Shown in pieces: positions 1 to 64,000 of a DNA stretch of 64,000 nucleotides (within the stretch, counting starts at the first letter, position 1; every line of letters begins with the position of its first letter). The stretch comes from Arthrobacter sp. HY1533. GTDB lineage: Bacteria; Actinomycetota; Actinomycetes; Actinomycetales; Micrococcaceae. Where the stretch lies: NCBI RefSeq assembly GCF_027568515.1, contig NZ_JANKZF010000020.1, positions 1 to 64,000 on the forward strand, read 5' to 3'. The notes beneath the pieces are model-generated. The model was not told where the DNA came from and searched no databases. It saw only the letters and a list, made by a program, of their open reading frames with translations. The translations under genes and the position numbers were made by a program.

Positions 1-1913
1 GCGCGGCGTCGGTGGAGGCGGTGGTGTACAAGCTGGACGCGGGGCAGCGGGTGAACGCGGAATCCGGGTGCGTGGCGGAAATCGCGGTGGTGTTGGGCAT
101 TGCCGAACGCACCGCCGCAGCCCTGGGCCATCGGGCGGTGGCGCTGCAGCAGCGGCCCGTCACCCGGGAAGCACTGGTATCCGGGGCGCTGTCCTGGCGG
201 CATGTGTGCACGGTCCTGGCCGAGCTGGAGACCCTGGCCGAAACCCCCTCGGTCACCGAGAGCGACGTGGAGGATTTTGAGCAGCGCTTGCTGCGTTTGG
301 CGGTGGGGACCACGGCGGGGGTGTTTGCTGCCAAGGCCTGCCGGGCCCGGGAGTCCTTGTTCCCGGCGTCCCTGGGCACCCGCACGGCGGAGGCGTTTAG
401 GTCCCGGCGGATCGGGGTGGAACCGGGGCGGGACGGGATGAGCTGGTTGAGCCTGCATCTGCCCACGCTCGCGGCGAACGCGATCATGGTCCATTGCACC
501 CGGGCCGCCCGTGCGATCAAGGCCAACGCCGCCGAAGCCCAACGCGCCGCCGACGCCCGTGGCGGGAGCGGGGAGGATATGCGGGAGTACCGGACCCTGG
601 AACAGCTCCGGGCCGACGTCGCCGCAATCCTGCTCCTGGGCCAGGAACCACCCACCACCACCCAGTACACCACCACCAACACCACCAGCCCGGGCCCCGG
701 CACTAGCGCCGGCGCCGGCAACGGCTTCAATGGTTTCCGGGCCGGCCCCGGCCCAGGCGGTTCGCCCGTCACGTTCGGTCCGCGCGGGGCTTTCGATCAT
801 CCCGGCCCGGACGCTGCGGGCGCGAGGGCCCAGGCCGGTTCCAGCTTCTTCCCCGCCGGGCAGCACCCGCCAGGGGACACCGCCGCCACCGGCACCGGTC
901 GTGAATGCGGCAATGACCCGGCCAGCGGGGATGTGGTGTTTGGGCAGAAGTCTGCCTTCGGGGTCACCGTGACGGACGAAGAACCACCCTGGCAACACGC
1001 CCGCCCAGACCCGCAGCCCACCCTTCCTCAAGTGGCGGAGGGCGCAGCCGCTGATGCCGGGACCCCGCTCGAGGGGACAATCCTGCCCGCAGGCGGCCCT
1101 GGCGAGGGCACTGACACCGCCGGGGAGGAGGCTCCGGTGGCCGGGGTGGTGGTCGGGGACGGATCCGGCTGGGTGGACGGGGTCGTGGACGGCATCCTCG
1201 AACACCCCCAGGCCGAGTACCTGCAACAACTGGCCGACTTGGCCAACAACGTGGTGCTCACCGATCCGCCGCTGCCCAAGGCCCTGGTCATCGTGACAGT
1301 CCCGGTCCTGGGATTGCTGGGCCTCACGGACGAACCCGCCGAACTCGACGATGTACATGCCGGGCCCGTGCCGATGGGCATCGCCCGGAAACTGCTGGCC
1401 TCCTCCTCCACGTTCCTGCGGGTGCTTACGGACCCGATCAGCGGGGAAGCGCTGCCTTTGGAACCAGAACGCTACACACTGCGCGACGCCGAGAAAGCCG
1501 TGCTGCAAGCGCTGGCCGGGGGCTGCTACTTCCCCAACTGCACCAACCCGGTCCTGCTCACCGACCTCGACCACGTCAAGGCCTTCGCCCAGGGCGGGAA
1601 GACCACGCCGGGGAATCTGCGCCCGGCCTGCGCCCACCACCACCGGCTCAAGCACTTCAAGGACGACAAGAACCGGCACGGGACAGCACGCCGGATCGCC
1701 GAGCCCTGGCGCACCGGAATCCGCCTGCCCGGCTGGACGCCCAAGCCCTGCCAGGACGGGCGCATCGGCTGGATCTCACCCTCAGGCAACTACCACCCAC
1801 CCCAGAACACAGAACACCCACGCCCCGCCTACCCCAAATGGCTCAAAAACCACATCACCAAGGCACTCCAGCAGGACGGGCAGAACGGCACCCCGGACGC
1901 CGCGGACACCTGA
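1..1913 (+). CDS. DUF222 / HNH endonuclease domain protein, 5' end outside window
   Basis: The frame is open to the window edge, and the first possible start (GTG at 12) lies inside what looks like the DUF222 domain, so the true start is probably upstream. Counting from GTG 12 there are 633 residues: a helical DUF222 part (about 1-210), a Gly/Pro/Thr-rich low-complexity middle (about 215-360), a second conserved part, and a C-terminal HNH nuclease module at about 505-548. The HNH module has paired cysteines (CYFPNC), the DLDHV motif, the NLRPAC motif and a HHH run, so the His/Asn/His and zinc ligands look intact. Such proteins occur in several copies in Arthrobacter and mycobacterial relatives. 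Their role (mobile endonuclease, defence or repair) is not settled and nothing nearby helps. Confidence 0.85.
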   Translation, partial: AASVEAVVYKLDAGQRVNAESGCVAEIAVVLGIAERTAAALGHRAVALQQRPVTREALVSGALSWRHVCTVLAELETLAETPSVTESDVEDFEQRLLRLAVGTTAGVFAAKACRARESLFPASLGTRTAEAFRSRRIGVEPGRDGMSWLSLHLPTLAANAIMVHCTRAARAIKANAAEAQRAADARGGSGEDMREYRTLEQLRADVAAILLLGQEPPTTTQYTTTNTTSPGPGTSAGAGNGFNGFRAGPGPGGSPVTFGPRGAFDHPGPDAAGARAQAGSSFFPAGQHPPGDTAATGTGRECGNDPASGDVVFGQKSAFGVTVTDEEPPWQHARPDPQPTLPQVAEGAAADAGTPLEGTILPAGGPGEGTDTAGEEAPVAGVVVGDGSGWVDGVVDGILEHPQAEYLQQLADLANNVVLTDPPLPKALVIVTVPVLGLLGLTDEPAELDDVHAGPVPMGIARKLLASSSTFLRVLTDPISGEALPLEPERYTLRDAEKAVLQALAGGCYFPNCTNPVLLTDLDHVKAFAQGGKTTPGNLRPACAHHHRLKHFKDDKNRHGTARRIAEPWRTGIRLPGWTPKPCQDGRIGWISPSGNYHPPQNTEHPRPAYPKWLKNHITKALQQDGQNGTPDAADT

Positions 1914-2042
1914 AACGGCCGAATCCAGCAGCCACCCGACACAGCACCAAGCCAACCTCAAAAGCATCGCGGCGGTCCTGCACATTGCAGTACCGCTCCG
2001 ATGCCGATGGTTCAAACGGCAAATTGCCCAACAGAAAAAGCG

Positions 2043-3152
2043 CTAGCCGCGCAGCTCCCGGGCAATCGCCAGCAGCTCACGGGCTGAGTCATCCCAGCTG
2101 AACGTGGCCGCCTGCGAAACGGACGCCGTCGACCTTGCAGCCCAGTCTGCAGGAGACTCCAAGGCCCGGACGGCGGCCGCGAAAGCTTCAGGCGAATCGG
2201 CAGGCACGTACTGCGCTGCCGTCCCGCCAACCTCCCGGAAAATCTCGGTGTCGGCCACCACGACGGGAGTCCCCAATGCCATGGCTTCAACCAGCGGCAG
2301 GCCATAGCCCTCCGCCTTGGACAGCGTGACAAGGGCCGTGGTGCGCAGCAGAAGTTCGTCGTACTCTGCATCGGTGACCCCATTGTGGAAAACCACTGAG
2401 GCGCCAGCGGGCACCAGCACCTCTAGTTCGGCGCGGCGCTCCGGCGTGATGCGGCTGAGCAGGTTGAGGGTGAAATCGGGCAGGGTGGCCATGCCGCGGA
2501 TCAGGGTTTCCACGTTCTTGTAGGGCATGAACGAGCCCATGTAGGCCAGCGACTTTTCCGGGGCCACCGAGGCATCGCGCGGCGTGCGCGAACCCTGGGG
2601 TGCATTGCCGACGATCCGGATGGGACGCTTCGTGAGCCGGTGCCTGCGCATGAGGCCCAAGGTGGTCTGGCTGATCGTGGCCACGGTGTCGGCCCGGTTG
2701 AGCAGCACCCGTTGCGGCCAATACGCCTTGTGGTACAGCCGCCACAGCACGCGCACGGGCGCCGGCAGGAAGCCGGGAGGGGCCGGGTGCTCGTAGTAGA
2801 TGAGGTCGTGCAGGGTCAGCACCAGCGGGTACTTCCGCCCCCAGCTGCCCATGGTCTGCATGGGGCAGAACACCAGCTCGGCGCCCAGCTTGTTCACGTG
2901 CCGGGCCACAAACAGCTCCATGGGGGAGAGCGGTGAGTTGATCTTCACCCAGGGCAGGTCGGGCAGGAGTGCCAGCTGGCGCTCGTCGTGGATCAGCATG
3001 GTGACGTCGGCATAGGGGGCGACGGCGGCCATGAGGCTTGCGCCGTAGCGGCTGATCCCGTCGTGGTGGTCCATGCGGGTGAAGCGGGCGTCCATGACGA
3101 TCTTCGGCCGGCCCTGGGGTTGGGGCTGGCCGCTGGGGGTTGCTTGGCTCAC
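2043..3152 (-). CDS. Glycosyltransferase family 4 (GT-B fold)
   Basis: 369 residues, GTG start overlapping the upstream hydrolase stop by four bases (GTGA), so the two are translationally coupled. The N-terminal half carries a DARFTRMDHHDGISRY segment typical of the acceptor domain of GT4 enzymes. The C-terminal half contains the nucleotide-sugar binding motif EGYGLPLVEAMALGTPVV at about residues 278-295, including the E-x7-E type pair. The family transfers a sugar from an NDP- or GDP-sugar to a lipid, polysaccharide or small-molecule acceptor at the cytoplasmic face of the membrane. The acceptor cannot be read from sequence. It is the last gene of a three-gene minus-strand operon with a hydrolase and an aldo/keto reductase, which does not define a known pathway. 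Confidence 0.85.
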   Translation of the reverse strand: MSQATPSGQPQPQGRPKIVMDARFTRMDHHDGISRYGASLMAAVAPYADVTMLIHDERQLALLPDLPWVKINSPLSPMELFVARHVNKLGAELVFCPMQTMGSWGRKYPLVLTLHDLIYYEHPAPPGFLPAPVRVLWRLYHKAYWPQRVLLNRADTVATISQTTLGLMRRHRLTKRPIRIVGNAPQGSRTPRDASVAPEKSLAYMGSFMPYKNVETLIRGMATLPDFTLNLLSRITPERRAELEVLVPAGASVVFHNGVTDAEYDELLLRTTALVTLSKAEGYGLPLVEAMALGTPVVVADTEIFREVGGTAAQYVPADSPEAFAAAVRALESPADWAARSTASVSQAATFSWDDSARELLAIARELRG

Positions 3153-4075
3153 GGGGCGGGGTGCCTTTCGAGGAAGTCGTTGATGGCTGCTGCAGCGGGC
3201 TCGGGTGTCTCGTAGTGGATCAGGTGGCCCACCTTGTCGATGACCACGAGTTCGCCGTCGGGCAGCAGCTCAAGCAGCTTGTGCTGGTGGGGCAGGGTGG
3301 CGATCTCATCCTCAGCGCCGGCGATCAGGAGCGTTGGCAGCGCCAGCCGAGCGGCGACTTCGCGGACGGTTCCGCCCACCGACGCCTGGAAGGATTCCAG
3401 CAGCATGTCGCGGTTGGCGAAGCCGCTGAAGTAGGCGTGATGCTGGCCGTGGATGAATTCGAGCAAGTCGGGGTCGCGGGTCTTGGCCATGGTTACGCTC
3501 ATGACCCGGACAATGAGTTTGCTGCGCAGGAGGGCGTTGCCCAGCCCGGCGGGCAGCCGTGCCGAGGCCCAATAGTAGAACACGGCCAGCTTGGTCATGA
3601 TCCCCTTGGGGCCCTCGAGTGCGGGCGAAGCGATGGGGTTCACCAGGATGAGCGGGAAAACCCGCCCCGGGTTGGCCGCGACAAAGTGGCTCGTCACGAT
3701 GGAACCGAAAGAGTGCCCCAGCAGCACCGTCCCCGGACCCAGGTCCAGGGCGCCAAGGAAGGATCCCAGGAAGGCGCCATAGCCGGGGATGTCGTGCTTG
3801 CCGGAAACGAAGGCGGGCGAATCGCCGAAACCGGGAAGGTCGGCCATGATGATGCGGTGCTGCGGCAGCAGTTCCACCACTCGTTCCAGGCCGTGGTGGT
3901 CGCCGCGGAAGCCGTGCACCATGACGATGGTTCGGGAGCCGGTGGAAACACCGGAAACGGGGGAGTACTCCCAGTAATGCACCGGTGTGCCAGAAACGTC
4001 GAGGATGTGGGCGCTTTCCCGGTCTGCCAGGTCGACGGCGATGGGCGAGCCGGGCGCCGCAATGCTTTTCTTCAC
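3149..4075 (-). CDS. Alpha/beta hydrolase
   Basis: 308 residues, GTG start 6 bases after the stop of the upstream aldo/keto reductase. The alpha/beta-hydrolase fold is shown by VMVHGFRGDHHG (oxyanion-hole HG), the nucleophile elbow GHSFGS with the serine at about residue 122, the acid in LLIAGAEDEIA, and the catalytic histidine in DKVGHLIHYETPE. Family members hydrolyse esters, epoxides, C-C bonds or lactones, and the substrate here cannot be assigned. There is no signal peptide, so it is probably cytoplasmic. It shares a four-base overlap with the glycosyltransferase downstream. Confidence 0.88.
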   Translation of the reverse strand: MKKSIAAPGSPIAVDLADRESAHILDVSGTPVHYWEYSPVSGVSTGSRTIVMVHGFRGDHHGLERVVELLPQHRIIMADLPGFGDSPAFVSGKHDIPGYGAFLGSFLGALDLGPGTVLLGHSFGSIVTSHFVAANPGRVFPLILVNPIASPALEGPKGIMTKLAVFYYWASARLPAGLGNALLRSKLIVRVMSVTMAKTRDPDLLEFIHGQHHAYFSGFANRDMLLESFQASVGGTVREVAARLALPTLLIAGAEDEIATLPHQHKLLELLPDGELVVIDKVGHLIHYETPEPAAAAINDFLERHPAP

Positions 4076-4081
4076 GCCGCC

Positions 4082-4915
4082 CTACTTCATCAGTTTGGGG
4101 TCGGAACCGGAGCGGCGGCCGCTCTCAAGGGCGTCGATGCGCCCCATCTCGGCGGCGTCCAGGGTGAAATCAAAGATGTGCAGGTTTTCCTGGATTCGGC
4201 GCGGCGAGCTGGCCTTGGGGATCACCAGGTGCCCTGACTGCACATGCCAGCGCAGCACGATCTGTGCCACGGTGCGGCCGTGGGTGGCGGCGAGTTCAAG
4301 CAGCGCGGGCTCGTCCAGGATTTGGCCGCGGGCCAGCGGGCTCCATGCTTGGGTGGCGATGCCGAGCGATGCGTGCAGGGCGCGCAGTTCGGTCTGCGGC
4401 AGCCACGGGTGCAGCTCCACCTGGTTGACGGCCGGCACCACGTCGGTGGCATCCAGCAGCTTGGCCAGGTGCTCCTGTTCAAAGTTGCTCACGCCGATGG
4501 CGCGCACGCGGCCCTCGCTGTAGAGGGTTTCCAGGGCCTTGTACGTGGGGATGAAAAGGTCTTGGTCCGGGCACGGCCAGTGGATCAGGTACATGTCGAG
4601 GTAGTCGAGCCCCAGCTTGTCCATTGAGGTCTCAAATGCGGCAAGCGTGGCGTCGTAGCCGTGGTCGGTGTTCCACACCTTTGAGGTGACGAAAAGTTCC
4701 TCCCGGGGTGTGCCGGCGGCAACGGCGCCGCGGATGGCCGCTCCCACGCCCTCCTCATTGGCGTACAGGGCGGCGGTATCCACCGTGCGGTAGCCGGTGT
4801 CCAGGGCGGTGGAGACCAGGTCGGCGCAGTCCTCCGCGGGGACCTTGTAGACGCCGTAGCCCAGGACGTCGATCTCGGCACCGTTGTTCAATGTGTGTTT
4901 GGGGGAGCGTTGCAT
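4082..4915 (-). CDS. Aldo/keto reductase (AKR5-like)
   Basis: 277 residues with a complete AKR tetrad: Asp in DTGYRTVDTAALY, Tyr in the same motif, Lys in VTSKVW and His in IHWP. The C-terminal LVIPKASSPRRIQEN binds the NADPH 2'-phosphate. It resembles 2,5-diketo-D-gluconate reductase-type enzymes that reduce small aldehydes and ketones with NADPH. A longer reading from 4978 is possible, but I chose ATG 4915 because a TAAAGT box lies 7 nt upstream, which fits a leaderless mRNA, and because homology seems to begin near here. It is the first gene of the operon with the hydrolase and glycosyltransferase. Confidence 0.9.
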   Translation of the reverse strand: MQRSPKHTLNNGAEIDVLGYGVYKVPAEDCADLVSTALDTGYRTVDTAALYANEEGVGAAIRGAVAAGTPREELFVTSKVWNTDHGYDATLAAFETSMDKLGLDYLDMYLIHWPCPDQDLFIPTYKALETLYSEGRVRAIGVSNFEQEHLAKLLDATDVVPAVNQVELHPWLPQTELRALHASLGIATQAWSPLARGQILDEPALLELAATHGRTVAQIVLRWHVQSGHLVIPKASSPRRIQENLHIFDFTLDAAEMGRIDALESGRRSGSDPKLMK

Positions 4916-4922
4916 ACCCACG

Positions 4923-4928
4923 ACTTTA
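4923..4928 (-). promoter_or_regulatory. -10 box of a probable leaderless promoter (aldo/keto reductase)
   Basis: TAAAGT on the minus strand ends 7 nt before the ATG at 4915. No Shine-Dalgarno fits that start. No clear -35 box is visible. Confidence 0.5.
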
Positions 4929-4997
4929 CCCATTGGCGCGGCCCCGGGCGCAGTGCCGCGCGGCCTGCAGGGCAGCAACAGCGCCGCAACAGCTCCG

Positions 4998-6008
4998 CTA
5001 CAGCCCGTCCAGGCCGTTGAGCAGCCCGAAGATGGGGTCCGAGGCCTGGCTGTCCTGTTCCACCAGCTCGCGGGCGGTGGTCTCGTCCAGGATTAGATCG
5101 GTGGCGAGCCCTGCCGCCAGGGCGCCGCGCAGTCCGGTAATCTTGCGCCGCCCGGACACCACGCAAATACGACGCCGGACCTTGCGCAGGCTGTCCAGGC
5201 TGGGTCCGCTGGAGCGTGAGTTGAGCACAATGCCGTCGTCGCTGCCGTCCGAGCGGAAGAACACAGTTGCCACGTCGCCCGCAACGCCGCTGGCCTCGAG
5301 CGCGTCCAGGTCGGTGGAATCCAGATAGCCGCCGGAGTAGACGTGGCTGGGGATTTCGGCGTCCATGGAACCCACACCGAAGATGGCGATGGTCATGCGT
5401 TCCTGCAGGTCAAGGATGCGCCGGACACTGCGCTCCTGCCACATCATCGCCTTGGTCTCGGCCTGGTCAAAGAAGGCAGGCACGGGAAACTGCTCCACCT
5501 TGGCGCCGTAGGCGGTGCCAAAGCGGCGGATGATCTCCGAGGCGTACGTGATGCCGGAGGTCTGCGTGTTGCCGGCACCGTTGAGCTGGACAATCGTGGT
5601 GCCGTGGGTGGTCTTGCGGGTCAGGTGCCTGCTGACGGTGCTGACGGTGGAGCCCCAGGCCACACCCACCACCGCGTTGGAGTCCACGAGCGGGCCAATG
5701 GTGCGCGCGGCCTGCATGCTCACGCGCTCCAAAACCTCCACCTCGTTGAGCATGTCGGAGACGGGGACAACGTGCACATCGACCTTGTGGCGGCGGCGGA
5801 TCACCCGCTCCAGCTCGGGGGCGCGGTCCGAAGGCGTCTTGATCTGAATCTGCACCAGGCCGGTCTCGCGGGCCGTGGAGAGAAGCCTGGAAACCGTGGA
5901 CCGGGAGGTGCGCAGCTCGCGGGCAATGGCGTCCATGGTCTGGTCCTGCAAGTAGTACATTTGTGCAGCCCGGAGCGCGTCCTGCTGCCTTGTCCGCTTT
6001 GTTGGCAC
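4998..6008 (-). CDS. SorC/DeoR-family sugar-binding transcriptional regulator, probable glp regulator
   Basis: 336 residues from GTG 6008. An upstream start at 6062 is possible but would lie in the divergent promoter, while 6008 has AAAGGG about 9 nt ahead. The N-terminal helix-turn-helix (about residues 8-50: QDQTMDAIARELRTSRSTVSRLL) is followed by a SorC-type effector domain with GVAWGSTVSTVSRHL and VGVSMDAEIPS-like segments. This fold binds phosphorylated sugars. The gene diverges from glpD-glpF-glpK, so glycerol-3-phosphate or a related triose phosphate is the inferred effector. The TGCACG dyad in the shared intergenic region is a plausible operator. Confidence 0.85.
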   Translation of the reverse strand: MPTKRTRQQDALRAAQMYYLQDQTMDAIARELRTSRSTVSRLLSTARETGLVQIQIKTPSDRAPELERVIRRRHKVDVHVVPVSDMLNEVEVLERVSMQAARTIGPLVDSNAVVGVAWGSTVSTVSRHLTRKTTHGTTIVQLNGAGNTQTSGITYASEIIRRFGTAYGAKVEQFPVPAFFDQAETKAMMWQERSVRRILDLQERMTIAIFGVGSMDAEIPSHVYSGGYLDSTDLDALEASGVAGDVATVFFRSDGSDDGIVLNSRSSGPSLDSLRKVRRRICVVSGRRKITGLRGALAAGLATDLILDETTARELVEQDSQASDPIFGLLNGLDGL

Positions 6009-6025
6009 GGTAACCCGGCCCTTTC

Positions 6026-6039
6026 TGCACGTTCGTGCA
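6026..6039. promoter_or_regulatory. Perfect dyad TGCACG-TT-CGTGCA, candidate operator of the SorC regulator
   Basis: A 6+2+6 inverted repeat lies just upstream of the candidate glpD -35 box and about 18 nt from the regulator start codon. Its placement would allow one protein to control both divergent units. Confidence 0.55.
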
Positions 6040-6045
6040 AAGCAG

Positions 6046-6076
6046 TTGACTATATTTCCCAACTATTCAAACAATA
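6046..6076 (+). promoter_or_regulatory. Candidate glpD promoter
   Basis: TTGACT at 6046-6051 matches a -35 box, and ACAATA at about 6071-6076 lies roughly 19 nt downstream. The dyad at 6026-6039 sits immediately upstream. Confidence 0.4.
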
Positions 6077-6127
6077 ATGGGAACAGGCGCGCAATGCGCA
6101 CAGCAACAGGACTTGAAGAGGTCGATT

Positions 6128-7903
6128 GTGGGAATCCTAGGCAGCGGCGGCAAGAACGAAGAACCACAGGCAGTGCAGCCCGTGGTGCGGACCCAGGTTG
6201 AAGCACTCAAGGAACGCCCCAACGCGCGTGTCCTGATCATCGGCGGCGGCATCAACGGCGTCGGCACGTTCCGCGACCTGGCCCTGCAGGGCATTGACGT
6301 GGCGCTCGTGGAACGCGGCGACTACTGCCAGGGCGCATCCGGGGCCTCCTCCCACATGATCCACGGCGGCATCCGCTACCTCGAAAACGGCGAGTTCCGC
6401 CTGGTCAAGGAATCAGTGGTTGAGCGCAACGGCCTGCTCAAGATCGCCCCGCACTACGTCAAGCCGCTGCAGACCACCATTCCGATCTTCAGCACCTTCT
6501 CCGGCATCCTCAGCGCCCCCATGCGGTTCCTGACGCACAAGCAAGGCAAGCCCCAGGAGCGCGGCGCCTTCCTGATCAAGATCGGCCTGACCCTCTACGA
6601 TGCCTTCTCCCGCGACGGTGGCACGGTTCCCCGCCACGACTTCAAGGGTCGCAAGAAGGCCCTGGCCGAGCTGCCCCAGCTGCACCCCGGCATCAAGTAC
6701 GCCGCAACCTACTACGACGCCTCGGTGCACAACCCCGAGCGACTGACCCTTGACGTCCTCCAGGACGGCGAAAAGGCCGGCAAGGCCGCCACCGGGGAAT
6801 CACAGGCCCGCGCCACCAACTATGTTGCCCTGACCGCGGTCAAGGACGACGGCGTCGAACTCACCGACCAGCTCACGGGCGAGACGTTCACGTTCACCGC
6901 AGACGTCATTGTCAACACCACCGGCGCCTGGGTGGACATGACCAACACCGCCATGGGTGCCGGCACCCGCTTCATGGGCGGCACCAAGGGCTCACACATC
7001 GTCCTGGACCACCCGGGGCTGCTGGCAGCCTGCAACGGCCGGGAGATCTTCTTCGAGCACACCGACGGCCGCATCGTGCTGATCTACCCCATGGGCGACC
7101 GCGTCCTGGTGGGCACCACCGACGTCAACGCAGACATGACCAAGGACGCCGTGTGCACGGAAGAGGAGATCGACTACTTCTTCGACCTCGTGGGCCACGT
7201 GTTCCCGAACATCCTGGTCACCCGCGAGGACATCGTGTACAGCTTCTCCGGCGTGCGCCCGCTGCCCCGCCACGATGAGACGGCCCCCGGCTTTGTCTCC
7301 CGCGACTACCGCATCGAGCGTGCCGACCGCACCATCGCCGGCGCCTCCGTGCCCGTGCTCAGCCTCGTGGGTGGCAAGTGGACCACGTTCCGCGCCCTGT
7401 CCGAGCACATGAGCAGCGAGGTCCTGTCCATCCTGGGGTCACCGCGCAAGACGTCCACGGCCAAGCTGCCCATCGGCGGCGGCGCCAACTTCCCGGCCAC
7501 CGACGCCGGCGTCGAGGCCTGGATCGCCTCCCACACGGCCGAGTCCGTCGACGCCGCCCGTGCCGGCGTGCTGCTGACCCGCTACGGCACCCGCGCCGAG
7601 AAGGTGCTGGCCTACCTCGCCGAGGGCAAGGACACCGTGTTCGACTCCACCCGCGAACTGAGCGACCGCGAGGTTGCCTTCATGGTGGAGCACGAACAGA
7701 TCGGCCACCTCATTGACGTCATGATCCGCCGCACCTCCCTGGCCTTCCGCGGCCTGGTCACGAGCGAACTGCTCGCCGAGACCGCCGCCGCACTGGCAGG
7801 CCCGCTGGGATGGAACGAGGCACGCGTGGCTGAGGAGATCAGCCACAGCATTGAAATTCTGGACCGCTTCCACGGCGTCCAGGTGCAGAGCTTGATTGCC
7901 TGA
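6128..7903 (+). CDS. glpD: Glycerol-3-phosphate dehydrogenase (FAD)
   Basis: 591 residues from GTG 6128, chosen because GAAGAGG lies about 8 nt upstream, whereas ATG 6077 has no ribosome site and overlaps the promoter. The FAD-binding Rossmann motif VLIIGGGINGVGTFRDLALQ (about 34-53) is followed by the GASGASSHMIHGGIRYLENGEF flavin-contact region, and the C-terminal DAO_C domain covers about the last 130 residues. The enzyme oxidises glycerol-3-phosphate to dihydroxyacetone phosphate at the inner membrane face and passes electrons to menaquinone. It is the first gene of a glpD-glpF-glpK cluster, which together imports, phosphorylates and oxidises glycerol. Confidence 0.96.
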   Translation: MGILGSGGKNEEPQAVQPVVRTQVEALKERPNARVLIIGGGINGVGTFRDLALQGIDVALVERGDYCQGASGASSHMIHGGIRYLENGEFRLVKESVVERNGLLKIAPHYVKPLQTTIPIFSTFSGILSAPMRFLTHKQGKPQERGAFLIKIGLTLYDAFSRDGGTVPRHDFKGRKKALAELPQLHPGIKYAATYYDASVHNPERLTLDVLQDGEKAGKAATGESQARATNYVALTAVKDDGVELTDQLTGETFTFTADVIVNTTGAWVDMTNTAMGAGTRFMGGTKGSHIVLDHPGLLAACNGREIFFEHTDGRIVLIYPMGDRVLVGTTDVNADMTKDAVCTEEEIDYFFDLVGHVFPNILVTREDIVYSFSGVRPLPRHDETAPGFVSRDYRIERADRTIAGASVPVLSLVGGKWTTFRALSEHMSSEVLSILGSPRKTSTAKLPIGGGANFPATDAGVEAWIASHTAESVDAARAGVLLTRYGTRAEKVLAYLAEGKDTVFDSTRELSDREVAFMVEHEQIGHLIDVMIRRTSLAFRGLVTSELLAETAAALAGPLGWNEARVAEEISHSIEILDRFHGVQVQSLIA

Positions 7904-7933
7904 AGCCCCCTGGGGCAAAAGAGGGGCTCAAGT

Positions 7934-7958
7934 GGGCCCGCCCAGACGGGGCGGGCCC
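7934..7958 (+). terminator. Intercistronic hairpin between glpD and glpF
   Basis: A perfect 10-bp stem (GGGCCCGCCC 7934-7943 with GGGCGGGCCC 7949-7958, 5-nt loop) has no real T-run after it. It could be a weak or partial terminator, or a 3'-end stabiliser that sets glpD and glpF levels separately. Confidence 0.55.
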
Positions 7959-7991
7959 TTCCATGAACAAACCAAGCAATAGGAGTCAAAG

Positions 7992-8732
7992 ATGTCTCTA
8001 GGAATTGTGTTCCTGTCCGAAGTGATGGGAACCCTAATGCTTACCCTGCTGGGTTGCGGTGTTGTTGCCAACGTCGCGCTCAAGGGAACCAAGGGAAATG
8101 CCGGCGGCTTCCTGCTGGTCAACTGGGGCTGGGGCCTGGCCGTCATGGCCGGTGTCTTCGTCGCAGCCAAGTCCGGGGCACACCTGAACCCGGCCGTCAC
8201 GCTGGGCATTGTCTCCAGCGGCGCCACTGAATTCGTCCCGGGCGTTCCCGTGGACGGCGCCTCCATCTTCACCTACTTCGGCGGTGAGTTCCTCGGTGCC
8301 TTCCTTGGTGCCGTGGTCTGCTGGCTCGCGTACAAGCAGCACTTCGATGCAGAGCCCGACGCCGCCACCAAGCTCGGCGTCTTCTCCACCGGCCCGGCCA
8401 TCCGCAACTACGGCTGGAACGTCGTCACGGAAATCATCGGCACCTTCGTCCTCGTTTTCGTGATCCTCATGTTCGGCAACCAGCCCAACCAGCTCGGCCC
8501 GCTGGCCGTTGCACTCCTGGTCGTCGGCATCGGCGCCTCACTCGGTGGGCCCACGGGCTACGCCATCAACCCCGCCCGTGACCTGGGCCCCCGTATCGCC
8601 CACGCACTGCTGCCCATCAAGGGCAAGGGCTCCAGCGACTGGAGCTACGCCTGGGTTCCGGTGGTTGGACCCGTCATCGGCGGTGTCCTGGCCGGCCTGT
8701 GCTCGCAGTGGATGCCGCTGCTGGTCAAGTAG
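7992..8732 (+). CDS. glpF: Glycerol uptake facilitator (MIP/aquaporin family)
   Basis: 246 residues, ATG with AGGAG about 8 nt upstream. It has six hydrophobic segments and the two half-helix NPA boxes, HLNPAVT at about 64-70 and AINPARD at about 192-198. The Asp after the second NPA-R is typical of glycerol-conducting members rather than strict water channels. The protein lets glycerol diffuse across the cytoplasmic membrane, and GlpK traps it by phosphorylation. It lies between glpD and glpK in the same orientation. Confidence 0.95.
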
Positions 8733-8784
8733 TCCTTTCCGCCTAACTGCAGCTTTCTTTCGCATACAACAAAAGGAAACAATG

Positions 8785-10299
8785 ATGTCTCAGTATGTAA
8801 TTGCCATTGACCAGGGAACCACCAGCAGCCGTGCCATCGTCTTCGACCACGACGGCAACATTGTCTCCACCGGCCAGCTCGAGCACGAGCAGATTTTCCC
8901 CAAGGCCGGCTGGGTCGAGCACGACGCCGCCGAGATCTGGAACAACACCCGCGAGGTCATTGGCACCGCCCTGGCCCAGGCGAACCTGACCCGCCACGAC
9001 ATCGTGGGCGTGGGGATCACCAACCAGCGCGAAACAGCCGTGGTCTGGGACAAGAACACCGGTGTCCCGGTCTACAACGCGATCGTGTGGCAGGACACCC
9101 GCACCCAGTCCATCGTGGACGAGCTTGCGGCCGACGGCGGCGTGGAGCGTTTCAAGGCCAAGGTGGGCCTGCCGCTGGCCACCTACTTCTCCGGCACCAA
9201 GATCAAGTGGATCCTGGACAACGTTGAAGGCGCCCGCGCCAAGGCTGAAGCCGGCGACCTCCTGTTCGGCAACACGGACAGCTGGGTCACCTGGAACCTG
9301 ACCGGCGGCACCGACGGCGGCGTGCACATCACCGACGTCACCAACGCTTCCCGCACCATGTTCATGGACCTGGAAACCCTGTCCTGGGACGAGGAAATCC
9401 TGGCCGTGTTCGGCGTGCCGAAGTCCATGATGCCCGCCATCAAGTCCTCCTCCGAGGTCTACGGCCACGTCCACACCTCACAGCTGCTGCGCGAGGTCCC
9501 GGTTGCCGGCATCCTGGGCGACCAGCAGGCGGCAACGTTCGGCCAGGCGGCCTTCGAAGCCGGCGAGGCCAAGAACACCTACGGCACGGGCTGCTTCCTC
9601 ATCTTCAACACGGGCGAGGAAATCGTCCACTCAAAGAACGGGCTGCTGACCACGCTGGGCTACAAGCTCGGCGACGCCGCACCGCACTACGCACTGGAAG
9701 GCTCCATCGCCGTCACAGGCTCGCTCATCCAGTGGCTGCGCGACAACATCGGCATGATCCAGTCCGCGCCGGAAGTTGAGACACTGGCCGCAGCGGTCGA
9801 GAACAACGGCGGCGTGTACATCGTCCCGGCATTCTCCGGCCTCTTCGCCCCGTACTGGCGTGCAGACGCCCGCGGCGCCATCGTGGGCCTGACCCGCTTT
9901 GTGAACAAGAACCACATTGCCCGGGCAGCCCTGGAAGCCACGGCTTTCCAGACCCGCGAGGTGCTTGACGCCGTCAACGCAGACTCCGGCGTTGACCTGA
10001 CCGAGCTGAAGGTCGACGGCGGCATGGTCGCCAACGATGCCCTCATGCAGTTCCAGGCCGACATCCTGGGCGTTCCGGTGATCCGCCCCAAGGTCACCGA
10101 AACCACGGCGCTCGGCGCAGCCTACGCGGCCGGCCTGGCCGTGGGCTTCTGGAACGGCCTGGGCGAGCTGTCCTCCAACTGGGCCGAGGACAAGCGCTGG
10201 GAGCCGCAGATGGATGCCGCCGAGCGCGACCGCCAGATGCGCCTGTGGAAGAAGGCCGTCACCAAGTCCATGGACTGGGTTGACGAGGACGTCCTCTAG
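8785..10299 (+). CDS. glpK: Glycerol kinase
   Basis: 504 residues. Two tandem ATGs occur (8782 and 8785). I chose the second, 7 nt after AAAAGGA, which gives the usual N-terminus. The FGGY kinase fold is clear: phosphate loop [13 protein letters not shown] near residues 7-19, GITNQRET for glycerol binding, [12 protein letters not shown], and the C-terminal signature from [12 protein letters not shown]. It uses ATP to convert glycerol to sn-glycerol-3-phosphate, the substrate of GlpD. It is the last gene of the cluster and is followed by a strong terminator. Confidence 0.97.
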
Positions 10300-10313
10300 G
10301 GGATGAAAATGTG

Positions 10314-10358
10314 CGACGGCGGGGCCCTCCCAAGGAGGCGTCCCGCCGTCGTGCTTTT
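10314..10358 (+). terminator. Rho-independent terminator after glpK
   Basis: CGACGGCGGG (10314-10323) pairs with CCCGCCGTCG (10342-10351), followed by TGCTTTTCC. Confidence 0.8.
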
Positions 10359-10398
10359 CCCACTGCGGCACGGCGGCGGGCATGCGTGCCCAATGCGC

Positions 10399-10404
10399 TA
10401 AAGT
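10399..10404 (+). promoter_or_regulatory. -10 box for the leuS leader transcript
   Basis: TAAAGT ends 6 nt before the GTG of the leader peptide, so transcription should start at or within a base or two of that codon. No convincing -35 hexamer is visible. Confidence 0.55.
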
Positions 10405-10410
10405 GGGAGG

Positions 10411-10437
10411 GTGCATAACTTCCTCCTTCTTCCCTAG
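10411..10437 (+). CDS. leuS leader peptide (MHNFLLLP)
   Basis: An 8-codon ORF reads GTG CAT AAC TTC CTC CTT CTT CCC TAG. Three consecutive leucine codons, two of them CTT (uncommon in this GC-rich genome), precede the stop. The GTG sits 6 nt after a TAAAGT box, so it is probably translated from a leaderless mRNA. It is followed by two hairpins and then leuS. This is the classical layout of ribosome-mediated attenuation: when charged Leu-tRNA is low the ribosome would stall on CTC-CTT-CTT. That the peptide is made is inference. The pattern is directly visible. Confidence 0.7.
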   Translation: MHNFLLLP

Positions 10438-10456
10438 CCGCAACCACCATTGCGGC
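10437..10456 (+). promoter_or_regulatory. First hairpin of the leuS leader
   Basis: GCCGCAA (10437-10443) pairs perfectly with TTGCGGC (10450-10456) around a 6-nt loop. It starts at the leader stop codon, so a ribosome there would block it. Confidence 0.55.
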
Positions 10457-10457
10457 C

Positions 10458-10484
10458 GCCCCTTGCTGAGTCGAGGGGCTTTTG
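10458..10484 (+). terminator. Attenuator terminator upstream of leuS
   Basis: GCCCCTTG (10458-10465) pairs with CGAGGGGC (10472-10479, one G-T wobble), followed directly by TTTTG. It lies between the leader peptide and leuS, so it would stop leuS transcription when it forms. Confidence 0.6.
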
Positions 10485-10539
10485 TGTGTACGGGGACAGA
10501 AGGAACAACAAGCCAATGATGAATGAAAAGGCAGGGTAC

Positions 10540-13044
10540 GTGAGCGTGCAGTCCCAGACTGAAGAGAACAGCAAAGAGGTCGTCTACAATTTCGCCTCGA
10601 TGGAAGCCAAATGGCCGGACATCTGGGACGAGCTTAAGGTCTTCACCCCGCTTGACGACGGATCCAAGGAACGCCGCTACGTCCTTGACATGTTCCCGTA
10701 CCCCTCGGGCGACCTCCACATGGGCCACGCCGAGGCCTTCGCCATGGGAGACGTGGTCTCCCGCTACTGGCGCCAGCTGGGCTATGACGTGCTGCACCCG
10801 ATCGGCTGGGACTCCTTTGGCCTGCCCGCCGAGAACGCCGCGATCAAGCACAACGCCCACCCCAGCGAGTGGACGTACGCCAACATTGACACGCAGGCCG
10901 GCTCCTTCAAGCGCTACGCCATCTCCGTGGACTGGTCGCGCCGGCTGCAGACCTCAGACCCCGAGTACTACCGCTGGACGCAGTGGCTGTTCAAGCGCTT
11001 CCACGAGCGCGGCCTGGCGTACCGGAAGAACTCTCCCGTCAACTGGTGCCCCAAGGACCAGACAGTGCTGGCCAACGAGCAGGTCGTCAACGGCGCCTGT
11101 GAGCGCTGCGGCACCATCGTGACCAAGAAGTCCCTGAACCAGTGGTACTTCAAGATCACCGACTACGCCGACCGCCTGCTGGATGACATGGACGCGCTGC
11201 GCGGCCACTGGCCGGACCGCGTGCTGGCCATGCAGAAGAACTGGATCGGCCGCTCCGAGGGCGCCCACGTCACCTTCGTGATCGAGGCAGCCGGCGAGGA
11301 GAAGGCACAGCAGGAGCTGACGGTCTTCACCACGCGCCCGGACACCCTCTACGGTGCAACGTTCTTCGTTGTTGCCGCCGACGCACCGCTGGCACTGGAC
11401 TTGGTCACGGCCGAGCACGCCGAGGCCCTGAGCGAATACCGCGAGCAGGTCAAGGCGCTGAGCGACATCGAGCGCCAGTCCACCGAACGCCCCAAGACCG
11501 GCGTGTTCACCGGCCGCTACGCGGTCAACCCGCTGACCGGCGAAAAGCTGCCTGTCTGGGCCGCCGACTACGTGCTGGCCGACTACGGCACGGGCGCCAT
11601 CATGGCCGTCCCCGCCCACGACCAGCGCGACCTGGACTTCGCCAAGGCCTTCGGTCTGCCCGTCCGCGCCGTCCTGGACACCGGCATGGAAGACCCCGCT
11701 GAGACCGGCACCGCCACCACCGGCGAGGGCACCCTGATCAACTCCGGCGAGCTGAACGGCCTCTCGAAGTCCGAGGGCATCCCGGCCGCCATTGAAATCC
11801 TGGAAAAGCTGGGCACCGGCAAGAAGTTCGTGAACTTCCGCCTGCGCGACTGGCTGCTCTCCCGCCAGCGTTTCTGGGGCACGCCCATCCCGATCATCCA
11901 CTGCGCCGACTGTGGCGAAGTGCCTGTTCCGGATGACCAGCTGCCCGTGCGCCTGCCGGACAACCTGCGCGGCGAAGACCTGTCCCCGAAGGGCACCTCC
12001 CCGCTGGCCGCAGCTGCCGAGTGGGTCAATGTGGACTGCCCGTCCTGTGGCAAGCCCGCCAAGCGCGACACCGACACCATGGACACGTTCGTGGACTCCT
12101 CCTGGTACTTCCTGCGCTTCGTTTCCCCGCAGTTCACCGAAGGCCCGTTTGACCCGGCCAAGGTCAACGACTGGATGCCCGTGGGCCAGTACGTGGGCGG
12201 CGTGGAGCACGCCATCTTGCACCTGCTCTACGCCCGCTTCTTCACCAAGGTCATCCACGACCTCGGCCTGCTCGAAGCCACCGAGCCCTTCAGCGCACTG
12301 CTGAACCAGGGCCAGGTGCTCAACGGCGGCAAGGCCATGAGCAAGTCCCTGGGCAACGGTGTTGACCTGGGCCAGCAGCTGGACAAGTACGGCGTGGACG
12401 CCATCCGCCTCACCATGGTCTTTGCCGGCCCGCCGGAGGACGACGTCGACTGGGCGGATGTTTCGCCGGCCGGCTCCGCGAAGTTCCTGGCCCGCGCCTG
12501 GCGCCTGGGCAACGACGTGGCCAGCGAACCGGGCACCGACCCGGCCGCCGGCGACGCCGCCCTGCGCTCGCTCTCGCACCGGACCGTGCACGAGGCCAAG
12601 GCCCTGCTGGAAGGCCACAAGTTCAACGTTGTGGTCGCCAAGCTCATGGAACTCGTCAACGCCACGCGCAAGGTCATCGACTCCGGAGCCGGTCCCGCCG
12701 ACCCCGCCGTTCGCGAGGCAGCCGAAACCGTGGCCGTCATCCTGAGCCTCTTCGCGCCGTACACGGCCGAGGACATGTGGAACGCACTGGGCCACCCGGC
12801 CTCGGTGGCCAACGCAGGCTTCCCCGCCGTCGACGAATCCCTGCTGGTGCAGCAGAGCGTCACGGCCATCGTCCAGATCCAGGGCAAGCTCAAGGACCGC
12901 CTCGAGGTGTCCCCGGACATCTCCGAGGACGATCTTCGTGAGCTGGCGCTGGCCTCGGCGACCGTCCAGAAGGCACTTGACGGCCGCGGCATCCGCACCG
13001 TGATCGTGCGTGCGCCTAAGCTGGTCAATATCGTTCCCGCCTAA
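10540..13044 (+). CDS. leuS: Leucyl-tRNA synthetase
   Basis: 834 residues from GTG 10540, preceded by GCAGGG. An ATG at 10516 would add eight residues and has AAGGA about 12 nt upstream, so the start is uncertain. Class I signatures are clear: HMGH in [16 protein letters not shown] (HIGH box near residue 60) and KAMSKSLGN (KMSKS near residue 598). The CP1 editing domain occupies about 220-420, with the T-rich [19 protein letters not shown] zinc/leucine-specific region and the C-terminal anticodon-binding and tail domains follow. The enzyme charges tRNA-Leu with leucine. Expression is probably controlled by the leader-peptide attenuator just upstream. Confidence 0.97.
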
Positions 13045-13063
13045 GCGGAGCAGGGCCATCGCT

Positions 13064-13110
13064 GCACAGTGCCTTCCTCTCCCGTCCGGGGGCGGGAGGC
13101 ACTGTGCGTT
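13064..13110 (+). terminator. Terminator after leuS
   Basis: GCACAGTGCC (13064-13073) pairs with GGCACTGTGC (13098-13107). The stem extends inward by four more pairs including one wobble, and GTTTG follows. Confidence 0.75.
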
Positions 13111-13137
13111 TGCACGGACTTTGAAAGGGAGGCGGGC

Positions 13138-14133
13138 ATGAGCGAAACACCCCCGGCATTGTCCTGGCTGCGCCAGCAGCTCCAGCGGCTGCGGCCCCGG
13201 GCCGACGCCGCCGTGCCCGGGGCAGCCACTGCCCAGCCCCGCCCCACAGTTGCCGTTGTGACCGACTCGGCCGCCGCCCTGCCCCCGGAATGGGTGCGCA
13301 GCTGCGCCGAGGGCGGGCTGCTGCGTGTTGTCTCCATGCCCGTCATCATTGGCGAGAACGTCTTTTCCGACGACGACGCCGAGCTGGAGTCCCACATCTC
13401 CCTCGCCCTGGCCTCGGGCACCTCGGTCAAGACCTCCCGGCCGTCGCCCGGCCAGTTCGACCGCGCCTACCGGGCGGCCGCGGCTGCCGGATATGACGCC
13501 GTCGTCTCGCTCCACATCTCCAGCAAGCTCTCCGGAACACACGACTCCGCGTCGCTGGCCGCCGGACGCGCCACCATCCCCGTCCACGTGGTGGACACCG
13601 GCACCGTGGGCATGGGGCAGGGCAGGGGTGTGCAGTCGGCCATCGCGGCGGCACTGGCCGGGAAGAGCGCCGAAGACGTCATTGCCGCGGCGAACGCAGC
13701 CGTGGCCGGAACTGTCATCTACTTCTATGTGCCCAGCCTGGAACAGCTCCGGCGGGGCGGGCGCATCAGCCTGGCCTCCTCCTGGCTTGGCACCGTGCTC
13801 GACATCAAGCCCATCCTGGGCATCCGCGACGGCGCCGTGGTGCCGCTGGAAAAGGTCCGCACGGCAGCCAAGGCAGTAGCCCGGTTGGAGGAGCTGGCCG
13901 CTGCCGAGATCGCCTCGCGGGGCGCCTCCGCCACCCAGGTCAGCGTTCACCACTTCGGCAACGAGGCCCAGGCCAAGGCGCTGGGCAGCTCCCTGCAGGC
14001 GCGGGCGCCCGGCCTAGCCGATGCGACCCTGACCCGGCTCCCGGCCGTCCTCGCCGCGCATGCCGGCCTTGGTGTGCTGGTCGTGGTGGTCGCCGGTGCA
14101 TTGGTTCCCCCACAGGTGGGGCAGGAGCCCTAG
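13138..14133 (+). CDS. DegV family fatty-acid-binding protein
   Basis: 331 residues, ATG 13138 with GGGAGG about 6 nt upstream. The DegV/EDD fold is recognised by VAVVTDSAAALPPEW near residues 38-52, SVKTSRPSPGQFDRAY (the Thr-Ser pair contacting the fatty-acid carboxylate) and SLHISSKLSGTHDSA. Proteins of this family bind a long-chain fatty acid. In Firmicutes FakB members they feed FakA kinase, but no fakA homologue is visible here. The N-terminal 35 residues are a basic, Pro/Ala-rich extension outside the domain. The last ten codons fall within a 40-bp repeat that recurs directly downstream. Confidence 0.85.
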   Translation: MSETPPALSWLRQQLQRLRPRADAAVPGAATAQPRPTVAVVTDSAAALPPEWVRSCAEGGLLRVVSMPVIIGENVFSDDDAELESHISLALASGTSVKTSRPSPGQFDRAYRAAAAAGYDAVVSLHISSKLSGTHDSASLAAGRATIPVHVVDTGTVGMGQGRGVQSAIAAALAGKSAEDVIAAANAAVAGTVIYFYVPSLEQLRRGGRISLASSWLGTVLDIKPILGIRDGAVVPLEKVRTAAKAVARLEELAAAEIASRGASATQVSVHHFGNEAQAKALGSSLQARAPGLADATLTRLPAVLAAHAGLGVLVVVVAGALVPPQVGQEP

Positions 14134-14200
14134 CAGGCCACAGGCGGCGCCGGATGACCAGTTCCCCCACAGGTGGGGCAAGAGCCCTAGCCAGCCACAG
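14104..14200 (+). repeat. Imperfect direct repeat spanning the degV stop
   Basis: 14104-14143 and 14161-14200 match at 37 of 40 positions with a period of 57 bp. Each copy contains the dyad CCCCAC-AG-GTGGGG and the same CCCTAG that ends degV. It looks like a local tandem duplication of the gene's 3' end. Confidence 0.75.
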
Positions 14201-14238
14201 ATTGCCCCTTTGGCGGGCGGTGCGGGTTCCTCCGGCCC

Positions 14239-14244
14239 TAGCGT
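14239..14244 (+). promoter_or_regulatory. -10 box of a probable leaderless promoter (comEA)
   Basis: TAGCGT ends 6 nt before the comEA ATG, and no ribosome-binding site is present. Confidence 0.5.
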
Positions 14245-14250
14245 TGGGTC

Positions 14251-15120
14251 ATGGGCAGCAATCGCAGGGGCCTGCGCCGGGGCGCGGGCAGGGCAGTCCG
14301 GCCGGACGGCGGCTGGGACGGCTTTGAGGCCGCACGGTCAGGCCGGGCCCTCCACGCACGCCCGCAGATTGCCCATCCACGCGCCACCGGCGGGCAGAGT
14401 CCGCGCTGGGTTGTATCCCTGCGTGCCCTGGTCGTGGTGCTGGCCATGTTGGCCGCGGCCTTCGGTGTGCTCTGGATCGAATCTGCCGGTGTCCAGGGTG
14501 CTTCTGCCGAGCTGGGTGCGGCGGGACGGGTGACTGTCCCGCCGCTGGCGGCATCGGAACCTCCCGGCACCAAGGCCGCTGCACCGGCTCCGGGGCCGTC
14601 CTGGGCTGCGGCGGCAGCTACCGCGGGCGCGGGCCCTCCCGGGGCAACTCCGGTGGCGGGCATCCTGGTGGTGCACGTGGCCGGCGCCGTCGCCCATGCG
14701 GGAATATACAAGCTGGCTGCCGGCAGCCGGGTGTTCCAGGCCGTTGATGCTGCCGGGGGAGCCCTGCCAGTGGCAGAACTCTCCGCCCTGAACCTTGCAG
14801 CCCCCTTGTCCGACGGCATCCAGGTCTTTGTCCCCACCAAGGAGCAGGCAGCCGCCGGAGGCGGAAATTCTGCCGGGGCTCCGCCTGCCGCCGGCCAGGG
14901 CGGCCCGCCGGGCTCCTCGGCACAGGGACCGGTCAACGTCAACACGGCATCGGCGGCGGAACTGGAGGAACTGCCGGGTGTCGGCCCCGTCCTTGCCGGG
15001 CGCATTGTTGCCTGGCGGACGGAGCACGGGCCGTTTGCCTCGGTCGAGGGATTGTCGGCCGTGGCCGGCATTGGAACAAAGCTCCTGGCCGGGCTCAGCG
15101 GGCTGGTGGTGGTTTCATGA
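14251..15120 (+). CDS. comEA: ComEA-type DNA-binding competence protein
   Basis: 289 residues. A basic cytoplasmic N-terminus is followed by one membrane anchor (about 54-76), an Ala/Pro/Gly-rich linker, an SLBB domain (about 137-195, ILVVHVAGAVAHAGIYKL), a second flexible linker and a C-terminal helix-hairpin-helix domain (about 228-289, VNVNTASAAELEELPGVGP). The family binds double-stranded DNA outside the membrane and hands it to ComEC during transformation. The stop overlaps the comEC start (ATGA), so the two are coupled. The -10-like box 6 nt before the ATG suggests leaderless transcription. Confidence 0.93.
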   Translation: MGSNRRGLRRGAGRAVRPDGGWDGFEAARSGRALHARPQIAHPRATGGQSPRWVVSLRALVVVLAMLAAAFGVLWIESAGVQGASAELGAAGRVTVPPLAASEPPGTKAAAPAPGPSWAAAAATAGAGPPGATPVAGILVVHVAGAVAHAGIYKLAAGSRVFQAVDAAGGALPVAELSALNLAAPLSDGIQVFVPTKEQAAAGGGNSAGAPPAAGQGGPPGSSAQGPVNVNTASAAELEELPGVGPVLAGRIVAWRTEHGPFASVEGLSAVAGIGTKLLAGLSGLVVVS

Positions 15121-16904
15121 GGGTTAGGGAACCGCGGTGGGCCAGATTTGCCCGGGCCGCCGTGGGGGAGCCGACTTCGGCGCCAAGGCGTCCTGCGGCT
15201 GAGCGGTTGCGCGAGCGCGGGCGGACTTTGCGGAACAGTGTGGCGATGGCGCAGGAGGCCCGGACCGGCCAGCTTGAGCGGCGGCGTCCGGATGTCCGGC
15301 TCGTGCCCGCGGCGGCCGCCACGTGGGCTGCGGCCGCCATCTCGGCCGCGCTGCCGGGTTCAATGGCCGGGCCCGCTCTCCTGGGCGGAGCTGTGATGTT
15401 CTTCGCCGCCCTGGGCGCGGCGGCTGCCGTGCGCCGGCGTCGGGCACTTTCCGCGGCTGCGCCCACGGCCCTGTTCGCCGCTGCCTGCGTCCTGGCCGTC
15501 CTCCTCTCAGTGGCTCTGCGGGGCTGGAGCGCGGGAGCGTCGCCCCTGGCGCAGGCTGTGGCGCAGGGCAGGGACCTGGTGCTCACGCTGGAGGTTGGCT
15601 CGGCCCCGCGCACGCTCTCGGCCGGCCATGGTCAGGGACAGGTGGCCTTTGACGGGCGTATTGTGTGGGCCACGGCCAACGGCAGGGCCATGACGGGAAG
15701 TGTTGCCATCAGGGTCATCGCCGGCGCGGAGTGGGCGGTGCTCCGGCGGGGCGAGACGGCAACCACGGCGGGCAACGTCCAGGCTTCCCCTGCGGGCGGA
15801 TCGCCGGCCGGGGTGCTCCGCCCGACCACTGTCCCGCAGAACATTGTTCCGGCCACGGGCGCCGGCAGCCGCGCCGTGGCCACCGTGCGCAGCTCCTGGA
15901 CCAGCTCGGTTGAGGCCGTGTGGGCCGGGCGTTCGCACGACGTGGCTGGCCTGCTGCCCGGGATGGTCATGGGCCAACGCGACGGCCTGGATCCCACGCT
16001 GGAGGACGCCATGAAGACTGTGGGACTGACACATCTGACGGCCGTCAGCGGGGCGAACTGTTCGCTGGTCCTGGCCTCATTGCTGTTGCTGCTGCGGTCG
16101 CTGCGGGCGCCGCGCGTCCTCGCCTTGGCCGGATCACTGGCCGGTCTGCTGGGCTTTGTCTTGGTGGTGGGGCCGGACCCCAGCGTGCTGCGGGCGGCGG
16201 TCATGGGGGCCATCGGGGCCCTGGCCGTTGTGGGTGGGCGTCCCCGGCGCGTGGGAGCGCTGCTGTCCGCCAGCATCGTGGTGCTGCTGCTGGCGGACCC
16301 CTGGCTGGCCGCTGACTATGCGTTCATTCTCTCGGTCCTGGCAACACTCGGCATTCACCTGGTGGGGCGCCGCTGCGCCACCTGGCTGGCTGCCCTGCTG
16401 CCGCTGTGGCTGGCCCAGGCGGTGGCCATCCCGCTGGCCGCCCAGCTGTTCTGTGCGCCCGTCATCGTGCTGCTCCAGGCGCGCTTTACGCCCTACACGA
16501 TTCCCGCCAACATGCTGGCAGCTCCCGTTGTGGCGCTCGTGACCACTGTGGGGACACTGGGCATGGCCATTGCCGCGGTGGCCCCGCCGCTGGCAGGTTT
16601 GTGTGCGGCGGCCAGCGGTGCGGGTTCTTGGTGGGTGGCCGTTGTGGCAAGAAACATGGCCAATCTGCCCGGTGCAAGCATGCCTTGGCCCGGGGGAGCG
16701 CCGGGCGTGGTGCTCATGGCGCTGCTGAACGCTTCGGTGCTCACGGCCCTGGCCGCGATCGTGGAACGGGAGCGTGCCGCGGCGGCAGCGGCCTGGCTGC
16801 TGTCGCGGGTGCCGGCCCGCTGGCGGCGCCACGGCTTTGGGCTTGCCGTGCTCATCGCTGCAGCTGTGGCTGCCTGGTGGACCTCCGCTGTGCTCCGGAT
16901 GTGA
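15117..16904 (+). CDS. comEC: ComEC/Rec2 competence channel, lacking the C-terminal nuclease-like domain
   Basis: 595 residues, starting in the comEA stop codon. An N-terminal membrane pair and OB-like region precede the Competence domain (about 290-520), which carries the conserved HLTAVSGANCSLV segment near residue 303 and many transmembrane helices. The protein forms the channel that takes single-stranded DNA through the cytoplasmic membrane. Full-length ComEC proteins usually continue into a metallo-beta-lactamase-like domain. This one ends right after the last membrane segments (AWWTSAVLRM), and no HxHxDH motif follows before holA. Whether DNA uptake works in this organism is not known. 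Confidence 0.9.
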   Translation: MRVREPRWARFARAAVGEPTSAPRRPAAERLRERGRTLRNSVAMAQEARTGQLERRRPDVRLVPAAAATWAAAAISAALPGSMAGPALLGGAVMFFAALGAAAAVRRRRALSAAAPTALFAAACVLAVLLSVALRGWSAGASPLAQAVAQGRDLVLTLEVGSAPRTLSAGHGQGQVAFDGRIVWATANGRAMTGSVAIRVIAGAEWAVLRRGETATTAGNVQASPAGGSPAGVLRPTTVPQNIVPATGAGSRAVATVRSSWTSSVEAVWAGRSHDVAGLLPGMVMGQRDGLDPTLEDAMKTVGLTHLTAVSGANCSLVLASLLLLLRSLRAPRVLALAGSLAGLLGFVLVVGPDPSVLRAAVMGAIGALAVVGGRPRRVGALLSASIVVLLLADPWLAADYAFILSVLATLGIHLVGRRCATWLAALLPLWLAQAVAIPLAAQLFCAPVIVLLQARFTPYTIPANMLAAPVVALVTTVGTLGMAIAAVAPPLAGLCAAASGAGSWWVAVVARNMANLPGASMPWPGGAPGVVLMALLNASVLTALAAIVERERAAAAAAWLLSRVPARWRRHGFGLAVLIAAAVAAWWTSAVLRM

Positions 16905-17021
16905 ACGCGGTGCCGGGCGCGGGGAATGGAAGGCGGTGCGGAGGCTGCGGCGCGGGTTGGGAATAGTGGTTGGGGATGGCAAAGTGGATGCTGTGAATAT
17001 TGCATGGACAGGAATCAAGCC

Positions 17022-18029
17022 GTGACGCCGGCACCCCGCGCTTCCCAGGGGTCCACGGGCGGTGCCGACTGGCGCGATGTTCCCTTGGCCCCCGTGGTGC
17101 TCTTGTTCGGCCCGGAGGACTTCCTGGCCAGCCGCGCCACCGACGATGTCCGGCGCAAGTTGCGGGCACAGAATCCCGAGCTGGAACTGACAACGCTCGA
17201 CGCCTCGAACTATTCGCCCGGGCAGCTGGGCATGATCGCCAGCCCCTCCCTGTTCAGCGAGCCCAAGCTCATCGAGGCATCCGGGCTGGCCGCCATGAAC
17301 GACGACTTCCTGCAGGACGTGCTGTCGTACATCAAGGACCCTGCCCCCGACACCATGCTGCTGCTCAGCCACGCCGGCGGAACCCGCGGCAAGAAGCTTT
17401 TGGACGCCCTCAAGGCCCTCGGTGCACCCCGAGTGGAATGCCAGCCGCTGAAGAAGGACGCCGAGAAGGCCCAGTTTGTCAGTGCGGAGTTCTCCCTCAA
17501 CAAGCGCCGGATCGACGCTGCGGCCGTCCGCGCCCTCGTGGCCGCCGTTGGGGCCAGCCTTTCGGAGTTGGCAGCCGCCTGCTCCCAGCTCATCTCCGAC
17601 ACCACAGGCATGGTCAGCAGCGACGACGTGGACAAGTACTACGGCGGACGGGTGGAGGCCACTGCCTTCCGCGTGGCCGACGCCGCGCTGGCAGGCAACG
17701 GCCCTGTTGCGCTGTCCACGCTGCGCCACGCGCTGGCCACGGGTGTTGACCCGGTGCCGCTCGTGGGGGCGCTGGCCATGAAGGTCCGGCAGGTGGCCAA
17801 GGTGTTCTCGGCCCGTGGCAGCTCGGCCCAGCTGGCCCGAGACCTGGGCATGTCGCCGTGGCAGGTCGATGCCGCCCGCCGCGATGCCGGGCACTGGACG
17901 GGGCCCGCGCTGGCCACAGCCATCAAGGTCCTGGCCGAGGCCGACGCCCAGGTCAAGGGTGAGGCCAAGGACCCGGTCTACGCGGTCGAGCGTGCCGTCA
18001 CCGTGATCGCCACGGCCGCCCGCCGCTGA
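17022..18029 (+). CDS. holA: DNA polymerase III subunit delta
   Basis: 335 residues from GTG 17022, chosen for AGGAA about 7 nt upstream. An ATG at 17004 is in frame but has no such site. The HolA family is shown by the N-terminal PVVLLFGPEDFLASRATDDVRRKL, the AEKAQFVSAEFS and YYGGRVEATAFRVADAAL regions, and the C-terminal clamp-loader collar helices (MSPWQVDAARRDA). Delta opens the beta sliding clamp within the clamp-loader complex. It lies directly after comEC and is followed by a terminator shared with the convergent rpsT. Confidence 0.93.
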   Translation: MTPAPRASQGSTGGADWRDVPLAPVVLLFGPEDFLASRATDDVRRKLRAQNPELELTTLDASNYSPGQLGMIASPSLFSEPKLIEASGLAAMNDDFLQDVLSYIKDPAPDTMLLLSHAGGTRGKKLLDALKALGAPRVECQPLKKDAEKAQFVSAEFSLNKRRIDAAAVRALVAAVGASLSELAAACSQLISDTTGMVSSDDVDKYYGGRVEATAFRVADAALAGNGPVALSTLRHALATGVDPVPLVGALAMKVRQVAKVFSARGSSAQLARDLGMSPWQVDAARRDAGHWTGPALATAIKVLAEADAQVKGEAKDPVYAVERAVTVIATAARR

Positions 18030-18075
18030 GCCGGCCCGCGGCCGGATCCGGCCCGGCCACAGCTGCCGTTAAACA

Positions 18076-18107
18076 CCTTGGGCCCCGCCAAATGGCGGGG
18101 CCCAAGG
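18076..18107. terminator. Bidirectional terminator between holA and rpsT
   Basis: A perfect 14-bp stem (18076-18089 with 18094-18107, AAAT loop) is flanked by AAAC on the left and TTTG on the right. It can serve both convergent genes. Confidence 0.85.
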
Positions 18108-18135
18108 TTTGAGTTGCGAAGCGGGTCAGCTTCCC

Positions 18136-18396
18136 TTAGAGGGCGTTAACCTTCTTGGAGATGGCCGACTTGCGGTTGGCAGCGTTGTTGGCGTGCAGGA
18201 CGCCCTTGCTGACAGCCTTGTCCAGCTTGCGGCCGGCATTCACCAGTGCTGCCACAGCTGCATCCTTGTCGCCTGCGGCCACTGCCGTGTTTACTGCACG
18301 GACAGCAGTCTTGACGCCTGAACGGACGGAAAGGTTGCGTACGCGAGCCTTTTCGTTGGTCAGGATGCGCTTCTTCTGGGACTTGATATTAGCCAC
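18136..18396 (-). CDS. rpsT: 30S ribosomal protein bS20
   Basis: 86 residues, the usual length, with GTG start at 18396 and AAGAGAG about 9 nt upstream. The sequence [20 protein letters not shown] and the lysine/alanine-rich helices are typical of bS20, which binds 16S rRNA helices 9 and 44 early in 30S assembly. The frame stays open upstream to 18531, but that part has no family similarity. A 9-bp inverted repeat in the upstream region (18443-18502) is a candidate leader structure. Confidence 0.97.
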
Positions 18397-18442
18397 GTTG
18401 TATAACTCTCTTTTGATACGTAAATTCGGTCGTAGAGGGCGT

Positions 18443-18502
18443 AGCTTGGCCGTCGACAGCGGCGTGGGGATGCTCGAATTATGGTGAACGTCTGGCCAAG
18501 CT
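18443..18502 (-). promoter_or_regulatory. Inverted repeat in the presumed rpsT 5' UTR
   Basis: AGCTTGGCC (18443-18451) and GGCCAAGCT (18494-18502) are perfect complements with 42 nt between them. A TAAACT box on the minus strand at 18542-18547 would put the RNA start upstream of it. S20 is autoregulated in Escherichia coli, but a link here is inference. Confidence 0.35.
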
Positions 18503-18575
18503 GTTGCATCCGCCGACCTGCACGGATACACACAAGGATCAAGTTTACCAGATCAGGGCGCGGGCACCCCAAAAA

Positions 18576-19151
18576 TCACTTCCAGCCGTGTCGGCTTCTC
18601 AACCCCGTCGCCACGGAGGCAAAACGCCTCGCATCCAGCACCGAACCCTCGCGGCGCATGTCGGCCGGGTTGACCTGCAGGATCCGGTCCAGTTTCACCT
18701 CGCTGGGACGTCCCTGCCGGTCCCAGGGGCCCGTGCCAATGTCCACGTAGTCGTTGTCGCCGCGCCGGTCGTTGCTGTGGTCCTTGCTCGTGAGCATGAG
18801 CGCCAGCAGGCGCTTGCCCGAGCGCCCCACAATGAGGACGGGGCGGTCCTTGCCCTGGCTGTAGTCCTCCTCGTAGGGAACCCAGGTCCACACAATCTCA
18901 CCGGGGTCTGCGACGCCGTCGGGCCTGGGTGAGTAGGCCACGGTGGAGGTGCCCGTGAAGTCGCCCGGGTATGGAGCGCTGAGCCCCGTGACGGGGCCGT
19001 TCGACGTCGGACGCGTACCTGGGCGCGACGCCGGGCGCGACTGCGTGCCTGTGCCTGGCCTGCCCTTGGGCGGGGCGGACTTGCCCGGGTTGAACAATGC
19101 CCCTGCCAGGGAACGCAGCAGGCCGAAAATACGCTCGGATGTGGAAGCCAT
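18576..19151 (-). CDS. PemK/MazF-like protein with N-terminal extension
   Basis: 191 residues. The C-terminal about 115 residues match the PemK/MazF fold: PGEIVWTWVPYEEDYSQGKDRPVLIV, the basic SGKRLLALMLTSKDH strand, and VDIGTGPWD...PSEVKLDRILQVNP. The N-terminal 75 residues are Pro/Ser/Thr-rich and not toxin-like. Classical MazF endoribonucleases are about 110 residues and sit beside an antitoxin gene. No antitoxin ORF is present on either side, so this is more likely a conserved solitary member of the fold than an active addiction module. It lies between rpsT and lepA. A TACCCT box 7 nt before the ATG suggests leaderless transcription. Confidence 0.82.
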   Translation of the reverse strand: MASTSERIFGLLRSLAGALFNPGKSAPPKGRPGTGTQSRPASRPGTRPTSNGPVTGLSAPYPGDFTGTSTVAYSPRPDGVADPGEIVWTWVPYEEDYSQGKDRPVLIVGRSGKRLLALMLTSKDHSNDRRGDNDYVDIGTGPWDRQGRPSEVKLDRILQVNPADMRREGSVLDARRFASVATGLRSRHGWK

Positions 19152-19158
19152 GGTTTAC

Positions 19159-19164
19159 AGGGTA
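19159..19164 (-). promoter_or_regulatory. -10 box of a probable leaderless promoter (PemK-like gene)
   Basis: TACCCT on the minus strand lies 7 nt before the ATG at 19151, with no ribosome-binding site. Confidence 0.45.
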
Positions 19165-19354
19165 GCGAACGGAGCGGACATTTCCCGTGCGGGCCGCCAC
19201 GGCCATGGCTGCGGGTCGCCAACCACCGTGCCTTGCCCCGGCATGCCAGTTCTGTGCCAGCACCCAAACGTGGGAGACTTGTTGGCAATGAGTGTCCTTA
19301 GCGTGCATGCGCGACGGCGCAACGTCCATGCCCGTGCAACAGTAAGGAACCCCA

Positions 19355-21211
19355 GTGTCACCCATGGCCCGCACCGCACCGGTGCCCGCCGCGACCGATC
19401 CGGCGATCATCAGGAACTTCTGCATCATCGCCCACATCGACCACGGCAAGTCCACCCTGGCCGACCGGATGCTCCAGCTGACGGGTGTGGTCCAGCAGCG
19501 CGACATGAAGGCCCAGTACCTTGACCGCATGGACATTGAGCGTGAGCGCGGCATCACGATCAAGTCCCAGGCAGTGCGCATCCCGTGGGAAGTCGACGGC
19601 ACCTCATACTGCCTGAACATGATCGACACCCCGGGCCACGTTGACTTCACCTACGAGGTTTCACGCTCCCTGGCAGCCTGCGAAGGCGCCATCCTGCTGG
19701 TGGACGCCGCGCAGGGCATTGAGGCCCAGACCCTGGCCAACCTGTACCTGGCCATGGAGAACAACCTCACGATCATTCCGGTCCTGAACAAGATCGACCT
19801 TCCGGCCGCCCAGCCCGAGAAGTACGCCGCTGAACTTGCCAACCTGATCGGTGGCAAGCCTGAAGACGTGCTGATGGTTTCGGGCAAGACCGGCGCCGGC
19901 GTCGAGGAACTCCTGGACCAGATCGTGCGCGAACTGCCGGCACCCGTCGGCGACCCCGACGCCCCTGCCCGCGCCATGATCTTCGACTCCGTCTACGACA
20001 CCTACCGCGGCGTGGTCACCTACGTCCGTGTCATCGACGGCAGCCTGAGCCCGCGCGAGAAGATCCAGATGATGTCCACCCGGGCAACGCACGAACTTCT
20101 GGAAATCGGTGTCAGCTCCCCGGAGCCCAAGCCTTCCAAGGGCCTGGGCGTGGGTGAGGTTGGTTACTTGATCACGGGTGTGAAGGATGTGCGCCTGTCA
20201 AAGGTCGGCGACACCGTCACCACCTTCAACAAGCCCGCCACCGAGGCGCTTGCCGGCTACCACGACGCCAAGCCCATGGTCTTCTCCGGCCTGTACCCCA
20301 TGGACGGCACCGACTACCCGGTGCTGCGTGATGCCCTCGAAAAGCTCATGCTCAACGACGCCGCCCTGGTCTACGAGCCGGAAACCTCCGCCGCCCTGGG
20401 CTTTGGCTTCCGCGTGGGCTTCCTGGGCCTGCTGCACCTGGAAATCACCCGTGAGCGCCTGGAGCGCGAGCACAACCTGGACCTGATCTCCACGGCCCCC
20501 AACGTGGAGTACGAGGTCACGCTGGAGGACAAGAAGGTTGTCCACGTGACCAACCCCAGCGAATACCCCTCGGGCAAGATCGCCGAAGTACGTGAACCCA
20601 TGGTTGCCGCCACCATCCTGGCCCCCACCGAATTTGTTGGCGCCATCATGGAGCTGTGCCAGACCCGGCGCGGCATCCTCGGCGGCATGGACTACCTCTC
20701 CGAGGACCGGGTGGAGATCCGCTACCGCCTGCCCCTGGCCGAGATTGTGTTCGACTTCTTCGACATCTTGAAGTCCAAGACCCGCGGTTACGGTTCGCTG
20801 GACTGGAAGGCCGACGGCGACCAGGTCGCCGACCTGGTCAAGGTCGACATCCTGCTCCAGGGCGAGCAGGTTGACGCTTTCAGCGCCATCACGCACCGCG
20901 ACAAGGCTTACGCCTACGGTGTCATGATGACCGGCAAGCTGCGCGAGCTCATTCCCCGCCAGCAGTTCGAGGTGCCCATCCAGGCCGCCATCGGTGCCCG
21001 CATCATTGCCCGCGAAAGCATTCGCGCCATCCGCAAGGACGTCCTGGCCAAGTGCTACGGCGGCGACATCTCCCGCAAGCGCAAGCTGCTGGAGAAGCAG
21101 AAGGAAGGCAAGAAGCGCATGAAGATGGTGGGCCGCGTTGAGGTCCCGCAGGAAGCGTTCATTGCGGCGCTGACAACCGCGGAAGCGCCCAAGGACAAGT
21201 CCAAGAAGTGA
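19355..21211 (+). CDS. lepA: Elongation factor 4 (LepA)
   Basis: 618 residues from GTG 19355 with AAGGA 6-7 nt upstream. The GTPase motifs AHIDHGKST (G1, near 26-34), RGITIK (G2), DTPGH (G3) and NKID (G4) are intact, followed by EF-G-like domains II, III and V and the LepA-specific C-terminal domain ([36 protein letters not shown]). EF4 acts on ribosomes, by back-translocation or an initiation role. The stop overlaps the hemW start (GTGA), so the two are co-translated. Confidence 0.97.
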
Positions 21212-22437
21212 CACCCTCCGCTCTTCCCCTTGGCGACCCGGCCCCGGCCGACGGCATCCTGCCTGCGCAGGCTGCCGTCGGTGCGGGGTCGCGCAAGTTC
21301 AGCCTGTATGCGCACATTCCGTTTTGCGCCGTGCGCTGCGGCTACTGCGACTTCAACACCTACACAGCCACCGAGCTGGGCGGCGGGGCATCCCAGGATG
21401 CCTACGCCGAAACAGCCGTGCGCGAGGTCGAGTTCGCCGCCCGTGCCATGGAAGCCTCCGGCCTGCCCGCGCGCAAGCTCAGCACTGTCTTCTTCGGCGG
21501 CGGCACGCCCACGCTGCTGCCCGCCGGCGACCTCACCCGCATCCTGGGTGCCGCCGTCGGGCTTTGGGGGATTGAGCCAGGCGCCGAGGTCACCACCGAG
21601 GCCAACCCGGACTCCGTCACGCGCGAGTCGCTGCAGGAATTGAAGGACGGCGGCTTCACCCGCGTCTCCTTCGGCATGCAATCGGCCGTGCCGCACGTAC
21701 TCAAGGTCCTGGACCGCACCCACAACCCCGAAAAGGTGCCCCAGGCCGTGGCCTGGGCGCGCGAGGCCGGGCTGAACGTGAGCGTGGACTTGATCTACGG
21801 CACCCCGGGGGAGTCAATCGCGGACTGGGAGACGTCCGTGCGGACGGCACTGGGCTACGAGCCGGACCACATCTCCGCCTACTCGCTCATTGTCGAGGAG
21901 GGAACCAAGCTGGCAGCACAGATCCGCCGCGGCCAGGTGCCCAACATTGACGACGACGACCACGCCACCAAATACGAACTGGCGGACAGGCTGTTCGCCG
22001 AGGCCGGGCTGTCCTGGTACGAGGTCAGCAACTGGTCGCGCACCCCGGAAGATGCCAGCCGGCACAACCTGGCCTACTGGCGCGGGGACGACTGGTGGGG
22101 CATCGGCCCCGGCGCGCACTCGCACATGGGCGGCGTGCGCTGGTGGAACGTCAAGCACCCCACGGCCTACGCCAACCGGCTGGACAAGGGCGAATCGCCT
22201 GCCGCGGGGCGCGAAACACTCGATGCCCAGACCCGGGAGCTGGAACGCATCATGCTGACCTCGCGCCTTGCCGAGGGGCTGGCCATCGACACCCTGGAAC
22301 CGGGTGCCCGCAAGGCCGTTGCCGGGCTCATTGCACAGGAGCTCGTTGACCCGGTCAAGGCCTTTGCCGGCACCCTGGTGCTCACGCTCAAGGGCCGCCT
22401 GCTGGGCGACGCCGTGACTCGGGCGCTACTGGATTAA
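21208..22437 (+). CDS. hemW: Radical SAM heme chaperone HemW (coproporphyrinogen III oxidase-like)
   Basis: 409 residues, GTG start overlapping the lepA stop. The radical-SAM cluster motif is in [12 protein letters not shown] (cysteines near 41, 45 and 48, C-x3-C-x2-C), followed by the SAM-binding [10 protein letters not shown]. The C-terminal HemW domain ([12 protein letters not shown]-like) is present. HemN-type oxidases have an extra cysteine after the cluster (CxxxCxxCxC). Here that position is Asp-Phe, which points to HemW, a heme-trafficking protein, rather than a true oxidase. lepA-hemW adjacency is common in bacteria. Confidence 0.92.
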
Positions 22438-22443
22438 GCGATG

Positions 22444-22473
22444 AACGGGGGCGGCATAATTGCCGCCCCCGTT
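22444..22473 (+). terminator. Terminator after hemW
   Basis: A perfect 13-bp stem (22444-22456 with 22461-22473, TAAT loop) is followed by TGCG. It separates hemW from the convergent DUF4870 gene. Confidence 0.8.
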
Positions 22474-22499
22474 TGCGTGCGCTCCGCGCAGCTCAATGC

Positions 22500-22886
22500 C
22501 TACTTGATCAGGCGCAGGTTCAGGGCGTAGCGGTACGGCTGGCCGCGGTTGACGCGCACGGCGGCAATGACGGAGAAGACCGTCAGGAAGGCCCAGAGCA
22601 GCAGGGCCAGCAGCGAGAACATGGTGCCGACCCCGGGGGCGATGAACGCGAAGATCGCGGCCAGGATGTTCAGCGCCACGGCAACCACCGTGGGCGGCAG
22701 GGTGAAGTTCAGGGCCTCGAGGGACTCCTGGGCCGTGAATCGGCCGCGCGGGCCCATCACCTTGTAGATCACCAGTGAGGGGATGCAGCCGAGGATTCCG
22801 CCACAATGCGCAATGAATGCCCACTGCTTGTCCTCGGACGGGGTGAGCGGGGGCTGGGATGCGCCCTGGTTTACCGGAGAACTCAC
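22500..22886 (-). CDS. DUF4870-type small membrane protein
   Basis: 128 residues from GTG 22886, with GAAAGG about 9 nt upstream. A TTG further upstream (22907) is less likely. The short polar N-terminus (SSPVNQGASQPPLTPSEDKQ) is followed by three hydrophobic segments around 20-45, 60-85 and 90-115. The motif GPRGRFTAQESLEALNF before the second segment is typical of the DUF4870/Tic20-like family. The function is unknown. It is predicted to lie in the cytoplasmic membrane, is convergent with hemW, and shows no link to its neighbours. Confidence 0.8.
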   Translation of the reverse strand: MSSPVNQGASQPPLTPSEDKQWAFIAHCGGILGCIPSLVIYKVMGPRGRFTAQESLEALNFTLPPTVVAVALNILAAIFAFIAPGVGTMFSLLALLLWAFLTVFSVIAAVRVNRGQPYRYALNLRLIK

Positions 22887-22942
22887 TGTGATATGGCCTT
22901 TCAACAAGCGGGACTGCGGGACACGCTGCTGCAGCCCCGCTT

Positions 22943-23791
22943 CTAGGATACGGGGGCCGTGAGGAAATCAATGACCTCTTCGACACGCCCCAGCAGCGAA
23001 GGCTCCAGGTCCGAGTAGGAATTGACCCGCGAAAGCAGCCGCTGCCAGCCAAGCCCAATGTCCTCCGCCGTGGTGTGTGGCCAGCCGAATGCCTTCAGGA
23101 TTCCCAGCTTCCACTCCATGGATCGGGGCACCACCGGCCAGGCCGGAATGCCCAGGGTGGCGGGCTTGATGGCCTGCCACACATCCACGTAGGGGTGTCC
23201 CACCACCAGGACATGCCCCCGCACGCCGGGCGTGTTCATGAGATTCGCCACAATGCGCGTTTCCTTCGAGCCCGGCACCAGGTGGTCCACCAGGATGCCC
23301 AGGCGCCGGCTGGGGCCGGGGGAGAAATCGGCCACGGCGGCGGCGAGGTCGTCAATGCCCCGCAGCGGTTCCACCACGATGCCCTCCACACGGAGGTCGT
23401 CTCCCCAGACCTTCTCGACGAGCTCGGCGTCGTGCTTGCCCTCAACCCAGATGCGGCTGGCCTTGGCCACCCTGGCCCTGGCGCCCTCGACCTTCACGGA
23501 ACCGGAGGCGGTGCGGGTGGACTTTTTGGCCGCGGCCACGGTGGGCGCCACGAGCTCCACGGGTTCGCCCTCCAGCAGGAAACCGAAGCCCAGCGGGAAC
23601 GCCCGCACCTTGTCCCGGCGGTCGGCCAGTTCCACAATGTGCATGCCGCCGGACTTTTCCAAGCGGACAATTGCCCCCACCCAGCCAGTCTGGACGTCTT
23701 CGACCACCAGGCCCGTCCGGGCCTCGACCTTGCGCAGGACCCGCGGGGCCGGCGCGCTGAGGTCCGCAGGTCCCCATTGGCTGTAGTGCAC
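22943..23791 (-). CDS. DUF3097 family protein
   Basis: 282 residues from GTG 23791 with GAGGG about 7 nt upstream. The longer frame to 24037 crosses the CIRCE-hrcA promoter and is not coding. It has a small N-terminal SH3-like region (EARTGLVVEDVQTGWVGAIVRLEK) and a larger domain with a Toprim-like look: IWVEGKHDAELVEKVWGDDL (Glu-Gly-x-x-Asp) and GILVDHLVPGSKE. Toprim folds bind Mg2+ in primases and nucleases, so a nucleic-acid role is possible but unproven. This family is largely actinobacterial and of unknown function. It diverges from hrcA. Confidence 0.82.
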   Translation of the reverse strand: MHYSQWGPADLSAPAPRVLRKVEARTGLVVEDVQTGWVGAIVRLEKSGGMHIVELADRRDKVRAFPLGFGFLLEGEPVELVAPTVAAAKKSTRTASGSVKVEGARARVAKASRIWVEGKHDAELVEKVWGDDLRVEGIVVEPLRGIDDLAAAVADFSPGPSRRLGILVDHLVPGSKETRIVANLMNTPGVRGHVLVVGHPYVDVWQAIKPATLGIPAWPVVPRSMEWKLGILKAFGWPHTTAEDIGLGWQRLLSRVNSYSDLEPSLLGRVEEVIDFLTAPVS

Positions 23792-23939
23792 GTGAAATCC
23801 CTCATTCTTTTGCGGCGGCAGGCAACGCTCTTGGCGAACGCAGCGTGGGTGAAAACCCATGGTAGCCGGTGCAGGGCCCGGAAACCGGGCATTTGCCCGG
23901 CAGGCCCGCCAAGCACGGGCGCGGGAAAAAGTAATAGAC

Positions 23940-23966
23940 TTAGCACTTGATTGGGTAGAGTGCCAA
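23940..23966. promoter_or_regulatory. CIRCE element (HrcA operator)
   Basis: TTAGCACTT-N9-GAGTGCCAA matches the CIRCE consensus TTAGCACTC-N9-GAGTGCTAA at 16 of 18 arm positions. It lies 33 nt before the hrcA start, so HrcA should repress its own hrcA-dnaJ operon until heat shock. Confidence 0.9.
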
Positions 23967-23999
23967 TGATTTTCAGGGCCATTGAAGGAGGTGCCGGGC

Positions 24000-25013
24000 A
24001 TGAGTGAACCGCGGAAGCTTGAGGTTCTTCGGGCCATAGTTGAAGACTATGTGCACACGCGTGAACCTGTCGGCTCCAAGGCCCTGGTGGAGCGGCACCA
24101 CCTGGGCGTCTCCAGTGCCACGATCCGCAACGACATGGCAGCCCTGGAGGAAGAGGGGCTCATTGCGGCCCCGCACACCAGCTCCGGGCGGATCCCCACC
24201 GACAAGGGCTACAGGCTCTTCGTTGACCAGCTGTCCAGCGTGAAGCCACTGTCCGCGGCCGAACGGCGTGCCATTTCCGTCCTGCTGGAGGGCTCCACCA
24301 ACCTGGACGACGTCCTGGAACGCACGGTCCGCGCCCTGGCCCACCTGACCAACCAGGTGGCCGTGGTGCAGTATCCGCGTTCGGCCACGGCCACTGTGCG
24401 CCACATTGAGTTTGTCTCCCTCGCCGCACGCCAGGTCCTGGTGGTGCTGATCCTTGCCTCGGGCAAGGTGGAGCAGACGGTGATCGACATTGGGGCCTCC
24501 GTGGACGACGCCGCCCTTGCAGGCCTGCGCCAGGTGTTCCTGGCCGGGATCAGCGGGCTGGCCGTGTCGCAGCTGGCCGAGGCCGCAGCCGGCCTGCCGG
24601 CCACGGTGCCGCCGGATGTGCAGGGCCCCGCGGCGCGGCTGGCCCAGGGCCTGGCCCTGCTGGCGCGGCATGCCCGGGACGACCGGATAGTCATGGCGGG
24701 CACGGCCAACCTGGCCCGCTCCAACAACGACTTCCCGCTCAGCATCGGACCCGTCCTGGATGCCCTGGAGGAACAGGTGGTGCTGCTGCGCCTCCTGGAG
24801 GCCATGGCGCAGGACTCCCTGGGGATGGCAGTCGTCATCGGCCGCGAAAACCCCCACGACTCCCTGTCCGAGGCCTCCGTCGTGGCCACCAGCTATGGCC
24901 CCGGCGAGACCGCCAAGCTCGGGGTTGTCGGCCCCACCCGGATGGACTACCCCAACACCATGTCCAGCGTGCGCGCAGTGGCGCAGTACCTGTCCCGAAT
25001 TTTGGCCGGCTGA
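24000..25013 (+). CDS. hrcA: Heat-inducible transcription repressor HrcA
   Basis: 337 residues, ATG 24000 with AAGGAGG 8 nt upstream. It has an N-terminal winged helix (about 5-75: [62 protein letters not shown]) and a C-terminal HrcA domain. HrcA binds CIRCE as a dimer and is folded by GroEL, so chaperone shortage relieves repression. A CIRCE element sits just upstream, and dnaJ follows 34 nt downstream. Confidence 0.97.
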
Positions 25014-25047
25014 CCGGCCGCCAGATCCACGTAAAGAGAGCAGCACT

Positions 25048-26184
25048 TTGAGCAACCACTACGACGCACTGGGCGTCTCCCGCGACGCAACGGCCGAGGA
25101 AATCAAGAAGGCCTACCGCAAGCTTGCCCGCAAGCTGCACCCGGACGTCAACGACGCCCCCGACGCGCAGGACCGCTTCAAGGCCGTCACGCACGCCTAC
25201 GAGGTGCTCTCGGACCCGCAGAAGCGCCGTGTCTACGACACCACCGGCAATGAAAACGGCAACGACAATGGCGGCGGCGGTGGCGGCTACGGCGGCGACG
25301 GCTTTGCCTTCCAGGACATCTTCGAGACGTTCTTCGGTGGCGGCGGGGGAGGCGGCGGCCGCGGCCCCGCATCGCGCACCCGGCGCGGCCAGGACGCACT
25401 CATCACCGTCCGAATCGAGCTGCGCGAGGCCGTGTTCGGCGTCAACAAGAAGCTGGAAATCGACACCGCCATTACGTGCCCCACGTGCGACGGCAGCTGC
25501 TGCCGCCCCGGCACCCACCCCACCACCTGCGATGTCTGCCACGGCAACGGCCAGATCCAGCGCCCCATGCGCTCCATCCTGGGCAACGTCATGACCATGG
25601 CCACCTGCAACTCCTGCCAGGGCTTTGGCACCATGATCGTGGACCCCTGCAACGAATGCATGGGCGAGGGCCGCGTGCGCAACCGCCGCTCACTGACCAT
25701 CAAGGTCCCGGCCGGCGTCAGCACCGGAACCCGCATCCAACTGGGCGGCCAGGGCGAGGCCGGCCCCGCCGGCGGACCTGCCGGCGACCTCTACGTTGAG
25801 ATGAAGGTCAACAACGACCCCGCATTCCTGCGCGAGGGCGACGACCTCCACGCCACGCTCAGCGTCCCCATGACGGCGGCCGCGCTCGGCACCGAGCTGA
25901 CCTTTGAAACCTTCGACGGCGAGCAGCCCATCAGCATCAAGCCGGGCACCCAGGCCGGCGAAGTGGTCAACCTGCGCAACCTCGGCGTGACGCACCTGCG
26001 GGGTGCCGGCCGTGGCGACCTGAAGGTCCACATCCACGTGGAGACCCCCACCAAGCCCGACGCCGAGCAGGAAGCCCTGCTCAAGCAGCTGGCCGCACTG
26101 CGCGGGGAGACGTTCAGCGAAGGCAAGCTCGTCACGAGCGGCGGCATGTTTGCCCGCCTCCGGGACAAGTTCGGCAGCTTCTAG
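25048..26184 (+). CDS. dnaJ: Chaperone DnaJ (zinc-finger type)
   Basis: 378 residues from TTG 25048 with an AGAGAG site upstream. It has a J domain at 1-68 with HPD near 31-33, a Gly/Asn-rich linker with poly-Gly runs (about 70-115), a zinc domain near 144-206 with four CxxC units, and a C-terminal client-binding domain. Three zinc units have the standard CxxCxGxG form (CHGNG, CQGFG, CMGEG). The first reads CPTCDGSC, where a Gly is replaced by Cys. DnaJ activates DnaK ATPase. In the hrcA operon it should be heat-inducible. No grpE or dnaK is here, so this is probably the second DnaJ of the genome. Confidence 0.95.
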
Positions 26185-26187
26185 GCC

Positions 26188-26964
26188 ATGAGCAACCCGG
26201 TCTTCTACGCCGCCACCGATCAGCTGGCCGGGCTCGTCCCGGGCGCGCACTTTTCCCTTGACGGGGCTGAAGGCCGCCATGCCACAACAGTCAAGCGCCT
26301 CTCCGAGGGTGAGCCGGTTGACGTGTGCGACGGCGGCGGGCTGCGCTTGGTCTGCTCCGTCGCCGGGGCCGGCAAGGGAGTCCTGGAGGTCGAGGTCGTT
26401 GAGGTGGTCCGGGAAGCCGCCCCCGCCGTGGCCCTGACACTTGTGCAGGCGCTGGCCAAGGGCGACCGGGACGAGTTGGCCATTGAAATGGCCACGGAAC
26501 TCGGGATCGACGCCGTGGTGCCGTGGCAGTCCGAACGCTCCATAGTCCGGTGGAAGATGGAGAAGGCACTCAAGGGCCCGGAGAAGTGGCGCCAGGTGGT
26601 GGCCGCGGCCGCCAAACAGGCCCGCCGTGCCACGATTCCCGGCGTCGGCGCCCTGGCGGCCGGGACGGCCGCCGTGTGCGAACGCATTGCAGCGGCCGAC
26701 CTCGCCCTCATCCTGCACGAGGACGCACACGATGCACTGGCCGTGGTAGCCCGCAACTGGCAGGCCACACAGCCCGCCAAGCCCGGACCGCTGGATGTGG
26801 TCATGATTGTGGGCCCCGAGGGCGGCATCAGCCCCGCCGAGGTGGACGCCTTCGTGGCGGCCGGCGCACGCATGGCCCTGCTGGGCCACCACGTGCTGCG
26901 CTCATCCACAGCCGGTCCCGCCGCCGTGGTCCTGTTGAACCAGGAGCTGGGCCGCTGGTCCTAG
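26188..26964 (+). CDS. rsmE: 16S rRNA (uracil-1498-N3)-methyltransferase
   Basis: 258 residues, ATG three bases after the dnaJ stop, so the same operon. The N-terminal PUA-like domain starts VFYAATDQLAGLVPGAHFSLDGAEGRHA. The C-terminal SPOUT knot shows VMIVGPEGGISPAEVDAF (about 207-224) and LLGHHVLRSSTAGPAAV, the SAM-binding trefoil loop. The enzyme methylates U1498 of 16S rRNA in the assembled 30S subunit. dnaJ-rsmE adjacency is common in bacteria. The usual downstream partners (phoH-ybeY) here follow after an inserted minus-strand segment. Confidence 0.95.
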   Translation: MSNPVFYAATDQLAGLVPGAHFSLDGAEGRHATTVKRLSEGEPVDVCDGGGLRLVCSVAGAGKGVLEVEVVEVVREAAPAVALTLVQALAKGDRDELAIEMATELGIDAVVPWQSERSIVRWKMEKALKGPEKWRQVVAAAAKQARRATIPGVGALAAGTAAVCERIAAADLALILHEDAHDALAVVARNWQATQPAKPGPLDVVMIVGPEGGISPAEVDAFVAAGARMALLGHHVLRSSTAGPAAVVLLNQELGRWS

Positions 26965-26979
26965 CCGCCCGCTGTGGCG

Positions 26980-26997
26980 TGAACCCGTGGGGGTTCA
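26980..26997. terminator. Short hairpin between convergent rsmE and DHFR-like gene
   Basis: TGAACCC (26980-26986) pairs with GGGTTCA (26991-26997). It overlaps the stop codon of the minus-strand gene and has no T-run, so it is a weak candidate. Confidence 0.35.
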
Positions 26998-27597
26998 ATG
27001 AAGCACGCGATACCGGATGTGCGTGGCTTCCGGGGAATCAATGACACGCATGACCTCCAGCTCAATGCGGGAGGGCAACACGTCGAAGAGCCGCCGGCCC
27101 CCGCCAAACAGCACGGGGACGTGGTGGATTTGCAACTCGTCCAGCACACCGGCCTCCAGTGCTCTTTGCGCGGTGTAGGCGCCATGCACCATGACGTCCC
27201 GGTCCCCGGCGGCGTTCTTGGCCTGTTCCATGGCACTGGCGATCCCGTCAGCCACATACGTCACCAGCGGGTAGTTTGCCACGGTTGGGCCCGGTGGTCG
27301 GTGGCTGGGCACAAAAATCGGGACGCCGTGGTGGTCGCCGCCCCAGTGGTCCACCTGCTCGACTGTGCGCCGGCCTGCGAGCACTGCCCCGGTGGCATTG
27401 CCCTCGTCGATGAAGTGGCTGTTCCAGCCGTCCTGCCGGACCGGACGCACGTTGGGGCCAGCCTCGCCGTCCGGGGGAAAGCCATACCATTCGTGCAGCC
27501 GCATGAAACCGTCACCGCCGGGATTGCCCGGTTCGTCACGGGGCCCGGCGATGTAGCCGTCCAGGGACATTGACATGTAGAGCACTGATGCCGACAC
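26995..27597 (-). CDS. Dihydrofolate reductase-like (RibD C-terminal domain) protein
   Basis: 200 residues from GTG 27597 with AGGAGG 5 nt upstream. The RibD_C/DHFR fold is shown by SASVLYMSMSLDGYIAGP, AVLAGRRTVEQVDHW, the NADPH-binding VMVHGAYTAQRALEAGVLDEL and IHHVPVLFGGGRRLFD. Relatives are stand-alone reductases of unknown substrate, not the folate enzyme or RibD. A 26-codon ORF lies just upstream in the same direction. It is convergent with rsmE and breaks the usual rsmE-phoH order. Confidence 0.85.
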   Translation of the reverse strand: MSASVLYMSMSLDGYIAGPRDEPGNPGGDGFMRLHEWYGFPPDGEAGPNVRPVRQDGWNSHFIDEGNATGAVLAGRRTVEQVDHWGGDHHGVPIFVPSHRPPGPTVANYPLVTYVADGIASAMEQAKNAAGDRDVMVHGAYTAQRALEAGVLDELQIHHVPVLFGGGRRLFDVLPSRIELEVMRVIDSPEATHIRYRVLH

Positions 27598-27617
27598 GGT
27601 GACCTCCTGGGCCGTGG

Positions 27618-27698
27618 TCAATGATGGGGTCTGGCACACACCATCCTCAACGCGGCGTCGAGGATAGCGTCCACCTCGGCCTTGTTCTCCTCAGACAT
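27618..27698 (-). CDS. Possible 26-residue ORF upstream of the DHFR-like gene
   Basis: ATG 27698 to TGA 27618 encodes MSEENKAEVDAILDAALRMV plus six residues, an acidic amphipathic start that reads like a genuine protein N-terminus. It ends 20 nt before the DHFR-like GTG. I see no ribosome site. It may be a truncated gene remnant or a leader ORF, or chance. Confidence 0.3.
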   Translation of the reverse strand: MSEENKAEVDAILDAALRMVCARPHH

Positions 27699-27771
27699 GC
27701 TGAACATCCAGCCGTGCTTCACCTATGATGCTAGCCGGGCAACCCAGTCCAGGACAGGGCGCGCGCCTGTC

Positions 27772-28767
27772 CTATTTGGCTATATTGACGGTCTTCGTGT
27801 CCACGCCAAGCCGCTGGCCCGGGGTGCTGGGATCGGAGATGTAGACCGAAAGCTGGTAGCGGCCCGGGGGCGGCACCAGGTTGAAGGCGAAGGTGCCGAG
27901 CTGGCCGGGGCCGTCGGCAATCGTGGCGGTGCCGTCCAGGTACTGCTCGCCCACCCTGCTGCCCTCCATGGTCGCCAGGGACCAGGCCAGCGTGCCGGTG
28001 GGGGAGACGGCCTGCCCGTGGACCTTCAGCGGCAGCGAGTTGTAGACCGAGCCCTCCGAGGGGTCGATGATCCAGACCGGCGCCACGTAGGCCGGGTTGC
28101 GGGTCATGGGCTTGTCCAGGGGCACATGGCCAAAGGCGTTGTACCCGGTGTGTCCGTCAACCAGCACGGAAACCTGGATTGAGGTGGCGGTGTCAACCAG
28201 CCCGGCCATGGCGGCGGCAGCCGTGGCCGTGTAAACCAACTGGGCCACGGAGCGTTCGGCGATGCCCGCGTCCACCTTTTGGCCAAAGGCATCGGCGGAG
28301 ACATCCACAGTGATCACGTTCTTTGCCGAAATGGAGGCACCCAGGCGGGTGGGGCTGTTCCAGAACGAGAAGTAGTCGGGGTCATCGGGCTTGCTGCCCA
28401 TCATGTTCCGCAGGGCTGCGACGATCGGCTCGTCCGCCGTCTGTGCCGGGAAAAATTCGCGGTACAGGAACACATCGTCATTGCTGCGCCCCAGCCAATA
28501 CACCGGGAGCGTCTGGGATGACATGGCTGTTTCCAGCGGTGCGCTGGTCACGAGGGCACTGGAGCTGGTGGCATCGGTGGCCGGCATGCTCGCGTCGGGC
28601 TCTTTCGGGCCCAGCGCCGTGCAGCCGGCCAGGACCAGGGCCGCCGACAGCCCGGCAATGGCAATCTTGTCCACCAAAAGCAGCCGGGCCAGGGTGCGGC
28701 CCTTCCTGCTGCACGCACCTGAGGCGGCGCCGGGGCGCCGAGTCGATGCGGAATTGGTGGCAGGCAT
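27772..28767 (-). CDS. GerMN-domain lipoprotein with C-terminal Gmad2-like Ig domain
   Basis: 331 residues from ATG 28767. The basic N-terminus leads into a hydrophobic stretch ending in the lipobox LVLAGC with Cys49, so the mature protein is predicted to be a membrane-anchored lipoprotein outside the cell. The GerMN domain spans about 80-205 (PVYWLGRSNDDVFLYREFF, SAKNVITVDVSADAF). The Gmad2-type Ig-like domain spans about 225-330 (VWIIDPSEGSVYNSLPLKVHGQA). These domains occur in spore-germination proteins, but non-sporulating actinobacteria use them in cell-envelope lipoproteins such as LpqB. The function is unknown. The long n-region makes the exact start uncertain. Confidence 0.8.
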   Translation of the reverse strand: MPATNSASTRRPGAASGACSRKGRTLARLLLVDKIAIAGLSAALVLAGCTALGPKEPDASMPATDATSSSALVTSAPLETAMSSQTLPVYWLGRSNDDVFLYREFFPAQTADEPIVAALRNMMGSKPDDPDYFSFWNSPTRLGASISAKNVITVDVSADAFGQKVDAGIAERSVAQLVYTATAAAAMAGLVDTATSIQVSVLVDGHTGYNAFGHVPLDKPMTRNPAYVAPVWIIDPSEGSVYNSLPLKVHGQAVSPTGTLAWSLATMEGSRVGEQYLDGTATIADGPGQLGTFAFNLVPPPGRYQLSVYISDPSTPGQRLGVDTKTVNIAK

Positions 28768-29122
28768 GGGGCGGGGCACTCGCTTTTCCTGGTCGAGGGG
28801 TCCGGCCATGGCCGGAACACAATGGGTCCTTGAAACGCCAAAGCATCCCCACAAGACTTTGAACGAACACCAGCTTGGCACAGCGGCCCTGCCGCAGGCC
28901 CCGGAATCGGCCCCCCAACGGAGAACTGAAACCGTATCGAAACACTTGCCTCCAACATGTGGCACCAAGATGCGCTGGTGGCGTAACCGGTATATGGGCC
29001 GCGCCCGGAGCGGTGCACTAGAATTGGGGTTAAGGAAGTTCAAACGCCAATACAATTGGCCAGTCCCGGTGAAAACCACCGGCAAACCGAGGAGCGATTT
29101 CAGGCCGCAGCGGCCGATACTT
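28768..29122. other. 355-bp region without a gene, between divergent lipoprotein and phoH genes
   Basis: It holds a perfect 14-bp palindrome CCGGCCATGGCCGG near 28802-28815 and a good -10 hexamer TACAAT at 29051-29056 pointing to phoH. AGGAG near 29090 is too far from the phoH ATG to serve it. No coding pattern is convincing, although a frame is open on both strands. Confidence 0.5.
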
Positions 29123-30196
29123 ATGGCAGAGACAGCAGCGAACCGCCACGACGGAGAGCCCGATGAGGGCCCGGGGCGGCACTTCCCGCATTCAGTCGAC
29201 GGCACACGCACCGAGGTCGTGCATTTTGGCTCGACCGAGCAAATGGTCGCGGCCCTGGGCGCCGAGGACGAGGGCCTTCGCATCGTTGAGGGCCTCTATC
29301 CCGGGGTAAGTTTCCTGGCCCGCGGCAACGTCCTGACCATCACGGGTCCGGCAGCCGTGGTGCCGCGCATAATGCACCTCATGGAAGAGGCCCGCGGCAT
29401 GGCCGCCCGCCACACACCCATGACGGCATCCATCTGGGAGCAGCTCACCGCCATGCTCAGGGCGCGCCCCGAAACCTCCGTGGTGGACATCCTCAGCTAC
29501 GACATCCTCTCCAGCCGCGGCCGCACCATCAGGCCCAAGACGGCCAACCAGAAGGACTACGTCGACTCGATCGACCGCAACACTGTGGTGTTCGGCATCG
29601 GGCCCGCCGGCACGGGCAAGACGTACCTGGCCATGGCCAAGGCCGTCCAGGCTTTGCAGCACAAGGAAGTCAGCCGCATCATCCTGACCCGCCCCGCCGT
29701 CGAGGCCGGCGAACGCCTGGGCTTTTTGCCGGGCACCCTCAACGACAAGATCGACCCCTACCTGCGCCCGCTCTACGACGCCCTGCACGACATGATGGAC
29801 CCGGAATCAATTCCGCGCCTCATGGCGGCCGGCACCATCGAAGTGGCCCCGCTGGCGTACATGCGCGGGCGGACCCTCAACGACGCCTTCATCATCCTGG
29901 ACGAGGCCCAAAACACCACGCCGGAACAGATGAAGATGTTCCTGACCCGACTGGGCTTCGGCTCAAAGATCGTGGTCACCGGCGACATCACCCAGGTTGA
30001 CCTGCCCACCGGAACCCGGTCAGGGCTGCGCGTGGTGCGTGAAATCCTCCAGGACGTCGATGACATCCACTTCTCCATCCTGGACGCCACCGACGTGGTC
30101 CGGCACCGACTCGTCGGGGCCATTGTCAGCGCCTACAACAACTGGGACGAAACACACCCCAGCCCCACAACACCCAAGGAAAGCACCTCCCGATGA
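29123..30196 (+). CDS. PhoH-like ATPase
   Basis: 357 residues from ATG 29123. No good ribosome site is visible, and a start further upstream in the same frame cannot be excluded. A small N-terminal KH-like region (about 30-90) is followed by the PhoH domain with Walker A GPAGTGKT near 160-167, RPAVEAGERLGFLPGT, Walker B AFIILDEAQNTT and the sensor GDITQVDLP. PhoH proteins are RNA-linked ATPases related to helicase domain 1. The stop overlaps the ybeY start (ATGA), matching the phoH-ybeY pairing seen widely in rRNA and RNA quality control. Confidence 0.93.
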   Translation: MAETAANRHDGEPDEGPGRHFPHSVDGTRTEVVHFGSTEQMVAALGAEDEGLRIVEGLYPGVSFLARGNVLTITGPAAVVPRIMHLMEEARGMAARHTPMTASIWEQLTAMLRARPETSVVDILSYDILSSRGRTIRPKTANQKDYVDSIDRNTVVFGIGPAGTGKTYLAMAKAVQALQHKEVSRIILTRPAVEAGERLGFLPGTLNDKIDPYLRPLYDALHDMMDPESIPRLMAAGTIEVAPLAYMRGRTLNDAFIILDEAQNTTPEQMKMFLTRLGFGSKIVVTGDITQVDLPTGTRSGLRVVREILQDVDDIHFSILDATDVVRHRLVGAIVSAYNNWDETHPSPTTPKESTSR

Positions 30197-30666
30197 GCAT
30201 TGAAATCAACAACGAATCAGGTGTGGAGGTACGCCAGGAAGAGCTCGTGCGGCTCATCAGGCACATCCTTTCCGCCATGTACCTGCACCCCCAGACGGAA
30301 GTCTCCGTGATTCTCTCCGACCTGGAAACCATGGAAAAACTCCACATCGAATGGATGGATGAGCCCGGCCCCACCGACGTGCTGTCATTCCCCATGGACG
30401 AGCTGCGCCCCGGCACGGCATCCATGCCGGCAGCCGTGGGCCTGCTGGGCGACATTGTGCTGTGCCCAGTGGTGGCCCAGCAGCAGGCCGAAACGGCCGG
30501 CCACTCCATGGAGGAGGAGCTCCTGCTGCTCACCACGCACGGCATGCTCCACCTCATGGGCTACGACCACGCAGAACCCGAGGAAAAGGAAGAGATGTTC
30601 GGCATTCAGCGTGAACTCCTCTCCAGCTTCCTGGGCCGTGAAGCCCCGCGGGAGACAATGCAGTGA
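30193..30666 (+). CDS. ybeY: Endoribonuclease YbeY
   Basis: 157 residues starting in the phoH stop (ATGA). The zinc motif HGMLHLMGYDHAEPEE carries H116, H120 and H126, and the conserved TDVLSFPMDE strand is upstream. YbeY processes the 3' end of 16S rRNA and takes part in ribosome quality control. Its stop overlaps the next gene's start (GTGA), so phoH, ybeY and the CorC-like gene form a tightly coupled operon with era. Confidence 0.95.
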   Translation: MSIEINNESGVEVRQEELVRLIRHILSAMYLHPQTEVSVILSDLETMEKLHIEWMDEPGPTDVLSFPMDELRPGTASMPAAVGLLGDIVLCPVVAQQQAETAGHSMEEELLLLTTHGMLHLMGYDHAEPEEKEEMFGIQRELLSSFLGREAPRETMQ

Positions 30667-31994
30667 CGCTCGTTTTGCTGCCGGCCATGGGGATTCTCTT
30701 CACGGCCGTGGCAGCGTTTCTGGCCGCCGTCGAGTCGGCCCTGAGCTTTTTCCCCCGCCACGACGCCGAGAGCATTGCCGCGCATGCACGCGCGCGCACC
30801 CTGCAAAAAGTCCTTGACGAACCCACCCAGCACCTGAACGCCCTGCGCTTTTGGCGTGTCTGGTTCGAGATGGCCGCCGCCGTTGCGGTCGCCATCTTCC
30901 TCACGGGGCTGCTGGGCAACGAATGGGTTGCCGGGCTCCTGGCCACCGTCATCATGGCAGTGCTCGGCTTCATGCTGGTGGGCGTCTCGCCGCGCCGGCT
31001 GGGGCGCATGCACGCAGCCTCCCTGGTGGGGCGCTCGGCCGGGCTTGTACATTTCCTGCGCCGCATCCTGGGCCCCATCCCGGAATGGCTGGTGGCCTTC
31101 GGCGCGGCCATTGCCAAGGACGCGCCCGCCGGCGACGACGCCTTTGTCAGCGAAGAGGAGTTCCGCGAGTTTGTTGACCGCGCCAGCGAGTCGGACATGA
31201 TCGAAGACAACGAGGCGGAGCTGATCCACAGCGTGTTCGACCTCGGCGAAACCATGGTGCGCGCCGTCATGGTCCCGCGCACCGACATTGTCAGCGTCGA
31301 TGCCGAGGACACCCTCGAGGACGCGCTGGAAACGTTCCTGGGCACCGGATTCTCCCGCATCCCCGTCATCGGCGGCAGCGCCGACAACATCCAGGGCATC
31401 CTCTACCTCAAGGACGTTGTGGCCACGCTGCACCGCCTGTCCGAAGGGGAGGCCCGGCCGCAGCTGAACCAGCTGGCCCGCACCGTGCGCTACGTGCCCG
31501 AGTCGAAGCCCGTGGATGACCTCCTGAAGGAACTTCAGCGCGAATCCACCCACGTGGCCATCGTGGTGGACGAGTACGGCGGAACGGCCGGGCTTGTGAC
31601 CCTGGAGGACCTCATCGAGGAAATCGTCGGCGAGATCGCCGATGAATACGACCTCGTGGCCCCCGATGTGCAAAACCTGGGCGGCGGGCGGTACCGGATC
31701 CGGGCCCGCATGGCCGTTGACGCACTGGGCGAGCTGTTCGGCAAGGACATTGACGACGACGAGGTCGACACCGTGGGCGGCTTCCTGGCCAAGCACCTGG
31801 GCAAGATTCCCGCCGTCGGAAGCCGAGTGGAGGCCAACGGCATCCTGCTGGAGGCCGAACGCATGGAACCGTCCCGAAACCGCGTCAGCCACGTCATTGC
31901 CAGTGCCGTGGAACAAGCCGACAATGACAATAGCCACACCGGCAGCACCCCTGCCAGCACCACCGATCAGCAGCACAGGAGCAATCATGAGTAA
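30663..31994 (+). CDS. CNNM/CorC-type membrane protein (HlyC/CorC family)
   Basis: 443 residues, GTG inside the ybeY stop. The N-terminal DUF21/CNNM membrane domain (about 1-150) has hydrophobic helices with FLAAVESAL. A CBS pair (about 195-330) follows with VMVPRTDIVSVDAEDT, FSRIPVIGGSADNIQGILYLKDV and VAIVVDEYGGTAGLVTLEDLIEEIVGEI. The C-terminal CorC_HlyC domain covers about 345-420. The family is linked to Mg2+/Co2+ homeostasis or efflux. The last 30 residues are Ser/Thr/Asn-rich and variable. The stop overlaps the era start by 8 bp. Confidence 0.92.
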   Translation: MTLVLLPAMGILFTAVAAFLAAVESALSFFPRHDAESIAAHARARTLQKVLDEPTQHLNALRFWRVWFEMAAAVAVAIFLTGLLGNEWVAGLLATVIMAVLGFMLVGVSPRRLGRMHAASLVGRSAGLVHFLRRILGPIPEWLVAFGAAIAKDAPAGDDAFVSEEEFREFVDRASESDMIEDNEAELIHSVFDLGETMVRAVMVPRTDIVSVDAEDTLEDALETFLGTGFSRIPVIGGSADNIQGILYLKDVVATLHRLSEGEARPQLNQLARTVRYVPESKPVDDLLKELQRESTHVAIVVDEYGGTAGLVTLEDLIEEIVGEIADEYDLVAPDVQNLGGGRYRIRARMAVDALGELFGKDIDDDEVDTVGGFLAKHLGKIPAVGSRVEANGILLEAERMEPSRNRVSHVIASAVEQADNDNSHTGSTPASTTDQQHRSNHE

Positions 31995-32952
31995 GTCACT
32001 ACGCAAGCCCGGCGTCATCCAGGACAAGGGTGAGGGGTTCCGTGCCGGCTTCGCTGTGCTGGCAGGACGGCCCAACGCCGGCAAGTCCACGCTGACCAAC
32101 GCACTGGTGGGCCAAAAGGTGGCCATCACCTCCGCCAAGCCGCAGACCACCCGCCACACCATCCGCGGAATCGTCCACCGCGACGAATACCAGCTGATCC
32201 TGGTGGACACCCCGGGGCTGCACCGCCCCCGCACCCTGCTGGGCAAGCGCCTGAACGACCTCGTCGCCGACACCCTCTCCGAGGTTGACGTGATTGGCTT
32301 CTGCCTGCCCGCCAACGAGAAGATCGGCCCCGGTGACCGCTTCATCGCCACGCAGCTGGCCCAGGTGGGCAACAAGCCCGTCGTGGCCATTGTGACCAAG
32401 ACCGACACCGTGGACCGCCAGGCCGTCACCGACCAGCTCATCGCCGTCGAAAAGCTGGGCCGCGAGGTCATGGGGGAGAAGGGCTTCGCCGACGTGGTGC
32501 CCGTCTCCGCCGTTGAGGATTTCCAGGTGGAAACGCTGGGCAGTGTCCTGTCCCGCCACCTTCCGCTCTCGCCGGCGCTGTACCCCGACGGCGAGCTGAC
32601 GGATGAGCCCGAGGCCGTCATGGTTGCCGAGCTCATCCGCGAAGCCGCCCTGGAAGGCGTCCGCGACGAGTTGCCGCACTCCCTGGCAGTTGTTGTGGAG
32701 GAAATTGTGCCCCGTGAAGGGCGCACGGAAGGCCACGAACTGTTGGACGTCCGCGTCAACCTGTACGTGGAGCGCCCCTCGCAGAAGGCCATCATCATCG
32801 GCAAGGGCGGTGCCCGGCTCCGCGAGGTGGGCACCAACGCACGCAAGGGAATTGAGGCGCTCCTGGGCACCAAGATTTACCTGGACCTGCACGTCAAGGT
32901 TGCCAAGGACTGGCAGCGCGACCCCAAGCAGCTGGTCAAGCTCGGCTTCTAG
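31987..32952 (+). CDS. era: GTPase Era
   Basis: 321 residues, ATG overlapping the previous stop by 8 bp, with AGGAGCAATC ahead. It has G1 GRPNAGKST (28-36), G2 in PQTTRHTIRG, G3 DTPGL (near 74), G4 TKTD (near 138) and a C-terminal type-II KH domain (about 235-310) with IIIGKGGARLREVG. Era binds the 3' end of 16S rRNA and helps 30S maturation, a good functional fit with YbeY. It is slightly longer than the usual 300 residues because of an N-terminal tail. Confidence 0.97.
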   Translation: MSKSLRKPGVIQDKGEGFRAGFAVLAGRPNAGKSTLTNALVGQKVAITSAKPQTTRHTIRGIVHRDEYQLILVDTPGLHRPRTLLGKRLNDLVADTLSEVDVIGFCLPANEKIGPGDRFIATQLAQVGNKPVVAIVTKTDTVDRQAVTDQLIAVEKLGREVMGEKGFADVVPVSAVEDFQVETLGSVLSRHLPLSPALYPDGELTDEPEAVMVAELIREAALEGVRDELPHSLAVVVEEIVPREGRTEGHELLDVRVNLYVERPSQKAIIIGKGGARLREVGTNARKGIEALLGTKIYLDLHVKVAKDWQRDPKQLVKLGF

Positions 32953-32967
32953 CCGGCAGCGGGGAGA

Positions 32968-33004
32968 CCGCCCGCGGGACGCCACCGAGGCATCCCGCGG
33001 GCGG
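32968..33004 (+). terminator. Terminator after era
   Basis: A perfect 12-bp stem CCGCCCGCGGGA/TCCCGCGGGCGG with a 13-nt loop is followed by CATTCTG. The T-run is weak. Confidence 0.7.
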
Positions 33005-33108
33005 CATTCTGCCGCCTGGCCTGTCCAAAAGTATGTGGCTTGTGGGAACTTCCCAGTCTTCGCCGCTAAGATCTTGAAAGTCTTTGTTCCTTATCGAAAG
33101 GTTTGTAC

Positions 33109-34683
33109 ATGGGGCGTCGCCGCGCCGAAAAGGGGTCCCCTGCGGGCCCCAAGACCTCCCGCAGCCGTCCCCGCACGGGGGATGAGCCGGTCGGGAGGCA
33201 CTTCAAGGCGCCCCGCAAGGCCCCGCTGTGGCTGCGCATCACGGCGTTGGCCATGGCCGCCGTCCTGGTGCTGGGCATAGGAACGGCCGGGCTCCTGATT
33301 TATCGATTGCAGAACAACGTCACCACGGCGCCGCTGACTGCCGGGGTGGGCAACAAGTCCTCGAACAAGCCCGACGTCGACACCGGGTCGCTGCAGATCC
33401 TCATCCTGGGCACGGACACGCGTGACGGTGCCAACAGCCAATACGGCACGGCCGAGGACTCCACGGGCGAAGGACAGTCCGACGTCATGCTGCTCATGGA
33501 CATCTCGGCCGACAACAGCCGCGTGTCCGTCACGAGCTTCCCGCGCGACCTCATTGTCCCCATCCCGGACTGCACGCCCGCCGCAGGAGGGGAGATTGTC
33601 CACGGTTCACCGGCCGGCCAGCTGAACGCGGCCCTGGCGGCCGGCCCCGGCTGCACGGTTTCGGCCATCAATGACATCACGGGCCTGACCATTGACCACT
33701 TCATGCTGGCCGACTTCACGGCCGTCAAGGAACTGTCCACGGCGCTGGGCGGCGTGGAGGTCTGTGTTGACCATTCCGTGGATGACTTTGACGGTTCACA
33801 CCTGGTGCTGCCGGCCGGCAAGAGCCTGGTTGCGGGCGAACAGGCCCTGGCGTTCCTGCGCACCCGCCACTCCTTCGGTGACGCCAGCGACCTGGCACGC
33901 ATCCAGGCGCAGCAGTACTTCCTGGCTTCCATGGTCCGCAAGGTCAAGAGCGAGGGCACGCTGACCAACCTGCCCAAGCTGTACAACCTGGCCGACGTGG
34001 TGACGAAGAACCTCACGATTGACAGCGACCTGGCCAACATCCCTGCCATGGTGGGCATTGCCAACCGACTGGCCAAGATTGACCTCGCCAACGTGGCCTT
34101 CGTCACGGTGCCCACCGAGGCCTATGTGGCAGACAACAACCGGGTGCAACTCAAGGAACCCGAAGCCGGGCAGTTCTTCGCGGCCCTGCGCAACGACAAG
34201 TCACTCACAGGGACGCCTGCCACAACCCCGGCCGCCACGCCCGGCACGCCGGGCCCGTCGTCGGCCGCTGCACCCACCACCGAGGCGCCGTCGCTGCCGG
34301 CCTATGACAAGGCCCTGCAGTCGGTGTCCGTGACCAATGCCTCCGCCGTGGTTGGCCGTTCCATCGAACTGCTCCAGGGGCTGGCCACCGCAGGCTTCAC
34401 CAACTCATGGCAGGCGGGCGACGTTGCTGCGCAGAACAAAACCCAGTTGCTGTACGGTCCCAACATGGCCGACGTCGCCGCCGACATCGCGGCCCTGTTC
34501 AAGCTGCCGGCCACTGCCGTCAAGGAAGACCCCGCCGTGACTGGGATCAGCCTGGTGGTCGGCACGGACTGGGCATCCGGCACGGCGTATGGCACAGTGA
34601 CGGTGCCCAAGGACATTGTCGCCAGCACCGCCGACCAGGCCAACCAGTGCCTGAAGGTGAATCCGGACTACTACCCGCGCTAG
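33109..34683 (+). CDS. LytR-CpsA-Psr (LCP) family cell-wall ligase
   Basis: 524 residues from ATG 33109, with GAAAGG 6 nt upstream. A basic cytoplasmic tail is followed by one membrane anchor (about 43-65), the LCP domain (about 95-260) with ILILGTDTRDG, DVMLLMDIS, TSFPRDLIVPI and ALAFLRTRHSFGDASDLARIQAQQ (catalytic Arg/Asp residues), a Pro/Thr/Ala linker (about 365-400) and a C-terminal LytR_C domain (about 405-520). LCP enzymes attach secondary polymers from undecaprenyl-phosphate carriers to peptidoglycan. Uridine-lipid supply by UppS and the PBP elsewhere in this window fits envelope synthesis. Confidence 0.93.
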   Translation: MGRRRAEKGSPAGPKTSRSRPRTGDEPVGRHFKAPRKAPLWLRITALAMAAVLVLGIGTAGLLIYRLQNNVTTAPLTAGVGNKSSNKPDVDTGSLQILILGTDTRDGANSQYGTAEDSTGEGQSDVMLLMDISADNSRVSVTSFPRDLIVPIPDCTPAAGGEIVHGSPAGQLNAALAAGPGCTVSAINDITGLTIDHFMLADFTAVKELSTALGGVEVCVDHSVDDFDGSHLVLPAGKSLVAGEQALAFLRTRHSFGDASDLARIQAQQYFLASMVRKVKSEGTLTNLPKLYNLADVVTKNLTIDSDLANIPAMVGIANRLAKIDLANVAFVTVPTEAYVADNNRVQLKEPEAGQFFAALRNDKSLTGTPATTPAATPGTPGPSSAAAPTTEAPSLPAYDKALQSVSVTNASAVVGRSIELLQGLATAGFTNSWQAGDVAAQNKTQLLYGPNMADVAADIAALFKLPATAVKEDPAVTGISLVVGTDWASGTAYGTVTVPKDIVASTADQANQCLKVNPDYYPR

Positions 34684-34708
34684 CCGGGCAGGCCCGGTCG
34701 GGCGCAAA

Positions 34709-34752
34709 AAAGGTGCGGCCCCTGCGGATTTCTCCGCGGGGGCCGCACCTTT
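34709..34752. terminator. Bidirectional terminator between LCP and M13 peptidase genes
   Basis: AAAGGTGCGGCCCC pairs with GGGGCCGCACCTTT, and an inner stem GCGGA/TCCGC continues it. An A-run lies before and T-rich sequence after, so it serves both convergent genes. Confidence 0.85.
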
Positions 34753-34769
34753 GTTTGTTGGCCTGGGAG

Positions 34770-38719
<3,950 letters not shown>

Positions 38720-38730
38720 TCGCTGCTCCC

Positions 38731-38766
38731 ACAACACCCCGGCACCCATTGGTGCCGGGGTGTTGT
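38731..38766. terminator. Terminator after leuA
   Basis: A perfect 16-bp stem (38731-38746 with 38751-38766, CATT loop) has no clear T-run. Confidence 0.8.
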
Positions 38767-38831
38767 GCATCCCGCGCCAAAACGGTGAGCCGCAGGGCAC
38801 GCTGCCGCGGCAAAGGTGAAACAATGAAGGG

Positions 38832-39584
38832 GTGTCCAACCAATCGTTTGCCGCCCGCACCTACCGCGATGATGCCGTGGTGCTGCGCACCCACAAGCTG
38901 GGCGAGGCAGACCGGATCATCACGCTGCTGACACGCCGGCATGGCCAGCTCCGTGCCGTGGCCAAGGGCGTGCGCCGCACCAGCAGCAAGTTCGGCGCCC
39001 GGCTGGAACCCTTCATGGTGGCCGACCTGCAGTTGGTCAAGGGCAGGACCCTGGACATCATCACCCAGGCCGTGGCCAAGGCCAGCTACGGGGACGCCAT
39101 TGCCGCCAACTACGACCGCTATGTGGTGGCCGCGGCCATGACCGAAACCGCCGGAAGCCTCACCGACACCGACGGCGAGACCTCGGGCCAGCACTACATG
39201 CTTCTGGTGGGCGCGCTGTCCGCCTTGAGCCGCGGGGTGCACGCGCCCGGACTGATCCTGGACTCGTACCTGCTGCGGGCAGTTTCCATTGCCGGCTGGG
39301 CGCCCAGTTTCTCCGACTGCGCCCGCTGCGGCGAGCCCGGTCCGCACGGCGCGTTCAACGCGTCGCTTGGCGGGGCCGTGTGCCACAACTGCAGGCCCCC
39401 TGGTTCCCCGGCACCGGCGCCGGAGACCATGGAACTTCTGGCGCACCTGCTCAGCGCCAACTGGGCCGGGGCAGATGCCTCCCTCAACATCCACCGCCGT
39501 GAAGCAGCCGGCCTGGTGGCAGGATATGTGCAATGGCATTTGGAACGCACAGTGCGTTCCCTGAAACTTGTGGAGCGTGTGTAA
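38832..39584 (+). CDS. recO: DNA repair protein RecO
   Basis: 252 residues from GTG 38832. GAAGGG directly before the start could be a ribosome site, or AACAAT 6 nt upstream could make it leaderless. The N-terminal OB fold shows [29 protein letters not shown] zinc ribbon with [13 protein letters not shown]...CHNC near 160-190 keeps all four cysteines. RecO loads RecA with RecR onto SSB-coated DNA in the RecF pathway. Its stop nearly touches uppS, the usual recO-uppS pairing of actinobacteria. Confidence 0.94.
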
Positions 39585-39589
39585 AAACA

Positions 39590-40408
39590 ATGGCCGTCCA
39601 ACGCAGCAGCCGAAAAAGCAGCAAATCCCCGGTCGTGGCACCGTGGCCGCACCCCTCGGGGGAGACCATGCCGGACATCCCCGCAGAACTCATCCCCAGC
39701 CACGTGGCGATCGTCATGGACGGCAACGGGCGCTGGGCCAACCAGCGGGGGCTGCCGCGCATCGAGGGGCACAAGGCCGGCGAGCCTGCCCTGCTGGATG
39801 TCATGGCCGGCGCCATCGAGATGGGCATCAAGCACGTGAGCGTGTACGCGTTCTCCACGGAAAACTGGAAGCGTTCACCCGAGGAAATCCGTTTCCTCAT
39901 GGGTTTCAACAAGGATGTGCTGCGCCGCCAGCGCGACCAGCTCGACGCCTGGGGCGTGCGGATCCGCTGGGCCGGGCGCAAGCCCCGGCTGTGGGGATCG
40001 GTCATCAAGGAGCTGGAAACGGCGCAGGAACACACCAAGGACAATGACACCATCACCTTGACCATGTGCGTGAATTATGGCGGCCGGGCGGAGATTGCCG
40101 ACGCCGTCTCGGCCCTGGCGTCCGACGTGGCCGCCGGGCGGCTCAGCCCCAGGGGCGTCAATGAAAAGACGCTGCAGAAGTACATGTACCAGCCGGACAT
40201 GCCGGATGTGGACTTGTTCCTGCGCTCCAGCGGAGAGCAGCGGCTGTCCAACTTCCTGCTGTGGCAGTCCGCCTACGCCGAGTTCGTTTTCATGAACACC
40301 ATGTGGCCGGATGTGGACCGCCGGACGTTGTGGGCGGCCGTGGATGAATACGCGCGCCGCGACCGGCGCTACGGCGGCGCGGTTGACGCGGCCGCCGCTG
40401 CCCAATAG
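39590..40408 (+). CDS. uppS: Isoprenyl transferase (undecaprenyl/decaprenyl diphosphate synthase, Z-type)
   Basis: 272 residues from ATG 39590. A frame extension to 39533 lies inside recO. The cis-prenyltransferase signature [13 protein letters not shown] holds the catalytic Asp at about 44. [10 protein letters not shown] and the C-terminal [21 protein letters not shown] are conserved. It condenses isopentenyl diphosphate units onto an allylic starter to make the C50/C55 lipid carrier for peptidoglycan and wall polymers. The first 25 residues are a basic extension ([10 protein letters not shown]). Confidence 0.95.
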
Positions 40409-40421
40409 CCGGCCTGGCCGC

Positions 40422-41495
40422 TCAATCCACGTAGCCCCGAAGCCAGCGTCCCAGCCGTGCGTAGGCATCCTCGCGCACCGGCCGGCTGGAGAGGAACACC
40501 TCGTGGAGGGCGCCGTCGACCCGCTCCAGGGTCACGCTGTCTCCCAGTGACAGGGTGCGCAGGGCCAGTGAACGGACATCCAGGACCACGTCTGCCCGGA
40601 GCATCTGCTGGCTCCACACCGGCCCCAGCATGCTTTTCCCGGAGAGCAGGACCAGAACCGGCATGGGCAGCTTCAGCCCCGTGGCCACTTCCTGCTGCGC
40701 TGCCAGGATGGCCTTCATCCAGCCTGCCCGGACAGGGAAGGCCTTGGGTGGGCGCAGGGCCTTGTCCACGGGCCACTCGCCGTAGGCCTCGTCGCTGATG
40801 CCGCGCCAGTAGAAGGAGCGCTCGGGCACGCGCATGCGCATGAGGGGGCGCAGGTCGGCGAGCTGGACCAGGGGAGTGGCCGCCCGCCTGATGGCGGCGC
40901 CGCCCTGGATTTCCAGCCACGGGCTGTTCAGCACCAGGTGGCTGACCATCCCCGGATTGTGGTGTGCCCACAATGTTGCGATGAGGCCGCCGGTGGAATG
41001 CCCCACCAGGATGACGGGGACGCTGCTGCCGGCGCCTGACGGCGGGCCGGGGGCTCCGTGTTCCGCGGAGATGACCTGGTGCGCGGCGAGGATCTCGGCG
41101 TCGTAGTCGGCCAAATCGGCCACATAGCCGCCCAGTTCGGGCGAATCCAGGCTGCGGCCGTGGTTGTGCAGGTCGATGGCGTAGAAGGGGTGCCCGCGTC
41201 CCGTGAAGAATTCGGCCAGGCCCGTGTTGTAGAAGTAGTCGCTCCAGCCGTGGATGAACAGCACCGGCGGCAGGGCGGTGGTGGTTTCCGCGGCCTGTGC
41301 CGTGCGTGGCCGGTGCCGCACCAGCGTGGCGCGCCAGGGGGTTGCCGGTGGCGCCTGGGCGTCGGGCGCTGCCGTGGCGCCCTGCCTGGCGGGTTCCGGA
41401 TGTGCGGGCTCGGCCCGGGGCGGGATCACAAGTGCCAGTGCCTGGTAGTCGGGGCCCAGGATGTCGGCGGTCCACCGCGGTCGACGGGTGCTCAC
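40422..41495 (-). CDS. Alpha/beta hydrolase (lysophospholipase / serine aminopeptidase S33-like)
   Basis: 357 residues from GTG 41495, overlapping the upstream flavoprotein stop (GTGA). It has the oxyanion-hole motif LFIHGWSDYF, the nucleophile elbow VILVGHSTGGLIA, the acid near PVLVLLSGKSML, and DGALHEVFLSS with the catalytic His. An N-terminal 60-residue Pro/Ala-rich extension precedes the fold. Substrates of relatives are monoacylglycerols and similar esters. It is convergent with uppS and coupled to the FAD enzyme, but no joint pathway is evident. Confidence 0.85.
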   Translation of the reverse strand: MSTRRPRWTADILGPDYQALALVIPPRAEPAHPEPARQGATAAPDAQAPPATPWRATLVRHRPRTAQAAETTTALPPVLFIHGWSDYFYNTGLAEFFTGRGHPFYAIDLHNHGRSLDSPELGGYVADLADYDAEILAAHQVISAEHGAPGPPSGAGSSVPVILVGHSTGGLIATLWAHHNPGMVSHLVLNSPWLEIQGGAAIRRAATPLVQLADLRPLMRMRVPERSFYWRGISDEAYGEWPVDKALRPPKAFPVRAGWMKAILAAQQEVATGLKLPMPVLVLLSGKSMLGPVWSQQMLRADVVLDVRSLALRTLSLGDSVTLERVDGALHEVFLSSRPVREDAYARLGRWLRGYVD

Positions 41496-43165
41496 GTGCT
41501 GGTTGCCGCCGCTGCATTGCGTCCGGCTGCGCGTCCCGAGAACAGGCAGCCGCCCAGGAACGTCCCCTCCAGGGACCGGTGGCCGTGCATGCCGCCGCCG
41601 CCAAAGCCGGCAGCCTCACCGGCAGCATAGAGTCCGGGCAGGGGATTGCCGGCCACGTCCAGGACGCGGCCGTTCAAGTCGGTGGCCAGCCCGCCAAGGC
41701 TCTTGCGGGTCAGAGTGGTCAGCCGCACGGCAATGAGCGGGCCGTGTTCCGGGGCCAGCATGGGGTGCGGGGGCACCACCCGCATGAGCTTGTCCGTGGC
41801 AAAGCGGCGGGCCTCGCGGATGGCATTGAGCTGGGTGTCCTTGCCCAGCCCGCTTTCCACCTGCCGGTCCCGGGCCACAATGGTCTGGTGCAGGCCCTCC
41901 GGGTCGATGAGGCTGGAGCCAACCAGGGCATTCATCTTGGCGCCAAGTTCCTGCGCCGTCTCGGCCTGGACAAAGTCGGCGCCGTGGTCGATGAACTTCT
42001 GCACGGGCCCCGTGGCCCCCGGAAGCGCCCGCTTGGCCAGCAGCTTCACGTCCTTACCTGTGAGGTCCGGGTTTTGTTCCGATCCCGACAGTGCGAACTC
42101 CTTGCTGATGATGGTCTTGTTCAGCACCATCCACGAATGGTCGTGCCCCGTGGTCTCCAGGTGGCGCAGCGTGCCGAGGGAATCGAAGCCCGGGAAGAGC
42201 GGTACGGGGAGCCTGCTGCCGGTGGCGTCCAGCCACAGCGGCGAGGGCCCTGACAGGATGCGGATGCCGTGGTTGGGCCACACAGGTTCCGGGTTGCTGA
42301 TTCCTTCCGGGTAGTGCCACATGCGGTCGGTGTTGATGAGGGTGCCGCCTGCCCTCGCCACGGCCTGCTGGAACTCGCCGTCCACCGAGGCGGGCACACC
42401 CGTGAGCATGGTGGCCGGCCCGGTGCCGCCTGGCCACTGCTCGCGCACCATGGCGTGGTTGCCGCCAATGCCGCCCGTGGTGACAATGACGGCACCGGCC
42501 GCCACGGAAAACTCGCCTGCCACCTCCCGGCTGCTCGCCTGGCCGCGATCGACGGCGGATGCCTCCAATAGCTGCCCGCGCACCCCCGTGACGGTGCCGC
42601 CGTCGAACGCCAGCTCCGTGGCGCGGTGCCGGAATGCCAGCTGGACCCGGCCGGCGGCCACGCCCTCGCGCACCTTGGCCAGGAAGGGGGCCACAATGCC
42701 CGGCCCCGTGCCCCACACAACGTGGAAACGGGGCACTGAATTGCCGTGGCCCTGGGCGTCGTAGCCACCGCGTTCGGCCCACTGCACCAGGGGGAAGAAA
42801 CGAACCCCGAGGGCATGCAGCCACGCCCGCTTCTCCCCGGCGGCAAAGTCAACATAGGCCTCTGCCCAGCGGCGCGGCCACTCATCCTCGGGCCGGTCAA
42901 AGGCCGCCGAGCCAAGCCAGTCGGACAGTGCGAGCTGTGCGGAGTCCTTCACGCCCAGGCGGCGCTGCTCGGGGGAGTCCACCAGGAACAGGCCGCCGAA
43001 GGACCAGTGGGCCTGGCCGCCCAGGGAGGCCTCCGGTTCCTGGTCCAGGATGAGCACCGTGCGCCCGGCGTTGTACGCCTCGGCCGCACTGACCAGCCCC
43101 GCAAGCCCGGCCCCCACCACAACAACGTCCGCCCGCGCCCATGTGCCGCCACCATTGCTCTCCAT
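41492..43165 (-). CDS. FAD-binding dehydrogenase (KstD/fumarate-reductase flavoprotein-like)
   Basis: 557 residues from ATG 43165. The Rossmann motif DVVVVGAGLAGLVSAAEAYNAG at about 12-33 is followed by SLGGQAHWSFGGLFLVDSPEQRRLGVKDS, then a central cap domain. A second FAD contact lies in the C-terminus (GLYAAGEAAGFGGGGMHGHRSLEGTFLGGCLFSG). It resembles the family annotated as FAD-binding dehydrogenase in actinobacteria, related to 3-ketosteroid dehydrogenases and fumarate reductase flavoproteins. The substrate is unknown. A TAGCAT box 6 nt before the ATG suggests a leaderless mRNA shared with the hydrolase. Confidence 0.88.
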   Translation of the reverse strand: MESNGGGTWARADVVVVGAGLAGLVSAAEAYNAGRTVLILDQEPEASLGGQAHWSFGGLFLVDSPEQRRLGVKDSAQLALSDWLGSAAFDRPEDEWPRRWAEAYVDFAAGEKRAWLHALGVRFFPLVQWAERGGYDAQGHGNSVPRFHVVWGTGPGIVAPFLAKVREGVAAGRVQLAFRHRATELAFDGGTVTGVRGQLLEASAVDRGQASSREVAGEFSVAAGAVIVTTGGIGGNHAMVREQWPGGTGPATMLTGVPASVDGEFQQAVARAGGTLINTDRMWHYPEGISNPEPVWPNHGIRILSGPSPLWLDATGSRLPVPLFPGFDSLGTLRHLETTGHDHSWMVLNKTIISKEFALSGSEQNPDLTGKDVKLLAKRALPGATGPVQKFIDHGADFVQAETAQELGAKMNALVGSSLIDPEGLHQTIVARDRQVESGLGKDTQLNAIREARRFATDKLMRVVPPHPMLAPEHGPLIAVRLTTLTRKSLGGLATDLNGRVLDVAGNPLPGLYAAGEAAGFGGGGMHGHRSLEGTFLGGCLFSGRAAGRNAAAATST

Positions 43166-43171
43166 GAGGCC

Positions 43172-43177
43172 ATGCTA
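43172..43177 (-). promoter_or_regulatory. -10 box of a probable leaderless promoter (FAD dehydrogenase)
   Basis: TAGCAT on the minus strand lies 6 nt before the ATG at 43165, with no ribosome site. Confidence 0.5.
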
Positions 43178-43260
43178 GCGCCCCGCGCCAGCCCCGGCCG
43201 GGCATGTCCGCCAGGGTGGCGCGTTTTGCAGATGCGCTGCGGAACCGGAAAACTAGGGGT

Positions 43261-44328
43261 ATGCGAATTTACCCCACAGTTTTCCGGCTCTGTTTTTCCT
43301 GGATGGACGCCGAACGGGCGCACAAGATCGGTTTTTCCATGATCAAGGCGATCCATGCCGTGGGTGCCGGTGCCGTGCTGCGCCGCATGTTCACGCCGCC
43401 GGCGTCATTGCAGACCGAGGCGCTCGGCCTGACCTTCCCCACACCCTTTGGCCTCGCGGCAGGATTCGACAAGGAGGGCAAGGGCATCAACGCCCTGGCC
43501 AACCTGGGCTTCGGCCACGTTGAGGTGGGCACCATCACCGGCCAGTCCCAGCCCGGCAACCCGCAGCCGCGCCTGTTCCGCCTCGTTGAGGACCGTGCCG
43601 TGATCAACCGCATGGGCTTCAACAACGACGGCGCCGCCGCCGTGGCCCCGCGCCTGAAAGATGCGCTGGTGGAACTGGGCAAGACCTACCCGGGTGTGCG
43701 CCCCGTGGTGGGCGTCAACATTGGCAAGACCAAGGTGGTTGAGCTGGAGGATGCGCTGGAGGACTACCTGGTCAGCGCCCGCACCCTGGCGCCGTCGGCC
43801 GACTACATGGTTGTCAACGTCAGCTCGCCCAACACCCCGGGCCTGCGCCTGCTCCAGGACGTGGCCACGTTGCGCCCGCTCCTGGCCGGCGTGCGCGAGG
43901 CCGCCGATGCCTCCGCCGGCCGCCACGTGCCGCTGCTGGTGAAGATCGCCCCCGACCTTGCCGACGAGGACGTTGCCGACGTCGCCGCCCTGGCCCTGGA
44001 CCTCAAGCTCGACGGCATCATCTGCACCAACACCACCATCAGCCGCGACGGGCTGGCCAGCCCTTCCGCCATGGTTGAGGAAAAGGGCGCCGGCGGCCTC
44101 TCCGGCGCACCCCTGAAGGCCCGCTCGCTGGCGGTCCTGAAGCAGCTCAAGTCCAAAGTGGGGGATGAGCTGACGCTCATCTCCGTTGGCGGCGTGGAGA
44201 CAGGCGCCGAGGTTCAGGAACGCCTCGACGCCGGCGCCAGCCTGGTTCAGGGCTACACGGCCTTCCTGTACGAGGGCCCCTTCTGGGCGGCCCGCATCAA
44301 CAAGGAATTGGCCGCCCTGCGCAAATGA
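43261..44328 (+). CDS. pyrD: Dihydroorotate dehydrogenase (quinone), class 2
   Basis: 355 residues, ATG with AGGGG 1-2 nt upstream. The short N-terminal amphipathic helices ([22 protein letters not shown]) mark the membrane-associated class 2 enzyme. FMN/substrate motifs include [58 protein letters not shown] with the catalytic Ser, and [10 protein letters not shown]. It oxidises dihydroorotate to orotate and reduces menaquinone. A large inverted-repeat element follows downstream. Confidence 0.96.
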
Positions 44329-44341
44329 CGGTCCCGTGCAG

Positions 44342-44450
44342 ACAGGGGCAGGAGCCGGCATTTTTTGTAGGCGACGTAAAGGAGACGCCTAAGGCCGCCC
44401 GCGGCCGTGGTGTCGGATAGTCGCCGGAAAAATGGCGGGCCTGCCCCTGT
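44342..44450. repeat. 109-nt structured inverted repeat between pyrD and an aldo/keto reductase
   Basis: A perfect 11-bp terminal repeat (ACAGGGGCAGG 44342-44352, CCTGCCCCTGT 44440-44450) continues inward through CCG/CGG and CATTTTT/AAAAATG with two mismatches and a bulge. The centre holds TAGGCG/CGCCTA and GGCCGC/GCGGCC hairpins, and a competing GGCGAC/GTCGCC pairing. It may be a bidirectional terminator, a small non-coding RNA, or a MITE-like element. No target-site duplication is evident. Confidence 0.6.
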
Positions 44451-44456
44451 AGGTGA

Positions 44457-45461
44457 CTACGCCACGCGGGTGGGCGGGCTCTGCGTCTTGCTTGGATCGT
44501 TGACCATGGAGGGGGCCAGGGCTGCGTCGACCGCGGCCATGAGCTCGGCCGGGATCTTGACACCTGAGGCCTTCACGTTCTCGGCAACCTGCTCCGGGCG
44601 GGAGGCGCCCACGATCGCGGTGGCAACGTTTTCGTTCTGCAGGACCCAGGCGACGGCCAGCTGGGCCATGCTCAGGCCCAGCTCGTCGGCGACGGGGCGC
44701 AGCTTCTGCACGTTCGTGAGGATGTCGTCCTGCAGGAACGCGCTGATCATGTTCGCCCCGCCGTTTTCATCCGTGGCGCGGGATCCTGTCGGCAGGGGAG
44801 CCCCGGGCAGGTACTTGCCGCTCAGCACGCCCTGCGCCATGGGCGACCACACCACCTGGGACATGCCCAGCTCCACCGATGCCGGAATGACCTCGGGCTC
44901 GATCACGCGCCACAGGGCCGAGTACTGGGGCTGGTTGGAGACCAGCGAGAAGCCGGCCTGTCGGGCCAGCGCCTGGCCGTCGCGCAGCTGCTGGGCGTTC
45001 CACTCCGACACGCCGATGTACAGGGCCTTGCCCGCGCGCACCACGTCGGCGAAGGCCGCAATGGTCTCCTCGAGGGGCGTTTCGTAGTCGAAGCGGTGTG
45101 CCTGGTACAGGTCAACGTAGTCCATGTTGAGGCGGCGCAGGGAGTTGTTGATGCCCTCCATGATGTGCTTGCGTGAAAGCCCTGTGTCGTTGGGTCCCTT
45201 GGGCCCCACGGGCCAGTAGACCTTGGTGAAGACTTCAAGTGATTCGCGGTGTTCGGAGGCCAGGGCGGTGCCCAGGACGGTCTCGGCGGCGCCGTTGGCG
45301 TAGGTGTCGGCCGTGTCGAAGGTGGTGATGCCGGCGTCGAGCGCGGCACGCACGCACGCCGTGGCGACGTCGTTCTCCACCTGGGAGCCGTGCGTGAGCC
45401 AGTTGCCGTAGGTGATTTCAGTGATTTTCAGGCCCGAGCGGCCAAGGTAGCGGTATTCCAT
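44457..45461 (-). CDS. Aldo/keto reductase (potassium-channel beta-subunit-like)
   Basis: 334 residues from ATG 45461. It has the AKR tetrad Asp (FDTADTY), Tyr in the same motif, Lys in VFTKVYWP and His in YQAHRFD. The C-terminal cofactor motif IVGASRPEQVAEN is of the Kv-beta/YghZ type. It probably reduces aldehydes with NADPH. The gene is convergent with pyrD across the inverted-repeat element. A TAGGCT box 6 nt before the ATG indicates a leaderless transcript. Confidence 0.92.
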   Translation of the reverse strand: MEYRYLGRSGLKITEITYGNWLTHGSQVENDVATACVRAALDAGITTFDTADTYANGAAETVLGTALASEHRESLEVFTKVYWPVGPKGPNDTGLSRKHIMEGINNSLRRLNMDYVDLYQAHRFDYETPLEETIAAFADVVRAGKALYIGVSEWNAQQLRDGQALARQAGFSLVSNQPQYSALWRVIEPEVIPASVELGMSQVVWSPMAQGVLSGKYLPGAPLPTGSRATDENGGANMISAFLQDDILTNVQKLRPVADELGLSMAQLAVAWVLQNENVATAIVGASRPEQVAENVKASGVKIPAELMAAVDAALAPSMVNDPSKTQSPPTRVA

Positions 45462-45467
45462 AGAAAC

Positions 45468-45473
45468 AGCCTA
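45468..45473 (-). promoter_or_regulatory. -10 box of a probable leaderless promoter (aldo/keto reductase)
   Basis: TAGGCT on the minus strand is 6 nt before the ATG at 45461, with no ribosome site. Confidence 0.5.
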
Positions 45474-45488
45474 GTGACTTAAAGCACG

Positions 45489-45524
45489 ACGCCGGCCGCC
45501 TCCCTGGAAGGAGGCAGCCGGCGT
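45489..45524 (-). terminator. Terminator after the DUF3043 gene
   Basis: ACGCCGGC-C-GCCTCC (45489-45503) pairs with GGAGGC-A-GCCGGCGT (45510-45524), 14 pairs with one mismatch. It lies 37 nt after the DUF3043 stop and just before the next minus-strand promoter. Confidence 0.7.
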
Positions 45525-45561
45525 GTTGCGCTGGGGTGTTGTGTGGAACGGGCGGGTCAGG

Positions 45562-46182
45562 CTAGGAGGGCCACTCGCCGCGGCGCACCATGGGCTTGGG
45601 CAGGCGCAGGCGGCGGAACTGCATGGAACGCATGCACGCGTACCAAATGACGCCGGGATCCACGGAGCCGAACTTGGCGGCGATGGCGCGCTTGAGCTTG
45701 CGGCCCATGAGCCACACGTCCACGGCCACAAACGCCACCATGACCCAGAACAGGGCGAAGATGATCAGCTGGGAGTCGTTGGAGCTGCCGTCGGCATTGC
45801 GCACGGGGATGACCACTGTCAGCAGCACAATGGCCAGCGCGGCGAACATGACGTACTCGCCGAGGCTGAAGCGGGCGTCCACGTAGTCGCGGGCAAAGCG
45901 CTTCTGCGGTCCCTTGTCACGGATCGGCAGGAAGCGTTCCTCGCCGGTGTCCAGGGCGCGGCGCATGCGGGCCTGCTCCTCGCGGCGGGCGTCGCGGGCT
46001 GCGACCTTGGCTGCGGCACGGTCGTTGGGGACCAGGGGGCGCTTGCGTGCCTCTTCCTGGGCCTTGCGCGACGGCGTGGGCACGCCCTTGGCCGACTGCG
46101 GGTCACGGGTACCGGCAATCTGCTCGTCGGAAGCAGCCGTCAGCTGCGGGTCGGGGGCCTGTTCTTTTTTGCGTCCAAACAC
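45562..46182 (-). CDS. DUF3043 membrane protein
   Basis: 206 residues from GTG 46182. A charged N-terminal 110 residues rich in Lys/Arg/Ala/Glu (ARRPLVP, KVAARDARREEQARMRRAL) reads as an extended helix. Two transmembrane segments follow (about 115-165), and the C-terminus is basic (MGRKLKRAIAAKFG, FRRLRLPKP). DUF3043 is an actinobacterial family of unknown function. TATCCT 6 nt before the GTG suggests a leaderless mRNA. It diverges from the M20 peptidase with only 70 bp between starts. Confidence 0.85.
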   Translation of the reverse strand: MFGRKKEQAPDPQLTAASDEQIAGTRDPQSAKGVPTPSRKAQEEARKRPLVPNDRAAAKVAARDARREEQARMRRALDTGEERFLPIRDKGPQKRFARDYVDARFSLGEYVMFAALAIVLLTVVIPVRNADGSSNDSQLIIFALFWVMVAFVAVDVWLMGRKLKRAIAAKFGSVDPGVIWYACMRSMQFRRLRLPKPMVRRGEWPS

Positions 46183-46188
46183 CCGTAA

Positions 46189-46194
46189 AGGATA
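46189..46194 (-). promoter_or_regulatory. -10 box of a probable leaderless promoter (DUF3043)
   Basis: TATCCT on the minus strand lies 6 nt before GTG 46182. Confidence 0.5.
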
Positions 46195-46239
46195 CCCCGA
46201 ACCGGGTCCCGGCCTTGACCGGGCCACGAAATGCGGCGG

Positions 46240-46245
46240 TAGTCT
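46240..46245 (+). promoter_or_regulatory. -10 box of a probable leaderless promoter (M20 peptidase)
   Basis: TAGTCT lies 7 nt before ATG 46253. Confidence 0.45.
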
Positions 46246-46252
46246 GGGTGGC

Positions 46253-47695
46253 ATGACTTCCCCCGAACCCACAGAAACGGCAACAGGCGCGCCCTACGCC
46301 GCCTCCCTGCCCACCTCCAAGCTGCGTGAAAGCGTGGCCGCCAACTTCCCCGCCACGGTGGCCGAGCTCGTGGACCTCGTGGCCATTCCCGGCATCGCCT
46401 GGGAGGCTTTCGACCCCAGCGCCCTGGACCGCAGCGCCGACGCCGTGGCCGCCCTGGTCCGCTCCACCGGCCTGGACGAGGTGCAGATCCTGCGCGTACC
46501 CAAGGACGACGGCACCCCCGGCGGTCCCGCCATTGTTGCCCGCAAGGCCGCCGCTCCCGGCCGCCCCACAGTGGTCCTGTACGCGCACCATGACGTCCAG
46601 CCCCCGGGCGACGCCGCGCTGTGGAACACCGAGCCCTTCAAGGCCACCGAGGTCGACGGGCGCCTCTACGGCCGTGGTGCGGCCGACGACAAGGCCGGCA
46701 TCATGGCCCACATCGCCTCGTTCCGGGCCGTGACCGAGATTCTCGGCGCTGACCTGGGCATCGGCGTGACGTTCTTCATTGAGGGGGAGGAGGAGGCAGG
46801 CTCGCCCACCTTCGCCGCCTTCCTGAAGGAACACCGGGAGCTGCTGGCCGGCGACGTCATAGTGGTGGCCGACTCCGCCAACTGGAAGGTCGGCATTCCC
46901 GCCCTGACCACCAGCCTGCGCGGCCTCGTCGACGGCACCGTGGAGGTCCGGGTCGCTGACCACGCCGTCCACTCGGGCATGTTTGGCGGCCCGCTGCTGG
47001 ATGCCCCCACCATCCTGGCCCGCCTCATCGCCACCTTCCACGACGATCAGGGCTCCGTGGCCATCAAGGGCCTCGCGGCCAGCTACGAGTCCGACGTCGA
47101 ATACCCCGAGGCCGATTTCCGCGCCGATTCGGCCATGCTGGCGGGTATGCAGCTGGCCGGGCGCGGCACCATCGCCTCCCGGCTGTGGTCACAGCCGGCC
47201 CTGTCCGTGATCGGCATGGACATGCCCAGCGTTGAAATGAGCTCCAACACCCTGCTGCCTTCGGCCCGGGCCAAGATCAGCCTGCGCCTGGCCCCCGGCC
47301 AGGACCCGGCCGCGGCCATGGCCGCACTGGCGGACCACGTCGCGGCGCACGCACCGTTTGGTGCCCAGGCAGTGTTCACGCCCGGCGAGGCCGGCCAGGC
47401 CTTCGCCACCGACACGTCCGCGCCGGCGGCCCGCGCCGCGATGTGGGCGCTGGGGGAGTCCTGGGGCGTAGCTGCCGTCGAGACCGGAATGGGCGGATCC
47501 ATTCCGTTCATTGCGGACCTGAAGGAGACGTTCCCGGAAGCCCAGATCCTTGTCACGGGCGTGGAGGACCCCGATTCCCGTGCACACAGCGCCAACGAGT
47601 CGCTGCACCTTGGCGACTTTGAAAAGGCCGTCACGGCACAGGCCCTGCTGCTGGCAGCCATCAATGCCGGTGCCCTGGAACTGCCCGCAGTGTAG
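46253..47695 (+). CDS. M20 family dipeptidase/metallopeptidase
   Basis: 480 residues from ATG 46253. The M20 metal site shows YAHHDVQPPGD (first His and Asp), GRGAADDKAG (bridging Asp), EGEEEAGSP (catalytic Glu and ligand) and SAHSANESLHLGDF near the end (last His). A dimerisation domain is inserted about 195-350 with DHAVHSGMFGGP. It resembles carnosinase-type dipeptidases that cleave short or unusual dipeptides in the cytoplasm. It may also act on peptidoglycan-derived peptides, but the neighbours do not help. Confidence 0.93.
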   Translation: MTSPEPTETATGAPYAASLPTSKLRESVAANFPATVAELVDLVAIPGIAWEAFDPSALDRSADAVAALVRSTGLDEVQILRVPKDDGTPGGPAIVARKAAAPGRPTVVLYAHHDVQPPGDAALWNTEPFKATEVDGRLYGRGAADDKAGIMAHIASFRAVTEILGADLGIGVTFFIEGEEEAGSPTFAAFLKEHRELLAGDVIVVADSANWKVGIPALTTSLRGLVDGTVEVRVADHAVHSGMFGGPLLDAPTILARLIATFHDDQGSVAIKGLAASYESDVEYPEADFRADSAMLAGMQLAGRGTIASRLWSQPALSVIGMDMPSVEMSSNTLLPSARAKISLRLAPGQDPAAAMAALADHVAAHAPFGAQAVFTPGEAGQAFATDTSAPAARAAMWALGESWGVAAVETGMGGSIPFIADLKETFPEAQILVTGVEDPDSRAHSANESLHLGDFEKAVTAQALLLAAINAGALELPAV

Positions 47696-47710
47696 CGGGG
47701 AACACAATCG

Positions 47711-47748
47711 CCGGCAGGGGGGTTGAGACAAGTTAGCGCCCCTGCCGG
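47711..47748 (+). terminator. Hairpin after the M20 peptidase gene
   Basis: CCGGCAGGGG (47711-47720) pairs with CCCCTGCCGG (47739-47748), 10 bp with an 18-nt loop and no T-run. It is a weak terminator or a processing signal. Confidence 0.45.
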
Positions 47749-47790
47749 GCGGGAAGTAGCATGTAGTTGTACCCCACGTAAGGAAATGCC

Positions 47791-48177
47791 ATGACTGCAA
47801 ATGTCCACGAAGAATCCACTGCCACTGCCGTAGCAGAGGCTGAGCTGCCCACCCACGGTGTACAGATCAGCGACGTTGCCGCGGGCAAGGTCCGCAGCCT
47901 GCTTGAGCAGGAAGGACGCACCGACCTGCGCCTGCGCGTGGCAGTCCAGCCCGGCGGTTGCTCGGGCCTCATTTACCAGCTGTACTTCGACGAGCGCATG
48001 CTCGACGGCGACGCAGTGCGCGACTTCGACGGCGTCGAGGTTGTCATCGACAAGATGAGCGTTCCCTACCTGGACGGTGCCAGCATCGACTTTGAGGACA
48101 CCATCTCAAAGCAGGGTTTCACCATCGACAACCCCAACGCCGGAGGCTCTTGCGCCTGCGGCGATTCGTTCCACTAA
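47791..48177 (+). CDS. erpA: Iron-sulfur cluster insertion protein (ErpA/IscA family)
   Basis: 128 residues, ATG with TAAGGAA upstream. The A-type carrier fold has the three conserved cysteines C57 (QPGGCSGLIY), C121 and C123 (CACGDSF). A 20-residue N-terminal extension precedes the domain. The protein accepts Fe-S clusters and delivers them to apo-enzymes. It lies just upstream of ctaC. The Rieske protein QcrA encoded nearby is a plausible but unproven client. Confidence 0.93.
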   Translation: MTANVHEESTATAVAEAELPTHGVQISDVAAGKVRSLLEQEGRTDLRLRVAVQPGGCSGLIYQLYFDERMLDGDAVRDFDGVEVVIDKMSVPYLDGASIDFEDTISKQGFTIDNPNAGGSCACGDSFH

Positions 48178-48187
48178 ATACTTAGGT

Positions 48188-48294
48188 CTGCTCGATGTAG
48201 GGCTGTTATTCGGATGTTTCTTCAAGTACATCCGACGCACGGAGGGTTTTGTACGCATTTTGCGTGCCATGGCGGTAAGCTCTACATCGAGTAG
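48188..48294 (+). promoter_or_regulatory. Paired dyads / possible three-way-junction leader upstream of ctaC
   Basis: CTCGATGTAG (48191-48200) and CTACATCGAG (48282-48291) are perfect 10-bp complements. They enclose hairpins CGGATGT/ACATCCG (48211-48234) and GTACGCA/TGCGTGC (48251-48267). Alternatively, CTGCTCGATGTAG and CTACATCGAGTAG are two CTRC-N5-GTAG operators whose centres are 94 bp apart. Confidence 0.5.
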
Positions 48295-48307
48295 TAAAAC
48301 CCATTTG

Positions 48308-48336
48308 GCTCCCGCTGCGTCTAGTCGCGCGGGAGC
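48308..48336 (+). promoter_or_regulatory. Hairpin just before the ctaC ribosome site
   Basis: GCTCCCGC (48308-48315) pairs with GCGGGAGC (48329-48336). AGGAAGG of ctaC follows 11-12 nt later, so it could affect translation or be a residual terminator of erpA. Confidence 0.4.
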
Positions 48337-48361
48337 AAAGCAACAAGAGGAAGGGCCGTCT

Positions 48362-49243
48362 GTGAGTTCGCAGGACCGAACCGGCAGCCGACGCGCAAAA
48401 GTCATCCCGATCACGGGGTTGGCGATTGCCGGAGCGTTAGCTTTGTCAGGATGTACGGCAGAGAGTAAGAATGGCTGGTTGCCATCCACGCCAGAAACCA
48501 CCAACCACACGGCTGGCATCATTGATCTATGGGTTAATTCCTGGATCACAGTCCTGGTCATTGGCCTCATCACCTGGGCCCTGATCATCTGGTGCATCAT
48601 CGCGTACCGTCGCCGCAAGGGCGCCACGGGCTTCCCGCGCCAGACCAGCTACAACCTCCCGTTGGAGGTTTTTTATGTGTTGGTGCCGTTGTTCATGGTG
48701 CTGGTGTTCTTCCACTTCACCAACGTGGAGCAGGAATCCATCAACGCACGCGTGGACAACCCGGATGTCACCATCGACGTCCGCGCCAAGCAGTGGTCGT
48801 TCGACTTCAACTACCTTGAAGGCAACGACGTAAAGGACGCCGTCTACGACGTCGGCGTGCAGGCAGAGCTGGACGGCAAGCCGTTCGACAAGTCGGTGCT
48901 GCCCACCCTGTACCTGCCCATCAACCGCTCGGTTGAGCTTCAGCTGAACTCCCGCGAAGTGATCCACTCCTTCTGGGTGCCCGCATTCCTTGACAAGAAG
49001 GACATGCTGCCCGGCAAGACGAACTACATGACCCTGACGCCCACGGCGCTGGGCACGTACGACGGCAAGTGCGCCGAGCTTTGCGGCGAGTACCACTCCG
49101 AGATGCTGTTCAACGTCAAGGTTGTCACGCAGGCCGAGTTTGATGCACACCTGGCCGCACTCAAGGCCAAGGGCCAGACCGGCTCGATTGGCAAAGAGTA
49201 CGACCGCAATCCCAACGCCGCCGACGCGGCGACTGAGAAGTAG
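48362..49243 (+). CDS. ctaC: Cytochrome c oxidase subunit II (aa3 type)
   Basis: 293 residues from GTG 48362 with AGGAAGG about 8 nt upstream. A signal sequence ends at the lipobox ALALSGC, so the N-terminus is lipid-anchored. Two transmembrane helices follow, then the periplasm-side cupredoxin domain with the CuA ligands in CAELCGEYHSEM (C237, C241, H245, M248) plus an upstream His in REVIHSFWVP. It receives electrons from the QcrC diheme cytochrome of the bc1 complex and passes them to CtaD. Its 5' region holds unexplained repeats. Confidence 0.97.
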   Translation: MSSQDRTGSRRAKVIPITGLAIAGALALSGCTAESKNGWLPSTPETTNHTAGIIDLWVNSWITVLVIGLITWALIIWCIIAYRRRKGATGFPRQTSYNLPLEVFYVLVPLFMVLVFFHFTNVEQESINARVDNPDVTIDVRAKQWSFDFNYLEGNDVKDAVYDVGVQAELDGKPFDKSVLPTLYLPINRSVELQLNSREVIHSFWVPAFLDKKDMLPGKTNYMTLTPTALGTYDGKCAELCGEYHSEMLFNVKVVTQAEFDAHLAALKAKGQTGSIGKEYDRNPNAADAATEK

Positions 49244-49257
49244 GGGGGTAGAGGAAA

Positions 49258-50964
49258 GTGTCAACACTCGAGTACTCGGCAACCGAAGTGAATTCGGCTG
49301 CACCTAAGGTTGTTCCGGTCTCCAAGGGGCGCATCGTCGTCAACTGGATCACCTCAACCGACCACAAGACGATCGGCTACATGTACCTGATCGCATCGTT
49401 CATCTTCTTCTGCCTCGGCGGCGTCATGGCGCTGATCATCAGGGCCGAACTCTTTGAGCCCGGTATGCAGATCCTGCAGACCAAGGACCAGTACAACCAG
49501 CTGTTCACCATGCACGGCACCATCATGCTGCTCATGTTTGCAACACCGCTGTTCGCCGGCTTCGCCAACGTGATCATGCCCCTGCAGATCGGTGCACCCG
49601 ACGTTGCGTTCCCGCGACTGAACGCACTGGCATTCTGGTTCTTCCTCTTCGGCAGCACCATCGCCGTATCCGGCTTCATCACCCCCCAGGGTGCTGCGGC
49701 ATTCGGCTGGTTCGCCTACGCCCCGCTGTCGAACACCACGTTCAGCCCCGGCGTCGGTGGCGACCTGTGGGTGTTCGGCCTGGCTCTGTCAGGTTTCGGA
49801 ACCATCCTCGGTGCCGTCAACTTCATCACCACCATCATCTGCCTGCGTGCCCCCGGCATGACCATGTGGCGCATGCCGATCTTCACCTGGAACACGCTGG
49901 TCACGGCCATCCTGGTCCTCATGGCATTCCCGCCCCTGGCAGCAGCACTGTTCGCCCTGGGTGCGGACCGCCGCTTCGGCGCTCACATCTTTGATGCCGA
50001 ATACGGCGGTGCCATGCTGTGGCAGCACCTGTTCTGGTTCTTCGGCCACCCCGAGGTGTACATCATCGCCCTGCCGTTCTTCGGCATCGTCTCGGAGATC
50101 TTCCCGGTCTTCAGCCGCAAGCCGATCTTCGGCTACAAGGGCCTGGTCTTCGCCACGATCGCCATTGCTGCCCTGTCCGTGACCGTGTGGGCACACCACA
50201 TGTACGTCACCGGCCAGGTCCTGCTGCCGTTCTTCTCCTTCATGACGATGCTGATCGCGGTTCCGACCGGTGTGAAGTTCTTCAACTGGATTGGCACCAT
50301 GTGGCGCGGTTCGCTGACCTTTGAAACCCCCATGCTCTGGAGCCTGGGCTTCATTGTCACCTTCCTGTTCGGTGGCCTGACAGGCATCATCCTGGCCTCG
50401 CCGCCGCTGGACTTCCACGTCTCCGACACCTACTTCGTGGTTGCACACTTCCACTACGTGGTGTTCGGCACCGTGGTGTTCGCCATGTTCGCCGGCTTCT
50501 ACTTCTGGTGGCCCAAGTTCACGGGTCGGATGCTCAACGAACGCCTCGGCAAGATCCACTTCTGGCTCCTGTTCCTGGGCTTCCACGGCACCTTCCTCAT
50601 CCAGCACTGGCTGGGTGTCCTGGGCATGCCGCGCCGCTACGCCGACTACATGGTGGAAGACAACTTCACCTGGATGAACCAGTTCTCCACCATCTCCTCG
50701 TTCGTCCTGGGCGCGTCCATGATTCCGTGGTTCTGGAACGTGTACATCACCTGGCGCAACGGCAAGAAGGTTGAAGTTGACGATCCCTGGGGCTTCGGTG
50801 CCTCACTGGAGTGGGCAACTTCCTGCCCGCCGCCGCGTCACAACTTCACCTCTCTGCCCCGCATCCGCTCGGAGCGTCCGGCACTGGACCTCCACCACCC
50901 GGAGCTGGCCCCGCACCACCAGCCCGCACCGGCAGTCGCATCCTCGAAGGGAGCACAGAAGTGA
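49258..50964 (+). CDS. ctaD: Cytochrome c oxidase subunit I (aa3 type)
   Basis: 568 residues, GTG 49258 with GAGGAAA. It has twelve transmembrane helices. Heme a and a3/CuB histidines are visible in [11 protein letters not shown] (heme a), [19 protein letters not shown] (CuB His and the cross-linked Tyr), AHHMYVTG (CuB His pair) and [12 protein letters not shown] (heme a3 and a). The D-channel and K-channel Glu/Lys are in GHPEVY and TGVKFF. The enzyme reduces O2 to water and pumps protons. The stop overlaps ctaF (GTGA). Confidence 0.98.
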
Positions 50965-51362
50965 AGGTAGAATCCTGGCTGTTCCTTCTGACGGGACTGT
51001 TCTTCATCCCGGTAGCCACCGTCTACGGCTTCATGTCGAACTGGAGTGAGCACGTTGGCTTCCTGGCCATGTACCTCCTCTCCGGTCTGTGCCTCATGGT
51101 TGGTGTGTACCTGTACTACACCGGCAACCGCGTCGGCCCCCGTCCCGAGGACCGCCTCGACGCCGAGGTCCACGAAGGCTCCGGCGAACAGGGGCACTTC
51201 AGCCCCTGGAGCTGGTGGCCGCTGGTTCTGGGCCTGTCCTGCGCAGCAGGCTTCCTGGGCCTGGCCGTGGGCTGGTGGGTCTTCATGTTCGGTGCCGGCC
51301 TGGCCGTCATCGCACTGGTTGGCTGGGTTTACGAATACAGCCGCGGAGACCACGCACACTAG
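50961..51362 (+). CDS. ctaF: Cytochrome c oxidase subunit IV (actinobacterial CtaF)
   Basis: 133 residues, GTG in the ctaD stop. It has four hydrophobic helices, with [30 protein letters not shown] in the middle and [32 protein letters not shown] towards the end. CtaF is the actinobacteria-specific fourth subunit that stabilises the bc1-aa3 supercomplex. It ends with a strong terminator. Confidence 0.95.
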
Positions 51363-51411
51363 CAAGACCCGGGCCTTTCATGGCCCGGTCGCCCGCAAGG
51401 GGTGACAACAA

Positions 51412-51459
51412 GCAAAAGGGAGTGGCCCCCACCAAATGGTGGGGGCCACTCCCTTTTGC
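51412..51459. terminator. Bidirectional terminator between ctaF and ptsH
   Basis: A perfect 23-bp stem (51412-51434 with 51437-51459, AA loop) has A-runs on the left and T-runs on the right of the GC core. Confidence 0.92.
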
Positions 51460-51515
51460 CGTGCCCGGGCCTGCGCGGAAGTTTATCGACTGCGCGGGGC
51501 CCGGAGGCCTCTTTC

Positions 51516-51812
51516 TCAGGACTCCTTTGAGGGATCCACCAGGTCCGTGCCCAGCAGCTCCGCCAGGGCGTCCACGGCCGCTGAAATGTCGCTCTCGCCC
51601 GCGCCGCATTCGGCCACGCCAATCTCAACCTCGGATCCGTGCTGGAAGTCGGCGCTCATGACGGCCAGCAACGAGCGGCCATCCACGGGCTCGGAGCCTT
51701 CCTTGGCCAAGGTCACGGGCAAGCCGGTCCGATTGACTGCTCGGACAAAGACAGCGGCCGGCCGGGCGTGCAGGCCGACACTGGCAGCCACGGTGGCTTT
51801 CCGGGTGTACAT
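51516..51812 (-). CDS. ptsH: Phosphocarrier protein HPr
   Basis: 98 residues, ATG 51812 with TAGGAG 7 nt upstream. The active-site motif GLHARPAAVFV puts His15 as the phosphate acceptor from enzyme I. The DGRSLLAVMSAD segment has Ser47 at the regulatory position. HPr donates phosphate to sugar-specific EIIA proteins. It is about ten residues longer than usual at the C-terminus (DLVDPSKES). It stands alone here, without ptsI, and diverges from a GntR regulator. Confidence 0.95.
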   Translation of the reverse strand: MYTRKATVAASVGLHARPAAVFVRAVNRTGLPVTLAKEGSEPVDGRSLLAVMSADFQHGSEVEIGVAECGAGESDISAAVDALAELLGTDLVDPSKES

Positions 51813-51892
51813 GGTTGACTCCTAGGTGCGTAGATGTTCTGTATAGAGAGTAGTCGTGTTTTAGGCTGGTACCGGTCAACTAAAGGAGTTTC

Positions 51893-52672
51893 ATGGGCTA
51901 TTTGGTGCCCCCGGCCGCGGACATCCCCGGCGAGCTCGAACGGGACTCGGCTGTCTCCGTGCACATCCAGCTGCGGGAGCTGCTGCGAGACTATATTCAA
52001 AACCACAGCAAGGCCGGGCGCCAGCTGCCGTCCGAACGCGACATGGCGGAGCGGTTCGGGGTTGCCCGCATGACCCTGCGCCATGCAGTCGAGGCCCTCG
52101 TGGAGGAGGAGCTCCTGGAGCGGGTGGTGGGTGTGGGCACCTTTGTGGCCCGCGCCAAGCTCGATGTCACACTCAAGCTGACCTCCTACTCGGAGGAAAT
52201 GGCCCGCCGCGGCATGCGCCCCTCCGCCCGGACGCTGGCATTCGAACAAATCCCCGCCACGGCCCGCCTGGCCCGCGAACTGCAGCTGGACGAGGGCCAG
52301 GGCGTCATCCGCCTGCGCCGACTCCTGCTGGCCGACGATGAGCCCATGAGCGTCGATGAAAACTTCATCCCCGCCTGGCGGGTGCCCGGCATCCTGGAGG
52401 AGGGGCCGCCGTCGTCCCTCTACAACATCCTGGGGGAGCGGTACGGGCTTGTCATCGAGTGGGGCGAGGACATCATCGAGGCCAATGCGGCAACACCCTC
52501 CATCGCCAGGCTGCTGAAGGTGGACATGGGGGCTCCCGTCCTGCGCACCGAACGCCACGCCTTCGTGGCCCGTTCCACAGTGGACTACTCGGTGTCCTTC
52601 TACCGGGCCGACCGCTACAAGCTGCGTGTGCCCCTGCAGCGCCCCGGCGTCCGCGCGAGGCGCATGTACTAG
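51893..52672 (+). CDS. GntR-family regulator with UTRA domain
   Basis: 259 residues, ATG with AAAGGAG 6 nt upstream. A winged-helix DNA-binding domain (about 22-85: SVHIQLRELLRDYI, LPSERDMAERFGVARMTLRHAVEALVEEELLERV) is followed by a HutC-type UTRA effector domain (about 105-245, ending APVLRTERHAFVARSTVDYSVSFYRADRYKL). UTRA regulators of this type often sense sugar phosphates such as glucosamine-6-phosphate. Its divergence from ptsH makes it a likely PTS regulator. The 80-bp intergenic gap contains GGTACC/ACCGGT half-palindromes but no clear operator. Confidence 0.88.
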   Translation: MGYLVPPAADIPGELERDSAVSVHIQLRELLRDYIQNHSKAGRQLPSERDMAERFGVARMTLRHAVEALVEEELLERVVGVGTFVARAKLDVTLKLTSYSEEMARRGMRPSARTLAFEQIPATARLARELQLDEGQGVIRLRRLLLADDEPMSVDENFIPAWRVPGILEEGPPSSLYNILGERYGLVIEWGEDIIEANAATPSIARLLKVDMGAPVLRTERHAFVARSTVDYSVSFYRADRYKLRVPLQRPGVRARRMY

Positions 52673-52724
52673 TACCGGGCCTGCCAGGCCGCCAGCAGCC
52701 CGCTGACGGGCCGCAGGGCACAAG

Positions 52725-52770
52725 AAAAGCCAGGAGGCGGCTCCCCGTGGGGAACCGCCTCCTGGCTTTT
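52725..52770. terminator. Bidirectional terminator between the GntR gene and qcrB
   Basis: AAAAGCCAGGAGGCGG (52725-52740) pairs with CCGCCTCCTGGCTTTT (52755-52770), with an inner TCCCC/GGGGA stem. A and T runs suit both directions. Confidence 0.92.
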
Positions 52771-52807
52771 TGCTTGCTTGTCCTACCTGGGCCCTCGGGC
52801 GTGGGGA

Positions 52808-54478
52808 CTAGTGCGAGATGGCCTTGTCGCCTTCGCCGGCCTCCACTGCCTCGTGGTGGTGGCCCGCCTCGAGTTCGGACGGCGATGCCGGGGCAACGCG
52901 GTCCTCGAAGAAGAATCCGCTGAGCTTGGAGCGCAGCTTTTCCTTCCGGGTGACGATCCCGTTTTCGTTCGGGATGCCTTCCTCGGCAACGGGGGATTCG
53001 TAGCCAACAAGCTTGTAGCGCTTGTAGTCGTCCACCTGTGCGTGGATTTCCTGGAACTCACCGTGCGGCAGGCGCACAATGCGTCCCGTCTCGCGGCCGT
53101 GCAGGGCGATCTCGCGGTCCTTGCGCTGCAGCGCCAGGGCCACGCGCTTGGTGACGATGAAGCCGACGATCGGGCCGATGAAGAACAGTGCACGCAGCCA
53201 GTACGTCACGTCATTGAGCGAGACTTCAAAGTGCGTTGCGATCAGGTCGGAGCTGGCAGCTGCCCACATGACGCAGTAGAAGATGAAGCCGGCAACACCA
53301 ATGGCGGTGCGTGTCGGTGCGTTGCGCGGGCGGTCCAGCACGTGGTGCTCGCGGTTGTCGCGGGTGACCCAGCTTTCGATCCAGGGGTAGGTGAACAGCA
53401 GCGTGAACACCAGGCCTGCGGGGATCAGGGCCGGGCCCAGAACGTTGAACGTCAGCGTGTTGACGCCCCAGGGGAACGGGATGTGCCATTCCATCGGGAT
53501 GTTGAACAGCCAGCCCGGCATCAGGCGCAGGGCGCCGTCAACCCAACCGATGTACCAGTCAGGCTGGGTGCCTGCGGACACGGGGGAGGGGTCGTACGGG
53601 CCGTAGTTCCAGATCGGGTTGATCTGGAAGAACGCCGAGATGAAGGCGATGATGCCGAAGACGATGAAGAAGAAGCCACCGGCCTTTGCAGCGTAGACCG
53701 GGCCGAGCGGGTAGCCGACGACGTTGCGGTCGTTGCGGCCCGGGCCGGGGTACTGCGTGTGCTTGTGGACAACCACCATGAACAGGTGGATGGCAATCAT
53801 GAGCAGGATCAGGGCCGGAACCAGCATGATGTGCATCATGTACAGGCGGCCGATGATCATGGTGCCGGGGAACTCTCCGCCGAACAGGAAGAACGAGATG
53901 TACGTTCCAACCACGGGGATGGACTTGACCACGCCGTCGATGATGCGCAGGCCGTTGCCGGAGAGCAGGTCATCGGGGAGCGAGTAGCCGGTGAAGCCGG
54001 CAGCCATGGAGAGAATGAGCAGCACGCCGCCCACAACCCAGTTCAGTTCGCGGGGCTTGCGGAAAGCACCCGTGAAGAACACGCGCAGCATGTGCACGGA
54101 CACGGCGGCCACGAACAGCAGTGCCGACCAGTGGTGGACCTGGCGCATGAACAGGCCGCCGCGGACCTCGAAGGAGATGCGCAGTGCGGAGTCGTAGGCC
54201 ACGGACATTTCCACGCCCTTGAGCGGGACGTACGGGCCTGCGTAGTGGGTCTCCGCCATGGACGGGTCAAAGAAGAACGTCAGGAAGGTGCCCGAGAGCA
54301 GCAGGATGACGAAGGAGTACAGTGCCACCTCGCCGAACATGAATGACCAGTGGTCGGGGAAGACCTTGCGGCCAAATTCCCGCAGCATGCCCGATCCGCC
54401 GACGCGCTCATCAACAAAATTGGTGATGCGTCCGGTGGAGGTGGTGGGTTCGAACGGTGTTTGCGTTGCAGTGCTCAT
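52808..54478 (-). CDS. qcrB: Cytochrome bc1 complex cytochrome b subunit
   Basis: 556 residues, ATG 54478 two bases after the qcrA stop. The b-type hemes are held by two His pairs in QVHHWSALLFVAAVSVHMLRVFF and MHIMLVPALILLMIAIHLFMVVVHKH. The quinol-oxidation loop motif reads PGxx-type at PDDLLSG...IIDGVVKSIP with PPWNYGPYDPSPVS nearby. A cytoplasmic C-terminal extension of about 130 residues is typical for actinobacteria. It oxidises menaquinol and forms a supercomplex with the aa3 oxidase encoded beside it. It is the last gene of the ctaE-qcrC-qcrA-qcrB operon. Confidence 0.97.
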   Translation of the reverse strand: MSTATQTPFEPTTSTGRITNFVDERVGGSGMLREFGRKVFPDHWSFMFGEVALYSFVILLLSGTFLTFFFDPSMAETHYAGPYVPLKGVEMSVAYDSALRISFEVRGGLFMRQVHHWSALLFVAAVSVHMLRVFFTGAFRKPRELNWVVGGVLLILSMAAGFTGYSLPDDLLSGNGLRIIDGVVKSIPVVGTYISFFLFGGEFPGTMIIGRLYMMHIMLVPALILLMIAIHLFMVVVHKHTQYPGPGRNDRNVVGYPLGPVYAAKAGGFFFIVFGIIAFISAFFQINPIWNYGPYDPSPVSAGTQPDWYIGWVDGALRLMPGWLFNIPMEWHIPFPWGVNTLTFNVLGPALIPAGLVFTLLFTYPWIESWVTRDNREHHVLDRPRNAPTRTAIGVAGFIFYCVMWAAASSDLIATHFEVSLNDVTYWLRALFFIGPIVGFIVTKRVALALQRKDREIALHGRETGRIVRLPHGEFQEIHAQVDDYKRYKLVGYESPVAEEGIPNENGIVTRKEKLRSKLSGFFFEDRVAPASPSELEAGHHHEAVEAGEGDKAISH

Positions 54479-54480
54479 GA

Positions 54481-55509
54481 TTAGCCACGCTCCCAGAAGC
54501 TCGGTCCGACAGGTTCGTGGAAGTCGCTCTGGGCGACCAGGTAGCCATCGGCGTCAACCGTGATCGGCAGCTGCGGCAGGGGGCGTACGGCCGGTCCGAA
54601 GATGACCTTGCACTCCTGCGTCAGGTCGAAGGTCGACTGGTGGCAGGGGCACAGCAGGTGGTGCGTCTGCTGCTCGTAGAGGGCAACGGGGCAGCCCACG
54701 TGGGTGCAGATCTTGGAGTAGGCAACGATGCCGTTGTAGCCCCAGTCCTCGCGGCCCTCGGAGGGGTTGAGGTCTTCCGGGTTCAGGCGCATGAGCAGGA
54801 CAACTGCCTTGGCCTTCGCGTTCAGCTTGCCGTGCTCGAGCTCGTTCAGCGACTCGGGGATCACGTGGAAGGCGGAGCCGATGGTGACATCTGCGGCCTT
54901 GATGGGTGTTCCGTCGGGGTCGCGGGCCAGACGCTCGCCTTCCTTCCACAGGGTGTGGCGGAGGGCGTCGCCGGGCAGCGGGCCCAGGTCGCGGAAGATG
55001 GCAATTGCCGGCAGCGGGGCCAGTGCAACGGCTCCGATGAGGGTGTTGCGGATCAGCGGACGGCGCTTGATGCCGGTCTCGTCGAGAATGTCATCGACGA
55101 TCTTGACGGCGGCCTGGCGGTCTTCCTCGGAACGGATCTCGTGGCGTTCCTCGGCAACTTCGTGGTCAGGCATGAGGGCGCGGGCCCAGTGCACAATGCC
55201 CGTGCCAATGCCCAGCATGGCAAATGCCACGCCCAGGCCCAGAAGCGTGTTCTGGATGCGCAGGGTGCCGATGGTGTCATCGAGGCGCACACCGAAGTAG
55301 CCAACCATGAACACCAGGGTGCCCACGATGGAAATGATAAATAGCCATGCCACCTGGCGTTCGGCACGCTTGGCCGCCTTGGGGTCGGTATCGGCCAGTC
55401 GCAGGCGATGTGGAGGCAGTCCCGGATCTTGGAACTTGTCCACCTCTTCGCGACCAGCCTTAGCTACGGCGTCCGAGCTTGTCGGCGTGCCGTCACTATG
55501 GTTGCCCAT
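54481..55509 (-). CDS. qcrA: Cytochrome bc1 complex Rieske iron-sulfur subunit
   Basis: 342 residues, ATG 55509 with GAGGGGATT. Three transmembrane helices in the N-terminal half (the actinobacterial form, for example WLFIISIVGTLVFMVGYFG) precede the Rieske domain. The 2Fe-2S ligands are in CTHVGC (C and H near 267-269) and CPCHQST, and both disulfide cysteines are present. It passes one electron from menaquinol to QcrC. It is coupled tightly to qcrB. Confidence 0.96.
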   Translation of the reverse strand: MGNHSDGTPTSSDAVAKAGREEVDKFQDPGLPPHRLRLADTDPKAAKRAERQVAWLFIISIVGTLVFMVGYFGVRLDDTIGTLRIQNTLLGLGVAFAMLGIGTGIVHWARALMPDHEVAEERHEIRSEEDRQAAVKIVDDILDETGIKRRPLIRNTLIGAVALAPLPAIAIFRDLGPLPGDALRHTLWKEGERLARDPDGTPIKAADVTIGSAFHVIPESLNELEHGKLNAKAKAVVLLMRLNPEDLNPSEGREDWGYNGIVAYSKICTHVGCPVALYEQQTHHLLCPCHQSTFDLTQECKVIFGPAVRPLPQLPITVDADGYLVAQSDFHEPVGPSFWERG

Positions 55510-55604
55510 AATCCCCTCATCCTTCTCTTATCCCGGTACGTTCCCGGGGTCGTAATGTATGTTTCACGGCTGCGTGGCAGCCAAAATCTGCGGCTTTCTG
55601 AAGC

Positions 55605-56393
55605 CTAGGAGGTGCGGGACGTCAGCCAGATGGTGAAGCCGATGATGACACCCAGGACGGCGGTCCAGAGGAACAGGCCCTCGGATACGGGTCCCAGTGA
55701 GCCAAGCTTTGCTCCACCAGGTGCGCCCTGGTTCTCAATGGTCTTCAGGAAGGTGATGATGTCGCGCTTGCCCTCGGGGGTGATGTTCGCGTCGTTGAAG
55801 ACCGGCATGTTCTGCGGTCCCGTGACCATGGCGCTGTAGATGTGGCTCTCCGAGACGCCGTCCAGCGGCGGGGCAAACTTGCCGCGGGTCAGGGCGCCGC
55901 CGGCAGCTGCCGCATTGTGGCACATGGCGCAGTTGACGCGGAACAGCTCGCCACCAACAGCGGCGTCACCCTTGCCGTCGAGGTATTCCTCGGCGGGCAG
56001 GGCCGGGCCGTCGCCAAGGGTGGCAACATAGGCTGCCATCTGGCGGGTCTGCTCGGTGTTGAACTGCTTGGGCTTCTGCTTGGCCTGGGGTCCCTGCATC
56101 TGCATGGGCATGCGGCCCGTGCCGACCTGGAAGTCAACGGCGGCAGCGCCGACGCCGGCCAGGGAGGGTCCTGCGTCCGTGCCGCTGGCGCCGAGGCCGT
56201 GGCAGGTGGCGCAGTTGGCCACGAAGAGCTTCTCGCCCTCCTCGACTTCATGCGCCGTGTAGGTGGTGGTCTCAGCCTTGGCCTCATTCACGGTTGTGAC
56301 AACGGCGTACAGCCCACCTGTCAGCATGAGCCCCAGCACCAGCAACGCTAGTGCAGCCAGCGGATGACGTCGCTTCTGCGAAAGTGCCTTCAC
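55605..56393 (-). CDS. qcrC: Cytochrome bc1 complex diheme cytochrome c subunit
   Basis: 262 residues, GTG 56393 with AGGAACC upstream. An N-terminal membrane helix (about 11-32) is followed by two c-type heme domains, CATCH at 61-65 and CAMCH at 155-159, and a C-terminal anchor helix. Two covalent hemes in one protein replace a soluble cytochrome c and carry electrons straight to CtaC, the hallmark of the actinobacterial supercomplex. It follows ctaE in the operon. Confidence 0.96.
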   Translation of the reverse strand: MKALSQKRRHPLAALALLVLGLMLTGGLYAVVTTVNEAKAETTTYTAHEVEEGEKLFVANCATCHGLGASGTDAGPSLAGVGAAAVDFQVGTGRMPMQMQGPQAKQKPKQFNTEQTRQMAAYVATLGDGPALPAEEYLDGKGDAAVGGELFRVNCAMCHNAAAAGGALTRGKFAPPLDGVSESHIYSAMVTGPQNMPVFNDANITPEGKRDIITFLKTIENQGAPGGAKLGSLGPVSEGLFLWTAVLGVIIGFTIWLTSRTS

Positions 56394-56422
56394 TTGGTGG
56401 TTCCTTTGATCTATATCCAGCA

Positions 56423-56437
56423 GCCCCTGACAGGGGC
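56423..56437 (-). terminator. Small hairpin between ctaE and qcrC
   Basis: GCCCCT pairs with AGGGGC around a 3-nt loop. It may tune qcrCAB expression relative to ctaE. Confidence 0.35.
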
Positions 56438-56481
56438 CGCAAATGCTAATTCTTACCGGGATGGAAGAAGGCTTCGGGAGC

Positions 56482-57120
56482 CTACTTCAGCACGTAGATG
56501 ACCAGGAAGAGGCCGATCCACACGACGTCCACGAAGTGCCAGTAGTAAGAAGTCACGATCGCGCTGGTGGCTTCGAAGTGTCCAAACTTCTTGGCGGCGT
56601 AGGCGCGTCCAATGATGAGGAGGAATGCGATGAGTCCGCCAATGACGTGCAGGCCGTGGAAGCCGGTGGTCATGTAGAAGGCAGAGCCATAGGGGTTTGA
56701 GTTCAGGGTTACGTGCTCGGAGGTCAGCATGACGTATTCGGTCGTCTGACCGGCAACGAAGATGGCACCAAGAACGAACGTCAACAGGAACCACTCCGTC
56801 ATTCCCCACTTGGAGAACGCGAAGAGGCGCCCGGTGCGGCGGGGCCGAAGGTTCTCCGCGGCAAACACGCCCATCTGGCAGCTGAATGAGCTGGATACCA
56901 GGATCAGGGTGTTAACCAGGGCGAACGGGAAGTTCAGCTTGGCCGATTCTTCCGCCCACATTCCACCGGTGGTGGAACGCAGGGTGAAGTACATGGCAAA
57001 AAGGCCGGCAAAGAACATCAGCTCGCTGGACAGCCAAACAACGGTTCCTACAGAAACCATGTTCGGCCGGTTCAGCGTCGGATGCGCCGGGGTACTGGGG
57101 GCATGGGTCGCAGTTGTCAC
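56482..57120 (-). CDS. ctaE: Cytochrome c oxidase subunit III
   Basis: 212 residues from GTG 57120. Five to seven transmembrane helices, with [21 protein letters not shown] and [19 protein letters not shown] conserved in COX3. It stabilises the aa3 core and may feed O2. The GTG lies 6 nt after CATAAT, inside a 17-bp palindrome, so the operon is leaderless and probably controlled at its promoter. It starts the operon ctaE-qcrC-qcrA-qcrB. Confidence 0.95.
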
Positions 57121-57137
57121 ATAGACATTATGTCTAT
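57121..57137. promoter_or_regulatory. Perfect 17-bp palindrome over the ctaE promoter
   Basis: ATAGACAT-T-ATGTCTAT adjoins the ctaE start codon. It includes the -10 box CATAAT (57127-57132, minus strand), and a TTGGGA -35 lies 18 nt upstream of that box. A protein bound here would block transcription of ctaE-qcrCAB. Confidence 0.6.
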
Positions 57138-57293
57138 AAACGGCCAGAGTTCCCAATGCGAAATGCCGTTTGCGGGATCTTTTTCTACAAACTTGCGAAA
57201 TTCCGGCGGATTCACAGCTTAAACCCAGATGCGTATGCACAACACGGTGCGCGTGTCAATGGTCACAAAGGCCGTTCGGGGCGCTGTTTCGTC

Positions 57294-57299
57294 TAACAT
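57294..57299 (+). promoter_or_regulatory. -10 box of a probable leaderless promoter (trpD)
   Basis: TAACAT lies 7 nt before GTG 57307, with no ribosome site. Confidence 0.5.
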
Positions 57300-57306
57300 C
57301 AACAGG

Positions 57307-58371
57307 GTGAATCCTCTCCAAAACGCACCCGCAGCCGCCCGCACCTGGCCCAACCTGATCGCCGCGCTGATCGCGGGGGAGGACCTGAGCCAGGAGTCAA
57401 CGGAGTGGGCCATGAACACCATCATGGCCGGCAATGCAACTGACGTTCAGATCGCCGGATTCCTTGTTGCCCTGCGCGCCAAGGGGGAGACCGTGGCGGA
57501 GGTGACGGGCCTGGTGGAGGCCATGCTTGCCAACGCCCGCCCGCTGCATGTGCCCGGCGATGCCCTGGACATTGTGGGGACCGGCGGGGACCGCCTGAAC
57601 ACCGTGAACATCTCCACCATGGCGGCACTCGTGTGTGCCGGTGCCGGTGCCACGGTGGTCAAGCACGGCAACCGTGCCTCATCCTCGGCCGCCGGATCCG
57701 CCGACGTCCTGGAGAAGCTTGGCGTGCGCCTGGACTTCCCACTGGAAACCGTGGCCCGGGCCGCAAGCGAGGTGGGCATCACCTTCTGCTTTGCCAATTT
57801 CTTCCACCCCTCCATGCGCCACGCAGCCATTGCGCGCAAGGAAATCGGCGTGCCCACCGCCTTCAACTTCCTGGGCCCGCTGACCAACCCGGCCCGCGTG
57901 GTTGCCTCCGCCATTGGCGTGGCCGACGCCCGCATGGCGCCGCTCATGGCCGGGGTCCTCGCCGCACGCAACATCCGCGCCCTGGTGTTCCGCGGCAGCG
58001 ACGGCCTCGATGAACTCACGACGACGGGCCCCTCCACTGTTTGGGAGGTCCGGGACAATGTGGTCACCGAAAGCATCTTTGACCCGCTGGATTTGGGCAT
58101 CGCCCGGGCCACCATTGATGACCTCCGGGGGCAGAACGCCGAGTACAACGCCCAGGTGGTGCGCCGCATCCTGGACGGGGAACGCTCACCCATCCGCGAC
58201 GCCGTGCTCTTGAATGCCGCCGCGGGCCTGGTGGCCTACGACCGCTCCGCCCACGGCAGCCTGCTGGAACGCTTCAAGTTCGCCCTGGCCCGGGCGGAGG
58301 CGTCCATCGACGGCGGCGGGGCCGCCAACGTGCTCAAGAGCTGGGTGGCCCTGGGCAGCTCCCAGGCGTAA
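57307..58371 (+). CDS. trpD: Anthranilate phosphoribosyltransferase
   Basis: 354 residues from GTG 57307. The PRPP motif [17 protein letters not shown] near 78 and the [21 protein letters not shown] loop are typical. [15 protein letters not shown] and the [11 protein letters not shown] anthranilate-binding region are intact. It joins anthranilate to PRPP in tryptophan synthesis. It stands alone here, away from trp genes, next to the respiratory operon, an arrangement seen in Micrococcaceae. The start is inferred to be leaderless. Confidence 0.96.
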
Positions 58372-58392
58372 GGCCGGCCGGGCTGCCCGGTC

Positions 58393-59127
58393 TCAGGCCA
58401 GGGCGCGTGCCGCCTTGCCGGCCTCCGCCACCAGGGCGGCATCAGTTGCGAAGTAACTGTGGTCCTCAGCCTGGGCGGAGGCTGTCAGCGGTGCTGGGGG
58501 AGGATCGTTGACGCTTCGCTTGGCCGACAGGTGCACATCGCGCAGGCCCGCAGCGTGGAAGGCCGCGAAGTCGGAGATCTCCACACCGCCGCCGGCCATG
58601 ACGTCCAGGCGCCCTTGGGCTGCCTCGTGCATGGCCCGCAGTTGGTTCAGCCCGGCGCCGGCGCGTACCTCCCCGCCGGAACTGAGGATCCGCGCAACGC
58701 CCAGGTCCGCCAGCCGCGGCACCGCGGCCGAGGCCTCGGTCATGGAGAGGTGGTCCACGGCGCGGTGGAAGGTGATGTGCATGCCGTTGGCGGCAGCGAT
58801 GAGAGTCTCCACAACCGCGTAGTCAATCCCGCCCCCGGGCTTCAAGGCGCCGATGACAACGCCGGAGGCGCCGCCGTCGTGCATTTCCTTGATCTCCGCC
58901 ACCATCAGGGCCACGGCGTCGCCGTCGTAGACGTAGTCGCCGGGCCTGGGCCGGATGAGGGTGTGGACGGGCAGGGACGGCTCGGCGGCACGGATGCCCT
59001 TGAGCAGTCCCTGCGAGGGTGTCAGGCCACCCAGCTGCAGGGCGCAGCACAGCTCAACGCGGGCCGCTCCGTTGGCCGCGGCAAGCCGGGCACCGGGGAC
59101 ATCCTGAACGGCGATCTCCAGGCGCAT
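58393..59127 (-). CDS. cutC: CutC family protein
   Basis: 244 residues, ATG 59127, eight bases after the stop of the Lrp-domain gene. It has a TIM-barrel fold with EIAVQDVPGARLAAANGAARVELC at the N-terminus, LIRPRPGDYVY, ITFHRAVDH and ILSSGGE. CutC was named for copper homeostasis in Escherichia coli, but that role is disputed and other activities (uncharacterised sugar-phosphate or enzyme binding) are possible. There is no copper gene near it. It is expressed with the Lrp-type effector domain protein. Confidence 0.9.
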   Translation of the reverse strand: MRLEIAVQDVPGARLAAANGAARVELCCALQLGGLTPSQGLLKGIRAAEPSLPVHTLIRPRPGDYVYDGDAVALMVAEIKEMHDGGASGVVIGALKPGGGIDYAVVETLIAAANGMHITFHRAVDHLSMTEASAAVPRLADLGVARILSSGGEVRAGAGLNQLRAMHEAAQGRLDVMAGGGVEISDFAAFHAAGLRDVHLSAKRSVNDPPPAPLTASAQAEDHSYFATDAALVAEAGKAARALA

Positions 59128-59135
59128 CCCGGGGC

Positions 59136-59417
59136 TCAGTGGTCGAAGCCGAGGGAAAACGCCGCGTCCAGGTCGTGCTGGGAGTAGGCGCGGAAAGAAA
59201 TCTGGGTGGTCGTGGAGACCACTGACTTGACCTTGGAGAGCTTGTCGGCGATGACGTCGGCCAGCTCTTCGTGCTTTTCAACGCGCGCAATGGCGATCAG
59301 GTCCCATTCCCCGGTCACCGAGTAGACCTCGCTGATGCCCGCCAGCTCGGAAATTTCCTGGGCGGACTCGGGGATCCGCGTTGCGTCAGTCTTGATGAGG
59401 ACAAAAGCAGTGATCAC
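59136..59417 (-). CDS. Lrp/AsnC ligand-binding (RAM) domain protein without DNA-binding domain
   Basis: 93 residues from GTG 59417, with AAGGA about 9 nt upstream. The RAM fold is shown by TAFVLIKTDATRIPESAQEISELAGISEVYSVTGEWDLIAIARV and KSVVSTTTQISFRAYS. No helix-turn-helix precedes it: upstream sequence is not HTH-like. Stand-alone RAM proteins can modulate full-length Lrp regulators or bind amino acids. It sits upstream of cutC. Placement near trpD is recurrent in Arthrobacter relatives, but a tryptophan link is only an inference. Confidence 0.88.
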   Translation of the reverse strand: MITAFVLIKTDATRIPESAQEISELAGISEVYSVTGEWDLIAIARVEKHEELADVIADKLSKVKSVVSTTTQISFRAYSQHDLDAAFSLGFDH

Positions 59418-59520
59418 AGGTGGGGTCCTTGTCGGTTCGGGTGCAAAAAGCTGTGTGTCGTGGCGAGCGGCGCGCCTGCGCTGCGCACCATTTGATCGTA
59501 GCGCAGCGGCCCGGCGCTGG

Positions 59521-59907
59521 TCAGGAGCTGCGGGTGCGCCGCGCCACAAGAGTTGCCAGGAGCCGGTGGCCCAGCAGGAAGAGCGCCAGGACCAGGGTGG
59601 CCACGATGACGAAGGGCAGTTCAGCCGTGCTGCCGGAGGCGATGCGCAGGGCCATTCCGCCGGCCACCGTGATGAGCCACAGGCACACGCCCTGGGGCCA
59701 GATCCGCAAGGGTGCCTTCCAGCTGCGGCATACCAGCCAGCCGATCGCCAGGGCGGCCAGGAAAGGCCACGCCGTGGTGAACACGCCTGCGGCGGTCAGG
59801 CTTTCACTGTGGGAGCTGCGCCCGGACAGGGCAAAGACCAGCACCAGGACGGCGTCGGCCGCCACGGCATAGGCGATTGTTTTTGGGGAGGAATGCGATT
59901 CGTTCAC
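59521..59907 (-). CDS. DUF3054 membrane protein
   Basis: 128 residues from GTG 59907, leaderless by position (TAAACT 6 nt upstream). Four hydrophobic helices about 12-30, 42-60, 72-92 and 98-118, with KAPLRIWPQGVCLWLITVAGGMALR in the middle. DUF3054 is an actinobacterial family of unknown function, predicted to lie in the membrane. The neighbours do not suggest a role. Confidence 0.85.
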   Translation of the reverse strand: MNESHSSPKTIAYAVAADAVLVLVFALSGRSSHSESLTAAGVFTTAWPFLAALAIGWLVCRSWKAPLRIWPQGVCLWLITVAGGMALRIASGSTAELPFVIVATLVLALFLLGHRLLATLVARRTRSS

Positions 59908-59913
59908 GCATCG

Positions 59914-59919
59914 AGTTTA
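59914..59919 (-). promoter_or_regulatory. -10 box of a probable leaderless promoter (DUF3054)
   Basis: TAAACT on the minus strand is 6 nt before GTG 59907. Confidence 0.5.
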
Positions 59920-59943
59920 GCCGCACGGCGGTCGGGAAGCCTG

Positions 59944-59973
59944 CCGCCACCGGGCACTGATGCCCGGTGGCGG
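59944..59973 (-). terminator. Hairpin after the SDR gene
   Basis: A perfect 13-bp stem (59944-59956 with 59961-59973, 4-nt loop) lies between the SDR stop and the DUF3054 promoter. It has no T-run. Confidence 0.6.
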
Positions 59974-60002
59974 TGCCGGCTGTGGCCGGCCGGGTCCGCA
60001 GG

Positions 60003-60884
60003 CTACTTGGCGGGAAGGCTGGTTCCCGTCCTGGTGGCCTGCCGCCAGCCGTTGCCGGTGAGGTGCGAGCTGGCCTGGGCGCCCATTTGGGCCATGCCGC
60101 CGTCCACCTCCCAGCTGGCCCCTGTGACATAGCTCGCGGCAGGCGAGGCCAGAAATGCAATGACGTCGGCAATCTCCTGCGCCACACCCGCATGGCCCAA
60201 TGGCAGGCCCGGGCGCGGAATGTCATGCGGGTGCCTGGTTTCCTCCACGGGCAGGTGGGTGGCGATTTCGCCCGGTGCCACGGCGTTGACGGTGATGGCG
60301 TCCCCCGACAATTCCAGGGCCATTGTCTTGACCAGGCCGTCCAGGCCGAACTTGGACGCGCAGTAGGCGCCGTAGCCGAACCTGGGCTGGTGGGCGTGGA
60401 TGCTGGTGACAACCACGATCCGCCCGCCCGCACCGCCGGCCTGCAGGAGCCTTGCGGCGGCCTGCAGGCACAGGAAGGCGCCGTTGAGGTTCGTGTCCAG
60501 GATGCGCTGCCAGTCTGCGTACTCCGTATCCACCACCGACGCCGTCAGGCCCACGCCCACGTTGTTGACAAAGACGCCCAGCCCGCCGAGCGTGCCGGCC
60601 AGGCCTTCCACGGCGGGGGCGCAGCTGGCCAGCTCCGTGGTGTCCAGCCACACGGATGCGGCCCGGCGGCCCAGCGCCTCGATGGCGGCCGCCGTGTCCG
60701 CCGCCCCGGCCTCGTCGTCATGCCAGGTGAAGCCCACATCGAAACCGTCCCGGGCCAGGGCAAGGGCCGTGGCCCGCCCGATGCCCCGGTCGGCGCCGGT
60801 GACAACCGCAGTCCGCGGATACAGGGCAGCCTGTGGCCGGGACTCTGCCGTGCCGAAACCGGATCCGGCCGGGTCGGGACTCAC
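60003..60884 (-). CDS. Short-chain dehydrogenase/reductase (SDR)
   Basis: 293 residues from GTG 60884, overlapping the dps stop by four bases. The classical SDR motifs are TGADRGIG (cofactor glycine loop), NNVG, the catalytic Ser in VVVTSIHA, and YCASK (Tyr-x3-Lys). The end VTGASWEVDGGM is typical of oxidoreductases related to glucose/3-oxoacyl reductases. The N-terminus before the fold (about 25 residues) is variable. The substrate is unknown. It is translationally coupled to dps, so it may act in stress or starvation. Confidence 0.9.
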   Translation of the reverse strand: MSPDPAGSGFGTAESRPQAALYPRTAVVTGADRGIGRATALALARDGFDVGFTWHDDEAGAADTAAAIEALGRRAASVWLDTTELASCAPAVEGLAGTLGGLGVFVNNVGVGLTASVVDTEYADWQRILDTNLNGAFLCLQAAARLLQAGGAGGRIVVVTSIHAHQPRFGYGAYCASKFGLDGLVKTMALELSGDAITVNAVAPGEIATHLPVEETRHPHDIPRPGLPLGHAGVAQEIADVIAFLASPAASYVTGASWEVDGGMAQMGAQASSHLTGNGWRQATRTGTSLPAK

Positions 60885-61441
60885 TTGGCCTTGTTGGCTG
60901 CGGCGCGTTCGGTCTTGGCGCCGGCATTGACGAGTTCGCCGTCGTCGTCCTCCAGGTGGGCGCGCATGAACCACTGGAACAGCTCGAGCTGGGCGCACTG
61001 GCCAATGAGCATGTCCTCGGTGATGGGGTCCAGCGGGCCCACCTCCGCGAGGGTCTTGCGGTGGCTCTTGAGGAACCCGCTGTAAACCACGTCCAGCGCC
61101 GCGAGGTGGGCGGAGGTGTGGGCGCGGCCAATGGAGTAGTCGTCCCAGGTGCGCGTGGCAACGAGCGCCCCGGGCAGGCCGTTCGGGGAGACCCCGAGGG
61201 TCGCAACGCGTTCGGCCGTTTCATCCACCATGGCCCGGACCTTCTCAATCTGCGGGTCCAGCATCTCGTGGACGCTGATGAAGTCCCGGCCCACCACATT
61301 CCAGTGCGCGTGCTTGAGCGTGAGCTGGAGGTCGTTCAGGGCGTGCAGGCGCGACTGCAACAGCGCGGCAACCTTGTGGCCGTCCTGCAGCGTGAGCCCC
61401 GGCACTGTGTATCCTGCGTGGGCTGTCCTCTTCGTGGCCAT
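60881..61441 (-). CDS. dps: DNA starvation/stationary-phase protection protein Dps
   Basis: 186 residues, ATG 61441 with AAGGGAG. The ferroxidase site residues are in KHAHWNVVGRDFISVHEMLDPQIEKVRAMVDETAE, with the His, Asp and Glu spaced as in Dps (H-x11-D-x3-E type). A basic N-terminal tail (ATKRTAH) and a Lys/Ala C-terminal tail (AGAKTERAAANKAK) may bind DNA. Dps forms a 12-mer that oxidises Fe(II) with H2O2 and protects DNA. The SDR gene overlaps its stop. Confidence 0.93.
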   Translation of the reverse strand: MATKRTAHAGYTVPGLTLQDGHKVAALLQSRLHALNDLQLTLKHAHWNVVGRDFISVHEMLDPQIEKVRAMVDETAERVATLGVSPNGLPGALVATRTWDDYSIGRAHTSAHLAALDVVYSGFLKSHRKTLAEVGPLDPITEDMLIGQCAQLELFQWFMRAHLEDDDGELVNAGAKTERAAANKAK

Positions 61442-61480
61442 TGAAACTCCCTTGTGTCAGATGCTCCTGTGAACGCCACC

Positions 61481-61497
61481 GGGCTGCTGCCCGGCCT
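61481..61497. other. Small hairpin upstream of dps
   Basis: CCGGGC-TGCT-GCCCGG lies between dps and the Sua5/YciO gene. It could be a weak terminator for the minus-strand YciO gene. No clear operator was found. Confidence 0.3.
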
Positions 61498-61582
61498 GGC
61501 TCCCACGCTAGCCACATCGGGGCCCAAGTTCCAGAGAATCGCCCAAGCAGCCCGCCAAGTTACCTGTCGCGCAGGGGCGGGC

Positions 61583-62203
61583 CTATTCGAAGCGGCTGGG
61601 ATCGCCCATCCCGCGGCGGACCACCTCGGCATAGCCGCTGGAGAAGTCCACCACTGTGGTCGGCTCGGCACCGACGTCGCCCGAGTCGATCACGGCGTCC
61701 ACGGAGTGGTCCAGCGCCTCCTTGATTTCCCAGCCCTGGGTCAGCGGCTCCTCCTCGCCGGGCAGCAGCAGGGTGCTGGAGAGCATGGGCTCGCCCAGCT
61801 CCTCGAGAATGGCGTGGATCAGGCGGCTGTCGGGGATGCGCACGCCCACTGTCTTCTTCTTCGGGTGGGCCAGCCGCTTGGGCACTTCCTTCGTGGCGGG
61901 CAGGATAAAGGTGTACGGGCCGGGCGTGACGGCCTTGATGCTGCGGAAAATGTCATTGTCCAGCATGACGAACTGGCCAAGCTGCGCAAAGTCCTTGCAG
62001 ACCAGCGTGAAGTGGTGCTTGCTGTCGAGGTTCCGGATGGAGCGGATGCGGTCCAGCGCCTCCCGGTTGCCCAGCTGCGCACCCAGCGCATAGCAGGAAT
62101 CTGTGGGGTAGGCCACCAGCCCGCCCTGCTGCAAGATGGCCACGACCTGGCTGACCGAACGGGCCTGGGGGTCATCAGGGTGGATGTCAAAGAATTTAGC
62201 CAT
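61583..62203 (-). CDS. Sua5/YciO/YrdC family protein (threonylcarbamoyl-AMP synthase-like)
   Basis: 206 residues, ATG 62203 with TAAGCT 6 nt before it (leaderless). The YrdC fold shows LVAYPTDSCYALGAQLGN, the basic SKHHFTLVCKDF, PGPYTFILPATKEVPKRL, KTVGVRIPDS and SSTLLLPGEEEPL. It is of the YciO type, without the SUA5 C-terminal domain. TsaC relatives make threonylcarbamoyl-adenylate for tRNA t6A, but YciO-type proteins are weak or separate in that role. A second, canonical tsaC would be expected elsewhere. Confidence 0.9.
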   Translation of the reverse strand: MAKFFDIHPDDPQARSVSQVVAILQQGGLVAYPTDSCYALGAQLGNREALDRIRSIRNLDSKHHFTLVCKDFAQLGQFVMLDNDIFRSIKAVTPGPYTFILPATKEVPKRLAHPKKKTVGVRIPDSRLIHAILEELGEPMLSSTLLLPGEEEPLTQGWEIKEALDHSVDAVIDSGDVGAEPTTVVDFSSGYAEVVRRGMGDPSRFE

Positions 62204-62209
62204 GCCCCG

Positions 62210-62215
62210 AGCTTA
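62210..62215 (-). promoter_or_regulatory. -10 box of a probable leaderless promoter (YciO)
   Basis: TAAGCT on the minus strand is 6 nt before ATG 62203. Confidence 0.5.
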
Positions 62216-62359
62216 CGTCCACAGGGGCCGCACCCACGGGATTTTCAGCGAACTCCCATGTAGGGGGCGCAAGCTGAAAAGTGCGCTTTGTGTTGCGGAT
62301 TGACTGCAGACGGGCCCATAGACGACAAGCAGGACAGGCAAGCGAGGGGAACACGGCAC

Positions 62360-64000
62360 ATGGCCAAGGGAACGGTAAAGCAACGGCGCGGCGGCGCGGA
62401 AGGCCGCGGGGCCGTGGCCGGCCTGGCCCGGCTGTTCGGCATTTGTGCTGTGGTGGGCGTTCTGGTCGCCACCCTCTTTGTACCCGCCGGGGCTGTGGCC
62501 ATGGCCGCCGTTTCGGGGGCCGACGACTTCCTGTCCGTGGTCCCCTCGGGCCTGGACTTCAAGCCCCCGGCCCAGGCCACGAAGGTGCTGGCCTCGGACG
62601 GATCAACCCTTGCCACGCTCTACGCCCAGGACCGCCAGGTGGTTGACCTGGAGAACATGTCGCCCTACATCCGCAACGGAATTGTGGCCATTGAGGACGC
62701 GAGGTTCTACGAGCATGGCGGAGTGGACCTCGCCGGCATTGCGCGCGCCCTCGTGGCCACGCTGCAGGGCGGCCGCCAGGGCGCCTCCACCATCACCCAG
62801 CAATACGTCAACAACATGCTGATTGAACAGCTCGTGGCCGACGGCAAGGGCGACGAGGCCAAGCTCGGCGCCGAGAAGACCATGGCCGACAAGGTGCGGG
62901 AAATCCAGATGGCGATCGGGCTGGAAAAAAAGATGTCCAAGGATGACATCCTGGCCGGCTACCTGAACATCATTTACTTCGGCAACGGCGCCTACGGCAT
63001 CGAGGCCGCCGCCAAGCTCTACTTCGGCACCTCCGCCAAGGACCTCACGCTGCCCCAGGCCGCCGTGCTGGCGGGCGTGGTCAACCGGCCCGCCTATTAC
63101 GACCCCATCACCCAGCCCGACAACGCCCTGGATCGGCGCAACAGTGTGCTGTCCAAGATGCTTGAACACGGCTCCATCAAGAAGGACGAGTACGACGCCG
63201 CCGTCAAGGCGCCGCTGGAGCTGCACGTGACCAAGACGGCCCAGGGCTGTGCTGCCGCAGCAACGGCCCCGTACTTCTGTGACTATGTCCAGCAGCTCAT
63301 CCTCAACGACAAGGCTTTCGGGGCCACCCCGGAGGAACGCACCAAGTTCCTGTACCAGGGCGGCCTGACCATCCAGACCACCCTGGACCCTGCGCTCCAG
63401 AAGGTGGCCCAGGAACAGGCCACGGCCGCCATGTCGGCCACTGACCCGCTCCAGCGCGGTGCCGCCGTTGTCAGTGTCCAGCCGGGAACCGGCAAGGTCC
63501 TGGCCATGGCCCAAAACACTGTCTACGACCCCGCCACGGCGCCGGGAAACTACATGGGCAACTTTGCGCTGCCTGTCAACGACGCCAACGGGGAGCCCCT
63601 GCATGGCGCCGGCGGCTTCCCCATTGGATCCACGTTCAAGCCGTTCGTGTTTGCCGAGTGGCTCAACAGCGGGCACTCCATGATGACCACGATCAACGGG
63701 GCCGTGCGCCAATACCCGGCCGGATTCGCCTGGCAGAACAGCTGCGGTTCAACCACTGGCAACTACGACCCCGCTTCGGGGACCACGCTGCTGCCCAACG
63801 ACGACCCCAACCACTACTACCCCATGAGCGCCTATGAGGGGTTGTACAACTCCATCAACACCGTCACGTTCCAGACGGCCGCGGCGCTGGACTTTTGCAA
63901 CATCCAGAAGATGGCAACAGCCGCCGGGGTGAAGGACGGCCTGACCAACAAGCCCTACGCCCTGGATAGCATCGCCAACCTGATCGGCACCCAGAATGTG
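62360..64000 (+). CDS. Class A penicillin-binding protein, 3' end outside window
   Basis: 547 codons from ATG 62360, with GAGGGGAA about 8 nt upstream. No stop occurs before the edge. A basic N-terminal tail and one membrane anchor (about 20-55) are followed by the GT51 transglycosylase (about 75-260) with EDARFYEHGGVD (catalytic Glu near 112), GASTITQQYVNN and the second active-site Glu in KVREIQMAIGLEKK. The transpeptidase follows with the S424-x-x-K427 motif (GSTFKPF) and S498-I-N. The KTG motif lies beyond the window. It polymerises and cross-links peptidoglycan outside the cell. The closest class is the actinobacterial PonA type. Confidence 0.94.
   Translation, partial: MAKGTVKQRRGGAEGRGAVAGLARLFGICAVVGVLVATLFVPAGAVAMAAVSGADDFLSVVPSGLDFKPPAQATKVLASDGSTLATLYAQDRQVVDLENMSPYIRNGIVAIEDARFYEHGGVDLAGIARALVATLQGGRQGASTITQQYVNNMLIEQLVADGKGDEAKLGAEKTMADKVREIQMAIGLEKKMSKDDILAGYLNIIYFGNGAYGIEAAAKLYFGTSAKDLTLPQAAVLAGVVNRPAYYDPITQPDNALDRRNSVLSKMLEHGSIKKDEYDAAVKAPLELHVTKTAQGCAAAATAPYFCDYVQQLILNDKAFGATPEERTKFLYQGGLTIQTTLDPALQKVAQEQATAAMSATDPLQRGAAVVSVQPGTGKVLAMAQNTVYDPATAPGNYMGNFALPVNDANGEPLHGAGGFPIGSTFKPFVFAEWLNSGHSMMTTINGAVRQYPAGFAWQNSCGSTTGNYDPASGTTLLPNDDPNHYYPMSAYEGLYNSINTVTFQTAAALDFCNIQKMATAAGVKDGLTNKPYALDSIANLIGTQNV

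Follow-up and report, generated by a model that had tools for sequence, protein, structure and literature searches.

Described attenuators of leucine and branched-chain amino acid genes

Attenuators of the leucyl-tRNA synthetase gene leuS have been predicted in Streptomyces avermitilis and S. coelicolor, as set out in parts of Seliverstov et al. 2005 (PMC1262725), and the sections of an RNA-seq-based reannotation of S. lividans that deal with leaders (2021; PMC8079986) map a leaderless leader, LeuL2 (MRAVRLLLSEPR), ahead of leuS. A preliminary description of the locus studied here had called an attenuator of leuS less familiar, which these two sources correct: leuS attenuation itself is not new, and our element joins a conserved family of leuS attenuators. 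It shares with the Streptomyces attenuator and LeuL2 the succession of a leader with Leu codons (predicted to be leaderless here too), a hairpin, a U-rich terminator and leuS (PMC1262725; PMC8079986), and it differs in its leader stop codon, which coincides with the foot of hairpin 1 in our element and falls inside hairpin 1 in Streptomyces.

In the "fast" attenuator of Corynebacterium glutamicum ilvBNC, mutational work gives an antiterminator role to the hairpin by the control codons, which adjoins the terminator with three shared nucleotides (from the part of PMC11857589 that treats it). The LEU element of actinobacterial leuA also has a leader with a Leu run; unlike the leuS element, it is described, in the passages on it, as a pseudoknot/SD-pairing system without a typical terminator (PMC1262725). 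An ilvB uORF motif in Corynebacterium (PMC10272879) and the ilvB1 attenuator of Mycobacterium tuberculosis (PMC13236596) are likewise on record, and leuS is absent from the passages on leader genes in Actinobacteria of PMC4833913. Our literature search, whose reach mostly ended short of subscription journals, found leuS attenuators described in no genus but Streptomyces. Attenuation of operons for the biosynthesis of amino acids and aminoacyl-tRNAs has reportedly been surveyed on a comparative basis. A leader peptide before a tRNA synthetase operon is also found in Escherichia coli pheM-pheST.

The leuS upstream element

In the window, by which we mean the whole stretch of 64,000 nt analysed here, a short ORF with a Leu run lies directly upstream of leuS, with an intrinsic terminator between them, as in the actinobacterial leuS attenuators. 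The parts of the element are as follows.

10399..10404, forward strand: -10-like box TAAAGT, read from the sequence; TAnnnT is kept in the parsed relatives
10411..10437, forward strand: leader ORF leuL (VHNFLLLP), GTG to TAG, probably leaderless, with a predicted transcript start
10423..10431, forward strand: Leu codons CTC CTT CTT, the last of which (10429-10431) is the proposed control codon
10432..10436, forward strand: spacer of 5 nt between the last Leu codon and hairpin 1; 5 nt in 42/58 and 4-6 nt in 53/58 parsed elements
10437..10456, forward strand: hairpin 1, GCCGCAA/TTGCGGC, from the fold and compensatory changes
10457..10457, forward strand: inter-hairpin gap of 1 nt; 0-2 nt in 58/58 parsed elements
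10458..10489, forward strand: intrinsic terminator, stem-loop 10458-10479 with tail TTTTGTGTGT, from the terminator scan, the fold and compensatory changes
10516..13044, forward strand: leuS, leucyl-tRNA synthetase (TIGR00396), with an alternative start GTG at 10540

The leader reads GTG CAT AAC TTC CTC CTT CTT CCC TAG (eight codons and a stop), its GTG (10411-10413) standing 6 nt downstream of TAAAGT. Hairpin 1 has 7 bp and takes the G of the leader stop codon as its first base, and one unpaired C separates it from an 8-bp terminator stem-loop with the tail TTTTGTGTGT. The sequence and the fold bear out the positions first proposed for the box, the GTG, the leader and both hairpins, and the terminator scan, the fold and the NCBIfam family TIGR00396 (956 bits against a cut-off of 548) agree with the earlier picture of two hairpins, the second a terminator, ahead of leuS. 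The RNA from 10411 to 10490 has a minimum free energy (MFE) of -27.6 kcal/mol, against -18.7 +/- 2.6 for shuffled sequences (z = -3.45; 0 of 200 shuffles as good). A distance of 61 nt between terminator and leuS presumes the GTG at 10540 as start, and two in-frame ATGs, at 10516 and 10519, could serve instead. The preliminary description was likewise right that CTT is seldom used, as it accounts for 12 of the 232 Leu codons in five genes of the window. Two sites in the 64 kb have TAnnnT followed after 5-8 nt by a short LLL-containing ORF, against a mean of 0.03 in 30 Markov-1 simulations; the other of the two is the leader of leuA.

The promoter call rests on the conserved -10-like box, since the promoter scan of the window gave no -35/-10 pair at its threshold for the leader. 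No Rfam family scored above its gathering score in the window, nor was a T-box recognised there; around leuS, Rfam at E<=10 returned two unrelated matches only, and a plasmid BLAST returned glpK matches only. By eye, a terminator-like inverted repeat (CGACGGCGGG...CCCGCCGTCG followed by TGCTTTT, 10314-10358), not called by the terminator scan, lies 3' of glpK; if it is a terminator, leuS would be a separate transcription unit.

The bases past the T run of the leuS terminator (10480-10489) are conserved in relatives, with tails such as TTTTGTGTGT, TTTTGCATGT, TTTTTCATGT and TTTTTTGTGC, which is more than a terminator seems to need. In the MFE fold of the window's element, the leader start pairs with the GUGUGU tail, a pairing that we rejected by eye as it does not track the tail changes in relatives. 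Two further pairings that would involve the Leu run, one with the 3' arm of the terminator and one with the leuS SD, were also dropped by eye, being of the wrong sign or not conserved.

Conservation of structure, codons and spacing

We took leuS upstream regions from 90 of the 118 genomes searched, the genome of the window included; one region had no leuS match, and the other 89 were scanned for a boxed short ORF with LL, ignoring spacing and structure, which was found in 50. From 57 elements, some of them pattern-selected, we built a covariance model with 97 positions and 15 pairs. It matches 60 of the 90 regions at E<=2.1e-4, and removing one duplicate and one unparsed element (L086) leaves 58 parsed elements. 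The genome of the window has a single model match at E<=1. The model also matches genomes whose leader is MRAVRLLLSEPR, the LeuL2 sequence given in the leader sections of the S. lividans reannotation (PMC8079986).

A leader with Leu codons and a terminator before leuS are kept in relatives, together with compensatory changes, in keeping with the reading of the preliminary description. Across the 57 aligned sequences, 62 cells are changed on both sides of a pair, against 18.4 +/- 3.8 in shuffles, none of 500 of which reaches that number, and 96% of cells are paired, against 41-59% when the pairing is slid. Changes on both sides affect 9 of the 15 model pairs, including 7 of the 8 pairs of hairpin 1; 5 of the 7 terminator pairs are invariant and therefore uninformative. 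The leaderless start predicted earlier fits a distance of 6-7 nt between box and start: TAnnnT (TAAAGT in 33) and the leader start are 6 or 7 nt apart in 58/58 parsed elements, a count partly built in, because the box is part of the model and is required by the parser.

Of the 58 parsed elements, which were gathered by a model that itself favours the 5-nt spacing, 42 have exactly 5 nt from the last Leu codon to the foot of hairpin 1, and 53 have 4-6 nt. In a set free of model and spacing, the first paired base lies at exactly 5 nt in 28/49 (5.9% of shuffles) and at 4-6 nt in 32/49 (18.6% for shuffled sequence); the remaining 17/49 come from 75-nt folds, in which a distant pair can come first, as with the window's own element, which scores 1 nt in this test from such a distant pair. 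L044 scores 7 nt in the same test.

Among 54 elements with a spacing of 3-7 nt, the last Leu codon is CTT in 44, CTA in 5, CTC in 4 and CTG in 1, against a background of 126 CTT among 1956 Leu codons in the fetched leuS coding parts. The two codons preceding it are also Leu in 44/54 and 46/54. By eye, members without the middle Leu (LFL, LPL, LRL, LSL), or with a single Leu near the hairpin (PAL, PVL), have the last Leu in place. As members without LL keep the last Leu positioned, selection seems to maintain this codon and the interval that separates it from hairpin 1. The position of the stop codon is not maintained, being at the hairpin 1 foot in short leaders and inside hairpin 1 in the long Streptomyces-type leaders. 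Hairpin 1 measures 19-62 nt in the 58 elements, and the gap to the terminator is 0 nt in 26, 1 nt in 23 and 2 nt in 9.

This geometry, with a fixed spacing between codon and hairpin and abutting hairpins of variable size, looks new. It resembles C. glutamicum ilvBNC in having the control codons just 5' of a hairpin that borders the terminator with its foot. The ilvBNC hairpins share a GCC trinucleotide, according to the portion of that study on the attenuator (PMC11857589), in contrast to the leuS helices, which are separate and 0-2 nt apart, with no shared boundary trinucleotide in the MFE folds of the 58 elements; shared bases are therefore no evident reason for a block of the terminator.

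Within the family, the model matches 78/149 genomes and 18/32 genera, leaving 71 genomes and 14 genera with no match. In a sample of the phylum, it matches 28/396 genomes with 29 matches in all, of which 23 immediately precede leuS, 3 precede leuA (another leucine gene, recognised from translated sequence) and 3 have no assigned gene, one of these last being a near copy of a leuS case whose contig ends too soon; 368 phylum genomes have no match, and strict filters lose some weak matches in the family and phylum counts. As many family and phylum genomes have no model match, leuS can do without the element, which seems to have been lost, replaced or diverged too far, in blocks, within the family.

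A scan of named genomes with a DNA pattern found at least 118 stretches. Among the 80 listed, 76 have an (extrapolated) leuS start at -23 to 132 nt past the element; of the other four, two lack leuS and leader, one is truncated where its locus ends and one matches a later part of leuS only. The record titles among the listed 76 name Arthrobacter, Pseudarthrobacter, Paenarthrobacter, Sinomonas, Nocardioides, Marmoricola, Knoellia, Ornithinimicrobium, Streptomyces, Actinacidiphila, Catenulispora, Allonocardiopsis and Phytohabitans. The pattern demanded CTT and CCGC and is therefore no argument for either. One locus of our collection, L106 (NZ_JADHDY010000020.1), is titled Sporosarcina beigongshangi and has an Arthrobacter-type leuS element; its name or assembly looks wrong.

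Antiterminator pairing and alternative readings

The preliminary description saw in this region the layout of ribosome-mediated attenuation. The Leu leader and the terminator support it; the control codons, on the other hand, lie 5 nt outside hairpin 1, and antiterminator pairing, when tested, was not found in members like the window's. In the textbook three-segment form of attenuation, which we consider unlikely for this element, stalling on Leu places the ribosome over strand 1 and frees the 3' arm of hairpin 1 for the 5' arm or the loop of the terminator. A ribosome footprint to +16 would cover strand 1, giving hairpin 1 a median probability of 0.00. In the long-leader, Streptomyces-like members (37 sequences), the hairpin 1 3' arm fits the loop of the terminator better than it fits shuffled loops (0/500 as good complementarity), and Seliverstov et al. 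2005 marked antiterminators in Streptomyces, at least in the part of the paper on these leaders (PMC1262725); such an antiterminator is undetectable in the window's element. Against it, 272/500 loop shuffles are as good in the short-leader members like the window's (98 sequences), and when partners are exchanged between species, pairing is as good or better in 500/500 permutations for the short and 361/500 for the long leaders. This candidate antiterminator, good by eye in Streptomyces-like members, was rejected, as the partner swap lends it no support and the short leaders score no better than shuffles. The energy gain from refolding with the terminator 5' part is also smaller than for shuffled upstream sequence in the two leader groups (-3.31 vs -4.34 and -2.59 vs -4.98).

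Equilibrium folding with the leader blocked by a ribosome gave a median terminator probability of 1.00 in all four states, with 1-4 of 58 elements below 0.5, and cannot discriminate because E. coli trpL also gives 0.97-1.00; it was replaced by folding before the terminator 3' arm exists. There, none of the 58 elements gains more than 0.5 in sequestration of the terminator 5' arm from the stop to the stalled state, so that an antiterminator of the classical trp type, sequestering this arm on stalling, was found in 0/58. At looser thresholds (stalled >0.5 and stop <0.5), 3/58 switch, or 2/58 if the ribosome-free state is also to be below 0.5. Pairing of the 5' arm exceeds one half in 8 (footprint to +16) or 5 (+11) of the 58 elements when stalled, in 16 at the stop and in 15 without a ribosome; the window's own element reaches 0.18 when stalled.

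The E. coli trpL control gives 0.99 stalled, 0.01 (+16) or 0.37 (+11) at the stop and 0.06 without a ribosome. Its companions thrL (0.83 stalled, 0.01 stop), leuL (0.88-0.98, 0.00) and ilvL (0.71, 0.02) pass, with the ribosome-free state of ilvL also high at 0.69. leuL has CTA Leu codons, which are rare, and, unlike the window's element, shows the strand switch. No switch appears in the automated test for pheM (0.67 stalled, 0.78 stop) or hisL (about 0.5 in all states); the automated terminator finder misplaced the trpL terminator, with which trpL shows no switch, and probably that of pheM too. The textbook switch is thus not visible in the window's element, and it is possible in the Streptomyces-like members.

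We regard it as very improbable that the leader and its terminator keep leuS transcription constantly low, with no response to leucine. Candidate codon changes at S. coelicolor ilvB were reported to be without effect, as cited in a passage of PMC1262725, which speaks for such a reading; against it, the Leu codons, the choice of CTT and their placement relative to hairpin 1 are kept across large distances, and the same layout occurs on three leuA genes of other classes. Arrest of the ribosome by the nascent leader peptide rather than by codons would suit a short, conserved peptide with LLL and is scarcely credible, as the residues around Leu vary (MRAILLLS, VHNFLLLP, METTLLLR, MVLRPALR) while the synonymous preference for CTT persists.

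Proposed mechanism

A leucine-responsive, ribosome-mediated transcription attenuator of leuS is, in our judgement, the best explanation of the element and a probable one, as predicted from comparative sequence data. Transcription would begin at or beside the GTG, with a ribosome initiating on the leaderless leader. When Leu-tRNA is plentiful, the ribosome would clear the Leu codons, terminate and leave, and the terminator would fold, ending transcripts near 10483. When the charged tRNA-Leu reading CTT is scarce, the ribosome is predicted to wait with CTT in its A site. The mRNA entrance of the ribosome lies about +12 from the P site, and with CTT occupying the A site, at +4 to +6 relative to the P site, the foot of hairpin 1 would come to stand at +12, just outside this entrance. 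Hairpin 1 would then stay folded, touching the waiting ribosome and abutting the terminator, until CTT is decoded and the ribosome must melt it; folded hairpin 1 together with the ribosome would therefore mark starvation. We posit that the parked ribosome, brought near by hairpin 1, hinders folding of the terminator, whereby leuS would be read through. As far as base pairing goes, hairpin 1 and the terminator can form at the same time, which counts against a block by a parked ribosome, and a footprint to +16 would cover the hairpin 1 foot, undoing the proposed geometry.

The same layout in ilvB and leuA leaders

The ilvB leader of the window's genome (locus L210, contig C20), MQTKLPVVIS, has its control codon 5 nt ahead of hairpin 1, which is long and branched and is followed by a short gap and a terminator. 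Among 30 ilvB loci, 16 were counted (all of the window's genus), 10 gave no parse, 2 were duplicates and 2 were mis-parsed; the parser was relaxed for this gene because a boxed leader was present in only 1/30 loci, and that one had no terminator. In these close relatives (MQTKLPVVIS and variants), the last control codon is mostly ATT, the spacing is 5 nt in 15/16 parsed leaders and the gap is 0-4 nt. One of the mis-parsed leaders, from another genus (L270), reads by eye CTT, 5 nt, GCGCGTG.

We tentatively suggest, as a generalisation to be doubted sooner than assumed, that Actinobacteria use an "abutting-hairpin" form of attenuation without an antiterminator strand, in which a control codon is followed after 5 nt by a hairpin, whatever its size, and after another 0-4 nt by a terminator, a rule common to leuS, ilvB and some leuA leaders. 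The variable stretch would be folded away and the waiting ribosome kept within reach of the polymerase, its proximity blocking the terminator. The present data take leuS attenuation beyond Streptomyces, into Micrococcaceae and further groups of actinobacteria, and the spacing rule common to leuS and ilvB is unexplained by the textbook model. If proximity acts with no alternative helix, two separate hairpins would suffice for an attenuator, and searches requiring an antiterminator would miss such attenuators.

A second leader of the putative leaderless type with LLL is present in the window at 36838-36882, where TAGGGT and 6 nt precede a 14-residue peptide with CTT CTT CTT. It stands before the leuA ORF at 36923-38719 (NCBIfam 2-isopropylmalate synthase) and resembles the LEU element and the 15-residue LeuL1 of S. 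lividans, as given in the leader sections of the reannotation (PMC8079986). Its last CTT is followed by 4 nt and then by the GCCGC also present in the leuS element.
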